Below are positions 1-41,381 of a stretch of DNA of 41,381 nt, piece by piece. Below the pieces are notes generated by a model. That model did no database searches. It had not been told where the DNA came from and worked only from the letters and a program-made list of their open reading frames with translations. This stretch comes from a virus. The position numbers were made by a program, and so were the translations under genes. The stretch lies in the IMG/VR virus record IMGVR_UViG_3300021475_000035, positions 1 through 41,381 of that record; one strand, 5' to 3'. Each line of letters begins with the position of its first letter. Positions within the stretch are counted from its first letter, which is position 1.

Positions 1-140
1 CAACGCATAACATTTTTTCCTTGCCTGAGTCAAACGATACCCCCGCCCCACGGTCATATTTGTTTTTAGGGTCTCTTTATGGCTCAGTGTTTGGCCTCAT
101 TGACCGCATTATTGTTTCGTTCGTTGGTCTCTACTGGGGT

Positions 141-259
141 TCGTTTCCCATGCGGCTCCCATATCGTTTACAGGCTGTTTCTCTTATCCGCCGTCCGCCA
201 TCCCATCCCGGATCAATTCCCGATTCGCGGGTCGTTTCCATGCGGCTCCCGTATCGTTT
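141..259. repeat. Two near-identical 28-bp direct repeats
   Basis: Positions 141-169 and 232-259 share the core ATGCGGCTCCC followed by TATCGTTT and preceded by TCGTTTCC. The copies differ by one inserted C and one A/G change, and lie 91 bp apart in non-coding DNA. They could be binding sites for a regulator of the early genes or a recent duplication; no protein partner can be assigned. Confidence 0.6.
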
Positions 260-330
260 GGGTACGCTCCCCAAACTTTCCGCTTGCATCGGATGACGTT
301 TACCCTATAGGATCGTCTAACAATCAATTC

Positions 331-357
331 ACGGGCGCGTCCCCCAACCTAGAAAGG
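331..357 (+). promoter_or_regulatory. Hairpin leader element, copy 1 (variant)
   Basis: GGGCGCGTCCC followed by CCAACCTAGAAAGG sits directly upstream of the gene at 368. It matches the leader copies at 1300, 2301 and 2531, but the loop is CGCGT instead of CTAGT while the GGG/CCC stem is kept. The AGAAAGG at its end is the probable ribosome-binding site. Confidence 0.55.
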
Positions 358-367
358 CTCTCACCAA

Positions 368-601
368 ATGAATCGCTCCAGACAATTCAAGGCTCACCAA
401 CTCATTCAACGCATCGCAAACGGTCCCGCTAACCTGAGCGATGCTGACCGCAGGGGATACAACCTTTGGGTATCAACTTGGGTATTAGGACAACTGACAG
501 AGTTGGTCCCAGAGCTGAAAGACGCTCAGGTTACTTATGCCACGTCAGAGCCTCAAGGCGATATCGAAATTCCCGGATACACCACGCGGGAGGTTCGCTA
601 G
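368..601 (+). CDS. Small hypothetical protein, first early gene
   Basis: A 77-residue soluble protein of unknown function; I do not recognise the family. It is rich in polar residues, with one Trp-containing hydrophobic segment in the middle (LWVSTWVLGQLTELV). The start is supported by an AGAAAGG motif 11 nt upstream and by the hairpin leader that other early genes also carry. Its stop codon overlaps the GTG start of the AAA+ gene (TAGTG), so the two are almost certainly translationally coupled and may act together. No signal peptide, membrane segment or metal-binding motif is visible. Confidence 0.65.
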   Translation: MNRSRQFKAHQLIQRIANGPANLSDADRRGYNLWVSTWVLGQLTELVPELKDAQVTYATSEPQGDIEIPGYTTREVR

Positions 602-1248
602 TGTTCACCTTCGAACCTTCTACCGAAGCATCGCAACTCCTGACGGATATCTACAGGCCAAGACGCGTATCCGATTTCATCGGATTGGATAGCGTGAAAC
701 GACTCGCGTCCAAACTGATAGCCAAACCGTTTAGCTCCTACTACATTTTTCGCGGTCCCTCCGGGATGGGAAAGACTACCTTTTCGCTTGCGTTGGCGAA
801 TGAGATGGGAGCGGAGCTGCATCACATCCCATCGCAGGACTGTACCGTTGACGTTATAGAACGCGTGCATCGCGCGTGCTTCTATATGCCTTCGCAGGGC
901 AAACGTTGCCACATGATTCTGATAGATGAAGCGGACCTTATGACCAAAGCATCGCGGGATTGTCTTCTTTCGATGATGGATGGGACGCGTCCCGCTCCGC
1001 TGACAATAATCGTGATGACGTGCAACGAAGTTGAAAAATTCGAAGATCGTTTTCAATCCCGCTGTATGACGTTTAACTTCTCTTCGCAAGGTGTTTCCAA
1101 ACCGATTGCGGAGTTGCTTGCGAACATTTGGACCATTGAAGCTCCGGCGGATGCGGAGCTGCCAGACTTCGCGCGTATCACGCAGGATTCGAAGAATAAC
1201 GTCCGCCTTGCTTTGATGAAATTGCAGCAAAAAATAATTTGCGCGTGA
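601..1248 (+). CDS. AAA+ ATPase resembling a clamp-loader (RFC) small subunit, no collar domain
   Basis: A 215-residue AAA+ ATPase. Features in order: RFC box II-like DIYRPRRVSDFIG (16-28), Walker A GPSGMGKTT (52-60), Walker B ILIDEAD (106-112), sensor-1 region ending in Asn142, and an SRC arginine-finger motif (153-155) typical of RFC/gp44/DnaX clamp loaders. True small subunits run to about 320 residues with a C-terminal collar for pentamer assembly; this protein stops after a short lid domain. GTG start: GGGAGG lies 7 nt upstream, and the start overlaps the previous stop. No sliding clamp, polymerase or other loader subunit was found nearby. It may act with host clamp-loader subunits or have been adapted to another remodelling job on DNA; the role is inference, the fold is clear. 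Confidence 0.85.
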   Translation: MFTFEPSTEASQLLTDIYRPRRVSDFIGLDSVKRLASKLIAKPFSSYYIFRGPSGMGKTTFSLALANEMGAELHHIPSQDCTVDVIERVHRACFYMPSQGKRCHMILIDEADLMTKASRDCLLSMMDGTRPAPLTIIVMTCNEVEKFEDRFQSRCMTFNFSSQGVSKPIAELLANIWTIEAPADAELPDFARITQDSKNNVRLALMKLQQKIICA

Positions 1249-1263
1249 GCAACTTTTTTCCTG

Positions 1264-1281
1264 TATAGTCGTCTTATAGTT
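1264..1281 (+). promoter_or_regulatory. Candidate promoter -10 elements before the DUF932 gene
   Basis: Two TATAGT hexamers lie in the 93-bp gap between the AAA+ gene and the DUF932 gene. Similar TATAG boxes occur at 306 and 2269-2290, also upstream of hairpin leaders. No good -35 box stands at the ideal spacing, so an alternative sigma factor or an activator may be needed. This rests on pattern recurrence only. Confidence 0.35.
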
Positions 1282-1299
1282 ATTGAGTCGTTCAACCTT

Positions 1300-1320
1300 A
1301 ACGGGCTAGTCCCACAACTT
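1300..1320 (+). promoter_or_regulatory. Hairpin leader element, copy 2
   Basis: CGGGCTAGTCCCACAAC precedes the DUF932 gene by 22 nt and a ribosome-binding site (AATAGGAGA) follows it. The 17-mer is identical in copies 3 and 4. GGG and CCC can pair around a CTAGT loop. Confidence 0.7.
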
Positions 1321-1341
1321 CAGCAATAGGAGATTACCAAA

Positions 1342-2223
1342 ATGGCCAGCTTCAACTCTTCCTTTTCCAACGCACTCACGATAGACGCTCTCCGCCACTA
1401 TGTCCCGTCCGCCTTCGCCACGTCCGCCCATATTTCGCGGTCGTCTCGCTACGCTCACATCCCCACCTATGAAGTTTTGAAAGGCTTATTTGCAGAGGGA
1501 TTCGTGCCATTCAAAGCGGTCCAGTCCCGCTCACGTATCGAAGGTAAGACCGAGTTTACTAAGCATATGATTCGCTTGCGTCATCCTGATTCGCTAAACG
1601 CGGGACGCGGAGAAAACGTCCCGGAGGTTGTCTTGATTAACTCGCACGATGGCACGTCCGCCTATAAGCTCCTGAGCGGGATTTTTCGGGTCGTTTGCAC
1701 TAACGGTCTGGTGGTATGTGAGCGGAGCATGGGGGAGCTATCCATCCATCACAAAGGCAACATCGTTAACCAAGTTATCGAAGGCAGCTTTGAGATTATT
1801 GGGCAATCCGCTAAGGCTCTGGGGACAATCGAAAACTGGTCAGCTCTACAGCTAACAGCGGGAGAGCAAACCGCGTTCGCTGAAGCGGCTCACTCGCTCC
1901 GGTTCTCTGACGCTGACGGTAAGGTTGAAACGCCTATTACAGCGGCTCAGTTGCTCACTCCGAGACGGATGGCGGATCGGGCGGAGAATGGTTCCTCATG
2001 GTCCCGTCCCGCTCCAGACCTGTACCGGACCATGAATGTGGTACAGGAGAACGTTATCAAGGGCGGATTGTCCGCGCGTGCGGCTGGGGATGGTCGCTCA
2101 CGCGGTCGTATGGTCACAACCCGCGAAGTTAAGGGGATTGACCAAGATGTGCGTCTGAATCGTGCTCTGTGGCAACTGGCGGAGAAAATGGCGGAGCTGA
2201 AAGGAATCCGCAGCGCGGCCTAA
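1342..2223 (+). CDS. DUF932 phage/plasmid protein
   Basis: A 293-residue protein that I recognise as the DUF932 family (Pfam PF06067), common on plasmids and phages and usually of unknown biochemical role. The family hallmark is visible: a central segment with a Ser/Gly-rich turn leading into FRVVCTNGLVVCE at about residues 113-125, preceded by a VVLINSHDGTSAYKL strand-turn region. The start is supported by TAGGAG a few nt upstream of ATG. It has its own leader hairpin and TATAG box, and a hairpin with TTTAAT follows, so it may be a separate transcription unit. DUF932 genes often sit in replication/recombination regions of mobile elements, consistent with the AAA+ neighbour. Confidence 0.85.
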   Translation: MASFNSSFSNALTIDALRHYVPSAFATSAHISRSSRYAHIPTYEVLKGLFAEGFVPFKAVQSRSRIEGKTEFTKHMIRLRHPDSLNAGRGENVPEVVLINSHDGTSAYKLLSGIFRVVCTNGLVVCERSMGELSIHHKGNIVNQVIEGSFEIIGQSAKALGTIENWSALQLTAGEQTAFAEAAHSLRFSDADGKVETPITAAQLLTPRRMADRAENGSSWSRPAPDLYRTMNVVQENVIKGGLSARAAGDGRSRGRMVTTREVKGIDQDVRLNRALWQLAEKMAELKGIRSAA

Positions 2224-2234
2224 CGCAGATGGGA

Positions 2235-2258
2235 CCGGAGCTGAAAGGCTCCGGTTTA
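2235..2258 (+). terminator. Weak intrinsic terminator after the DUF932 gene
   Basis: CCGGAGC (2235-2241) and GCTCCGG (2248-2254) form a 7-bp stem with a 6-nt loop, followed by TTTAAT. The U-tract is short, so termination is probably partial. Confidence 0.55.
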
Positions 2259-2300
2259 ATGCGGCTGCTATAGTCCAAAGCCTATAGCGTAAACTTCAAT

Positions 2301-2320
2301 CCGGGCTAGTCCCACAACCT
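2301..2320 (+). promoter_or_regulatory. Hairpin leader element, copy 3
   Basis: CGGGCTAGTCCCACAAC lies 15 nt before the ATG at 2335. The ribosome-binding site GAGAGG follows immediately. Upstream are TATAG boxes at about 2269 and 2284. Confidence 0.7.
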
Positions 2321-2334
2321 GAGAGGCGGTCCCC

Positions 2335-2526
2335 ATGTTTCTGGTTTTCTCTCCTGATAGTGATTCGTTTATGTTCCTCATGGGTGAGGACGTACAGACG
2401 GCGCAACCTTACCGCATGATTGGTTCGCCTATGGTCTTCTCATCCTTGCGCGATGCAGTTGAAGCGGCTGCGTTCTGCGGGTTCACGGTGTATCCTGACG
2501 GTCGCGTGCTATCGGCTGCGGCATAA
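2335..2526 (+). CDS. Small hypothetical protein
   Basis: A 63-residue protein, not recognised. The composition suggests a compact alpha/beta fold: an N-terminal beta-like segment (FLVFSPDSDSFMFL), a helix containing LRDAVEAAAFCGF, and a final strand (FTVYPDGRVLSA). The helix-strand ending with a PDGRV turn is typical of small phage proteins with a DUF-type ferredoxin-like half. It has a shared leader hairpin and a GAGAGG ribosome-binding site. It is separated from the next gene by only a further copy of the leader. Confidence 0.65.
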   Translation: MFLVFSPDSDSFMFLMGEDVQTAQPYRMIGSPMVFSSLRDAVEAAAFCGFTVYPDGRVLSAAA

Positions 2527-2530
2527 CTCT

Positions 2531-2551
2531 AACGGGCTAGTCCCACAACCT
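2531..2551 (+). promoter_or_regulatory. Hairpin leader element, copy 4
   Basis: CGGGCTAGTCCCACAAC begins 6 bp after the preceding stop codon, followed by CTAGAAAGGATC and the ATG at 2566. This copy has no obvious promoter of its own, which argues that it works in the mRNA (intercistronic) rather than as a DNA promoter element. Confidence 0.7.
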
Positions 2552-2565
2552 AGAAAGGATCACCC

Positions 2566-2907
2566 ATGAAATACAGCAACCCCAGAATGATCGCCACAAT
2601 TGAGAACTGGCCAAGCGGGTCCAAGCGGGTCACAGCTCGTTTTCAAATTGAGCAAACGTCTAGAGGCGAACGCGCGGTACGGATCACGGACGGCGCACCA
2701 AAGAAGCTGACCTATGCAGTCCGGGCGCGGATCGTAGACGGTGACGATGGGCGGACCTACATTGCGGAGTTAACGCTTTACGGGCATGTCTCCATCAAGC
2801 GGGGGGACATGAAATTTCAGCATGAAACGGTGCATCCCGGAGATGCGCGTTATCCCGAAGTGTTGGAGCTGTTCGCCTCGGACGGGGCGGCTCCCATCTC
2901 TCTCTAA
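2566..2907 (+). CDS. Hypothetical protein, beta-rich
   Basis: A 113-residue protein, unrecognised. It alternates short hydrophobic strands with charged turns (for example RVTARFQIE, VRARIVDGDDGRTYIAELTLYGHVSI), so an all-beta fold is likely. No membrane segment or cysteine cluster. AGAAAGG ribosome-binding site and leader hairpin upstream. An in-line duplication of CAAGCGGGTC occurs near the start of the gene (about 2612-2635). It ends just before a 14-bp perfect palindrome. Role unknown. Confidence 0.65.
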   Translation: MKYSNPRMIATIENWPSGSKRVTARFQIEQTSRGERAVRITDGAPKKLTYAVRARIVDGDDGRTYIAELTLYGHVSIKRGDMKFQHETVHPGDARYPEVLELFASDGAAPISL

Positions 2908-2909
2908 AA

Positions 2910-2923
2910 ATCCCGCGCGGGAT
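2910..2923. promoter_or_regulatory. 14-bp perfect palindrome
   Basis: ATCCCGCGCGGGAT starts 3 nt after the preceding stop codon. It can be a DNA dimer-binding site or the stem of a short hairpin, but no U-tract follows. It lies between two early genes, so an operator or partial terminator is possible. Confidence 0.4.
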
Positions 2924-2949
2924 CTACAACGCAAAAAACTTAACCGCTA

Positions 2950-2968
2950 GCTGGGAGCGTATCCCAGC
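2950..2968 (+). promoter_or_regulatory. Hairpin leader element, diverged copy 5
   Basis: GCTGGGA and TCCCAGC pair perfectly (7 bp) around a GCGTA loop. The element sits 14 nt before the ATG at 2983 and immediately before the ribosome-binding site AAAGGGAG. The sequence differs from copies 2-4, but the placement and the GGG/CCC core are the same. This suggests that the RNA structure is what is conserved. Confidence 0.55.
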
Positions 2969-2982
2969 AAAAGGGAGATTCA

Positions 2983-3222
2983 ATGAAGGTCGCAGAAAAG
3001 AAGATTCTTAATGCAGCGTTTGGCGAAGTGGAAAAAATGATCGACTCTCTGACTCGGATTAAGGATGACTGGGACGAGTCTATTGATGGGAAGTCTGATA
3101 AGTGGCGCGAGTCCGAAAAGGGCGAACGTCAACAGGAAAGAATCGACGCGTTGACGAACGTTCTCGACTCACTGGAAACAATCAAGGACGATCTACAGAC
3201 CGCTACGCAGGAGGATGAGTAG
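2983..3222 (+). CDS. Small acidic helical protein
   Basis: A 79-residue, highly charged, probably all-helical protein with regular hydrophobic spacing (two predicted coiled helices around IDSLTRIKDDWDE and IDALTNVLDSLETIKDDL). The net charge is acidic. Unrecognised; such proteins in phage early regions are often regulators or host-protein inhibitors, but nothing here shows which. Strong AAAGGGAG ribosome-binding site. The stop codon abuts the next ATG, so it is coupled to the 51-residue gene that follows. Confidence 0.7.
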   Translation: MKVAEKKILNAAFGEVEKMIDSLTRIKDDWDESIDGKSDKWRESEKGERQQERIDALTNVLDSLETIKDDLQTATQEDE

Positions 3223-3378
3223 ATGGACGAGAAAAAGGCGCAGAAAATAATCGAGCTGCTTTGGGATTCGCTCAAGCGGGACCCGGAGCATAAGGACCGG
3301 AGACAAACTGGCTGGGGTACTAAAACGATGGTCGGGCTGGTCGCGTGCTTGGACACGATTTACAGAGAGGAAGGATAA
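3223..3378 (+). CDS. Small hypothetical protein
   Basis: A 51-residue protein starting directly after the previous stop (TAGATG), with GGAGG about 8 nt upstream inside the preceding gene. It is mainly helical and charged, with one Cys and two Trp. The frame is uninterrupted and closely spaced in the early operon (next start 4 nt after its stop). Function unknown. Confidence 0.6.
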   Translation: MDEKKAQKIIELLWDSLKRDPEHKDRRQTGWGTKTMVGLVACLDTIYREEG

Positions 3379-3382
3379 AAAC

Positions 3383-3691
3383 ATGGATTACAGGGAGGGT
3401 ATGCAGATACTCCGCGCTGCGGGTCTTCATGCTCCGGCAATCGTCCAGATGGACGGCTACTATCACGTTTTCTCACGTACGCAACTCATCAGCGGGGGCG
3501 CATCCATAGAGGATGCGCTTGACGCTGGCGGGTTTCTGGTGGCGGAAAATGCTCCGCGTCTTATCTTCGTTGCGGTCGATTACAACGTGATGATCGGAGA
3601 CGACAATCAGGCGGTCGCGCGTACCAAAACGATGGCTCAGCGGATCGCCAATGCACTTAACGAATACATACCGGGAGATAGGGATTTCTAA
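3383..3691 (+). CDS. Hypothetical protein
   Basis: A 102-residue protein of unknown family. The sequence looks like a small alpha/beta domain: helix (YREGMQILRAAGLHAP), strand pair around YYHVFSR, a helix containing IEDALDAGGF, a hydrophobic strand (RLIFVAVDYNVMI) and a C-terminal amphipathic helix (KTMAQRIANALNEYI). The motif order resembles other small early phage proteins but gives no biochemical clue. Ribosome-binding site GAGAGGAAGG overlaps the end of the preceding gene. No signal or membrane segment. Confidence 0.65.
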   Translation: MDYREGMQILRAAGLHAPAIVQMDGYYHVFSRTQLISGGASIEDALDAGGFLVAENAPRLIFVAVDYNVMIGDDNQAVARTKTMAQRIANALNEYIPGDRDF

Positions 3692-3967
3692 ATGCGAATC
3701 GTTGTAATAGTTGTTCTTTGTTTTTTGCTTTGGCGTAGTGAGCATAAGGCTTCAGAGTTGACCGCTCAGGTTGACGATTTACAGGCTGAAGTAGCTGGCA
3801 CTCAGGCGGCGGCGGAAGATGCAAAGTCTCATGCGGAAGAAGCGGCGGATGCTGCGCGTTCTGCGGCGGATGCTGCCTATGATCCAGATGCGGCGGCTGA
3901 ATATGCGGATGATGCGGCGGATGCTGCCGATGATGCGGCTGCGTCGGCTGAAGACGCTTCAAACTAG
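3692..3967 (+). CDS. Membrane-anchored Ala/Asp/Glu-rich coiled-coil protein
   Basis: A 91-residue protein with one N-terminal hydrophobic segment (residues 2-14, VVIVVLCFLLW core) followed by a long coiled coil. The coil becomes an Ala-Asp-Glu repeat: DAA/DDAA/EDA units occupy most of residues 36-91. The topology of an N-terminal anchor plus a long helical stalk is the one found in inner-membrane spanins (Rz-like) and in envelope-tethered inhibitors; either role is inference. It starts 1 nt after the previous stop with only a weak ribosome-binding site, so it is probably coupled. A second small membrane protein follows directly. Confidence 0.6.
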   Translation: MRIVVIVVLCFLLWRSEHKASELTAQVDDLQAEVAGTQAAAEDAKSHAEEAADAARSAADAAYDPDAAAEYADDAADAADDAAASAEDASN

Positions 3968-3976
3968 GGAGGGGTT

Positions 3977-4102
3977 TTGCTGCATCTGTTTCGCTTGTTC
4001 TTGCTGTTTTGGTTTTGGCCTACATTCGTGGGAGCTGCGCTGGCTGGGCTGGTCTTTCTGGTGGCCTTCCTGCTCCGGGATGCTGGCTATGGCGTCCGCT
4101 GA
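3977..4102 (+). CDS. Tiny hydrophobic membrane protein with TTG start
   Basis: A 41-residue frame beginning TTG, with AGGGAGGGG immediately upstream (about 4-5 nt spacing). It is strongly hydrophobic: an aromatic-rich segment (residues 4-14) and a second segment (17-33), ending in a short charged tail (RDAGYGVR). It could be a two-helix holin-like or accessory lysis peptide, and it follows the membrane-anchored coiled-coil protein. It is the last rightward gene before the 4123-4151 terminator. The start codon and the reality of the gene are not certain. Confidence 0.5.
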   Translation: MLHLFRLFLLFWFWPTFVGAALAGLVFLVAFLLRDAGYGVR

Positions 4103-4122
4103 TTCGCTGGCGGCGGCAAAAG

Positions 4123-4151
4123 GAAGGGCTGGGGAGCATCCCCAGCCCTTC
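4123..4151. terminator. Bidirectional hairpin terminator between convergent operons
   Basis: GAAGGGCTGGGG (4123-4134) and CCCCAGCCCTTC (4140-4151) form a perfect 12-bp stem with an AGCAT loop. Leftward transcripts continue into CTTTTG; rightward ones into TCTACGTTT. It lies between the last rightward gene (ends 4102) and the last leftward gene (ends 4224), as expected for a shared terminator. Nothing else is visible in 4103-4223. Confidence 0.8.
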
Positions 4152-4223
4152 TCTACGTTTCGGGTGGTACTTACCCCTGTCCGAATCCCCAGCGGTCGCG
4201 TGTGGGGCATCCTAGCGCGTCTT

Positions 4224-4802
4224 TTATGCGCTCACGCTCAGGCTGGCTAGGGTAAGGGTGCAAAGCGGCTCCGGGTCGTCTCCGGCTTTGATATTCCGGC
4301 TCACGGTCGGGGTAAAGCTGGCTCCCACGGCGAAGATGTAAAGCGGGTCTGAATCGGTCACGTCTCCGGGATGGTGTTCAAGGTCGATTGCGGCTTGCGG
4401 GTTGCTGGCTACATTTGATTTGAAAGTTCCCTGCATCTTCCCGGTTCCGGTGTAGGCTACAAGGTCTTCGGCTCTGACCATGAAGATGTTTTCCGGTAGG
4501 TCGGTTTCGCCTCCGATCGGTTCGGCTATGGATGATCCGATGGGTAGCCATTTTTCCGGGTCGGTCGTCGCGTCGGCCAACTTCGCCAATCCGTAGAGTG
4601 TGATGACGACCGTTCCGGCGGCGGCTGGTTTGGCTGTGCCGATGGCGGTCACGTTGAAGAGAGATAAATCGAAGTTGCTGCTTCCCGGAAGGGTGACAGT
4701 AACGGGGGCGCGGTCGGAGTCGCGCATCAGGAAAAGGGCTGGGTTGGAATCCATCAGTTTGAGCGGGGCGGCGAATGGGGCGTTGTCTACCACGGTTGAC
4801 AT
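4224..4802 (-). CDS. Hypothetical beta-rich protein
   Basis: A 192-residue protein ending the leftward 9.7-4.2 kb unit. It is dominated by hydrophobic strands separated by Gly/Pro/Asp turns (VTVTLPGSS, GTVVITLYGLAKL, DPLYIFAVGASF) and lacks cysteine pairs, signal and membrane segments. This composition is common in virion decoration or lectin-like proteins, yet it sits outside the late structural operon, so a non-structural role is equally possible. GGAGG precedes the ATG by a few nt. I do not recognise the family. Confidence 0.65.
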   Translation of the reverse strand: MSTVVDNAPFAAPLKLMDSNPALFLMRDSDRAPVTVTLPGSSNFDLSLFNVTAIGTAKPAAAGTVVITLYGLAKLADATTDPEKWLPIGSSIAEPIGGETDLPENIFMVRAEDLVAYTGTGKMQGTFKSNVASNPQAAIDLEHHPGDVTDSDPLYIFAVGASFTPTVSRNIKAGDDPEPLCTLTLASLSVSA

Positions 4803-4826
4803 AGCGGCCTCCTTGGGTTGCTCACA

Positions 4827-5045
4827 CTATATCCAACTCTCTACAATCTGCGGCTCGTCGCTTGGGTTGCGTTCGAATCGGATGCAGTACGGCGGCACAA
4901 ACGCGCGGACGGCTTCTAACGTGTCGGCTAGAACAAACCATCCCGTTGGACTAGGTTGCTCGTCAATGATCCACTGGCGCAGCACGTAGCGGTCGGGGTA
5001 GTCCTTGGGCCGTTCGTAGACAACGTACATTTTCAACACGCTCAT
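4827..5045 (-). CDS. Small hypothetical protein
   Basis: A 72-residue protein, unrecognised. It starts with a strand-like segment (LKMYVVYERP), followed by an aromatic-rich stretch with two Trp and a helix (LADTLEAVRAFV) and ends in a PPYCIRFERN segment. That layout is similar to small DUF proteins found in many tailed phages. Its ATG overlaps the stop codon of the upstream Cys-rich gene region (TGAATG), indicating translational coupling within the leftward unit. Confidence 0.6.
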   Translation of the reverse strand: MSVLKMYVVYERPKDYPDRYVLRQWIIDEQPSPTGWFVLADTLEAVRAFVPPYCIRFERNPSDEPQIVESWI

Positions 5046-5219
5046 TCAATCCCCCACGAATGGACATATTCCCTTGCTGGGGTCATATCTCGCGCACGCC
5101 AGCTTGTCCTCAACCTTGTCGCAGTCCTCGTCCAAGTCGGCGCAGCAATCAATGTGGGCCTTCACAATCTCGGTCGGTATCTGGTAGAGGTCCGGGCGGG
5201 TGTTCGTTGTTATGGTCAT
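5046..5219 (-). CDS. Small cysteine-rich protein
   Basis: A 57-residue acidic protein with five cysteines: an adjacent pair (25-26), then Cys33, Cys42 and Cys52. The arrangement suggests a metal site or a disulphide-stabilised mini-domain, but it does not match a named finger. It starts at the ATG at 5219, which overlaps the stop of the membrane protein gene by 4 bp, and stops one base before the next ATG. The tight packing supports it as a real gene. Confidence 0.6.
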   Translation of the reverse strand: MTITTNTRPDLYQIPTEIVKAHIDCCADLDEDCDKVEDKLACARYDPSKGICPFVGD

Positions 5220-5509
5220 GGTTGCTTCGCTTTCTCCATCAAAACTACAGCCATCTTCACCAACTCCGCGCGGTCACGCTCCAGTTGCTTCCTCCAGCGT
5301 CGGAGCATCCATCCCTGCGCGGCGAATAGCAGAAACGAAATGCCGTACAGGGCTGCAACTGCGTGGGCCTTGGCGATGTAGTGCTGGGCTACGTTGTTCG
5401 TCATTGCCAGCGTCCACGTGATCCCCACTGCCATCCCCAGCCCGATGGAACCCGTATAGAAGCGGTACGGGCTGGGGTACGGTCTTACAGGCATCCGGTT
5501 GACTGGCAT
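5216..5509 (-). CDS. Small two-helix membrane protein
   Basis: About 97 residues, with two hydrophobic segments (around GLGMAVGITWTLAM and AVAALYGISFLLFAAQGWML) followed by a strongly basic helix (RRWRKQLERDRAELVK) that would remain cytoplasmic. Topology and size fit a membrane-associated phage protein such as a superinfection-exclusion or holin-like factor; there is no specific match. The start is uncertain: the ATG at 5509 has GGGGA 8 nt upstream, and in-frame ATGs occur at 5518 and 5494. The N-terminus overlaps the end of the zinc-binding gene by 25 bp. Confidence 0.6.
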   Translation of the reverse strand: MPVNRMPVRPYPSPYRFYTGSIGLGMAVGITWTLAMTNNVAQHYIAKAHAVAALYGISFLLFAAQGWMLRRWRKQLERDRAELVKMAVVLMEKAKQP

Positions 5510-5694
5510 CTGAGGCATCCCCTGTTGTTCTTTATGTCCCATCCTGCTCCTTCGCAGTTCTCGCACACTGTTATTTTCCCGGTGCCTTTGCACTTCGGGC
5601 ATTTGGGTTTCGGCCTCTTCTTCCCGGTCGCGCAATTGCATCGTCCTGTCCGGTTGGGGCGGATCGCGGCTGCGGCAATGTCGGAAGTGTCCAT
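5485..5694 (-). CDS. DnaJ-type zinc-finger mini-protein
   Basis: A 69-residue protein carrying the cysteine repeats of the DnaJ central zinc domain: CNC near residue 20, then CPKCKGTGK and CENCEGAGW, and a last CLRCQSTGCL. CxxCxGxG repeats bind two zinc ions in DnaJ and occur alone in small phage and bacterial proteins, where they act as protein- or nucleic-acid-binding modules. There is no J domain. It is tightly packed: its ATG sits at the stop of the preceding gene. Confidence 0.75.
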   Translation of the reverse strand: MDTSDIAAAAIRPNRTGRCNCATGKKRPKPKCPKCKGTGKITVCENCEGAGWDIKNNRGCLRCQSTGCL

Positions 5695-6017
5695 TAGAGT
5701 ATCTCTCCTGTATCGGGGTCGTGGTGGCTCCCTTCTGCCTTTGCTGAATCAAGCGCGAAACGAAACAACCTGAATTCCATCAACATTGCAAGGATGGCTT
5801 CTTTCGGGGCGGTGAGTTCGTTTTCGAAGAATCTAACTAGCATTGCATCTGCTTCGCTCCTCGATGCCATCACCAGAATGTCCAGCGCAACTTTCTGCGC
5901 TTGGGCAATCGTCATCTGGGCGAACGGCTCCCCGTCTTTGAGGAGTCTGACGTACGGCTCTTTGTCTCTCCCGGCTACGATGCCATCCACACTGATTATT
6001 TGGGGCTTGTCGCTCAT
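5694..6017 (-). CDS. Hypothetical helical protein
   Basis: A 107-residue protein, unrecognised. It begins with a short beta region (IISVDGIVAGRDKEPYVRLLKDGE) followed by long amphipathic helices (IAQAQKVALDILVMASRSEADAMLVRFFENE and KEAILAMLMEFRLFRFALD). The start at 6017 is chosen because GAGGAGG lies just upstream; longer frames to the right are Arg/Ser-rich and unlikely. It ends in a His-His-Asp-Pro-Asp segment. It lies between two zinc-binding genes in the leftward unit. Confidence 0.65.
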   Translation of the reverse strand: MSDKPQIISVDGIVAGRDKEPYVRLLKDGEPFAQMTIAQAQKVALDILVMASRSEADAMLVRFFENELTAPKEAILAMLMEFRLFRFALDSAKAEGSHHDPDTGEIL

Positions 6018-6205
6018 CGGCCTCCTCGGTGTCTGGTGGCTCCGTGAAATGCCATCCATCGCCAGCGGTTCCACGGCTGTACATGGTGCGGCGGACGGTC
6101 TCCGCAGTGAGGACAAACGCAGGGTACGCCTAGATGATTACCGTAGCGTCGTGGCGTAAATAAGCCTTGCGAGTTGGGCGGCAAAACTCCTCGGAGGTAA
6201 GTCAT
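6014..6205 (-). CDS. Possible small His/Cys-rich protein
   Basis: A 63-residue frame covering the 120-bp gap between the zinc-finger gene and the 5694-6017 gene. It includes a CVCPHCGDRPPHH cluster that could bind zinc. It overlaps the end of the zinc-finger gene by 68 bp and the next ATG by 4 bp. The second half also reads plausibly in another frame (an acidic WHFTEPPDTEEADE segment), so the true coding frame, or a frameshift, is unresolved. Low confidence. Confidence 0.35.
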   Translation of the reverse strand: MTYLRGVLPPNSQGLFTPRRYGNHLGVPCVCPHCGDRPPHHVQPWNRWRWMAFHGATRHRGGR

Positions 6206-6908
6206 GTTCCGTCGCAATGCTGCGGCATAGTTCTTGGAACCTGCCAAGGGCAAGGGCAAGGGTGCCTTCGGGGATACCATTTGCAGGAGTGTGGGCTTCT
6301 TGGTGGTGTCCGTTGTTGGTTGTGATGGCGACGGCTGTGATGGTTTGGGCTGGCTCAATCGTTGTTCCTTTCTTGGCTGCTCTGAGTTGTGCTCGTTCTT
6401 CTCTTTTAAGTTTGGCCCTGCCGCTCTGGCTCAGGATTTTGTGAATTCGTGCGAGATGGTTGGCTAGGCCGATTTTCGAAGTTGCGCGGAATCCGCACTC
6501 AGTACATTGCAGCGGATCGCTGGCGCGGATCGCCACGGCGGTCGCGCTCTGGCTGACGGCTTTGTGTTTCGTCTTGCGGTGGATCGTCAGTCCGGCTTGG
6601 TCCTTGGCTTTGAAATCGCAGTCCGGGCATTGCACTGGATTAGCGGTGTACGAGCTGGCGGCTCCGTGATTCTTCATCCGGTGAAACGTGAGTCCGGCTT
6701 TGGTGACGGCTTTGAAATCGCAGTCGGGGCATTGGTGCAGCTCGGTGAGTTTGGGCCGCATGGCTTTCCGTTTTTGCGCGGCTCTGGCTGCGCTCGATGT
6801 TCCGGCGATACCATGCGCGAGACGGCGGTGCGAACCTAACACTTTTGCGTAATCAAACGTTGCATCGCAATCGGGACATGCGAACTTGGCTTTCTTTGCG
6901 GTCGTCAA
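6138..6908 (-). CDS. Four-finger C2H2 zinc-finger protein
   Basis: A 256-residue protein with four classical fingers, each exactly C-x2-C-x12-H-x4-H: Cys11/14-His27/32, Cys60/63-His76/81, Cys94/97-His110/115 and Cys135/138-His151/156. Each keeps the eukaryotic pattern of an aromatic residue 3-4 after the second Cys and a Leu before the His pair (e.g. CPDCDFKA...GLTFH). Linkers are 13-28 residues, longer than the TGEKP linkers of eukaryotic arrays. A basic region (about 163-178, KLKREERAQLRAAKK) and a helical C-terminal domain (about 212-256) follow. Sequence-specific DNA or RNA binding is likely; the target is unknown. Bacterial C2H2 proteins (Ros/MucR) normally have one finger, so four is unusual. 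The ATG overlaps the upstream gene's stop. Confidence 0.85.
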   Translation of the reverse strand: MTTAKKAKFACPDCDATFDYAKVLGSHRRLAHGIAGTSSAARAAQKRKAMRPKLTELHQCPDCDFKAVTKAGLTFHRMKNHGAASSYTANPVQCPDCDFKAKDQAGLTIHRKTKHKAVSQSATAVAIRASDPLQCTECGFRATSKIGLANHLARIHKILSQSGRAKLKREERAQLRAAKKGTTIEPAQTITAVAITTNNGHHQEAHTPANGIPEGTLALALGRFQELCRSIATEHDLPPRSFAAQLARLIYATTLR

Positions 6909-7162
6909 TGGGTCTCCTGTATGGTGTCCTGCTGAAGAATCCTCATCAGCATGATTTGTACGTCTTGGTCGAATTCAAAGATTCTGTTTGTAGCTTCTTC
7001 ATCGGTCAGGTGTAGGGCGGTAACGGCTCTCATAAACTGCAAAGCTACGAACATCCCGGACGTGAACGCTCGTTTGGTCTCGATGATCTGGGTTCGGCTG
7101 GCATCGCTCGGTACGATCTGGCGGTAGTCGTCCCATAGATTCTCCGGTGGTTTGATCTTCAT
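6905..7162 (-). CDS. Hypothetical helical protein
   Basis: An 85-residue, mostly helical protein with no recognisable family. Notable stretches are a Trp/Tyr-containing N-terminus (NLWDDYRQIVP), a hydrophobic helix (SGMFVALQFMRAVTAL) and an acidic C-terminal helix (IFEFDQDVQIMLMRILQQD). It overlaps both neighbours by 4 bp (ATGA-type junctions) directly upstream of the four-finger protein, so the two are translated together and may be functionally linked. Confidence 0.65.
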   Translation of the reverse strand: MKIKPPENLWDDYRQIVPSDASRTQIIETKRAFTSGMFVALQFMRAVTALHLTDEEATNRIFEFDQDVQIMLMRILQQDTIQETH

Positions 7163-7389
7163 TTAGGCTCCGCTTTGGCTGGTGGCTTCTTTCTGAATTG
7201 GACGGCTTTCGGGCAAGTGGCGAAGTGGCTGGCGGCGGGGCTGTCCGGATCAGGCATGGGGTCCATCGGCATCAGGTTTCCCTTGGGCGTGTTCCACAAC
7301 TCCATCGACGCTCCGCAGGGACAGATTTTCCCGGTGGCATAGGTGTATCCGGCTTCTACCAGCTCGGCTCTCGTCTTGGGGAGGGGCAT
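7159..7389 (-). CDS. Small putative zinc-binding protein
   Basis: A 76-residue protein with the motif CPCG (23-26) and a second half-site SHFATCP (about 54-60), giving three Cys and one His that could hold a zinc ion. Between them is a Pro/Met/Asp-rich loop, and the C-terminus is basic (RKKPPAKAEPK). CPCGxxMxLxxTPxGxxMPxDP-type proteins are common small phage genes and usually unannotated. AAAGGAG is found just before the ATG. Confidence 0.65.
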   Translation of the reverse strand: MPLPKTRAELVEAGYTYATGKICPCGASMELWNTPKGNLMPMDPMPDPDSPAASHFATCPKAVQFRKKPPAKAEPK

Positions 7390-7409
7390 CTTTACTCCTT
7401 TGGTTAGGC

Positions 7410-7446
7410 GGGAAGGGTGCCGCGTCTAGAACACGGCTCCCTTCCC
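7410..7446. terminator. Strong intercistronic hairpin
   Basis: GGGAAGGG (7410-7417) pairs with CCCTTCCC (7439-7446), and GCCG pairs with CGGC further in, around a TCTAGA-containing loop. It lies in the 103-bp gap between the SMC-like gene and the gene at 7159-7389. No U-tract follows on the minus strand, so it is more likely an attenuator or mRNA-processing/stability element than a full terminator. Confidence 0.5.
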
Positions 7447-7492
7447 TGTCCGGCGTAGCACCCGATAATCCGCCACGCCTCACGCATCAGGT

Positions 7493-8839
7493 TTAGGCCG
7501 ATGCGGGAATCTTCTTTGCTCTCGCTTTCTTCGGAGCTGGTTTGGTCTCCTTCACGTCCAGCGGTTCCTCGTTGATCGCTTTCACTTCGCCGTCTTCAAG
7601 GTAGATTCCAACTTTGCCGCTGGTATCCACGCACTCCACGAATACCTGAAAGTCTTTCTCCCATGTCATCCCGGCGATAATGTTCATGCTGTCGTCGTCC
7701 AACAAACTACCATCCTTTATCTGCATCACTCGGAGCTTGGGGTTTGCGGCCATGCCGATAGCGACACTGGCGCGTATCTGGTCGGCGTTCGATACCTGAT
7801 TGAACGGTAGACCTTCGTAGATAACCTCCTCGTCACCAAACCCCAGCCCTTCGACGGGAAAGTGGGCCTCCTCGATGGCCTTGGTGTTGGCCTCTGCGTG
7901 TTGGTCTAGGTTCTTCGATAGCGTCTCCACGCGTTTCTCGATGGCGTCAATTTCCTTTTGCAGCTCATCCCTCTGGAGCTTCTTGTCGATGGCTGCATTG
8001 ATCGCCTTCGCTTGCGTGATGGCCTCGGTGTAGTGGGCGGCGTTCTTCGGCTCCTGTAGCGGCTCCCACTTCTCCATGATCCGGCGCGTTCGTTCGAATG
8101 TATCGACTCCGACCTTCAATTCCTTTTCGAGCTTCGCAATCTGTTCTCGTAGAACCTGATTGGCCCATAACGTGTCGTCCTGTGCGCGTTCGATCTGTGC
8201 GCGTTGGTTCTTCTCGCGTTCGATACGCGCGTTGTGTTCGCCTACTTCGCCAAGCTGCCTCAACAGGTCGGCCTCGTCGCGCTTCTCCATCGGGAGATTG
8301 TCCGGGACAAGGATCGCATCGCGGCGGGTCTCCAGCGCGGTCACTTCCTTTTTCAGCTCCCGGCGTGAGATGTAGTCAGGGTGCTTCTGGATGTTGAGCG
8401 TCGTGGGGTCCACGTCCGGGAGAACAAGCGAGTACAGCACTTCGAATTGCTTCTTGGGATGCATCCGCAGAAACTCCAGCGGGTCAAAGCTGACGCGTCC
8501 CATCAGCTTGTCCAGCATGTCCTGTGGACCTTGGAATCGGGTCTTGCCGTCCTTCGATTCGATGGCCAGCACACCGTTGCGTGAGCCTCCTTCGACAAAG
8601 CGGCGATAGATGATTATGTCCTCTAGCTCCACGATGATTTCGGCTTTGCCGCTGCCCTTGCGGACGGGAAAGGATGGCACAGTGCTGGTCCCGGTCAACG
8701 CCCATACGATTGCATCGAGCACGCTGGTTTTGCCGGAGCCGTTGGCTCCGCTGATCCGGTTGATATGTCCGTTGGGCGTGAAGCTGATAGCCTTTAGTCT
8801 TTTCACGTTGGACGCGGTTAGTTTAATAATCCTGCTCAT
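7493..8839 (-). CDS. SMC/RecF-like ATPase
   Basis: A 448-residue AAA_23/SbcC-Rad50-type ATPase. It has an N-terminal SRIIKLTASNVKRLK strand-turn, Walker A GANGSGKTS (31-39), and a central coiled coil made of repeated Glu/Lys/Arg-rich helices. A C-terminal half-domain follows with an IRASVAIGMA signature-like helix and a LRVMQIKDGSLLDDDS segment where Walker B is expected. The coil is much shorter than in SbcC or SMC. No SbcD-like nuclease is nearby. Related phage proteins are thought to act in DNA recombination or protection, but the partner is unknown. The start at 8839 is chosen because SRIIKLTA is the usual family start and the longer frame is Ser/Pro-rich. The C-terminal tail is Lys/Ala-rich. 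Confidence 0.85.
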   Translation of the reverse strand: MSRIIKLTASNVKRLKAISFTPNGHINRISGANGSGKTSVLDAIVWALTGTSTVPSFPVRKGSGKAEIIVELEDIIIYRRFVEGGSRNGVLAIESKDGKTRFQGPQDMLDKLMGRVSFDPLEFLRMHPKKQFEVLYSLVLPDVDPTTLNIQKHPDYISRRELKKEVTALETRRDAILVPDNLPMEKRDEADLLRQLGEVGEHNARIEREKNQRAQIERAQDDTLWANQVLREQIAKLEKELKVGVDTFERTRRIMEKWEPLQEPKNAAHYTEAITQAKAINAAIDKKLQRDELQKEIDAIEKRVETLSKNLDQHAEANTKAIEEAHFPVEGLGFGDEEVIYEGLPFNQVSNADQIRASVAIGMAANPKLRVMQIKDGSLLDDDSMNIIAGMTWEKDFQVFVECVDTSGKVGIYLEDGEVKAINEEPLDVKETKPAPKKARAKKIPASA

Positions 8840-9077
8840 TCGTTCCTTCTTTCGGTGTGTCTGTTTCGGTTGCTTCAAACTCGATGACTTCGGAGAGTGT
8901 GGGGATGCTGTGGGGTCGCCACTCGCGGATGAACCATTCCCCCACGGGGCCGGGGCCGACAAAGTCCTGAGCCTCGGCTATGGCTGCGGCCTCGGAGTCG
9001 GCGTTATAAGCCCAATGCTCCACGATGGCGGTTGCATAGATTGGGACGCGTACCCGCACTTTGTAATGGCCCCTCAT
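8823..9077 (-). CDS. Hypothetical protein
   Basis: An 84-residue protein, unrecognised. The first half is a beta-hairpin-like sequence (HYKVRVRVPIYATAIVEHWAYNADSE) followed by a helix (AAAIAEAQDFV), a pattern seen in small double-psi or dodecin-like folds. The second half is acidic (EFEATETDTPKEG). It overlaps the SMC-like gene by 17 bp and the upstream gene by 4 bp, so all three are translationally coupled. Confidence 0.65.
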   Translation of the reverse strand: MRGHYKVRVRVPIYATAIVEHWAYNADSEAAAIAEAQDFVGPGPVGEWFIREWRPHSIPTLSEVIEFEATETDTPKEGTNEQDY

Positions 9078-9301
9078 TTGTACTGGTCCAACTCAGCTTC
9101 AACTTCGGGAGAGATGGAGATTCTCATTCCGCAAGTGCATGTAACATTCATCCACTGCGGTCTAGTCGCTGACGGCACACGTTCCATAACGTGATTTCGA
9201 CATTCGCCAATGATGTGTAACTTTTCGTTCTCTAACTGGTCCATGTCGTCAACGATGATTCTCCCGTCTTCGGTTTTCCGCTGGGGTTTACATGGTGTCA
9301 T
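9074..9301 (-). CDS. Small putative zinc-binding protein
   Basis: A 75-residue protein with Cys4, a CRNH motif (about 34-37) and a late CTCG motif (about 55-58), together able to form a Cys/His metal site. Sequence around the sites is strand-rich (WMNVTCTCGMRISIS), like a zinc ribbon. The N-terminus is Lys/Arg-rich. It has ATGA-type overlaps with both neighbours. Function not recognised. Confidence 0.6.
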   Translation of the reverse strand: MTPCKPQRKTEDGRIIVDDMDQLENEKLHIIGECRNHVMERVPSATRPQWMNVTCTCGMRISISPEVEAELDQYK

Positions 9302-9540
9302 CGCGCACCAGCTTTCTCGTGCTCTCTCGTTATCGAGTCCAGTTTCAGCATCAGCGCATCGTGATTGTTTTTCATCTGCTGCTTGATGAGTTCCATGTTG
9401 GTTTGCAGCGCGGCATACTGGGCTTGCTCCGCTCCGAATCGCGCCTCGCCAACCTTGGCTATGCCGTCGAGCGATGCTTTGATCGCGGTCAACTCCGGCG
9501 CGAGAAAATCCTGTAGCACTTTACGAATGTCGTCAATCAT
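9298..9540 (-). CDS. Coiled-coil protein
   Basis: An 80-residue protein predicted to be helical throughout with heptad spacing (LQDFLAPELTAIKASLDGI and LQTNMELIKQQMKNNHDALMLKLDSI). Probably an oligomeric partner protein. The ATG at 9540 is taken as the start; an in-frame TTG two codons upstream is also possible. No strong ribosome-binding site is seen, so it may depend on coupling to the regulator gene whose stop codon lies 3 bp upstream. Confidence 0.6.
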   Translation of the reverse strand: MIDDIRKVLQDFLAPELTAIKASLDGIAKVGEARFGAEQAQYAALQTNMELIKQQMKNNHDALMLKLDSITREHEKAGAR

Positions 9541-9542
9541 GC

Positions 9543-9725
9543 TCAACGTGTACCAGCTTTCTTTTTGGGTGATGGGGTGATGGGCTTTTTGCCGTTCGTT
9601 TGATACTTCTCTTCTACAGCTTCGATGACGAGAAAAGCGCGGGACCGCTTGCGGCGGATCGCCTCTTCTTTCATCTTCGCTAACAGGTCGTCCGGGAAGC
9701 GAACAGTAATCATGGTTCGGGTCAT
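9543..9725 (-). CDS. Ribbon-helix-helix (Arc/CopG-type) transcriptional regulator
   Basis: A 60-residue protein with a classical RHH signature: beta-strand TMITVRFPDDL (4-14), helix A LLAKMKEEAIRRKRS and helix B RAFLVIEAVEEKY, with a basic C-terminal tail. RHH proteins bind operator DNA as dimers through the N-terminal strands. It is the first gene of the leftward 9.7-4.2 kb unit and starts 10 bp from a perfect inverted repeat that covers the divergent promoters, so it is very likely an autorepressor that also controls the rightward gene at 9825. A role as copy-number or lysis/maintenance switch is inference. Confidence 0.85.
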   Translation of the reverse strand: MTRTMITVRFPDDLLAKMKEEAIRRKRSRAFLVIEAVEEKYQTNGKKPITPSPKKKAGTR

Positions 9726-9735
9726 GGAAGACAAT

Positions 9736-9782
9736 GTATCACACTGTACTCGTTTGACAATTGAATCTCGGTGTGATACAAT
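9736..9782. promoter_or_regulatory. Divergent sigma70 promoters with a 9-bp inverted-repeat operator
   Basis: GTATCACAC (9736-9744) and GTGTGATAC (9771-9779) are a perfect inverted repeat. The rightward promoter is near consensus: TTGACA (9754-9759), 17-bp spacer, TACAAT (9777-9782). On the other strand TTGTCA (9760-9755) and TACATT (9739-9734) are spaced 15-16 bp and read towards the RHH gene. The -35 boxes overlap in a CAATTG centre, and each operator half overlaps a -10 box. One regulator bound to both halves would shut both promoters. Confidence 0.85.
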
Positions 9783-9824
9783 GGATTTCAGGCGTGACCC
9801 GCCTAATTCACTCTGGAGTTCACT

Positions 9825-10049
9825 ATGACAACACACTCGAAACCGCGCGATGAGATGGCGGAGAAGCTCGGCTCTACTCGCTGCTGGGTCGGTATCAATT
9901 GGATGAGGGCTTACGGCTTTCCCACGGAAGCGGCTGCGAAGGAATACGTTGATTACGTCAAGCGCGTTGAGAAGCGCGACCGCGTTCACAGCACCCGCGA
10001 GATACAGGAGGTTGGCCCCGATACCTTCACCGTTCACATCCACTTCTGA
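9825..10049 (+). CDS. Small hypothetical protein under the divergent promoter
   Basis: A 74-residue soluble, rather basic protein. A helix with AAAKEYVDYVKRVEKRDR follows an N-terminal region containing CWVGINWMRAYGF, and the C-terminus is a strand (DTFTVHIHF). It is the only rightward gene between 4.2 and 38 kb apart from the tiny one at 24726. It has its own strong promoter at 9754-9782 and a hairpin directly after its stop, so it is a monocistronic unit controlled opposite to the RHH gene. That arrangement fits an antirepressor, a lysogeny/maintenance factor or an antidote; the sequence does not decide. Confidence 0.7.
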   Translation: MTTHSKPRDEMAEKLGSTRCWVGINWMRAYGFPTEAAAKEYVDYVKRVEKRDRVHSTREIQEVGPDTFTVHIHF

Positions 10050-10053
10050 AAAA

Positions 10054-10080
10054 TAGGCCGGGGGCTTGAGTCCCGGCCTA
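10054..10080 (+). terminator. Hairpin terminator after the 9825 gene
   Basis: TAGGCCGGG (10054-10062) and CCCGGCCTA (10072-10080) form a perfect 9-bp stem with a 9-nt loop, 4 nt after the stop codon, followed by ATT. The U-tract is poor, but the A-rich upstream side and the position support a terminator. It may also be read from the left. Confidence 0.65.
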
Positions 10081-10134
10081 ATTCAGAAGAAACATTGCAT
10101 CACACTTATGAACGTGCTGCGATTGTAGCGCAAT

Positions 10135-10171
10135 AAAAAGAGGGAGTGCGGCCAAACCCCGCAACTCCCTC
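10135..10171 (-). terminator. Rho-independent terminator of the late leftward operon
   Basis: Read on the minus strand, a GAGGGAGT/ACTCCCTC stem extended by GCGG pairing is followed at once by TTTTTATT (10139-10132 on the plus strand the run is A-rich). It lies 14 bp after the stop of the last gene of the 28-kb late unit. This is the clearest intrinsic terminator in the window. Confidence 0.85.
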
Positions 10172-10184
10172 AGTTCTCTTAGGA

Positions 10185-10424
10185 TTAACACTCGCTATTG
10201 AGGTCGTTGGCGACGAAGCCAATTGGCTCTTTCCAGTGCCAACCCGGACGCGCTTGCTCAAGCACCTTTATGAGATTTGCGCGCTCGGTTAGAACCTGGG
10301 TTAGCTGCGTCTCCAGTGCGTACCTTTTGAGGTTGAGATTCTCCAGCTTCAGGCGTTCTATCTCTGTCAATTCCGGCATTGCTGGGCGCGGGAGGGAGGA
10401 TGGGTTGCGGGATGAGTTGGGCAT
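10185..10424 (-). CDS. Small coiled-coil protein overlapping the fibre gene
   Basis: A 79-residue protein; after a 15-residue Ser/Pro-rich lead it forms a coiled coil (LTEIERLKLENLNLKR, then further heptads) ending in a Trp/Pro segment (PGWHWKEPIGF). AAGGAG with 7-nt spacing precedes the ATG, the best ribosome-binding site in this area. It overlaps the 3' end of the fibre gene by 167 bp in a different frame. ERLKLENL-type coiled coils occur in several small phage proteins next to fibres or lysis genes; function unknown. Confidence 0.65.
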   Translation of the reverse strand: MPNSSRNPSSLPRPAMPELTEIERLKLENLNLKRYALETQLTQVLTERANLIKVLEQARPGWHWKEPIGFVANDLNSEC

Positions 10425-13032
10425 TGTCGGTCTCCTTGAGTGTTGCTGTCGGGATGTATCTTACCCTTTCCACTTCCAGCCTATCGACGTTGATCCTGCG
10501 AACGGCTTTGACTTCCCAATAGACCTTGACGGTCGGGTTGGTGGAACGGATTTTAAATTTGCCATCCTTCACGCGGGACGCTAGCAGTGTCGCCGGAGTG
10601 TTGGAGCCAATCACCACATCATCGTCGTCTTCGAAGATTTGCGTGAGTAGTACGGTGCGGTCGGTGTCATAGGTCAGCGGCTCGAAGTACTCGGGTAGCG
10701 CAATCTCTGCGGTGCCGTTGGTGGTCGTCACCTCGCCGCGATAATAGACTCCGTTCTCTGGCCCTTCGAGGCAAGCGTGGATGAGTTCTTTCGTGTCATC
10801 GAACGGATGAGGCACAACGAAGGTCTTTGTCCCTACAACTTCAAACGTTCCCGTCACCTGACAGACCGAACCTGCCCCCGGATGTGCATTGATTAGCAGT
10901 CTGCCGTTGGGTGCGCCGTCGATAAAGGTTGAGCCTCCATCCCAGAAGAACCCAGCCCCACCACCTTGCACCGAAAACCCTGATGCCCCTGAGATGAACT
11001 GATATGACGATGTAACATTTCCGGCAAAGTTCCAGTTTCCCGCTGGGGTGAAGGTTGCATAGCTCCCGCCGACAATACCCACCAGACCGACGTTGGCGGC
11101 ACTTGCATTTCCCGCATAGGTGAAACCGTAAAATGCTGTGTTGACGTTGCTGTTGCTTTGTCCTACATAAAAACCAGTGTTCGCACCTGCACCCATATTC
11201 GGCTGCATCGAGACTATCGTTCCGGCGTTTCCTGTAGCGGAGGTGTTGATGATTAGCTGTTGAGCATTGACCGATCCGTCAACGGTGAATGTTACGTTGA
11301 GCGACGCATCTGCTGCGAAATGGGCGTACTCCAGATAATTCCCGCCTGCCCCATCAATCCCGGCCAATTGAATCCCTGATAAAACTCCCGCCGATGGCCC
11401 GACGGCGATGAGTCTCCCTCCATTTGGAGACAGATAATCCAACCATATTGAACCTGCTTGAACGGCGAGATTGGCTGGCCCTGCGGCATGTAGAGCGGTG
11501 CCGATAATATCGCCGTACACGTTGTAATGTACGTTGCGCGATGCATCGGTAGTGAAACGGGCGTAGGTGGTGAAGTTCCCCGCTGCGGAGTCGATAGATG
11601 CAAATTGCATTGCACTCAGGACTCCCGCCGATGGGCCAATCGTGATGAACCTTCCTCCGTCTCCGGGTAAAAAATCCATCCAGACCGAATTAGCTGTAGC
11701 CGCGAGACTTGATGAGCCTGTGGCGTGGACAGAGCGGGTGATAACATCGCCGTTCACCGTCAAGGTATTCGCACCGTCCAGAGCCATGCTTGGGACGGTC
11801 GTGGGGCCAATGATGACTCCGCCTCCGACGTTGAACCAAAAGAATCCTCCTCCTCCTCCTCCGTGGCTGTTGATAAAGTCCGTCTCTCCCACTCCTGCGT
11901 GAGCGTTCCATCCCAGCGCAAAACCACCCGCCGATGGCGCGACAATGGGCGGTGCCGTTCCGTTGTTCATAATCGCAGTGAACGCTCCGGTAACGGTGAG
12001 CGCGCCGATGGTGTTAAGTCCGGTGAAGGTGTTGGCCGTATTGGTGCGCGGAACGGTGGCGGGGTCGATGGATGGATTCTGCCAATGGTCGCCTTGCGAA
12101 ACGGGGATGCCGATGGTGGGCCATATCATGCCTTGGCTGGGGCCGTCTGCGGTGTTGGCGAAGGTGCGTACTGGCGAGTCGTCAACTAAACAGGTTTGAA
12201 AGGTGGCATCCTCGGCGTCGATTGTCCCGGCTGTGATTCCCCCGGTGTTCACCGTTTCACAGCTCAGGTCTCCGCCTTCAGTGATGAGTGCGTGTACGCC
12301 AATGTTCACATCTCCACCGAGATAGTTAAGCCGTATCGTCTGGTCGTAAGTTCCGGGGATGGTCTCGCCCTGAAAGTCGATTGCATCATCGTCCGGCCTC
12401 GCCCATACATACATACCCTTGGAGCCTGTGAAGTCGACGCCCTGCCCTACCCAGAGACTAAAGGTGTCCGGGTAGCTGTTGTTTTTGTAAATCTCAAGTG
12501 TTTCCGGCATCTGGATACGTGGGATTCCTGCCGGATCGAGCGCAGCGCGAAGGAAGGTCAGCAATGCGGTTCCGTCCTGCGGTGCAAGAGACAGGTTGAA
12601 CGATGGCATCCCCATTGTGGGGTCGGCGGTGACAATGAGGTTGCCGCTGCCGTTGCCAAAGTCTCCGGTAGGTGAGAAGCCCATCAGGATCGACGCGGGT
12701 AATTGCTGCGGCATCCCTTCGGCTACGAATCCCGCAAGCTGCATGAAGTAGGTCGGAACATAGTTGGTTCCATTCCAGTTCCAACGCTGGTCATGGCCGT
12801 CGCGGTTGTCGATGATGATGGTCCCGGCTCCTCCTCCGGTAATGGTGCTTATGTTCTCGCCGTAAGGGTGGCCGTGGACAACCTGAATCTCGCCCACGCC
12901 TGAGTTGTTGAGGCGGATAAAGTCCACTGCTGCCTGAATGGTGTCGAAGCCCACGCCTCCGCCCCACACGTAGAACGTGGTGTTTATCTGTTCAATTCCA
13001 ATCGGGCCTGTGCTGGTCGCGGCTGCTGCCAT
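10258..13032 (-). CDS. Large tail fibre / receptor-binding protein
   Basis: A 924-residue Gly/Ala/Thr/Asn-rich protein typical of trimeric tail fibres. The N-terminal domain (to about residue 60, with FDTIQAAVDFI) is followed by beta-solenoid-like repeats. Two tandem modules of 78 residues (about 440-515 and 518-593) share the core GPSAGVLS. Near the C-terminus is a VPHPFDDTKELIHACLEGPE motif (about 745-765), a conserved feature of many phage fibre tips. The last roughly 55 residues are Pro/Arg-rich and overlap a separate gene, so they may be poorly constrained. The start at 13032 follows GGGAGG. It lies at the end of the late operon after the endolysin, a common place for host-range genes. 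Confidence 0.8.
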   Translation of the reverse strand: MAAAATSTGPIGIEQINTTFYVWGGGVGFDTIQAAVDFIRLNNSGVGEIQVVHGHPYGENISTITGGGAGTIIIDNRDGHDQRWNWNGTNYVPTYFMQLAGFVAEGMPQQLPASILMGFSPTGDFGNGSGNLIVTADPTMGMPSFNLSLAPQDGTALLTFLRAALDPAGIPRIQMPETLEIYKNNSYPDTFSLWVGQGVDFTGSKGMYVWARPDDDAIDFQGETIPGTYDQTIRLNYLGGDVNIGVHALITEGGDLSCETVNTGGITAGTIDAEDATFQTCLVDDSPVRTFANTADGPSQGMIWPTIGIPVSQGDHWQNPSIDPATVPRTNTANTFTGLNTIGALTVTGAFTAIMNNGTAPPIVAPSAGGFALGWNAHAGVGETDFINSHGGGGGGFFWFNVGGGVIIGPTTVPSMALDGANTLTVNGDVITRSVHATGSSSLAATANSVWMDFLPGDGGRFITIGPSAGVLSAMQFASIDSAAGNFTTYARFTTDASRNVHYNVYGDIIGTALHAAGPANLAVQAGSIWLDYLSPNGGRLIAVGPSAGVLSGIQLAGIDGAGGNYLEYAHFAADASLNVTFTVDGSVNAQQLIINTSATGNAGTIVSMQPNMGAGANTGFYVGQSNSNVNTAFYGFTYAGNASAANVGLVGIVGGSYATFTPAGNWNFAGNVTSSYQFISGASGFSVQGGGAGFFWDGGSTFIDGAPNGRLLINAHPGAGSVCQVTGTFEVVGTKTFVVPHPFDDTKELIHACLEGPENGVYYRGEVTTTNGTAEIALPEYFEPLTYDTDRTVLLTQIFEDDDDVVIGSNTPATLLASRVKDGKFKIRSTNPTVKVYWEVKAVRRINVDRLEVERVRYIPTATLKETDNAQLIPQPILPPAPSNAGIDRDRTPEAGESQPQKVRTGDAANPGSNRARKSHKGA

Positions 13033-13043
13033 GTCATGCCTCC

Positions 13044-13361
13044 CTATCGTATGGTCCATGCTCCGGGGATAAATGCGAGTAGTCGCCCTCCGGTGTAGCC
13101 GATGAAGTTTTGTATGCTGGTCGCGTTGGGGTCCGTGTCGATGCGGCTCCCGCCTTCAACCTGCGGCGTCGGCCAATCGAACCGATGGCCTCCGGGTGTG
13201 TCCTGTACGAACATGAAGGTATAGAGCTGTCCCGGCGCAATGCCTGTAATGCGAACGCTGCTGACAGTACGCTTCATCAGCACCTTCCACGCTACGGCTT
13301 GCAGTCCATCGAAGTGGACGGCTCCAGCGGTGTCGATAACCATGTAGGGACGTGGCAACAT
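13044..13361 (-). CDS. Small virion-type protein, paralogue of the C-terminal domain next door
   Basis: A 105-residue protein. Its C-terminal 80 residues (GQLYTFMFVQDTPGGHRFDWP ... TSIQNFIGYTGGRLLAFIPG) align by eye with the C-terminal domain of the preceding gene product (GNLYTFIIKQDGTGGHLLLWP ... TTIQTFVADGIGDLWAIGPG). This beta-domain recurs in phage fibre and baseplate-associated proteins, where it probably mediates assembly or receptor contact. Its ATG overlaps the upstream stop by one base (TGATG). Likely an appendage protein. Confidence 0.65.
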   Translation of the reverse strand: MLPRPYMVIDTAGAVHFDGLQAVAWKVLMKRTVSSVRITGIAPGQLYTFMFVQDTPGGHRFDWPTPQVEGGSRIDTDPNATSIQNFIGYTGGRLLAFIPGAWTIR

Positions 13362-14032
13362 CACGCGCTCCAAGTTCCGGGGCCGATGGCCCACAAGTCT
13401 CCGATGCCATCCGCGACGAAGGTTTGAATGGTGGTGCTGTTCGGCGTCGGCATGATCCGCGTTGCGTTGTGTACGTTCGATGGCCACAACAGAAGGTGTC
13501 CTCCGGTTCCGTCCTGCTTGATGATGAAGGTATAGAGATTCCCCGGCACCATTCCCTCGACAACGGGGTGGGTTACGTCGCCGGGAAGGATGGTTGTAAA
13601 TGCGGTGTAGGTATCGCCGGGGAAAACCATACCATCGGATGCGCCAACGGGAAGTAACAGGTTGGTGATGAGCGGCGGGAGCGGCGGCGGCGGCTGGTTG
13701 GGGTCGTACGGATTAGTAAGGTTGAGGTCGTACGGCTGGCCGTCGATGAAGCGGTAGGCGTTGGTCTGGATGATATCGCCGTTCTCGTTGGCGAAGGTGA
13801 ACACATAGTACGTGCCAGCCGGGACAATGGTGTCGTTGCCGTAGAGCTGCACGCTGAACGCTCCCGTGTTGCCGTCAATCTCTAGGTCCACTGTCCTTAG
13901 TCCGGTGAAGACGGCGGTCCCATTGATCCGTGGATTCTGGCTCCCATACCCGCAGAGCTGCGCCCATATATGTGTGGCTCCGCTCTTGGGTCCGTCCGCG
14001 ACGGTAAACGCGTTGCCTGTCACTGTCGCCAT
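13361..14032 (-). CDS. Putative tail appendage protein
   Basis: A 223-residue protein with two parts. The N-terminal Ig-like/beta domain (1-115) contains RTVDLEIDGNTGAFSVQLYGND and GTYYVFTFANENGD. A proline linker (NQPPPPLPPL, about 116-126) leads to the C-terminal domain (about 140-223) shared with the next gene. Two-domain appended proteins of this type sit near fibres in podovirus-like genomes and are thought to be minor virion components. No enzymatic motif. It follows the SleB-like gene by 9 bp. Confidence 0.65.
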   Translation of the reverse strand: MATVTGNAFTVADGPKSGATHIWAQLCGYGSQNPRINGTAVFTGLRTVDLEIDGNTGAFSVQLYGNDTIVPAGTYYVFTFANENGDIIQTNAYRFIDGQPYDLNLTNPYDPNQPPPPLPPLITNLLLPVGASDGMVFPGDTYTAFTTILPGDVTHPVVEGMVPGNLYTFIIKQDGTGGHLLLWPSNVHNATRIMPTPNSTTIQTFVADGIGDLWAIGPGTWSA

Positions 14033-14041
14033 CTCTCTACC

Positions 14042-14467
14042 TCACGCAAAAAAATTGAGCTGGCCCACCTTCGCAATCATGGGGTGGTTCTCCGGGTCCC
14101 GCGCGATGGTCTCAGTGAACCAATCGCGGTTAATGTTATGCAGCTCGGCGTAGTACAACGCCTTTTGTCCTTGGTCGTCGTTCACGGGTGAGCTGGCCAA
14201 GCCGTAATAGATATCGTCAATGGATTGCAGGATGCGGCGAAAGTTGAGGTCTCTGGGTTCCACTGACGGGCGATTTTCGCGCACCGTTCCCACGAAGTCC
14301 GGCGCGGTGTGGATCACGCTTAACCAATCGCCTCCGCACCATCCTTCATCGACGCGGTTCTTTAGCGTCTGCGCGATGGCCAGAACGGAATCAGGGTTGC
14401 GCTCATGCCATGCTTCATCGACGCAGAAGCGAACGAGCTGGCCCTTGATGTAGTTTTCGTACGTCAT
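14042..14467 (-). CDS. Possible SleB-like cell-wall hydrolase or lysis accessory protein
   Basis: A 141-residue protein whose middle (LAIAQTLKNRVDEGWCGGDWLSVIH) resembles the xIAxVxLNRV...W...V motif of the SleB/CwlJ hydrolase family (Hydrolase_2). The later YYAELHNINRDWFTETIA stretch has no counterpart I can name. It overlaps the endolysin gene by 4 bp, so it is made together with it. It could be a second wall hydrolase or an endolysin partner; the assignment rests on a short similarity and is tentative. No signal peptide. Confidence 0.5.
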   Translation of the reverse strand: MTYENYIKGQLVRFCVDEAWHERNPDSVLAIAQTLKNRVDEGWCGGDWLSVIHTAPDFVGTVRENRPSVEPRDLNFRRILQSIDDIYYGLASSPVNDDQGQKALYYAELHNINRDWFTETIARDPENHPMIAKVGQLNFFA

Positions 14468-14997
14468 AGCTGCACTCGATTCTTAACCCAGCCGTAGATG
14501 AACGATTCGTTTTCGCGTCGGCCTTCGGTGATTTCCAAGTAGCGATGGCCCTGCGTGCAATTGAGTGCCTTCACCAATACGGCTTCCCCGTCTTTGCCAC
14601 GCGCCTTGATGTACTTCGCAAGTGCCTCTAGCGTGCGCTCTCCAATCAGTCCGTCCGCAACCAGCTCCGGGTTCCTGCGATTGAACGCGTTGAGCCATCG
14701 TTGCAGCGAGACGGCGGGAAACTTCGCGCCCATGTTCACGCCTGTGTCCGCCAGCTCCACGGCTACAGCCTCGGAGACTTCGGCAACGCGGTGGAGTCCG
14801 GGCTTATGCCAGTAGTCGGCAATGAGGATGCGCTTGGCCTCGTCGCGCGGGAGGTCAATCATGCGGCCTTGGTAACCATGCGCTCTCGCTACGCGTTCGG
14901 TGACTCCCCAGTTGGTCGGGCCTCCCCGGTCGTGGGGATGATCGACATAGCCGCCCTCTTTGCCAAGGATGCCTTCGATGATGGTCTCCAGCGTCAT
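14464..14997 (-). CDS. Endolysin, GH108 family N-acetylmuramidase
   Basis: A 177-residue endolysin that cleaves peptidoglycan to release progeny. The N-terminal GH108 catalytic domain (PF05838) starts with IIEGILGKEGGYVDHPHDRGG, with the catalytic Glu14 in the EGGY motif followed by GGPTNWGVT (25-33). A WHKPGLHRV segment and VELADTGVNMG complete the fold. The C-terminal part (about 100-177) fits the family's predicted peptidoglycan-binding domain (PF09374), including LNAFNR and DGLIGERTLEAL. Length is normal for the family. There is no export signal, so it needs a holin; candidates lie at 35989-36377. It stops where the SleB-like gene begins. Confidence 0.9.
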   Translation of the reverse strand: MTLETIIEGILGKEGGYVDHPHDRGGPTNWGVTERVARAHGYQGRMIDLPRDEAKRILIADYWHKPGLHRVAEVSEAVAVELADTGVNMGAKFPAVSLQRWLNAFNRRNPELVADGLIGERTLEALAKYIKARGKDGEAVLVKALNCTQGHRYLEITEGRRENESFIYGWVKNRVQL

Positions 14998-15225
14998 TTA
15001 GTCCTCCGGTTTGAGCGTGTGGAGATAGTGGACGAATGACTGCGCCATCCATCCAATCGTTGCAACCTGTGTACCTTCTGGAGCGAAGTACAGAAGACCG
15101 TTGTCCTTTTTCTGCATCAGCACTAGAACGCAGTCGCACTCCTCCAAACGCTTCGTCGCGTCGTCCAGTGCCTTTTGCAGCTCGGCAATCTCCGGCTGCG
15201 GCTTCGGCATGGCAACGAGACTCAT
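14998..15225 (-). CDS. Small hypothetical protein
   Basis: A 75-residue protein with a helical first half (IAELQKALDDATKRLEECDCVLVLMQKK) and a strand-rich second half. Directly upstream of the endolysin (its stop abuts the endolysin ATG), so a lysis role is possible, though no membrane segment is present to make it a holin or spanin. Contains a CDC pair. The ATG overlaps the stop of the upstream gene by 4 bp. Confidence 0.6.
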   Translation of the reverse strand: MSLVAMPKPQPEIAELQKALDDATKRLEECDCVLVLMQKKDNGLLYFAPEGTQVATIGWMAQSFVHYLHTLKPED

Positions 15226-15401
15226 TCCATCGCCCTCCCGGATGCATCGCAGTCCTGTTTCTCTACACCGTGTTCGCCAACGATGAAGCGGTGGAAGATG
15301 CCTCCCGGCGTGTTGAATACCAGCACCTTCGGCTCCTCGGTGCTGTCCATCTCCGCTACTGCCTGTTTCAGGTCTTCCCAGTTCTTCACATCGAATCGCA
15401 T
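15222..15401 (-). CDS. Small hypothetical protein
   Basis: A 59-residue frame, MRFDVKNWEDLK at the N-terminus, continuing as a small alpha/beta sequence (KVLVFNTPGGIFHRFIVGEHGVE). It fills the gap between two other late genes exactly, with a 4-bp overlap at its 3' end and GGGAGCC upstream of the ATG. Unrecognised family, but codon pattern and packing indicate a real gene. Confidence 0.6.
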   Translation of the reverse strand: MRFDVKNWEDLKQAVAEMDSTEEPKVLVFNTPGGIFHRFIVGEHGVEKQDCDASGRAME

Positions 15402-15411
15402 GTTGGCTCCC

Positions 15412-16140
15412 TCACTGAATCAGTCCCAGTTTTCGCTTGCGATGACTCTGCAAATGCTGGCGGTAGAGTTCGCTTGCTGCATTGAGTACGACCGGACCAA
15501 ACGCGCGGTCCACTTCCTCCTCCGTGAGCACGTCTTTCATAATCAGGTGAAGCAGAGCGGTGCGCCATCCCCGATAGGCTTCATTGATTGGAACATCCCA
15601 CTGGTCGAAGCGCATCACGCTCCACTCCGGTCCACACGGGTACTGCATGGAAGTGACATACCGCATGGATCGCTGTCCCGTCAGCGGATCGCGCACCCTT
15701 GCGGTGATGCCTACACGACCGCAGATAACATCATCGTTGAGCCATAGCCTTCCGTGGCTGCGGTTGCGTTTGACCGCAACGGGCTTCCCTGTTTCGTCGT
15801 CCGGCATCCATACATCGAAGGTTGGGGCTTCCACGCGTGCATCGACTCCGGCGCGTATCAGCTTTTCGAATACGGCTTGCGGATGCATGATGTTCACGAT
15901 TCGCCGCGCGATGTTCTCCCCGCCCATCCATCGCTCTTGGCCTTCCCAGCGGTTCGGCTCCGCTGCGATATAGGCCAGCTCAAACGCCTCCTGCTCGGCC
16001 TCTATCATCCCCTGCGTGGTGTCCCCGTCCTTGGGTAAGGAGTTGTAATGCGCCAGCGTCTCCGGGGAGACGGCCAGCTCCTCGTCATAGCTGGTCGTCA
16101 CCCGTTTGAAGTTCGACAGGATTTGTCCCACTTCCGGCAT
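15412..16140 (-). CDS. Hypothetical late protein
   Basis: A 242-residue soluble protein, not recognised. It starts with MPEVGQILSNFKRVTTSYDEE and contains Trp-rich motifs (RWEGQERWMGGENIARRIV, GRLWLNDDVICGRVGITARV) and an acidic C-terminal helix. The position between the basic mini-proteins and the lysis genes suggests a minor virion or assembly protein. The ATG overlaps the stop of the upstream mini-protein (TGATG). No membrane segments or nucleotide-binding motifs. Confidence 0.65.
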   Translation of the reverse strand: MPEVGQILSNFKRVTTSYDEELAVSPETLAHYNSLPKDGDTTQGMIEAEQEAFELAYIAAEPNRWEGQERWMGGENIARRIVNIMHPQAVFEKLIRAGVDARVEAPTFDVWMPDDETGKPVAVKRNRSHGRLWLNDDVICGRVGITARVRDPLTGQRSMRYVTSMQYPCGPEWSVMRFDQWDVPINEAYRGWRTALLHLIMKDVLTEEEVDRAFGPVVLNAASELYRQHLQSHRKRKLGLIQ

Positions 16141-16277
16141 CAGGCTAGTCTCCTGCGTCGTGCGGTTTTGGCTGCTGCCATCAGCTTGCGTGTGCCTACC
16201 TTTTTGGCTGTGCCGCGTTCGGGCTTCATCCTGCGGCGGCTCGGCTTCTTCGGTGAACCTCGTTTAACCCATGCCAT
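16140..16277 (-). CDS. Arg/Lys-rich mini-protein (protamine-like)
   Basis: A 45-residue protein with 18 Arg/Lys and a single acidic residue, including RRR and RRRR runs (14-16, 40-43). AAAGGAGG lies upstream of the ATG and the stop overlaps the next start. Such composition implies nucleic-acid binding; within a block of ejection-type virion genes it could neutralise packaged DNA or be injected with it. It follows another highly basic gene 13 bp upstream. Function inferred from composition only. Confidence 0.65.
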   Translation of the reverse strand: MAWVKRGSPKKPSRRRMKPERGTAKKVGTRKLMAAAKTARRRRLA

Positions 16278-16290
16278 CGTCTTTCCTCCT

Positions 16291-16470
16291 TTACCTGCGT
16301 CGTGCTGCTCTCGCTACGTTCTGCGCGAAGATCGCCTTCCGCTTGGCCTTGCCGCCCTTCTTTTTCGCTGCGGCAATCTTCTTCTTCGTCGCCTTGCCGA
16401 AACTCCCCAGCGTTCCTTTGCGCTTCATCCGCTTGACGGCTTTCTGAATCCAGTGCTTCTTGGTGGCCAT
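16291..16470 (-). CDS. Lys-rich mini-protein (histone/protamine-like)
   Basis: A 59-residue protein with 16 Lys and 7 Arg and no acidic residue. The sequence is a run of basic amphipathic helices (KKHWIQKAVKRMKRKG, KATKKKIAAAKKKGGKAKRK), like eukaryotic histone H1 tails or phage packaged-DNA proteins. GGAGG precedes the ATG. Located between the large ejection-type protein and the second basic mini-protein. Likely DNA binding; whether it is packaged is unknown. Confidence 0.7.
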   Translation of the reverse strand: MATKKHWIQKAVKRMKRKGTLGSFGKATKKKIAAAKKKGGKAKRKAIFAQNVARAARRR

Positions 16471-16478
16471 GAGTCCTC

Positions 16479-18788
16479 CTACGGGAGCGGCGTTGGAATC
16501 TGTTGCGGTGCTGGGTTGGCTGGTCTCCGCATCATCATTCCCGCCAATAGCGGTCCTGCGATACGGGGGATGACTCCGTTCTTCACGGCATAAAGGAAGC
16601 GGTTGAGGAATACCGGATCGGACGCCAGCCGTTCGGTGACATACTTCAGGGTCCCGGTGACGGTTCCGGCTGCAAGCGAACCTCCCAAGATGGCCGCTCC
16701 CGCTCCTAGCGAGTGGGTAAGTCCATAGGCCAGTCCTCCGCCTACAATTCCGCCTACTCCGTGATGATGGCGGCGGATCGCGCTGCCGATGGAATCGAGT
16801 AAATCTTTCGTAGCGGCCTGTCGGTCGGAGTTCTCAAAGAGCTGGCCCATCTGTTTCACGTTGAGGATGCCATCCTGTCCGATGGTGCGCTCAAGAACGG
16901 CGCGGTTGGTTCCCTTGTTAAGGAAGTTTTCAATCTGGTTATTGAAACCCGCGCTTGGATCGAAGACGCGGCGTAGCCTTCCGCCTGACGCTGCAACATC
17001 GGCGCGAGTGATGCCGTTGAAGTGCGATTGAATCAGGCTGTCAAAATTATCCAGCACCATGCCGTCCTGATATCCGGCGCGATGCGTGTCCCACTCCTGC
17101 GGGGTGAGCTGCGTACGGTGCTGGTCGAACAGGTCCTCCTGTGCTTGCTGGTTATCCGCAAGCTGCTGCGCGAGTGTGGCTCTGTCTCCGGTGCGTCCCT
17201 CGCTGCGTAGCGCGTTCTGCAACGCCTTCTCCTGATTTCGCAGCTCGGAAAATCTTCCATCGCTTAGGTCGTTGGCCTTGGTCCAGAACGGCGCATTGGC
17301 GTCTTTGATTTGCTTCGCGGCGTCGGCAATGCTGTCCGTGTTGGTGACGGCTTGCGGAACATTGTGAGGACCAAAATTGGGTTGACTGGCAGCGTAGTCA
17401 TCGAAGCGGCGAAGCTGTTCGCTGATATCGGCGTGGGCGTTCTCAATCGCTTGCTGCTGGCGTACGCCAATTTCATTCCAGATGCCGGGGTCGCTCATAA
17501 TCCGCTCGTACTGGCCTTGCTGCGCTCTGGCTCTGGCTACGCTCGTCGCCTGTCCATCGCTGGTGAGGATGAGAGTTCCGGGGCCGCTCGTGGTCTCGGT
17601 GACGGGGTTCATGGTTCCCGGTCGTACATCCGTGAGGTATTGGAATTGCGGTTGCCGGAAGCTGCCTGTCTTGTCCTGCGGCTGGGCTGGCTGGCTGGGG
17701 CCTTCGGGATAGGCGTCATACGCAAACGGGTCTCCCGGTGCTCCGCTCGGTCCTGTGCCTTCGACTACGCGCGTCCCTATCTGCCGCTTGCGCGGATCGT
17801 AAGCAATCTGGCCTTCGCGTACTGGCGTCGGCTCCTCGGCTGGTCCAACGGTGAATCCCGGTGTGGAATCGGCTGGGGCCGGGAGCATCCGCGATGCATC
17901 CGTAACCACCTGCGGAGCTGCTTGCTCCATCGCGGATCGCGCGGCGTTGCTGCGGTTGAGCGAAGTAGCAACGGCGCGTTGTCCGATGTTGCTCAGAGCT
18001 TCATCTACTGCGCCTGTCGCCGGATCAACCTTCACTGCGCTGGTCAGAGCTGGCGAGTTGAGCGTGCCATCCGCGCGTGTCGGGAAGTCTGCGCCTTCTA
18101 TCGGCGTCGTTCCCGGCCTGATTCCCTCGGCTGCGCTGGTCGCTAGGCGTCCGGCTCCCTCCAGTGCTCCTCCTACCACTCCGGCTGTCCCTGCCGCCTC
18201 CAGTGCTTCTTGCGGCGTAGCTCCATGCGCGAGTGCTTGCGTTCCTCCCACGGTTGCCTGTCGCGCTGCGGTGCCAACGGTCGCTGCCCAGTCCGGATGC
18301 GCTGCGATGGCCTCGGCCAGCTTCGGGAATTTCTCCAGTAGCTTGACGTTCTGGCCAATCTTAATCATCCGTTCGCCCTGCGTGAGTGCCTTCAATTCCC
18401 CTTCGCCAACCATCCACTCACCCATCGTCTCCAGTGCGGCTCCGGTGAGTCCGGCTGTGCCTTCGATGGGCCGCGCGGCCTGTGCTGCATATCGCGCGGT
18501 CGTGGCGTCTAGGTCGGTGTGTCTGCTGAGCCAAGGACCAACTGGGCTTTGTTGCAGGTAATGGCCTACGGTCGTCGGAATCTGCGCGAAAGAAGTATCT
18601 GCGGCTCGTTCGAACTGGCCGAACTGCTGTCTCAAGTCGTCCAGTGATGAGCTGACAGGCGTTCCCGTTACGCCATCCGGTACGCCTTGGACGTTGCTGT
18701 CTATCGGCGTCCCTGTGACGCCCGGAGGTACACCTTGGATCGGTGTGCCTGTCACTCCTGCGGGTACGCCTTGGATATCGTCTGCCAC
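16479..18788 (-). CDS. Large internal / ejection-type virion protein
   Basis: A 769-residue Ala/Gly/Gln-rich protein. The N-terminus carries three near-perfect copies of a GVP-x-GVTGTP unit (about residues 7-44). Next come long helical segments, a Pro/Thr-rich linker region (about 300-410), a coiled-coil region (about 500-620), and a Gly-rich hydrophobic segment near the C-terminus (GVGGIVGGGLAYGLTHSLGAGAAILGGSLAAG, split around residue 700). That organisation matches proteins that podoviruses inject to form a DNA channel across the envelope. GTG start, with GAGG upstream; the stop of the preceding ejection-type gene lies 2 bp before. No lytic transglycosylase motif was recognised. Confidence 0.65.
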   Translation of the reverse strand: MADDIQGVPAGVTGTPIQGVPPGVTGTPIDSNVQGVPDGVTGTPVSSSLDDLRQQFGQFERAADTSFAQIPTTVGHYLQQSPVGPWLSRHTDLDATTARYAAQAARPIEGTAGLTGAALETMGEWMVGEGELKALTQGERMIKIGQNVKLLEKFPKLAEAIAAHPDWAATVGTAARQATVGGTQALAHGATPQEALEAAGTAGVVGGALEGAGRLATSAAEGIRPGTTPIEGADFPTRADGTLNSPALTSAVKVDPATGAVDEALSNIGQRAVATSLNRSNAARSAMEQAAPQVVTDASRMLPAPADSTPGFTVGPAEEPTPVREGQIAYDPRKRQIGTRVVEGTGPSGAPGDPFAYDAYPEGPSQPAQPQDKTGSFRQPQFQYLTDVRPGTMNPVTETTSGPGTLILTSDGQATSVARARAQQGQYERIMSDPGIWNEIGVRQQQAIENAHADISEQLRRFDDYAASQPNFGPHNVPQAVTNTDSIADAAKQIKDANAPFWTKANDLSDGRFSELRNQEKALQNALRSEGRTGDRATLAQQLADNQQAQEDLFDQHRTQLTPQEWDTHRAGYQDGMVLDNFDSLIQSHFNGITRADVAASGGRLRRVFDPSAGFNNQIENFLNKGTNRAVLERTIGQDGILNVKQMGQLFENSDRQAATKDLLDSIGSAIRRHHHGVGGIVGGGLAYGLTHSLGAGAAILGGSLAAGTVTGTLKYVTERLASDPVFLNRFLYAVKNGVIPRIAGPLLAGMMMRRPANPAPQQIPTPLP

Positions 18789-18789
18789 G

Positions 18790-20661
18790 TTATTGCCTCG
18801 GTGGAACGTATGGAACGAACTTTCCGCCTACTGCCCATCCTGCGAGTGCTCCTGTCTTGTTGTCGTGATAGGTCGTGGTGGCTCCCGGAGGGGCTTGGAC
18901 GGCGGCTCCGGTGGGTGCTCCGGTGCCTCCTCCTGTCGGTGCTGGTGTGCCTCCTCCGCCTTGGAACTTCGCTGCGTTGGGTGCGCGTGCCACGGCTGCG
19001 GCTCTGGCCTCCGGGCTTGGCCCTTCGGCTGTGCCGTAAATCTGGTAGTTGCGTATCAGGCGGTCGGTCTGATCCAGTGCGGGTCTCTGTGAATCGAGAT
19101 AGGCCACAATCGAAGCCGGATCGTTGCGGAACTTGTTGAGTGAGCTTTCCTCGGTCTCGGCTGGCGCGGCTTTGTTGCGGAACTTGTGGAATCCAGCGGA
19201 CGCCTGTGCATACTGCTGAATGCTCCCGGCCAGCGATGCAATCGCTTGGTCGTCTTTGGAGCCGGAGAGTCCCACAATCGTCTTGCCTTCGCTTAGTAAC
19301 CCTTGCAGTCTGCCGAATAGCTGGGGGTTTGCGGTGGCGATGTTGCGGATGTTCTGGCCGCTGTCGCGCATGATCGTACTCAGGCGGTAAGCGGTGTCGG
19401 CATCTGCCGGAACCTTGTAGTCCCCTGTCTTCGGCGGCTTCGCAATGCCGATGGTTCCAACGGGGAAGTTCGTCGGAGATGGGAAATTTGGGTCTTCCAC
19501 TTCGACGGGCGTTCCTCCGGGCTGGGCTGTCAAGGATCGCTTTATCTGCTCGGCCTGTTGCTGGCGTACTCCTGCCTCCGCGCTGGCTGCTGCTGCTTGC
19601 GCTGCGGTGAGTCCGGGTTTACCCGCCGCCTCGGTTGCTCTGGTCTGCGCTTCGGTCGCTGCGGTGCCGCGCTCCTGCGCTATCTGGATGATTTTGTTGT
19701 TCTCCGAGAGTTGTCCCTTGTCCCGCAATGCCAGCTCGGAATTGCTGTAGGTTCCTCCCGGTGTGACGTGCGTCTCCCATAGAACTTTGCCGGGGTTGCC
19801 TGAGTCCAGCTTCGCCACTTGATAGGGCGAATCCTTCATGTATTTTTGCTTTCCGGTGTCGTTCGGAACCTGCCAGATATCTACGCTTCCATCGGCGTTT
19901 GGAACGGGTACAAGGTAGCCATTCTGTCCCATGTGAGCGGCGATTGCGGTGGGGTTGGAATTGGCATAGGTCGCGGCCTCTGCCATGTTGTTTACGTGAG
20001 CAATCATCGACGCGCCTTGGTCGTGCAAGCGTCCGGCGATATTGCTGGCGTACTCGGTTTGCTCCTGCGCGAACTTGATGGGGTTGACTCTGTTGTTGAA
20101 TTGCTGGGCGATAATCTGCTGGTCCAGCATGGCGTGATTCGCCTGTGCCATGAGCTGCGCGTTGGCTGCGTTGGCTTGCGCGTTGGCTTGGGTTAACCGT
20201 TGCTCAGATTGTTGCTGGCCAAAATCGTACCCTGCACCTACGGCTTTGGCTGCGCCTCCCGGTCCCTGCCCTGCTGCGAATCCCTTGGCGGCTCCTCCTA
20301 TCACTGCCGCTGCTACCCTTCCCCACTTCTCTCCCATTGTGGATGGGTCTTGGGTAACGGATACGCTTCCGTCCGTGTGCTTGGTGACGTGTACCGTCTT
20401 GTCTCCGCCAAGGATGGTCCCGGCTGCGTCCAAGATGCGTGCCAGCCAGCTTTGATGCGCGTGTCCTGCAATAACTTCAGGGTCTAGCATCGTGGATTGC
20501 GAAGCGTTCACCGTGTCCACGGGAGAAGGTGGCGCGGCGTTCACGTCTACAGGGGGCGTCGGCTGGGACGGTGGCCCTGCATCGAGCGGGGTCGGCGTTC
20601 CCGGCTGCGGCGGGGTCCAGTCAGCGGCGTTCGGGGCCAAGATTCCAACATCGTCTGCCAT
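18790..20661 (-). CDS. Internal / ejection-type virion protein
   Basis: A 623-residue protein. It has an N-terminal Pro-rich region (15-55), then a VHVTKHTDGSVSVTQDP hairpin and a Gly/Ala hydrophobic stretch (AAAVIGGAAKGFAAG, about 110-125). A long Gln/Ala/Asn coiled coil (QRLTQANAQANAANAQLMAQAN, in part) runs to about 250, followed by mixed helical sequence and a Gly/Pro-rich C-terminus. Both this and the next large protein begin with MADD. The composition is that of DNA-ejection proteins (functional analogues of T7 gp14-16 or P22 gp7/16/20). Strong GGGAGG before the ATG. Confidence 0.65.
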   Translation of the reverse strand: MADDVGILAPNAADWTPPQPGTPTPLDAGPPSQPTPPVDVNAAPPSPVDTVNASQSTMLDPEVIAGHAHQSWLARILDAAGTILGGDKTVHVTKHTDGSVSVTQDPSTMGEKWGRVAAAVIGGAAKGFAAGQGPGGAAKAVGAGYDFGQQQSEQRLTQANAQANAANAQLMAQANHAMLDQQIIAQQFNNRVNPIKFAQEQTEYASNIAGRLHDQGASMIAHVNNMAEAATYANSNPTAIAAHMGQNGYLVPVPNADGSVDIWQVPNDTGKQKYMKDSPYQVAKLDSGNPGKVLWETHVTPGGTYSNSELALRDKGQLSENNKIIQIAQERGTAATEAQTRATEAAGKPGLTAAQAAAASAEAGVRQQQAEQIKRSLTAQPGGTPVEVEDPNFPSPTNFPVGTIGIAKPPKTGDYKVPADADTAYRLSTIMRDSGQNIRNIATANPQLFGRLQGLLSEGKTIVGLSGSKDDQAIASLAGSIQQYAQASAGFHKFRNKAAPAETEESSLNKFRNDPASIVAYLDSQRPALDQTDRLIRNYQIYGTAEGPSPEARAAAVARAPNAAKFQGGGGTPAPTGGGTGAPTGAAVQAPPGATTTYHDNKTGALAGWAVGGKFVPYVPPRQ

Positions 20662-20670
20662 ACATCCTCC

Positions 20671-21312
20671 CTAGAACATTGCCCTTAAAGCGGTGATACC
20701 CTTGCCGATTTGCCCCGTCGCACTAGCGTTCCCGGCTAGGCTTCCCAGTGCGCCAAACGCGGCGTTCCAAGGGCTATTGGAAGCGGCTGCGATGTTGTTG
20801 GCTGCGGTGGCTGCGGCTCCCCCGGCTGTGGTGGCTGCGCCGGAGTATGCGGTGGGGCTTAAAAGTCCGGCTGTCGAACCTAGGATCGAAGCGGCTTGCT
20901 GCCAGTTTTGATAGCCCTGCGCGTAGTTGGCCTGAGTGATGGTGTTTTCTCCCTGCGTTCTCTGGGCCGCTGCCGCGTTTGCATTGGACGCGAGAAGGGT
21001 CGCATCGACGCCTGACGGGAGTACGGTATTGCCGCCGCCACGCGCGGCCAGAATGTTCGCTGTTGCCCTTTGTGCCTGTGCATAGTTGGTCGCCACGTTC
21101 TCCGTGTTCTGGGTCTCTAAGGCGTTCTCCTCGCTGGGTGCGAATCCGGTTTGACTGGGGCCAGCCTGAAGGATGGGGGTAAACGCAGCGGTCAAGGCTC
21201 CGGTGATGGCCTGATTCTGCCCGAACACGGTTTGATATTGACTGGTTAGGTTCGTGTAGAACTGCTGTTCCGCGTCGGATATCTGGGTTTGCTGCTGCGT
21301 AGCTCCGCACAT
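20671..21312 (-). CDS. Small Ala/Gln-rich ejection-type protein
   Basis: A 213-residue protein, Ala-, Gln-, Thr- and Asn-rich, with a Q-rich N-terminal helix (ATQQQTQISDAEQQFY) and two Ala/Gly hydrophobic stretches at the C-terminus. It is the first of three consecutive ejection-type genes of increasing length, a spacing typical of podovirus internal proteins. Ribosome-binding site GGGAGGG is 8 nt upstream. CysMet-Cys-Gly at the start is unlikely to be a lipobox because there is no preceding hydrophobic segment. Confidence 0.6.
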   Translation of the reverse strand: MCGATQQQTQISDAEQQFYTNLTSQYQTVFGQNQAITGALTAAFTPILQAGPSQTGFAPSEENALETQNTENVATNYAQAQRATANILAARGGGNTVLPSGVDATLLASNANAAAAQRTQGENTITQANYAQGYQNWQQAASILGSTAGLLSPTAYSGAATTAGGAAATAANNIAAASNSPWNAAFGALGSLAGNASATGQIGKGITALRAMF

Positions 21313-21315
21313 GGA

Positions 21316-21819
21316 TCATCCCTCCCTTCGGGATAACTGTGGGGATGATCCCCATTCGCTCCCAGCGCGTCCGATGGGGGTTGGTGGGGCTAACTCCCGT
21401 ATCAGCTCACACGACGACTCCCTGAAGCCAAGGTGACGTTTGGCAAATGCGGCCAGCTCCTTGCCTTGGGTGTCGAAGATCATCTCCCGGAAGTGGTTTT
21501 GCCGGAGCATGGCTTCTATCCATGCCAGCCCCTTCGTTAATGCGGTGCGGTTCCGCGCTCTCTCCTGCGGTGTCTTGGCTCCCGCGAACTGGATCGAGAC
21601 GCGTACGGCGGTCTGGGTTTTGAAGTAGAAAAGGACGGTCCCTTTTTCATCCTCCATCGCCCACGCATCCTCGCCCGGAACAAGATGCAGAAAGTAGTCC
21701 GGCGTCATGCGTCCTTTGTGGTACGCATCCTCTTCAATGAGGGTGTCCAGATAATCCCGGTCGCGTTCGCTCATGGGACGCACAGTGTATTGATCGAAGT
21801 GGAAAAACTGGCTGCTCAA
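21316..21819 (-). CDS. GNAT-like protein in the virion gene cluster
   Basis: A 167-residue protein. The order of elements (YTVRPMSERDRDYLDTLIEED..., VLFYFKTQTAVRVSIQF, LTKGLAWIEAMLRQNHFREMIFDTQ, LAAFAKRHLGFRE) resembles the GNAT acetyltransferase fold, including an F-x-KRHLGF end. Similar proteins sit beside internal virion genes in T7-like and N4-like phages, where catalysis is usually unproven. The acetyl-CoA pyrophosphate loop is not clear. TTG start with GGAGG 6 nt upstream, overlapping the previous stop (TTGA). Function as an enzyme is uncertain. Confidence 0.5.
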   Translation of the reverse strand: MSSQFFHFDQYTVRPMSERDRDYLDTLIEEDAYHKGRMTPDYFLHLVPGEDAWAMEDEKGTVLFYFKTQTAVRVSIQFAGAKTPQERARNRTALTKGLAWIEAMLRQNHFREMIFDTQGKELAAFAKRHLGFRESSCELIRELAPPTPIGRAGSEWGSSPQLSRREG

Positions 21820-22064
21820 GATGCGCCTCCGTGTTGAATCGGAACGGTTCTGAAGAAGGGCAAACTTACCAATCCGTAGAACTGGTTTAGGGCGTCGTTG
21901 GTCGATGCCATCAGGGGCATCGAAGACAACATGAAGGGGCTGCGGTTCGGGTAGGTGTTGGGAGCTGGCGGCTCCCCCTTGTTATCGACGGTCTGGAGGT
22001 CGGGAGCTGGTGCGGGTTGCCAGCCTGTCATATTCGCCCCTTGCGATTGCTTTACGGATGGCAT
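21816..22064 (-). CDS. Small Pro-rich protein
   Basis: An 82-residue protein, rich in Pro, Asn and Ser in its first half and hydrophobic in the second (SPFMLSSMPLMASTNDALNQFYGLVSLPFF). Its ATG directly follows the stop of the 844-residue protein; AGGAG lies upstream. Overlaps the GNAT-like gene by 4 bp. Probably a minor structural or assembly factor. Not recognised. Confidence 0.6.
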   Translation of the reverse strand: MPSVKQSQGANMTGWQPAPAPDLQTVDNKGEPPAPNTYPNRSPFMLSSMPLMASTNDALNQFYGLVSLPFFRTVPIQHGGAS

Positions 22065-24599
22065 TTATTGGCTCCTGAATTCGTTCCACGTCTGCCCAAA
22101 AATGGTGAAGGTTAAGAGTTCGTTGGGTGCATCTTCGGCTGGCCATGCAATATCCATCTGGAAGTGTCTGCACCATGCCGGAAGCTGCGATTGCAGGAAG
22201 TGATAGCGGTCGCTGTAAAGGGTGTCACTGGGAGGTAAATTTGGAGGGTCTTGGCATGTTCGTTTCAGGGGTTCAAAGTCTCCTGAAATCTCGCCCATGA
22301 GGACGGACAGGGAAGCGATACTTCCCACCTTCATCGCCTCTATCGTGATGAACGCGAGTGCGGCCAGTTGGCCGGGGTGCGCCAGCACGATTGAACCCAG
22401 CGTTGTGTTGGCCTTGAATGGAACACCGTTGTCCGTGTTCACGGCGAGGTCGCGCTTCAGGATCGGGCCTCCACTTGGTCCGGGTCCGATGAGGAGACGG
22501 TTGGTGCCGGGGAGAACTTCCACCGATTGCATCGCGCTCATCTGCTGCACGACCGTCGCGCGGGGGGACCAAAGCAATCCCGTTTCGGGCGCGGTCGTCG
22601 CGGCCATGCGATACCACTCCCACGCTCCATCGGAAACATACAACGCACTCTCTTTGCTCGATTCAGAGTGGTAGGTGACGAAGGATGATCCGGGGTCAAA
22701 CTCGGCCTCGATTTTGTCCGCAATCGGAAACGAGACTTCGATGATTCCCGCTGACGGATCAAGGGCTACAACCATGTTCGTCCCCAGCATCAGGTAAGGC
22801 GTCGTCAGATGGGTCGTAAAGGCGTCGTAATTGCGGAGCGGCAAGCCATCCACGAAGGTCGTCATGTACAGCGGATCGTTGTCCGTCGCGCTCCCCAGAA
22901 TGATGTAGCTGTCGCGCACCGTGAAGACGACAAGCCCCAGCGGGGAGACCCAGAAATGCGTAATTTTTGATTGCGCGGTGAAGGAGTTGGTGGGGTTGAA
23001 TCCGCTGTTGCCGTTGCCGCCCTGCACGACGGCGGCGGGTCCGGTCGAAACATACACCACGTTGCCCACGGCGGCGAAGATGCGTTGCAAGTGGTATGCC
23101 AAACACGTCGCACCTTGGGGGAGGGGGGTATTCTCTCCGGCAACAGCACCTTGAATCAGCGGGTCCAACGCGCTGTCCGGGGAGTTGTCGATGTAGGTCC
23201 ACATCGCTCCCCCGGCTGGCGCGGGAATCTCGGTCAGATACAGGAACAGGGAGCCACCCTGCGCGATGCGGTAGATGACGATGGTGTCAACCTGCGGGTC
23301 CGGGCTTCCGTTGCCCTGCACCGTGACCTGATTCCCCTGCAAGACGGATATCTGTGCGCTGGCCGGAGACATGTTGCTTATGTCTCCGGTCTGCGAGTTC
23401 TTATAGGCATACCCCCACTGCACAACGGCGGTCGTGCCAACGGACCACGGGCCTGTGTTCTGCCATACCACTGTCCCGTCCTGCGTCGTCGCGCCTAGCT
23501 CTGTGCCGAATTGCGGCTGCGTTGGTCCGGCTGCGCTCTTACCCGCCTGTATGACGGTTTGCAGATAACCATTCGCATCGAGAATGGAGGTTGTGGACGT
23601 GATGGTTGTGCCAGCTCCGATATCGGACCATTGCAGCGTCTTTCCCACGTTGGTCCAGATCACGGAGGGCTGCGTTGGCGTGGAGGGGGGAGGGCCATCG
23701 CTGATTTGCAGGTTGAGTCCGGTGGGCCAGTTGGGATGGCCGTCGCCGCTGCGTCCTGCTGTCGTGGAAACGAACGTATAGAACACGTCCGATGGGAGAT
23801 TCATCCCGGAGATAACTTCTCCCAGTCCATAGCCGAAGTCCGCTTGCCAGTTGTACGGGCCAAGGTTGAACCATTGAATTGACCCATCAGTTGTGTTGGT
23901 TCCGGGCGGCGTCCACGGCGGCTCTCCGCCTCCAGTCGTTCCCGTACCGTTGAAGACATGCAGACAACCGTCCGAACCTAAGATGATGATGCCGGGGCGG
24001 GGTGTTGAGTGCGCTTCATATCCGGTCAACGGAATCCAGCTCGGCGGCGGCGTCGGTCGCGGAGCCTGTGAGATGACGGGCGCGGTCGTCGGTGCGGCGA
24101 TGGACCAGTTACTAACTTGGTTCGTGGTGAAGTTCCATTTTTTATTGTCGATGCCGTTGCAGAAATAGAGGACGTTTCCAACGCCTAAGAAGAAGGTCTT
24201 TCCGGCTCCCGGCGTCTTCTGCCAGATAGCATTTTGGGTGTTCGGTCCTGTGGCGTCGTAAACCGTGTTCGCGGTGTCCGCCATCACCCTCACATTTTCG
24301 TCAGTCGTCGTGAAGGTATTGAAGGAGTAGAAACGATTGATCGAAGGGAAGTCTTGCGTGTTGTATACGCTGGTGCCTCTGCGCCGTCGCAGCGTGAGCT
24401 TGGAGCTGAGTTCGGTATTGTTGCCTTCGATGATCGAGTCTTGCCGCCCCAGCCCGTAGAGCTGCATGTCATGGCTCACGGCGGCATCGCTCAGGGGATT
24501 GCGGTTGGTCCACAATCCGGTGATGAGACGGCTGGTGTGGAGTGGCGCGAAGCTGGTAGGCTCCGATGCTCCTCCCGCGACTTGGATCGCGTTCGCCAT
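22065..24599 (-). CDS. Large tail/nozzle structural protein
   Basis: An 844-residue beta-rich virion protein. The N-terminus (about 20-80) has a fixed order of motifs, LITGLWTNRNPLSDAA, YGLGRQDSIIEGNN and LTLRRRRGTSVYN, followed by repeated Trp-containing beta units with Gly/Pro/Thr loops. The extended beta content, size, and position downstream of the adaptor and before the ejection proteins fit a tail tube/nozzle or stopper protein (functional counterpart of T7 gp12). The family reminds me of proteins annotated only as hypothetical. GGAGG precedes the ATG. Confidence 0.65.
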   Translation of the reverse strand: MANAIQVAGGASEPTSFAPLHTSRLITGLWTNRNPLSDAAVSHDMQLYGLGRQDSIIEGNNTELSSKLTLRRRRGTSVYNTQDFPSINRFYSFNTFTTTDENVRVMADTANTVYDATGPNTQNAIWQKTPGAGKTFFLGVGNVLYFCNGIDNKKWNFTTNQVSNWSIAAPTTAPVISQAPRPTPPPSWIPLTGYEAHSTPRPGIIILGSDGCLHVFNGTGTTGGGEPPWTPPGTNTTDGSIQWFNLGPYNWQADFGYGLGEVISGMNLPSDVFYTFVSTTAGRSGDGHPNWPTGLNLQISDGPPPSTPTQPSVIWTNVGKTLQWSDIGAGTTITSTTSILDANGYLQTVIQAGKSAAGPTQPQFGTELGATTQDGTVVWQNTGPWSVGTTAVVQWGYAYKNSQTGDISNMSPASAQISVLQGNQVTVQGNGSPDPQVDTIVIYRIAQGGSLFLYLTEIPAPAGGAMWTYIDNSPDSALDPLIQGAVAGENTPLPQGATCLAYHLQRIFAAVGNVVYVSTGPAAVVQGGNGNSGFNPTNSFTAQSKITHFWVSPLGLVVFTVRDSYIILGSATDNDPLYMTTFVDGLPLRNYDAFTTHLTTPYLMLGTNMVVALDPSAGIIEVSFPIADKIEAEFDPGSSFVTYHSESSKESALYVSDGAWEWYRMAATTAPETGLLWSPRATVVQQMSAMQSVEVLPGTNRLLIGPGPSGGPILKRDLAVNTDNGVPFKANTTLGSIVLAHPGQLAALAFITIEAMKVGSIASLSVLMGEISGDFEPLKRTCQDPPNLPPSDTLYSDRYHFLQSQLPAWCRHFQMDIAWPAEDAPNELLTFTIFGQTWNEFRSQ

Positions 24600-24671
24600 C
24601 AGGCAACCTCCGTGTAAACTGGAGGAGCTTTCTTTCTAGGCGGCATGTTCTCGGCAACGAGGGCAAAGCAG

Positions 24672-24697
24672 AGAGCCAACCCCGGCGGGTTGGCTCT
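24672..24697. repeat. 11-bp perfect hairpin upstream of the tiny rightward gene
   Basis: AGAGCCAACCC (24672-24682) and GGGTTGGCTCT (24687-24697) pair perfectly around a CGGC tetraloop. It sits in the only sizeable gap between virion genes (24602-24876). On the rightward strand it ends 10 nt before the extended ribosome-binding site. No U-tract follows in either direction, so it is not a simple terminator. Confidence 0.65.
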
Positions 24698-24725
24698 TGG
24701 CTTCATAGAAAGGAGGTGATTTTTT

Positions 24726-24815
24726 GTGAGGTTTGAAGTAGTGCTTTCAGAAAAAGAGTTGAGCCTTATTCTGAAAATTGCAGTCACAGTAGTCGCGCTG
24801 TTGCGGCTGCTATAA
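24726..24815 (+). CDS. Tiny hydrophobic peptide on the strand opposite to the virion genes
   Basis: A 29-residue frame starting GTG: VRFEVVLSEKELSLIL then a hydrophobic segment rich in Val/Leu/Ala, ending RLL. Upstream, AGAAAGGAGGTGAT (24707-24720) is complementary over 14 nt to the common 3' end of 16S rRNA. Nine bases separate GGAGG from the start. A clear terminator follows the stop by 8 nt. Size, hydrophobic helix, very strong ribosome-binding site and immediate terminator resemble type I toxin or holin-like toxin peptides. It is antisense to the late operon, whose mRNA could pair with it. I see no obvious promoter. Peptide function is inference. Confidence 0.55.
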   Translation: MRFEVVLSEKELSLILKIAVTVVALLRLL

Positions 24816-24823
24816 CCTACAAC

Positions 24824-24860
24824 CTCCCGATGCGGTGACCGCCGTATCGGGAGTTTTTTT
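24824..24860 (+). terminator. Rho-independent terminator on the plus strand
   Basis: CTCCCGAT (24824-24831) pairs with ATCGGGAG (24846-24853), with an inner GCGG/CCGC hairpin, followed by TTTTTTT (24854-24860). The T-run fixes the rightward direction, opposite to the surrounding late genes. It closes the tiny gene at 24726. Confidence 0.85.
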
Positions 24861-24876
24861 ATTGTACCAAACGCCT

Positions 24877-24978
24877 CTAGTGGTCGAAAAACCAGAAGAC
24901 GGCCAAGCACATCAGTATCAAAACGATGATGAGCCAGTTGACGGCTCCGCTGCCGTCCTGCTGTGTAGGTGTTTCCAT
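24877..24978 (-). CDS. Tiny single-helix membrane protein
   Basis: A 33-residue frame: a polar N-terminus (METPTQQDGSGAV), then one membrane helix (WLIIVLILMCLAVFWFF) ending Asp-His. GAGGAGG lies 4 nt before the ATG, and the gene starts 10 bp after the upstream stop in the direction of the late operon. It could be a membrane component used in lysis or DNA entry. Too short for family assignment, but start, spacing and topology make it credible. Confidence 0.6.
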   Translation of the reverse strand: METPTQQDGSGAVNWLIIVLILMCLAVFWFFDH

Positions 24979-24987
24979 AGAGCCTCC

Positions 24988-25689
24988 TCATTGGCCCCTC
25001 GCTTGTACGCCCTGTTGCGTCAACATCTGGGCGCGTCCCTGCTGCGTCATTACGTCTATAAAGTTGCCAAGGAAAATGTTGCGTTCCAGCGCGGTCAGTC
25101 CGTCCTGTGCGCCTAGTAAATGGGCTGTAAACCGCTGGCCAAAGATGGGGAAACGCGCGTCCTTGGTCAACAGGCTGACGAAGGAGAGAAAACCCCAGTC
25201 GTAGATGTAGGCCAAGTTGTCGGGTAGCGGACCCCATGTATTCGCCATCGAAGACATGAGGACCGGGGCTTTCTGATAAAAGCCGTCCACCTGATAGAGC
25301 TGATCCGGTAGCGTGTTGAGCCGGATGGTCACGCCATCGTCTTCGATTAGTTGCGCGGCTGCGCTCGATGGCCGCTTGACTGCGCTCTCCGCCGCTAGGC
25401 TCTTGCGTACTTCAATCTCGCTGACTTTGCCGTTCGGATCGGTAAGCCATATCTGCTCCAGAAACCCAAAGTCTGTAGCCGGAACGAAATAGTCCTGTGC
25501 GCCAATCTCACATGTGAACGTTAGTGATCCCCGGTTGAACGCCCATTTGAAGGGTGCGCCAAGGATGGTCTGCTTGGTGAGGTTGGCGGCGGATATCGCG
25601 GGTTCGCCGTTGGAGATGTTGACGGGCTGATTGCCGATAAACGGCATCGAAAACAACGCGCTTGACTGGAGGTTGCGAGTGACGCCCAT
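24988..25689 (-). CDS. Structural protein of the head-tail region
   Basis: A 233-residue protein, unrecognised by name. N-terminal MGVTRNLQSSALFSMPFIGNQPVNISNGEPA leads, beyond residue 31, into a beta-rich region and ends with a Gln-rich helix (FIDVMTQQGRAQMLTQQGV). It lies between the adaptor-like protein and the nozzle-like protein, so a head-completion or tail component is likely. The ATG at 25689 is 3 bp from the upstream stop with GGAGG in front; the longer upstream frame lies entirely inside the preceding gene and is discounted. Confidence 0.6.
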   Translation of the reverse strand: MGVTRNLQSSALFSMPFIGNQPVNISNGEPAISAANLTKQTILGAPFKWAFNRGSLTFTCEIGAQDYFVPATDFGFLEQIWLTDPNGKVSEIEVRKSLAAESAVKRPSSAAAQLIEDDGVTIRLNTLPDQLYQVDGFYQKAPVLMSSMANTWGPLPDNLAYIYDWGFLSFVSLLTKDARFPIFGQRFTAHLLGAQDGLTALERNIFLGNFIDVMTQQGRAQMLTQQGVQARGQ

Positions 25690-25691
25690 CG

Positions 25692-26672
25692 TTACCTCCC
25701 TCCCCAGCGATAGGGGTGTGGACCGGAGTCGCCCCAGATACCGGGAGCCATGATGTTGCGGTCGGGGAAGAATCCTTTGCTCTCGTCTTCGCGGTCGCCC
25801 TGCTTCGCAGCTCCCTCCACGGCGGCTATCCAGTCGCGCTTTTTGTTGTCGAATCGCGCTTGCACCTGTGGGTTTGTGGAGTAGCGGTGGGCATAGGCCA
25901 CGCATCCGTCGCGGAACCATTTCGAATAGTCGTCCGGTATCGGCTCGATTTTCTGTTGCAGGTTGGTGAAGATGGGTGCTTTCCGCTGGCCATAGAGACG
26001 CATTAGCCAAACCGTTCCGGTCTGCGATGGCCGGGGTCTCACGCGGATACCCTGCGCGTCCGGGTCGGCTACGGTCCATTCCACGGTGCCATCCTGCACA
26101 GTGGTTCCCGGCACTGCGTCTTCTCCCGCGTCCGGTTCGACGCTCCCGGTCACGCCCCACGTAGTCAGCACCAGAATGTTTCCGCTCGGATCGAGAAGGT
26201 TGGTGAAGGGATTGACTGGCGGGGTCGTGGCTCCAAGGGGATTGGTGTACTTCTGATTTGGTCCCGGCCACAAATTTTGTTCTAGATCGCGGTTATGAAA
26301 CCAGCACACTTGAAACGGCCACGCGCCGATGCCGCTGTCGGCGGCTAGGTCTCGCACCACATACACGGGAGCATCGGGCGGTGGAACCTGCGTGCTGTTG
26401 ATATCCACGCGACGACCGTTCTCCAGCCATCCCAGTCCGTTCACGTTCAACGCGTAGTCCTGCTGGTAGCTGGTGAGCACGAAGGGGGGAATCTTAATCC
26501 GATTCCACTTCCACGGAAAACGGACGCTGATTAGTTCGCCCATCACATCGTTGCCGATGGTCAAGGCGGGTTCGTCGGCCCATCCTCCCGTGTTGTTGAA
26601 GATCGGATTAAGGTCCCCGATAGCGGAAACGCTGTCCATGATGGCTTGCAGCGCAATCGTGCTGTTCCCCAC
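25692..26672 (-). CDS. Head-tail adaptor / tail tubular-like protein
   Basis: A 326-residue protein. N-terminal helix (IALQAIMDSVSAIGDLNPIF), a beta region with WKWNRIKIPPFVLTSYQQDYAL and VPPPDAPVYVVRDLA, an inserted beta domain (about 135-215), then a helical C-terminus (DDYSKWFRDGCVAYAHRYS, followed by FDNKKRDWIAAVEGAAKQGD). This helix-beta-helix order, and the place after capsid and before the nozzle-like protein, match adaptor proteins of the T7 gp11 type. GTG start with GGAGG 6 nt upstream. The assignment is by context and architecture, not by direct family recognition. Confidence 0.6.
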   Translation of the reverse strand: MGNSTIALQAIMDSVSAIGDLNPIFNNTGGWADEPALTIGNDVMGELISVRFPWKWNRIKIPPFVLTSYQQDYALNVNGLGWLENGRRVDINSTQVPPPDAPVYVVRDLAADSGIGAWPFQVCWFHNRDLEQNLWPGPNQKYTNPLGATTPPVNPFTNLLDPSGNILVLTTWGVTGSVEPDAGEDAVPGTTVQDGTVEWTVADPDAQGIRVRPRPSQTGTVWLMRLYGQRKAPIFTNLQQKIEPIPDDYSKWFRDGCVAYAHRYSTNPQVQARFDNKKRDWIAAVEGAAKQGDREDESKGFFPDRNIMAPGIWGDSGPHPYRWGGR

Positions 26673-26684
26673 GGCTCACCTCCG

Positions 26685-27236
26685 CTACTTTGTCGTTCCG
26701 TTTTTCTTTTCGTCTTTTTCGGCCCTTGCCTTCTGCCGCTTGGCCAGCTCTTCGTGATTTGCTCTGACAACATCCGGGTCGTGCGCCCGGATTGCGGTCA
26801 TTGCCGTTTCCATTGAGGTTTCGCGCAAGTAATCCGGGTCGGTCAGGATTCCCGGAATGTCTCTCACTCGCCTGTTCTGGGCTACCTGCATAGCGTTGAG
26901 CTGATCGTTGGCCGCTTGGTTCCGCTCGGCCTGTCGAATCAGATAGGCTCTGCGGTGCATGTGGGCAATGGGACGGTCTGGGTTCTCTGGATCAATTGCG
27001 CCTAGATCGGGGTCGCCTTCGGGATATTCGGTTACGTCCTCCGGCTCCGGGGCCTCGTCGTCTTCGTCGGCGGCGGTTTCCTCCACCATCGTCTGATTGT
27101 TTTTCACGGCTTCGGCCATCCGCTTTTTTGCCATTTCTATCGGATCGTCCTTATCGGATTTGCTGGCCTTGGCCTGAGTCGCGGCGGGTGGCCGGACGCC
27201 TTGGGCTTGCTGGGGTCTCGTCTCTTCTGGTGTCAT
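26685..27236 (-). CDS. Hypothetical charged protein of the head module
   Basis: A 183-residue protein with a disordered, acidic first half (EETAADEDDEAPEPEDVTEYPEGDP region) and a helical second half rich in Arg/Ala/Glu (HRRAYLIRQAERNQAANDQ and further), ending in a basic tail. This pattern is common for assembly or capsid-associated factors. The ribosome-binding site is weak. Not recognised. Confidence 0.6.
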   Translation of the reverse strand: MTPEETRPQQAQGVRPPAATQAKASKSDKDDPIEMAKKRMAEAVKNNQTMVEETAADEDDEAPEPEDVTEYPEGDPDLGAIDPENPDRPIAHMHRRAYLIRQAERNQAANDQLNAMQVAQNRRVRDIPGILTDPDYLRETSMETAMTAIRAHDPDVVRANHEELAKRQKARAEKDEKKNGTTK

Positions 27237-27290
27237 GTCGGGTCTCGCTTTCTGTGGTTAAGGGCTTCTGCACCTCGTTGGGCTTGCGAT

Positions 27291-27770
27291 TCAGGCCGCG
27301 TCCTCGCTGTTCGAAACCTCAAACAGCTTGGTGCCTCCCGGCTCGTTGTCGGTGGGTAGATTCATCGCCCACTGGTACTCCTCCCATTGCCGCTTGTATT
27401 CAGCGCGTTCTTCGGCTGAAGCTCCACGCCTGTTCAATTTGCGGTCGGGTGGTTCCCACACGCGGATGCATCGCTGACAGACAACGATGGTCGGCCCATG
27501 GGAGAGCGTGTACTTGACAACGGCAAAGTTGGCATCATTGCCCTGAAACAGCATTTGCACGCCCTTGCCGCCCTTGCGGTGAGCGCATCGGCTCTGGATG
27601 AGCCGCTTGCGGTCTGCGGTGTCCTTAAGGGATTTCTGAAGGTTGGCGATTCGGGATTGCTTCTGCGCTTTAGTGGAGCGCATGACGGTGATTCTTTCCC
27701 GCATCTCTTCAAGCTGCAACTGCTCCATCTCATCCGTGATTTTTTGTTTGTTCATTCTCTCTTCGGGCAT
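27291..27770 (-). CDS. Putative zinc-binding protein next to the capsid gene
   Basis: A 159-residue protein: an N-terminal coiled coil (EMEQLQLEEMRERITVMRS..., about 12-60), then a zinc-ribbon-like domain with CAHRKGGKG (about 67-75) and VVCQRCIRVWEPPD (about 100-113), and a charged C-terminus. The Cys-x-His plus Cys-x2-Cys spacing of about 35 residues fits a treble-clef or ribbon site. GGAGG lies 8 nt before the ATG. It may be a capsid-associated nucleic-acid binding protein; not known. Confidence 0.6.
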   Translation of the reverse strand: MPEERMNKQKITDEMEQLQLEEMRERITVMRSTKAQKQSRIANLQKSLKDTADRKRLIQSRCAHRKGGKGVQMLFQGNDANFAVVKYTLSHGPTIVVCQRCIRVWEPPDRKLNRRGASAEERAEYKRQWEEYQWAMNLPTDNEPGGTKLFEVSNSEDAA

Positions 27771-27803
27771 CTGCTTTTCCTCCCTCGTTTCGGTTGGTGG
27801 AGT

Positions 27804-27829
27804 GGGAGAGGTTTGGCTATTCCTCTCCC
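27804..27829 (-). terminator. Hairpin (attenuator candidate) after the capsid gene
   Basis: GGGAGAGG (27804-27811) and CCTCTCCC (27822-27829) form an 8-bp stem with a 10-nt loop in the gap downstream of the major capsid gene. No U-tract follows on the minus strand. Partial terminators or processing hairpins after capsid genes raise capsid output relative to downstream genes; that role here is inference. Confidence 0.45.
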
Positions 27830-27860
27830 TGCTATGCTGCTAGACAGCAAGCCTCCAGCT

Positions 27861-29024
27861 CTAGGTAATGGCAGATACCGCGTCGATATAGCGGATGCGT
27901 TGGACAGGATCGGGTGGCAACGTTGCGGCATACATGCAGTTATAGGAAGCGAACCCGCCAATCATTTTTGACGGATCGTAGCCTGACGGCTCGGTGATGC
28001 GCCGGACCCAGACTTGCAAATTGCGCCAATCACCGTTACCTATTTGCGTGTTCTCTTTTGCTCCGAACGAGACGCCAATCAAGCCATCACGTCCGATGAC
28101 GTACGTTCGCAGCGCGGTCAGTGTCGTGCCGTCATAGTTGGGAGTCTGCTTCACCAGTGTTGACTGGTGGAATGAGACGCCGCCCCAGTCAATCAAAGTA
28201 ACTTGGTCGCCATCGGGAGCCGGAAGCTCCGTCAGCCGCTCGTTACCCTGCGCGGTGCGCTTAAGTACATCCACTAATGAATTATTAGTTTTATCCAGTA
28301 AAATATCACCAACTATGTGAGGATGGATTACGCCCGTGAAACGACCGCTTTCGAAGGGGAGGGCATTGACGCCGGTCAAAGACTGCGCGGCGATAATCAC
28401 ATCGTCGGACGTGACGGTTGCGGAACCTGTTTTCGATCCCGCTGAAACTGCGGGGTCGATAACGCTGGCTCCATCGGCTGTGTTCTGAAGCAGGGTATTA
28501 ATTACCTGCGCCATGCGGTAGGCCATCTGTACGCCCAACGCTTCTAGTGTGGGGTCGATGGCAGTTTGCAGAGCGTACGTGGAGATATTCGCGTAGTCCG
28601 CAAAATTCAACATGATGGTCGTGTTCTGCACGACCGAGACTGTGAGGCCCGTTTGGATCGTGCCTTCTGGCGCGGTCGTGAGCGGGGGAGCGGGAAGGTT
28701 CTGGTACATATACAAAACGAGACGATTCCCAGCGTTCTCGTCAATCTGCCGCCGCGAAGTGCATCGCACCCACGGGGTCTCAGCCTTAAGATTTTCTACG
28801 AAAATTTTGTCATAGGTAGTAACTACAGACTGCGGCAAATTCGTTGTGAGGTTCGACGCCGGAGAGACGCCGATGCACAACACTGCGCGGGAGTGTACCT
28901 TGCCCACGCTGCCCGTGTATAGAGCTACCTGCGTTCCAAACGCGCAAGTAAACTCTATGAACGGGACGACGAACTTCTGAAAGAACATTTTGCCGCGTGT
29001 GGCGGCAACGGATGACGTTTGCAT
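27861..29024 (-). CDS. Major capsid protein, N4-gp56-like
   Basis: A 387-residue capsid subunit. The sequence follows the pattern of the N4-gp56 major capsid family: a segment with YDKIFVENLKAETPWVRCTSRRQI (split by strands), then a P-domain-like LPAPPLTTAPEGTIQTG motif (about 108-124) preceding strands and the long helix LEALGVQMAYRMAQVINTLLQ. The C-terminal region includes IGRDGLIGVSFGAKENTQI. The length is in the family's range. It is located directly after the scaffold-like gene. The start at 29024 has a GAGGGGG ribosome-binding site 8 nt upstream. This identification is by recalled family pattern. Confidence 0.75.
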   Translation of the reverse strand: MQTSSVAATRGKMFFQKFVVPFIEFTCAFGTQVALYTGSVGKVHSRAVLCIGVSPASNLTTNLPQSVVTTYDKIFVENLKAETPWVRCTSRRQIDENAGNRLVLYMYQNLPAPPLTTAPEGTIQTGLTVSVVQNTTIMLNFADYANISTYALQTAIDPTLEALGVQMAYRMAQVINTLLQNTADGASVIDPAVSAGSKTGSATVTSDDVIIAAQSLTGVNALPFESGRFTGVIHPHIVGDILLDKTNNSLVDVLKRTAQGNERLTELPAPDGDQVTLIDWGGVSFHQSTLVKQTPNYDGTTLTALRTYVIGRDGLIGVSFGAKENTQIGNGDWRNLQVWVRRITEPSGYDPSKMIGGFASYNCMYAATLPPDPVQRIRYIDAVSAIT

Positions 29025-29048
29025 GTGACCGTCCCCCTCTAGGGAAGA

Positions 29049-29888
29049 TCACGCGCCCATTGCATCGACCTGCCGTCGAAAATCCGGGTCTGAATTCAGA
29101 CGTTGGGTGTATTCCGCCCTTGGCATCCTCTCGATGTCGGCGCGTGTGTACCGCGCTTTCTTTTGCGGGGTCGGCGGAAGCGCGGACGCATCTGCGTTGC
29201 GGATTCCCGTCGATATTGTCCGGGGTCTGGGAGAGGGAGGGTTAGGCTCCTGAGCGGCGGGTTGGGCTACTCGTGTCTGTCCGTTGGGGGGTGCTCCACC
29301 ATTGCTGCCGTTTGGAGGCTCCGGCTCACCATCCGGCCACGGAATCATCTCCTCGCGGTCGAGTAGTGTCTGGTAGGCAATGGCTAGGTTGTTCCGAGTT
29401 AAATCCCAGCCGTTCGCTTTCAACTCATCGAAGATCGCATTACGGTTTTGTTCAACGGGATAGTAGTCGGGAAATTCTTTGCGAAACGCTTCGGCCTCTG
29501 CTGCGTAGTATTCGTTGCTTTGTTTCCGGTCGTCCGTAGCGATTTTTTCACCGACAACTTTCGGCGGTGCGCCAGTCTGCGCGGTGACGATTTCCGTCAC
29601 AGCATCCACCACCTTGTTGGGGTCGGTAATCTCTGAGGCGAGTCGGAATTTATCGTTGGGGGTTAGCTCCCGTGGTTCAACCTTCAGGGGTGTTCGCCCT
29701 GCGTCGGGTTTTTTTAGGCGTCTCAGTTCTCGGTTAGCGTTCACTTGCGAGTCGAGTAGCTTGTCCGCAACCTCCTTGTACGTCTTCCCCTTGTAGGTTG
29801 AGACTCGATTACCCGCTGCGTTGCGTATCTCTGCAATGTAGTCGCCGTTGTCGTCCGGTTCTCCATCGTTCAGCCAGATGTATTCCAT
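29049..29888 (-). CDS. Scaffolding-like protein
   Basis: A 279-residue acidic/Pro-rich protein. The N-terminus reads MEYIWLNDGEPDDNGDYIAEIRN up to about residue 23, a helical core follows (about 45-170), then a Pro/Gly/Asn/Gln-rich linker (about 190-235) and a short C-terminal helical domain with ADIERMPRAEYTQRL. Lies immediately before the major capsid gene, the normal place for scaffolds. Such proteins guide procapsid assembly and then leave. The start at 29888 is preferred over an upstream GTG/ATG because GAGGAG lies 9 nt before it. Confidence 0.65.
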   Translation of the reverse strand: MEYIWLNDGEPDDNGDYIAEIRNAAGNRVSTYKGKTYKEVADKLLDSQVNANRELRRLKKPDAGRTPLKVEPRELTPNDKFRLASEITDPNKVVDAVTEIVTAQTGAPPKVVGEKIATDDRKQSNEYYAAEAEAFRKEFPDYYPVEQNRNAIFDELKANGWDLTRNNLAIAYQTLLDREEMIPWPDGEPEPPNGSNGGAPPNGQTRVAQPAAQEPNPPSPRPRTISTGIRNADASALPPTPQKKARYTRADIERMPRAEYTQRLNSDPDFRRQVDAMGA

Positions 29889-29901
29889 GTTGTTAAACTC
29901 C

Positions 29902-30297
29902 TCAGATGGCCCCATAGCTGTCGTCTATCGGTGCGGGTCTGGTCGGATCAAGGATGTTCTCAATCAGCATGTCCCTAGCCGATAGCTCTGGCACTGGGGG
30001 TTGTTTGGCAACACTCGCCGTATAGAGGGAGATTTCAGCGTCAACCTTGAGCTGCATGTGGGTGAAGATGAGCCATGCGGCCTTGGCCATTTTGTGGTTC
30101 TCCAGTACCCGCTCTTTGTCGGCGGGGTCTGTGTTGATAAGATCGGTTTCCCGTTCGATACACACCATCTCCATCACGTCCAGAAGATCGGGCCAAGCAT
30201 CGCTCTCGCGCATGGCCAGCAAATGCATCCGCTGGTGCGGCTGGAGCTGGCTGGTGACGCCGAACCTTCTCTCTTCGCGGATGGGATTGTCTCTCAC
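29902..30297 (-). CDS. Hypothetical protein of the head module
   Basis: A 131-residue, mainly helical protein, unrecognised. It contains HQRMHLLAMRESDAWPDLLDVME and a Trp-containing helix (KMAKAAWLIFTHMQLKVDAE). It starts with GTG, overlapping the previous stop (GTGA), and GGAGG stands 6 nt upstream. Between portal and scaffold genes, so an assembly factor or minor head protein is likely. Confidence 0.6.
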   Translation of the reverse strand: MRDNPIREERRFGVTSQLQPHQRMHLLAMRESDAWPDLLDVMEMVCIERETDLINTDPADKERVLENHKMAKAAWLIFTHMQLKVDAEISLYTASVAKQPPVPELSARDMLIENILDPTRPAPIDDSYGAI

Positions 30298-30701
30298 GCT
30301 GTACCTCCGCTGATTCGTTCGGCCTCATCGGCGGCTTTTTTGATTACATCGAACGCTTCCTGTGGAACCTTCGGCATGGGTGCCACATCTGAGATGTATT
30401 TCTTTATCTCCAGCTCGGACGCAACGCGCGGCTCCTTGAGCATGTAACCGATACAGTAACAAAATTGTCCTAGTGGAGTAATGCGAACGAAGTAGCTCCC
30501 CGCGTTTCCCATCTCCGTACTGCTCATGTCTTCGATGAGGCCGCGTTCGACTAATGGCCGGAAAATCTGGTCCATCGTAAAGCTCTCCGGGTCGTCCAGT
30601 AGTCCCTTCCAGCCGATGCAGCCGAACATATCCACCTTGCGCCGTTCGATGAGTGCGCCAAGGATGCGAAGATGCCGGGGAATGATTGCGACGAGTGCCA
30701 T
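30294..30701 (-). CDS. Hypothetical protein, winged-helix-like
   Basis: A 135-residue protein. The central part (MDQIFRPLVERGLIEDMSST...GSYFVRITPLGQFC) reads like a helix-turn-helix with a wing, i.e. a winged-helix fold; the C-terminal part is helical (EAFDVIKKAADEAERI). It may bind DNA or serve as an assembly partner of the portal, which it follows by 3 bp. GGGAGG before the ATG. Family not recognised. Confidence 0.55.
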   Translation of the reverse strand: MALVAIIPRHLRILGALIERRKVDMFGCIGWKGLLDDPESFTMDQIFRPLVERGLIEDMSSTEMGNAGSYFVRITPLGQFCYCIGYMLKEPRVASELEIKKYISDVAPMPKVPQEAFDVIKKAADEAERISGGTA

Positions 30702-30704
30702 ACG

Positions 30705-32822
30705 TTAACCTCCCACCGGGGCAAAGAATTGGCTGCTCTGCATCTGGCGTTCGTCTGCTGTGCGCTGTGCGAAGGCAGCGGCCCGGTTGAGTGGCGATTC
30801 TACTGCGGTCTGGTGAACGGTGTTGATACTCTTCGCGGCGATTCTCCCGGCAATTTTCTTGTCCTCCAGTGCCATCTGGAATTGCTGATCCTGCTGCGTG
30901 GCGGCGGCTTGCGCCTGTGCCTTGATGACTTCGGGGTTCGATTGCGCCATCATCTGTTGCTCCTGCGGAGTGAGCTGCACAATGAGGTCGTTTTGATTCT
31001 TCCATCCGCTCATGTCGAGCACCATCTTGGTCAGCTCCAGCGCGTTCACCTTCCATCCGATTTGCGCGAGTTGCTGCACGAGTGCCTGATTGCCAAGCAC
31101 CTCCAGCAAGAAGGGAAGGGCTTGTGCCATGCGGTTCCGCGCGGCCAGTCTGGTCCCGGCCAGCGTGTCAAACTTAACGTTGGCTTCCATGAAGTCCGCG
31201 AAGTCAACGGATAGATCGCTGGCGCGTTCGCCAAGGATCGCGCGAATTTCGGATATCGGCATCCGCTCCCGGACCATGTTCCAGAGGTAGCGAAGGAAGG
31301 GGAGAAACACGCCGTCGATGAATCGCTCCACCGGAGATTGCAGACGACCGGAGGACGCAGCACTAATCATTCCGGCCCCTGTACCGGATCGTCCTATGCT
31401 GCTCCCCCGGTCTGGGAGAGTCCCTTGTACGCTGGCTTGGTCAGCTCCGGTCGCACCCTCGCTGGTGCTGACTACGGCCATGATCGCTCTCCATGCATCA
31501 GGCGGGACCTGTGGCGATGGCACGAGGGCAACTGCTCGTGTGGCGTCGTCGCCGTCAACCAGCCTGATTCCTCCCAGCCTTCGCCTCTGGTCCTGTGTCG
31601 GCACGTTCGCGCCTCGCGCGATGGCATACTCCGGCTGGCACGCGAACGCCAAAATGTCCAGAATTGCATTTAAACAGCCCTGTTCGACCCGTTGGTCCGC
31701 TCCTGCTATACGGCCAACCCCCATCCCTAGCCCTGCGTTTTCGATATCCCAGTAGTTCGCACTGAGAAACGGTTTGTCCGGGAGACGGTGTGGAGCATTG
31801 CGGATTACCACCTTCTTTTGCAGGACGGTTCGGACCTGTGTTTTGTTCCACCACTCCAAACATTCCATTGGTTTCATCAGCGGGTCTTCGGATATCTCGG
31901 TGTCCTGCCGCTCGGCATGGAAGACGCTGGTGTTCGCCGTCAACGCGTCTTCCACTCCGCTTATGCTCTGCACGTTCTCTGTGCCTTCCAAGAACATCGA
32001 CCGCAACACTTCATCGCTGGGAATGTCATAGTCCGGGTTGTCGCGCAGCTTGGTCAGGTCGTCATAGTTGAGATAGCGGCGGTTGACGATCCATTTCGCC
32101 TTCCAAAGCTGGTTGGGGCTGTTCCATGTCGGATCGGGGAAGACGGTTCCGAGTTCGCACTTTTCGAAGGTCGGACGGTTGTGGGTAACTTCTATGTCCA
32201 CCACTTCAAACTCATCCGATGCCTTGGTGACGACCGTCATCGCGTTGCCTATCGGCATGGCAACCTGTTGGGGAGCTTTCTTGCGGCGGTAGTGGCTCTC
32301 GATGCGGGTCTCGGTCTCCCATCCTAGTTTGAAGATCACCGTACCCTGATTGACCATCCCCTGAATTCCGTAACTGGCCTCCTGCTTGAAGTCGATATCT
32401 TCAAGCAACTGTGCAACGAGTTCCTTCCATGCCCTAGCCGTGTCCTGCGACACGCTGGGGCGGGGAACGATTTCGAACGGTGTCGGGTCCGAAAAAATCG
32501 CCCCTGAGATTGCCGGGGCGAGTGAGTTAACCTGCTTTGCTACGGAGAACCTTGAGACGTTGGCTCGTGTGACGCTGGTCCCTTCAAAGACCGTTGTCGT
32601 TCGTGGCGATTGGTATAAAACATCGCTCTCCGTCCACATCAGCGGCCAGCGTCGATCATTCATCCACGCTTCGGAACGCTCATAGTCCTGCACCACGATG
32701 GAGAGTACGGCGGCATCGGTATATTTTGGGTCTATCGCTGGATCGGGAGACGTTTTAACGTCTTTCGGTAGGACGGCTTGACTCCAATTGCTCTCCGCTA
32801 CGAGGGTCGCCGCAGCCGCCAT
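30705..32822 (-). CDS. Portal protein
   Basis: A 705-residue podovirus-type portal forming the dodecameric DNA channel at one capsid vertex. Visible features: N-terminal region with SIVVQDYERSEAWMNDRRWPL, the clip/stem region near DFKQEASYGIQGMVNQGTVIFKLGW (split) with the metal-free beta strands, and NAGLGMGVGRIAGADQRVEQG (about 385-405). A long C-terminal helical barrel rich in Gln/Ala (about 625-690) completes it. The start at 32822 is chosen because GTGAGG precedes it; the upstream GTG is part of that site. It lies between terminase and scaffold, as usual. No frameshift seen. Confidence 0.85.
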   Translation of the reverse strand: MAAAATLVAESNWSQAVLPKDVKTSPDPAIDPKYTDAAVLSIVVQDYERSEAWMNDRRWPLMWTESDVLYQSPRTTTVFEGTSVTRANVSRFSVAKQVNSLAPAISGAIFSDPTPFEIVPRPSVSQDTARAWKELVAQLLEDIDFKQEASYGIQGMVNQGTVIFKLGWETETRIESHYRRKKAPQQVAMPIGNAMTVVTKASDEFEVVDIEVTHNRPTFEKCELGTVFPDPTWNSPNQLWKAKWIVNRRYLNYDDLTKLRDNPDYDIPSDEVLRSMFLEGTENVQSISGVEDALTANTSVFHAERQDTEISEDPLMKPMECLEWWNKTQVRTVLQKKVVIRNAPHRLPDKPFLSANYWDIENAGLGMGVGRIAGADQRVEQGCLNAILDILAFACQPEYAIARGANVPTQDQRRRLGGIRLVDGDDATRAVALVPSPQVPPDAWRAIMAVVSTSEGATGADQASVQGTLPDRGSSIGRSGTGAGMISAASSGRLQSPVERFIDGVFLPFLRYLWNMVRERMPISEIRAILGERASDLSVDFADFMEANVKFDTLAGTRLAARNRMAQALPFLLEVLGNQALVQQLAQIGWKVNALELTKMVLDMSGWKNQNDLIVQLTPQEQQMMAQSNPEVIKAQAQAAATQQDQQFQMALEDKKIAGRIAAKSINTVHQTAVESPLNRAAAFAQRTADERQMQSSQFFAPVGG

Positions 32823-32881
32823 AAGACGCCTCACACCGATGGTTCATGTCGGGTTCGGGTCGGAGGTTCCGGCCACTGCCG

Positions 32882-33010
32882 CTACTTCATGGCATCAAAC
32901 GTTCGATGCGTTCCGTTGCAATGCGGTGAATAGTAACCCATGTTGGTAACTTTTTGCACACTTTCGCATACTTTTCGCCCACGCGACAACGGTGGTTGAA
33001 ATTTAACCAT
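32882..33010 (-). CDS. Possible small Cys/His-containing protein
   Basis: A 42-residue frame in the gap between the terminase-side small gene and the portal. It contains Cys15, and a SPHCNGTHRTFDAMK C-terminus with His/Cys/His that could form part of a metal site. The ATG overlaps the stop of the 33003-33212 gene, with GGAGG touching the start codon, so initiation would need coupling. Low confidence; the rest of the gap (32823-32881) shows nothing. Confidence 0.4.
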   Translation of the reverse strand: MVKFQPPLSRGRKVCESVQKVTNMGYYSPHCNGTHRTFDAMK

Positions 33011-33212
33011 CCTCCAGCGTTTCAACAAGGAAGCTGGACCCTAGACTTTCGACGTGATGGCCCTTAAGTCCTAAACCTGTTTCCAGTTCGTAGAGTGTTT
33101 TGAGGGCGTCGGTTTCGTGCTGGAAACAGGCCATCACCGTAACCTTATTCCCGAATAGGGGAACGTTGGTGATGTTCACGATTGCGCCGTTTGCGTCAGC
33201 AATGACATACAT
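33003..33212 (-). CDS. Small hypothetical protein between terminase and portal
   Basis: A 69-residue soluble protein with strand-helix-strand character (MYVIADANGAIVNITNVP, then HETDALKTLYELETGLGL, then SLGSSFLVETLED). It directly follows the terminase stop codon. It is too small and in the wrong place to be called the small terminase with any confidence. Unrecognised. Confidence 0.6.
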   Translation of the reverse strand: MYVIADANGAIVNITNVPLFGNKVTVMACFQHETDALKTLYELETGLGLKGHHVESLGSSFLVETLEDG

Positions 33213-34949
33213 TTAGCCGTTCAAACCTCCAAGGATGTTCTCCAGCCCCAGCTCATTGTATGGTGCATCGTTCGGGTCCGGCTCCTCAAAGGCTATCTCC
33301 TCCGGCTCCGGCTCCGGTGGTGCATAGCGGCCCCGGTTGTAGATCATGTTGTACTTGTCGCGCTCTTTCATCATCTCCCACGCTATATCCTCGTCGTCGC
33401 GCCCCTCGGCGGCGATGGATTGCGGAAGGTTGTCGGCCACGCGCGAGACCACATCCGGCAATCCGTTCTCGTCCATCATGCCGTAACGGGTGAAGCCTTC
33501 GATGAGGAGTTTCAGTTTGGTGATGCCGTCAGAGAACAGGACCCGCGACATGGACATGTCGGCTTCAAGGTTGCGGATGCGGGTATCGCGTTCGCCGCTG
33601 TCGTCCTGAAACTCGGTCCATGTGATGTTGATTTCCCATCCTGTCGTCAGCGCGTAATTCTGGATGGTCGATTGCATCAGACGCGCCCCCGGCGAGTCTT
33701 CGATGGAGATGGTGTGGACGCCGAACTTTCGCGCGGTGTCGTGAATCAGCTTGGCCAGCACGCTCGGCTTGTAATGGCCTTGCAAAGCCTCCGCAATCGT
33801 CATGCGGTTGAGGTATCTGATCCCGATGGCCGCGTTCGCCGTGGCCCATCCCATCTTCCTGCATGGGAGTCTCCAGTGGATGAAGGTATCGCCCTCCATC
33901 GGTACGGTGTCCTCCGGCACGATGGTATCCAGCAATTGACCTTCGGGAAAAACAATCTCTGCGGCTCCGTAGCTGTCCAGCATGTACTGGCTCATAAAAC
34001 TTGAGTAGTCGCCCTCGTACTCCTCGCGCAGAAAATCGTAATTCAGAATCGACGGGAATAGCAGAATTACATCGTCTTCAGCGGGGAAGCCGTTGGGGTC
34101 CAGACGTTCGCCGCTCTTGAGCTTCATGGCTGGCTTGTAGATGCGGCGGTAGCTCCCCGGCTTCGCCGTCAACACCTGATCGCTGAAAACATCTCCGGCT
34201 CCGTATGGCGTTCCGATCATCAGTTCGAATCCGGTCGGCTTCAGGATTTTGCGCGTGAGCTTGTAGTCCTTGGTGATGTTCACTCGCGCTTCGAAGGTCT
34301 TGGAGTTGCGGTTGTTGTGAATGTCGTCGTAGATCGCTACATCCGGGTGCCAGCCTGTCGTGCTCGATGCCAGCGAGTTGCCCCAGATAAGCGGCTCCAG
34401 AATCTTCGGCTCGTGCTGGCGCAATGCAGCGGTGAAGACGCCACGTTGCGGCTCCTTGTCAACGCACAGCTCCGGGAAGAGAGTTTGAAACAGCGTCGGC
34501 GGTCGGCGGGGATGGCGATAAAAGAAGCTCGATACTTGGTCCACGAAGTCAAAGGACAACTCCTTGGCTCCGCTGATAATCAGGATGGCGATGGTCATGT
34601 AGTAATGCAGAATAAGCCGGATGCAGTTGGCTAGGTCCAGCGTTGACTTATAGGTATTGCGGGGATATATCAGCGTCCCGCGCCGTTTGATCCCCACGGC
34701 CAGCTCTTCCACGGTTTTGTTGTCGTCTATCTCCGGGAAAAACTCGATGGCTTCTTTGTGAACCTCTTCGGTGATGAGGCAATAGCCAAGCACGTAGCAG
34801 AGTGCGAGAAGGTTGTTCTCGCACAGGCGTCTGCCGTCTTCGCGTATCTGCTCGTCGGCTTGCGCCAAGACGGTAAGCTCGGCTCTCCACGCGCGATTGT
34901 CAGCCTTCTCCTGTGTCGGATCGCGCAGCCTTCGCCAGTTGAAATGCAT
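33213..34949 (-). CDS. Terminase large subunit
   Basis: A 578-residue packaging motor. The ATPase domain has a variant Walker A, PRNTYKST (96-103), that replaces the usual GxxxxGKS/T with a Pro-Arg type loop as in several phage terminases. Walker B is DVAIYDDI (203-210). The sensor/coupling region includes LMIGTPYGAGD. The C-terminal nuclease half contains ISIEDSPGARLMQ and WTEFQDDSGERDTRI, with Asp residues suited to metal binding (ISIED; FSDG). The acidic tail EPEPEEIAFEEPDPND is notable. Stop and start are adjacent to neighbours. No convincing small subunit lies nearby. Confidence 0.85.
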   Translation of the reverse strand: MHFNWRRLRDPTQEKADNRAWRAELTVLAQADEQIREDGRRLCENNLLALCYVLGYCLITEEVHKEAIEFFPEIDDNKTVEELAVGIKRRGTLIYPRNTYKSTLDLANCIRLILHYYMTIAILIISGAKELSFDFVDQVSSFFYRHPRRPPTLFQTLFPELCVDKEPQRGVFTAALRQHEPKILEPLIWGNSLASSTTGWHPDVAIYDDIHNNRNSKTFEARVNITKDYKLTRKILKPTGFELMIGTPYGAGDVFSDQVLTAKPGSYRRIYKPAMKLKSGERLDPNGFPAEDDVILLFPSILNYDFLREEYEGDYSSFMSQYMLDSYGAAEIVFPEGQLLDTIVPEDTVPMEGDTFIHWRLPCRKMGWATANAAIGIRYLNRMTIAEALQGHYKPSVLAKLIHDTARKFGVHTISIEDSPGARLMQSTIQNYALTTGWEINITWTEFQDDSGERDTRIRNLEADMSMSRVLFSDGITKLKLLIEGFTRYGMMDENGLPDVVSRVADNLPQSIAAEGRDDEDIAWEMMKERDKYNMIYNRGRYAPPEPEPEEIAFEEPDPNDAPYNELGLENILGGLNG

Positions 34950-34950
34950 A

Positions 34951-35112
34951 TCAGGTTTCCCATGCCTTCGCAGCTAAGGCCCTTGTCTGCGCGTCTGTGA
35001 TGGTTTGGCGGTCGATAGCCTCTTTCAGTTGGTCCGCTTCTTCCTTGGAGAAGAATCGCCCCTCGATTTCGGCTTGTACTGTTTTGAAATGCACTCTGCT
35101 AAAACCATCCAT
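34951..35112 (-). CDS. Small helical protein before terminase
   Basis: A 53-residue protein (MDGFSRVHFKTVQAEIEG at the N-terminus, then two charged helices with KEEADQLKEAIDRQTITDAQTRAL). Its ATG overlaps the upstream stop (TAATG), and it ends 2 bp before the terminase ATG. Being directly upstream of TerL it is a place where a small terminase could be, but it is much shorter than known ones. Function unknown. Confidence 0.6.
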   Translation of the reverse strand: MDGFSRVHFKTVQAEIEGRFFSKEEADQLKEAIDRQTITDAQTRALAAKAWET

Positions 35113-35294
35113 TAGGTATTCCCCATTCCCAAAACGTGTCGCGCGAAACCGCGCTTCGCTGCCTCTGGGTCTTTCATCGCGCAATCGAAACAGACCTGTT
35201 CGCCTTTGGGTCCGTACGGTCGGCACTCTTCCGTCTTCCCGCAGAGTTCGCATGGCCTGTCCGGTTCTTCTTGGATAAATCCGCGTCCGCTCAC
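35112..35294 (-). CDS. Small zinc-ribbon protein
   Basis: A 60-residue protein with two CxxC pairs: CELCGK (about 15-20) and CFDCAM (about 35-40). They are separated by a short loop containing RPYGPKGEQV, a classical small zinc ribbon. GTG start overlapping the previous stop (GTGA), with AGGGG upstream. It belongs to a group of zinc-binding mini-proteins at the head of the late operon. Target unknown. Confidence 0.7.
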   Translation of the reverse strand: MSGRGFIQEEPDRPCELCGKTEECRPYGPKGEQVCFDCAMKDPEAAKRGFARHVLGMGNT

Positions 35295-35524
35295 GATTCG
35301 CCCCTAATGCTCTCTTCCACTTCATCGAGCATGTTGTCCACCATCATGTCGTAGTAGGTGTTGGGACTCATCCACATAGAAAGGTTGCAGCGGTCGCAAT
35401 GGATGTGGACGACACAGCCTCCTTGCTCCCGTTGTAGCGATACTTTCGGCTCGTGGTTAGAGCACAGCGGCTTTATGCTGTCTCCCATCAGCGTACTGGC
35501 TGCATATTTCAATAGGTCTATCAT
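35291..35524 (-). CDS. Small putative zinc-binding protein
   Basis: A 77-residue protein with Cys21-x2-His24 and later a CVVHIHCDRC cluster (about 37-46), able to make a Cys/His zinc site, followed by an acidic helical tail (YYDMMVDNMLDEVEESI). ATGA overlap with the upstream gene. Not recognised by family. Confidence 0.65.
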   Translation of the reverse strand: MIDLLKYAASTLMGDSIKPLCSNHEPKVSLQREQGGCVVHIHCDRCNLSMWMSPNTYYDMMVDNMLDEVEESIRGES

Positions 35525-35772
35525 TCGGCCTCTTCAGGCTCCGGTGGACCCATGTGTTTGTGGACATGATCGCGCAGCTCCTCCGCGTTATTCATGTGGT
35601 AGAGCTTGGAGCTGCGCTGGCCATCGGTGGGCGGGTTGCCGTTCTCGTCGCGCAGCTCGTGATGCGCGATGTAGCCGTTATTGTCCGTTCGGTCGATGCT
35701 CATGGAGTGGGTTCGCAGCTTCGCTCCCTTCTCCGCTAGGACTTGGGCTGCGTTCGGTGACGTAGTTGCCAT
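35521..35772 (-). CDS. Small hydrophilic protein
   Basis: An 83-residue polar protein; the central section (GYIAHHELRDENGNPPTDGQRSSKLYHMNNAEELRDHVHKHM, spread over residues 33-75) is His- and Asn-rich. GGAGG precedes the ATG by 6 nt. Its start lies within the 3' end of the upstream gene (95-bp overlap), which is unusual in this genome. Unrecognised. Confidence 0.6.
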   Translation of the reverse strand: MATTSPNAAQVLAEKGAKLRTHSMSIDRTDNNGYIAHHELRDENGNPPTDGQRSSKLYHMNNAEELRDHVHKHMGPPEPEEAE

Positions 35773-35992
35773 TTTTTACCTCCGGGGGGATGGGATAGTC
35801 GGCGGTGGGTCGCTCCGGCTCCCTGATTTCGACATGGATTAGAAGTGTGTTCCCGGTGCGTTCGAAGTTGTACCACTTGCGCGGATCGGGGTGCGCCAGT
35901 TCGTACAGTGCTTGCGGGATGGCGGATGCCGTGACTCTCATGCCGTCGATAATCAGCTCATCGCCTTCAAGTTCGATGGTGGCTTTTCTCAT
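35678..35992 (-). CDS. Hypothetical protein
   Basis: A 104-residue protein starting MRKATIELEGDELIIDGMR, a small beta-type domain followed by a WYNFERTGNTLLIHVEI segment. The last 30 residues overlap the next gene in another frame and look less constrained (Ser/Pro/Glu-rich); an A6 run lies at the start of the overlap, so a frameshift or sequencing error could exist there. The start at 35992 overlaps the upstream stop (ATGA). Confidence 0.6.
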   Translation of the reverse strand: MRKATIELEGDELIIDGMRVTASAIPQALYELAHPDPRKWYNFERTGNTLLIHVEIREPERPTADYPIPPEVKNGNYVTERSPSPSGEGSEAANPLHEHRPNGQ

Positions 35993-36150
35993 GGATGCAC
36001 TCTCACAAACCAGAGCGTGTAGACGATCCATAGCAGGGCGATGAGGTAGATGAGGAGTTTGGCGAAGTAGCGAACGCGCTCCGTCAGCGTGAGGTCGAAC
36101 AGCGGAACGAGTATGTAGGCCACAAGCAGAATCACGACAATCTGAATCAT
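35989..36150 (-). CDS. Two-helix membrane protein (holin/antiholin candidate)
   Basis: A 53-residue protein with two hydrophobic helices (IQIVVILLVAYILVPLF and LLIYLIALLWIVYTLWFV) joined by a charged turn (DLTLTERVRYFAK). Size and hairpin topology fit a class II-type holin or antiholin. It follows another two-helix protein with a 4-bp overlap, a pairing often seen for holin/antiholin genes, though it is far from the endolysin at 14.5 kb. Starts at an ATG at 36150. Confidence 0.65.
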   Translation of the reverse strand: MIQIVVILLVAYILVPLFDLTLTERVRYFAKLLIYLIALLWIVYTLWFVRVHP

Positions 36151-36377
36151 GGTTTGCGCTCCTTTCGCGCGTGGCCGATGGCTACGGTCGTAACTGGCAC
36201 GACAAAGCCCACCACAAACTCCTGTAGGAAGTGAGGGAAGCGGGAGAACAGGGCGAAGACGTAATTGTGAAAGGCGGGATTTTCGACGTAGAGGACGGCC
36301 AGTGCCAGCCACGCGCACACCAGCGACTTTGCGGTGATGGAGTAGGACCCCAGCCATTCGCGGAAGCGTTGGAGCAT
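36147..36377 (-). CDS. Holin-like membrane protein
   Basis: A 76-residue protein: basic N-terminus (MLQRFREWLG), a first hydrophobic segment (AKSLVCAWLALAVLYV), a loop with aromatic residues, a second segment (FVVGFVVPVTTVAIG) and a basic tail (HARKERKP). This is the usual make-up of small phage holins. GGAGG lies 6 nt before the ATG. The pair with the next gene suggests holin plus regulator. Function inferred from topology. Confidence 0.65.
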   Translation of the reverse strand: MLQRFREWLGSYSITAKSLVCAWLALAVLYVENPAFHNYVFALFSRFPHFLQEFVVGFVVPVTTVAIGHARKERKP

Positions 36378-36388
36378 ATCGAACCTCC

Positions 36389-36691
36389 CTAGTCGGAGCG
36401 GCGGAGAGCCTGACGGTTGATTGCGGCCACAAAACCGTCTTCGAATTGCACTTGCACTTTAGCTGCCTTGATTGTGGGGTTGATAACCCTAACGCGCTGC
36501 CCTTTGCGCCCCCAGCGGTCCCAGACTAGGACGTGAGGGAAGGGGTTGGATGGCCTGAGCGATTCGGTTACTTCAGAGCTTTGCCCCGCAGAAGGACAGT
36601 TGCTAGGATGTTCGCCTAGTCGCATCAGGCCGGATTTCACCATACCATCGAATCGCTTCTCTTCGGAAGTCCGGTCCCGCTTCAGCATGTC
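36389..36691 (-). CDS. Hypothetical protein
   Basis: A 100-residue basic protein; the C-terminal half (VLVWDRWGRKGQRVRVINPTIKAAKVQVQFEDG, spread over 57-90) looks like a small SH3- or KOW-like beta barrel of the kind that binds nucleic acid. The start at 36691 overlaps the end of the zinc-ribbon gene by 10 bp; the ribosome-binding site is weak. Not recognised. Confidence 0.55.
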   Translation of the reverse strand, partial: DMLKRDRTSEEKRFDGMVKSGLMRLGEHPSNCPSAGQSSEVTESLRPSNPFPHVLVWDRWGRKGQRVRVINPTIKAAKVQVQFEDGFVAAINRQALRRSD

Positions 36692-36990
36692 GGAAAAAGC
36701 TCGGATAGGACGCACAGCATGAAACAGGTGGGGCATAATACATTCGTTGGGTACGCTCCCCTTTTGGTCATCATCTCTTGGGTGGATGGAGATATCCAAA
36801 CTCGCGTTCCGCACGCGCATTGGACCTGTTTGGAGCCTTCGATATTGCCGTGATCCTCGCTGGCGGCGACAAACATAGGCTCCGGGTCCGTCGCGGCGTT
36901 TTCCATGACCTTCTGGCGGTGCCGGAGCATCGCGGCCAGCTCCGGCCTCACCTGAATCATCTTCTCCCACTCCTCGCGCTCACTGCCCAT
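36682..36990 (-). CDS. Small zinc-ribbon protein
   Basis: A 102-residue protein. After an N-terminal helical region (EREEWEKMIQVRPELAAMLRHRQKVM) it has CACGTRVWIS (about 58-67) and CPTCFMLC (about 85-92), two Cys pairs about 27 apart, as in a zinc ribbon. GAGG lies 6 nt upstream of the chosen ATG at 36990. Overlaps both neighbours by about 10 bp. One of several zinc proteins in this block. Confidence 0.65.
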   Translation of the reverse strand: MGSEREEWEKMIQVRPELAAMLRHRQKVMENAATDPEPMFVAASEDHGNIEGSKQVQCACGTRVWISPSTQEMMTKRGAYPTNVLCPTCFMLCVLSELFPTC

Positions 36991-37315
36991 GTTCGTCCTC
37001 ACTCTCCCGGTGAATAGTGGCGATGTTTTCGGTTCCGTCGATGCCGGGGTAGAACTTTCGTCCTCGCTCTAGGTACTGGAGGAATTCCACCACGTTGCCC
37101 TTGGCCATCTCATGCAGCTTTTTTTCGTCGGTGTCATAGGCAATCAACACACTGAAGTTTTGCGGGTAGAGCGGCGGGGTGAGCACGCCTCCGCTGTTGG
37201 TCGATTCCAGCGTGGCCGGATCACCCAACTCCATGCGGCGAAGGTTGCCGCTCTCGATGACTACCACCAAAATGCTCTGCTTCATGTTGTGAATGTTCAT
37301 CATCGCTGCAATCAT
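36980..37315 (-). CDS. Hypothetical protein
   Basis: A 111-residue alpha/beta protein. MKQSILVVVIESGNLRRMEL near the start forms a strand-turn-strand; a PPLYPQNFSVLIAYDTDEKKL segment follows, then a helix (VVEFLQYLERGRKF). The ATG at 37315 overlaps the upstream stop (ATGA). Acidic C-terminus. No recognised domain. Confidence 0.6.
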   Translation of the reverse strand: MIAAMMNIHNMKQSILVVVIESGNLRRMELGDPATLESTNSGGVLTPPLYPQNFSVLIAYDTDEKKLHEMAKGNVVEFLQYLERGRKFYPGIDGTENIATIHRESEDEHGQ

Positions 37316-37671
37316 TCGCTCTCCTCTTCGTGCTCCTCGGCCTCGGCCTGTTTTCTGCGCTTGGTCTCCATGCGGTTCTTCACCCGCGCGGCGTTGGTCT
37401 CGCTCAGTCTCCAGAGACGATAGCGTTCTTCCTCCTCGGCGTCCTGCGGTCGTCGTCTCCACTGCTGAAAGGCCAACCGTTGCTCCGGCGTGCTCGGCTT
37501 CATGCAGTAGCGGCAAACCCGCGAGTCCTGCTTGCTCCGCCAGTAGTTTTTTCGTGCAATCGTACACTCCTTGCTGCACGTCACGGCAAGTTTCGGGCGG
37601 TCTGCCGGAATCTTGTTCGGACACATCACGCAGTTCATCGCTAGTTCGTGAAAATCATCGCGTCTTGCCAT
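37312..37671 (-). CDS. Zinc-finger protein with basic helical tail
   Basis: A 119-residue protein. N-terminal Cys pairs CVMCPNK (14-20) and CSKECT (32-37), then CRYCMKP (53-59), giving three Cys pairs in the style of bacterial and phage HNH-less zinc fingers. The C-terminal half is a long Glu/Arg/Lys helix (SETNAARVKNRMETKRRKQAEAEEHE, positions 90-115). GGAGAGTGA precedes the ATG. It probably binds nucleic acid; related sequences sit next to HNH endonucleases, but no HNH motif is present here. Confidence 0.65.
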   Translation of the reverse strand: MARRDDFHELAMNCVMCPNKIPADRPKLAVTCSKECTIARKNYWRSKQDSRVCRYCMKPSTPEQRLAFQQWRRRPQDAEEEERYRLWRLSETNAARVKNRMETKRRKQAEAEEHEEESE

Positions 37672-37774
37672 TCACTCTCCTTCGTTTCGGCCAGATGTCA
37701 GACATAAACTCGAAAAATCCTTGTATGAGTCCCACCAGCAATCCGCCGCAGATTAGAACTATAAAAATCAGCAT
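37655..37774 (-). CDS. Tiny single-helix membrane protein
   Basis: A 39-residue protein: one N-terminal membrane helix (LIFIVLICGGLLVGLIQGFF) followed by a basic tail (WPKRRRVNGKTR). Starts 2 bp after the RusA stop and overlaps the next gene by 17 bp. Topology resembles small membrane morons; no family recognised. Confidence 0.55.
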   Translation of the reverse strand: MLIFIVLICGGLLVGLIQGFFEFMSDIWPKRRRVNGKTR

Positions 37775-37776
37775 CG

Positions 37777-38190
37777 CTACTCCATTCTTGAAACGGTGAA
37801 GACCGTTTTGGGGTTCACGCGGTCGTGTTTGTGTGGGAGTACGCGGAAGTCTTCGATAAAGGCATCCGAGTGGATCACACCAGCGTTTTCCAGTGCATCG
37901 CACAAGAGCTTTCCGCAGTTGTCGGCATCAAGCCTCTGCCGTGGGCCTAGATAAACATGCACCTCCACGCGGTACTTGACCTTGCTCCGTTCGCGGTTGG
38001 TGAGTGGCGCAACGGTGCGGCCTCGCGCGAAGATCGCAACCGCATCCTTGAACGCCTTGGCCTCTTGGGTGAGTTTGTAGCCGTGATGCATGAAGCCATC
38101 CCGCCCGATATACGTCGTCGGCTTCTTGTAGTGGTTCACCGATGGCGGCGTTAGGTGCGGCACCGTGAAGGTCACTGCGTCTTCGATCAT
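37777..38190 (-). CDS. rusA: RusA-family Holliday junction resolvase
   Basis: A 137-residue RusA-type endonuclease (PF05866), which resolves four-way DNA junctions as a dimer with Mg2+. Conserved acidic residues are visible: RLDADN (Asp88 and Asp90) and HSDAF (Asp109), with the family's KLLCDALENAGVI helix between. N-terminal TPPSVNHYKK matches the family start. It is the first gene of the leftward late unit, in a position where packaging-linked junction clearance makes sense. The start at 38190 is chosen by homology; an ATG at 38208 is also open. No ribosome-binding site precedes either, so the mRNA may be leaderless. Confidence 0.85.
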   Translation of the reverse strand: MIEDAVTFTVPHLTPPSVNHYKKPTTYIGRDGFMHHGYKLTQEAKAFKDAVAIFARGRTVAPLTNRERSKVKYRVEVHVYLGPRQRLDADNCGKLLCDALENAGVIHSDAFIEDFRVLPHKHDRVNPKTVFTVSRME

Positions 38191-38231
38191 TGCTGTTGAC
38201 AATACCATAACTGTAAGGCGACTATATACCC
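38191..38231. promoter_or_regulatory. Compact divergent promoter region
   Basis: Only 41 bp separate the late operon from the rightward replication module. It contains TTGACA (38195-38200) and GACTAT/TATATA (38220-38228) towards the right, with 19-22 bp spacing (longer than ideal). Neither flanking start codon has a ribosome-binding site, so both transcripts are possibly leaderless. No clear leftward promoter is visible, though the late operon must start about here. Confidence 0.5.
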
Positions 38232-38459
38232 ATGACTACCAGAAAAGCAACAAAACCATTCGTTCGTGGTGTCGGTAATCAGACCAAAAAGCGGACGGGG
38301 TATGTCGTCACGAGTCTCCGTCTTCTGGCACAGGAAAACCGCGAACTTCGACGCGCGGCCAAGCGTGAGGGAATCTCCTTCAACGGCTGGGCTATCAACA
38401 CACTTCTAACCGCTGCACGAAAGGGTACATCAGCCAATGGCGAAACCGATAACTCCTAA
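38232..38459 (+). CDS. Small ribbon-helix-helix-like regulator
   Basis: A 75-residue protein with basic N-terminus (TTRKATKPFVRG) and a segment YVVTSLRLLAQENRELRRAAKREGISFNGWAI (split over 25-55) that reads as strand, helix A, helix B of a CopG/Arc-type RHH protein. First gene of the rightward module that ends in RepA, so a role in controlling replication or the divergent late promoter is plausible. No ribosome-binding site upstream; promoter to ATG distance suggests a leaderless mRNA. Confidence 0.65.
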   Translation: MTTRKATKPFVRGVGNQTKKRTGYVVTSLRLLAQENRELRRAAKREGISFNGWAINTLLTAARKGTSANGETDNS

Positions 38460-38622
38460 ACGTAACGATCAACAAAGCACGTTCGCGCTCCCTGAACCCA
38501 TCCCGGACCCGCGTAACGAGCTGTTCTACCTGCTGGGCGTCCTGCGTGGGCGCGAGTCCGATTTATCCGTACGCATCGCGGAGCTGGTGATTCAACTCAT
38601 CCCAAGAGTGGAGGTCGAGTGA
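38437..38622 (+). CDS. Small hypothetical protein
   Basis: A 61-residue protein: polar N-terminal third (KPITPKRNDQQST), then helical (NELFYLLGVLRGRESDL, VRIAELVIQLIP). It overlaps the RHH-like gene by 23 bp and the next gene by 1-4 bp. The ribosome-binding site is weak (AAGG), consistent with coupling. Not recognised. Confidence 0.55.
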   Translation: MAKPITPKRNDQQSTFALPEPIPDPRNELFYLLGVLRGRESDLSVRIAELVIQLIPRVEVE

Positions 38623-38870
38623 TGTTAAATCGGAGGATGGAAGAAAAGCTGGATAAGAACGAGTGCCTTGACGTACGCAAGATTGGGGTACAGATTGGCC
38701 CCGGCGTATTCCGCTTGAACGAGTTCGTAGAAGGCGTCGATTATGCCGATGTTCAAAACGAAGCATGGATATGGAGCATTGGCAGAGACAAAAAGACAGG
38801 CGAAATTAGAGCCTCTACTAGCAGTGGGTACTATCTGAACCCGGACTATGAGTGCCTATGGCTACGATGA
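38622..38870 (+). CDS. Small hypothetical protein
   Basis: An 82-residue protein; the N-terminal half is helical and charged (NRRMEEKLDKNECLDVRKIG), then strands with GVFRLNEFVEGVDYADVQ and AWIWSIGRDKKTGEIRAS. The ATG at 38622 has GGAGG 7 nt upstream; an in-frame GTG one codon before is less well placed. Looks like a beta-hairpin domain seen in small phage DUFs; no family assigned. Confidence 0.6.
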   Translation: MLNRRMEEKLDKNECLDVRKIGVQIGPGVFRLNEFVEGVDYADVQNEAWIWSIGRDKKTGEIRASTSSGYYLNPDYECLWLR

Positions 38871-38906
38871 CGCGAGAAGAACCTAACAGGGAGGGTAAAG
38901 ACTAAA

Positions 38907-39206
38907 ATGGCGACGATTTTGCGCGTTGAAGGAACACAGGAAGTTATCACTCCGGCCAACGGACACTGGCGGCTGGAGGAGTTGCAAACGATGGTCGGCG
39001 GCTACATCGAAATTCTCCGCACCGTAGACGGCAAGTTTCTGGTGGTTGACGAAGAGGGCAAGCTAAAGAAGAAGCCCCGGAACGATCAAGCCACACGGCT
39101 CTACATCTACGGCCAGCATGACGCGGTTTGCGGAACGGCGGTGCTGGTGGATACTAGGCTGGAGATAAACGGGCCTGACGAGGACGAGGACGAGGAGGAA
39201 GAGTGA
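38907..39206 (+). CDS. DUF3846-type protein
   Basis: A 99-residue protein with the DUF3846 (PF12957) pattern: LEELQTMVGGYIEILRTVDGKFLVVDEEGKLKKKP (split over 24-62), then N-x2-AT-x-LY and AVCGTAVLVD. These proteins are frequent on phages and plasmids and have no assigned role. GGGAGG upstream of the ATG. The C-terminus is a run of Asp/Glu (DEDEDEEEE). It is in the replication-side module, overlapping the next gene by one base. Confidence 0.8.
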   Translation: MATILRVEGTQEVITPANGHWRLEELQTMVGGYIEILRTVDGKFLVVDEEGKLKKKPRNDQATRLYIYGQHDAVCGTAVLVDTRLEINGPDEDEDEEEE

Positions 39207-39463
39207 TGCAGCTCACGCGACGGGCGTTCATAGCGAGTCTTACCGCTGCGCTCGTCGCGCCTCGCATGGCTCTGCCAGCTCCGCAGCGTTCGCAGCCCTA
39301 CCCGCTGATTGCGGATGAGCTGGTAGCGTTCCATGAGTCCTACGATTGCAGTGTCGTCGCCGTCCGGCTCCGCGTGGTGCTGATCGGAGCGGCGGCGAGA
39401 CAGGCACTCGCAAAAGACCCGCACCTATGGAGTGCCGTGGTGGTGAAAAGGAGATTGACTTGA
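39206..39463 (+). CDS. Small protein with a Tat-like signal
   Basis: An 85-residue protein starting MQLTRRAFIASLTAALVAP: twin arginines (5-6), a hydrophobic core and then a proline region, as in a Tat signal peptide. The mature part (about 60 residues) contains a helix (ADELVAFHES) and hydrophobic strands (CSVVAVRLRVVLIGAA). The first Cys is not in a lipobox. GGAGG 7 nt before the ATG. A translocated protein directly ahead of repA is unusual; it may affect the host envelope. If the twin Arg are chance, it is a soluble protein. Confidence 0.55.
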   Translation: MQLTRRAFIASLTAALVAPRMALPAPQRSQPYPLIADELVAFHESYDCSVVAVRLRVVLIGAAARQALAKDPHLWSAVVVKRRLT

Positions 39464-39627
39464 GCTTATGTGAGATGTGTAAAAAGCATCCATCGAAGCC
39501 GGACAGTAACCTTTGCGAAATATGCTCAAAGGACTACTATGCCGCGATGTGGGGCTGCACTGAAGAAGAGTTTTCGGCGCGATTTAAACGGATCGCTCAG
39601 GAGGGTATGGATGGGCGCGATAACTGA
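39460..39627 (+). CDS. Small zinc-binding protein before repA
   Basis: A 55-residue protein with TTG start (AAGGAG lies 6-7 nt upstream, overlapping the previous stop). Two Cys pairs, CEMCKK (4-9) and CEICSK (19-24), form a zinc-ribbon-like knuckle, followed by a helix with EEEFSARFKRIAQEG. It overlaps the repA start by 17 bp, so translation of the two is probably linked; it may modulate RepA production. Confidence 0.65.
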   Translation: MSLCEMCKKHPSKPDSNLCEICSKDYYAAMWGCTEEEFSARFKRIAQEGMDGRDN

Positions 39628-40588
39628 AGGTGCATTGAATCCGATAACTGGAGCGGTCGCTGAGAGACTTTTCGAGGCAACGCTACAGATGTACGACATT
39701 GAGCGGGGGATTGTTGCGTCCCGAAAGCTGGCGTTTCTCAATCCTATTTTGGCTCAGACGAGTATGCCCTACACGGACCCCGGCGAATTGCCGTTTTATA
39801 AGTGCGAGAACGGGAATGTTGCGATGACATGGGTTCGCGGGACGCTGCGAAATCCTTATACGGGGGAGGTCACTCTACAGGGCTATCCCTATGGGACAAA
39901 GCCGCGTTTGATGCTTCTCTATCTCTGCACTCGCGCGACACTCACGCGAAGCCGCGAAATATACCTTGGTGGCAGTCTCAAAGACTTCCTCGGTAGGCTC
40001 GGCATTAATCAATCGACGGGCGGAGCGAACGGCTCTCTTTTCCGTACAAAAGATCAGTTGATGAGGCTCACGGCTTCGCATTTGCAACTCCACTACACGG
40101 ACGGAAAACACTACTCCATGATTTCCCCGAACCAACCTATACGGAAGTTCGATTATTGGCTTCCCGACACACTTCACGAAACCGCGAAGTGGGAGGGGAT
40201 GGTGACACTCGATGAAGAGTTATACAGGTGTCTCATGGATGGCAATATGCCTCTTTGCCAAGAGGCAATTGTTGCCCTACAAAACTCCCCGATGGCGTTG
40301 GATGTGTATGCGTGGCTGGCCTTCCGTCTCTGGCGCATCAAAACTTCACCACTACAGCCGTTGCCGTGGAAGACACTGCAAAACCAGTTCGGACCAAACT
40401 ATACCCTGACGCGGCAATTCAGAGCCGATTTTTGCAAGGTCCTCAAGCGTGTTTTGGCGGTCTACCCCCAAGCGAAAATTGATTTCTCGCCTGACGGGGA
40501 ATTGATCCTGAAGCGTTCAGCTCCTCCCGTGGGGCGGAAGGATATCGAGATTGTGCAATCAGTATTACCATTCCCCATAAAGAGTTGA
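39611..40588 (+). CDS. repA: Plasmid replication initiator RepA
   Basis: A 325-residue initiator of the RepA family (PF04796), which binds iterons and opens the origin for the host helicase. Family features: TLRNPYTGEVTLQGYPYGTKPRLMLLYLCT (split), LTRSREIYLGGSLKDFLGRLGI, and GGANGSLFRTKDQLMRL, the first winged-helix domain. The second domain has SPMALDVYAWLAFRLWRI and LPWKTLQNQFG. Start at 39611 has AGGAGGG 5 nt upstream and overlaps the zinc-binding gene. The 18-bp iterons begin 17 bp after its stop codon, the standard cis arrangement of iteron plasmids. No frameshift; length is normal. Confidence 0.9.
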   Translation: MGAITEGALNPITGAVAERLFEATLQMYDIERGIVASRKLAFLNPILAQTSMPYTDPGELPFYKCENGNVAMTWVRGTLRNPYTGEVTLQGYPYGTKPRLMLLYLCTRATLTRSREIYLGGSLKDFLGRLGINQSTGGANGSLFRTKDQLMRLTASHLQLHYTDGKHYSMISPNQPIRKFDYWLPDTLHETAKWEGMVTLDEELYRCLMDGNMPLCQEAIVALQNSPMALDVYAWLAFRLWRIKTSPLQPLPWKTLQNQFGPNYTLTRQFRADFCKVLKRVLAVYPQAKIDFSPDGELILKRSAPPVGRKDIEIVQSVLPFPIKS

Positions 40589-40605
40589 AAATTAAAGGAA
40601 ATGTA

Positions 40606-40751
40606 ACGCATAAACGCTGACGCTTTCGTTTTCCACAATCAACCTGTGGATTTCCCTAGTTTTCCACGCATAAACGCTGACGCTCAATTTGCTGAATTTT
40701 CGATTTTTCCACGCATAAACGCTGACGCTTTCGACGCATAAACGCTGACGC
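40606..40751 (+). repeat. Four identical 18-bp iterons
   Basis: ACGCATAAACGCTGACGC occurs at 40606, 40666, 40711 and 40734, all in the same orientation and without mismatches. Start-to-start distances shrink from 60 to 45 to 23 bp. The last two copies are nearly in tandem and face the AT-rich stretch. They are the expected binding sites of the RepA encoded just upstream. Confidence 0.95.
40629..40653. promoter_or_regulatory. Inverted pair of DnaA-box-like sites
   Basis: TTTTCCACA (40629-40637) differs in one position from the DnaA-box TTATCCACA, and TGTGGATTT (40645-40653) is a second, weaker box on the opposite strand. They sit between iterons 1 and 2. Together they could recruit host DnaA. 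Confidence 0.6.
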
Positions 40752-40982
40752 ATATCTATATTGTTTTTAACCGGTACTACCTACCCGATAGCTTTTTAAG
40801 GAAAAGCACCGATAGCCGGTGAAGCGCGGCGGGTGGATATCTCAAGCGAGAAACGCAAAACGCAACCCAGCTCTGCAAGCGTTCTGGGCGGTTTGGGGTT
40901 ATCTACCCCTCATCGAAGGGCTTACAATCGCTCCTACCCCCCTCAGAAGCTCACGGCGGGGCATCGCAGGATCGGAGGCAAC

Positions 40983-41255
40983 GTGAAGGATCGCATTGGC
41001 AACACGCTGGCGAAGGGCGACAAGGTTGTGCTCCAACTCCCGGACCCGATGGTTTTCGGGTACGTCGCGGACGTGCAGGAGACGAACCACCTTGTCCGGG
41101 TGACGCAGCCCGGACACATCCTCGTGACCGCCGTCATCGCGCTCCCGGTGGCGGGAGTGGCCGACGACACCATTTTGCAGGTTGCGAAGGTTTACGACGT
41201 CGCCAAGGCATCGGAAGCCTCTCAGGGTACGTCAGACCCATCAAAGCCTAACTAA
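40983..41255 (+). CDS. Small hypothetical protein after the origin
   Basis: A 90-residue protein with GTG start and GGAGG 4 nt upstream; the longer in-frame upstream region is Ser/Arg-rich and not convincing. The sequence is beta-rich (VKDRIGNTLAKGDKVVLQLP, FGYVADVQETNHLVRV), like an SH3/KOW-type small barrel, ending with an Ala/Ser/Lys tail. Similar sequences occur as small phage proteins of unknown role. It lies between the origin and the window end, so it is the last rightward gene before the early leader if circular. Confidence 0.65.
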   Translation: MKDRIGNTLAKGDKVVLQLPDPMVFGYVADVQETNHLVRVTQPGHILVTAVIALPVAGVADDTILQVAKVYDVAKASEASQGTSDPSKPN

Positions 41256-41381
41256 GCGCACCTGAGTCGTTGGGGATGATCCCCGCACACATGTAAAACA
41301 AGCCAAGGATGGCACAAAACAGAGCCTCGCGCGTAGGCAAGTCCCGGCGCATGGTCCAAACAAGGAAATAATGGATTGCCC
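41256..41381. other. Non-coding right end of the window
   Basis: A short self-complementary segment GGGGATGATCCCC (41271-41283) could be the stem of a weak terminator for the gene at 40983. A ribosome-binding-like AAGGA and an ATG at 41372 open a frame that runs off the window; if the ends join into a circle it would stop after six codons. Nothing else visible. Confidence 0.4.

Follow-up and report, generated by a model that had tools for sequence, protein, structure and literature searches.

The RepA–iteron feature of the analysed DNA (the window, i.e., the whole 41,381-nucleotide stretch of IMG/VR record IMGVR_UViG_3300021475_000035) is most probably the genome-replication module of a likely virulent podovirus, in whose lineage a plasmid-type replicon swaps with an O-type initiator. 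We conclude that initiation in this lineage relies on at least two interchangeable modules, of which RepA with its iterons is one. The novelty is that a RepA_C–iteron replicon apparently serves a podovirus lineage as its main origin; both RepA_C replicons and O-type initiators had been described before, and the swapping of initiators is known from SGI1. A literature search, which reached few subscription papers, yielded no case of a RepA_C replicon in a virulent podovirus.

The repA gene (39,611–40,588, + strand) encodes a 325-aa plasmid-type replication initiator, whose match to PF04796 (E 2.1e-24; 87 bits versus the curated cut-off of 26 in the profile search of the window ORF) assigns it to the RepA_C family. 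The protein is about 33–38% identical to plasmid RepAs. In the RepA tree, the phage RepAs were placed on one side of a branch and eleven plasmid RepAs on the other; the support of this branch is modest (74/76, 77% of bootstraps), and the exchange may have run in either direction. RepA gave no PHROG match at 0.01 and thus has no detectable homology to O. The AlphaFold model was of low confidence (mean pLDDT 60), and replication initiators headed the ranking of the fold search (Rep-DUE 8ac8, Pi 2nra, and RepE, with TrfA among the best), every match having an E value of at least 0.059 and none being significant. The dN/dS values of 0.07–0.12, obtained from the comparable, non-saturated pairs, show that RepA is subject to purifying selection. 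A profile search with a closer RepA set recovered known loci only, and the search of INPHARED (50,697 records, E 1e-5) matched no genuine phage, its single match being an unverified 3.9-kb low-coverage contig. The first-pass annotation had expected a plasmid-type replicon to be uncommon in a podovirus-type genome, and the INPHARED result agrees with this.

Just 3′ of repA, four perfect copies of the 18-bp iteron ACGCATAAACGCTGACGC start at 40,606, 40,666, 40,711, and 40,734 on the + strand. Iteron 1 occupies 40,606–40,623. Iterons 2 (40,666–40,683) and 3 (40,711–40,728) are directly preceded by TTTTCCAC, giving composite elements at 40,660–40,683 and 40,705–40,728, as was seen in the repeat scan and in the comparison with relatives, where the TTTTCCA ahead of iteron 2 is conserved. 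Iteron 4 (40,734–40,751) begins 23 bp after the start of iteron 3. These four 18-mers form the cluster of direct repeats of about 17–20 bp adjoining repA by which such replicons are recognized. None of 100 shuffles reached four copies, and no further iteron site was found in the 41-kb window at up to three mismatches (0.02 expected). A PF04796-type RepA followed at once by four perfect iterons had been proposed at first reading, and the profile match and the shuffle test bear this out. The DnaA-box-like sites proposed there fared less uniformly. The sequence TTTTCCACA (40,629–40,637, + strand) has one mismatch to TTATCCACA, and a second, weaker DnaA-box-like site was read on the − strand at 40,645–40,653 (TGTGGATTT on the + strand). 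The sites are present and TTTTCCAC recurs ahead of the iterons in relatives, but the 9-mer TTTTCCACA alone is not beyond chance genome-wide (three seen versus 1.6 expected). The last iteron is followed by an AT-rich, TATCTATATTGTTTTT-like stretch (40,752–40,774, + strand), which is similar in the closest relatives and is a candidate DNA-unwinding element. The sigma-70 promoter scan of the replication slot gave no match.

Relatives were collected from IMG/VR by a TerL search, yielding 37 relatives, and by a portal search, yielding 80 loci. PF04796 exceeded the cut-off in nine of the 37 records scanned first and in three of the next 44 (one of them, G005, being a repeat), while G039, where PF04796 stayed below the cut-off, has a RepA homologue detected by BLAST and iterons of its own. 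Iterons lie beside repA in all 11 RepA-bearing genomes, the window included. They are situated just downstream of repA in the window and nine relatives; in G008, repA is inverted and preceded by a different set of iterons. The last three iterons are spaced by 45–46 and 22–23 bp in all ten non-inverted RepA genomes, counting the window. One half-site of the iteron, CGCATAA/CGCTGA, is constant and the other half varies along with RepA (ACGCTGACGC in the window, TCGGTCGCGC in G003, ATGGTCGCGC in G016, TACCCCTCC in G007, and TCGCCGGG in G040), that is, the iteron sequence co-varies with its initiator. The presence, the spacing, and the half-site of the iterons, together with the dN/dS of RepA, indicate that the origin is under selection. 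No iteron array was found in ten RepA-negative relatives within 6.5 kb of the corresponding end, three of them having low-complexity or coding repeats only.

The gene order around the module is common to the relatives: RusA, a DUF3846 protein, the replication module, the MKDRIGN gene, and the contig end. In the window, the RusA-like Holliday junction resolvase is encoded at 37,777–38,208 (− strand; phrog_34, E 1.7e-15; PF05866), the DUF3846 protein, whose position is conserved, forms the left flank of the slot (38,907–39,206, + strand; PF12957, E 2.3e-12), and the small conserved gene starting with MKDRIGN forms the right flank (40,983–41,255, + strand; its frame is open from 40,833). Homologues of the latter adjoin the replication slot in most relatives, including RepA-negative ones. 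G003 carries a RepA homologue 66% identical to that of the window in the identical slot. In the RepA-negative relatives, the slot encodes a protein of about 230–400 aa, and ten proteins from these genomes were scanned against PHROG. The slot proteins of G056, G051, G047, G048, G078, G065, and G023 matched replication-initiation/O-like families with E values from 9e-11 (G056) to 5e-4, that of G023 being 2.5e-9; the match of G052 was marginal (E 0.022), and G033 matched another replication-initiation family (E 5e-18). G056 also has a DnaC-like helicase loader beside its slot initiator (E 7e-47), the only one seen, and no loader was visible in the window. No O-like homologue was detected in the RepA-positive relatives. 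Since O-like initiators are held between the same neighbours in the RepA-negative relatives, the plasmid- or genomic-island-type replicon and the O-type initiator appear to be interchangeable, and RepA looks like a genome-replication initiator rather than an add-on for plasmid maintenance.

A plasmid fragment fused to a phage contig by misassembly, which the first-pass annotation had named as the possible undoing of its proposal, would fit the location of RepA near the contig end, but it can be practically discounted. The same gene order is present in ten further RepA relatives, which were assembled independently from several metagenomes and are diverged in sequence, and the 40,983–41,255 segment beyond the iterons is a conserved gene of the phage group, present also in RepA-negative relatives. 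Misassembly was rejected on the ground that repA and the iterons occupy the same slot in the ten other relatives. Moreover, IMGVR_UViG_3300020034_000095 carries TerL (75%) and RepA (66%) on one contig, thus the RepA region is no artefact of the assembly of the window.

The rest of the window is that of a tailed phage. The large terminase subunit TerL (33,213–34,949, − strand) matched phrog_38 (E 1.1e-28), with the T7-type model NF033889 below its cut-off. The portal protein (30,705–32,834, − strand; phrog_1216, E 3e-23) and the N4-gp56-like major capsid protein (27,861–29,024, − strand; phrog_1357, E 7e-12) are 35% and 42% identical, respectively, to their counterparts in Tunturi_3, and an internal virion protein (phrog_511, E 4e-6) and an endolysin (phrog_315) were also identified. 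The PHROG matches confirmed the earlier listing of these gene types on the repA contig. The N4-gp56 name of the capsid is weak in terms of the TIGR04387 model (E 7e-6, below its cut-off) and is better supported by the identity with the Tunturi_3 capsid. Neither an integrase nor a DNA polymerase was found among the scanned window ORFs (Pfam, PHROG), just as had been noted at first reading. Tunturi_3, a phage of Tunturiibacter (Acidobacteriota), is the closest cultured relative and was identified as a podovirus by TEM (PMC11924767). Its portal and capsid identities hint at a podovirus morphotype for the window. At 35–42% identity Tunturi_3 is a lead, not proof, for the tail type and the host of this soil virus, which probably infects Acidobacteriota.

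Several other genes and repeats of the window deserve mention. The protein encoded at 38,232–38,459 (+ strand) was read as a ribbon-helix-helix protein and may be a regulator; some of the scanned small ORFs, this one possibly among them, gave weak Arc-like/repressor PHROG matches. A C2H2 zinc-finger array protein (6,138–6,908, − strand; Pfam matches to E 2e-15), unusual for a phage, has homologues in most long relatives. The DUF932 protein (1,342–2,223, + strand) is about 50% identical to plasmid homologues, and the SbcC-like AAA ATPase (7,493–8,962, − strand; phrog_1499, E 5e-84) is conserved in relatives. GGGCTAGTCCCACAAC occurs in three dispersed repeats of the early region, at 1,294, 2,294, and 2,525. 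A T4 gp44/RFC-like clamp loader is encoded in nearly all long relatives, in most of them near the left end. The window carries it as well, yet neither a polymerase nor a clamp of phage type was found there.

In the window, this clamp-loader AAA ATPase is encoded at 466–1,248 (+ strand; phrog_168, E 6e-25), its conserved part beginning at about 631. In the 19 contigs with the gene, the conserved part begins 165–685 bp from the left end, a range negligible by chance under an idealized uniform-break model, therefore fixed linear genome ends are most likely. The near-complete contigs have two ends common to all of them. The motif AGTCAAACGATACCCC marks the conserved left end of the window (28–43, + strand) and recurs in five relatives, at most about 75 bp away from the contig end. 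Fixed linear ends fit virion-packaged DNA, and a shared assembly obstacle at one site could contribute to the common contig ends. A circular genome was rejected, as a search of the window and 15 relatives revealed no terminal direct repeat. Fold-back inverted repeats were observed at 7 of 39 genome-terminal contig ends, compared with 1 among the 93 other contig ends (Fisher p 8e-4), for example in G023, G051, G054, G012, and G077; they may be real hairpins or artefacts of the libraries at physical ends of the DNA.

The first-pass annotation had regarded the window as a candidate phage-plasmid, i.e., a temperate virus whose extrachromosomal plasmid prophage is kept by RepA and the iterons. Phage structural and packaging genes are indeed combined with a plasmid replication gene on one replicon, and this replicon is real, conserved, complete, and homologous to those of true plasmids. 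The DUF932 gene with its plasmid copies, the absence of an integrase (none above the cut-off in 22 near-complete genomes), and small putative ribbon-helix-helix proteins that could act as regulators point in the same direction, and mycobacteriophages with RepA prophages offer a precedent, but these carry parABS (PMC7157519). The plasmid lifestyle itself is weakly supported. The partition and stability genes that are usual, if not universal, in phage-plasmids were not found: ParA (PF13614), ParB (PF02195), and telomere resolvase (PF16684) were absent from all 22 near-complete genomes, and neither toxin–antitoxin families nor partition genes appeared among the Pfam and PHROG matches of the window ORFs. 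The CI-type HTH_3 domain was absent from all RepA genomes tested, exceeding the cut-off in two of the 22 genomes, both RepA-negative. The portal had no match among 72,556 plasmids (PLSDB), and no TerL or portal relative was found in GTDB contigs; each GTDB scan relied on just two short conserved patterns and may have overlooked distant relatives. The contig ends are fixed and never permuted, and the slot is normally occupied by phage O-type initiators. Taken together, we consider a plasmid prophage unlikely, and stable plasmid persistence is possible but not supported.

The terminal fold-backs raised the question of an N15-type linear plasmid prophage, which was rejected since there is no telomere resolvase and the left and right end sequences differ. 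A linear podoviral phage-plasmid that has closed or protected ends, depends on RepA and the iterons for its maintenance, and, unlike N15, lacks a known telomere resolvase would be compatible with the fixed ends and the fold-back excess. Ordinary linear virion DNA would account for both equally well, and we regard a phage-plasmid of this kind as very improbable. Only slightly less improbable is that the RepA–iteron segment is a passenger, or an anti-plasmid or superinfection device acting through incompatibility, with genome replication starting elsewhere. RepA–iteron elements such as SGI1 can destabilize other plasmids (PMC7433901), and the window has accessory genes including that of the SbcC-like ATPase. 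However, a recognizable replication initiator occupies exactly the same slot in RepA-negative relatives, RepA-positive relatives have no detectable O-like homologue, and the module is under selection with conserved iteron spacing.

For the preferred reading, an exchangeable genome-replication module, the following course can be proposed. A plasmid- or SGI1-type RepA–iteron replicon would have displaced, or been displaced by, an O-type initiator. By analogy with SGI1, RepA would bind the four iterons that follow its gene, host DnaA may assist it at the TTTTCCAC sites, and the AT-rich stretch after iteron 4 would be melted. RepA would then start theta-type replication by recruiting the helicase and polymerase of the host; a polymerase gene of the phage itself was not found. 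By its position, the plasmid-type iteron replicon stands as an exchangeable substitute for an O-type initiator across one podovirus clade. Consequently, the presence of repA in a phage contig does not on its own point to a phage-plasmid, and this is relevant to automated surveys of such elements. The copy number of plasmid iteron replicons is ordinarily limited by handcuffing, and this raises the question of how a replicon family controlled in this way serves a lytic burst.

Among known systems, Tunturi_3 resembles the window in its late gene order (terL, portal, three small genes, and capsid versus terL, portal, small genes, and capsid), but it differs in its 97.6-kb genome, UvsX-like recombinase, and ribonucleotide reductase. 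PF04796 had no match in Tunturi_3, in a search that matched no control genome either. The lambda-type O protein is a phage initiator that binds origin repeats and starts theta replication with the host replisome; O-like proteins fill the same slot in the sister genomes, whereas the RepA of the window is not detectably homologous to O. Among the phage-plasmids, P1 and N15 have genes for partition and lysogeny. Together with SSU5 and the RepA mycobacteriophages (Miko, Rachaly, and Jeeves), they share with the window a phage genome with a plasmid-type initiator, but they are temperate, and partition and lysogeny genes of these kinds were not found in the window. The closest parallels of the replicon are SGI1 and RepA_C plasmids such as pXAC64, from which the window differs in that its replicon lies in a tailed-phage genome, no partition, conjugation, or integration genes were found, and RepA and the second half of the iteron are diverged. 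In SGI1, the gene of the RepA_C initiator is directly followed by four 17-bp iterons and a DnaA box, rep and oriV are both experimentally required for replication, and in SGI1 variants RepA_C is replaced by an unrelated initiator (PMC7433901). Read from the opposite strand, the iteron consensus of SGI1, RKGGGGGHRATTATGCG, becomes CGCATAATYDCCCCCMY (PMC7433901), and in this reverse-complemented form, CGCATAAT..CCCCC, it contains the half-site common to the phage iterons. The window shares with SGI1 the number of four iterons, accompanied by AT-rich sequence and by a DnaA box that is DnaA-box-like in the window, and with both SGI1 and the RepA_C plasmids the RepA_C initiator with iterons directly downstream and the iteron half-site CGCATAAT / CACGCTGAA.
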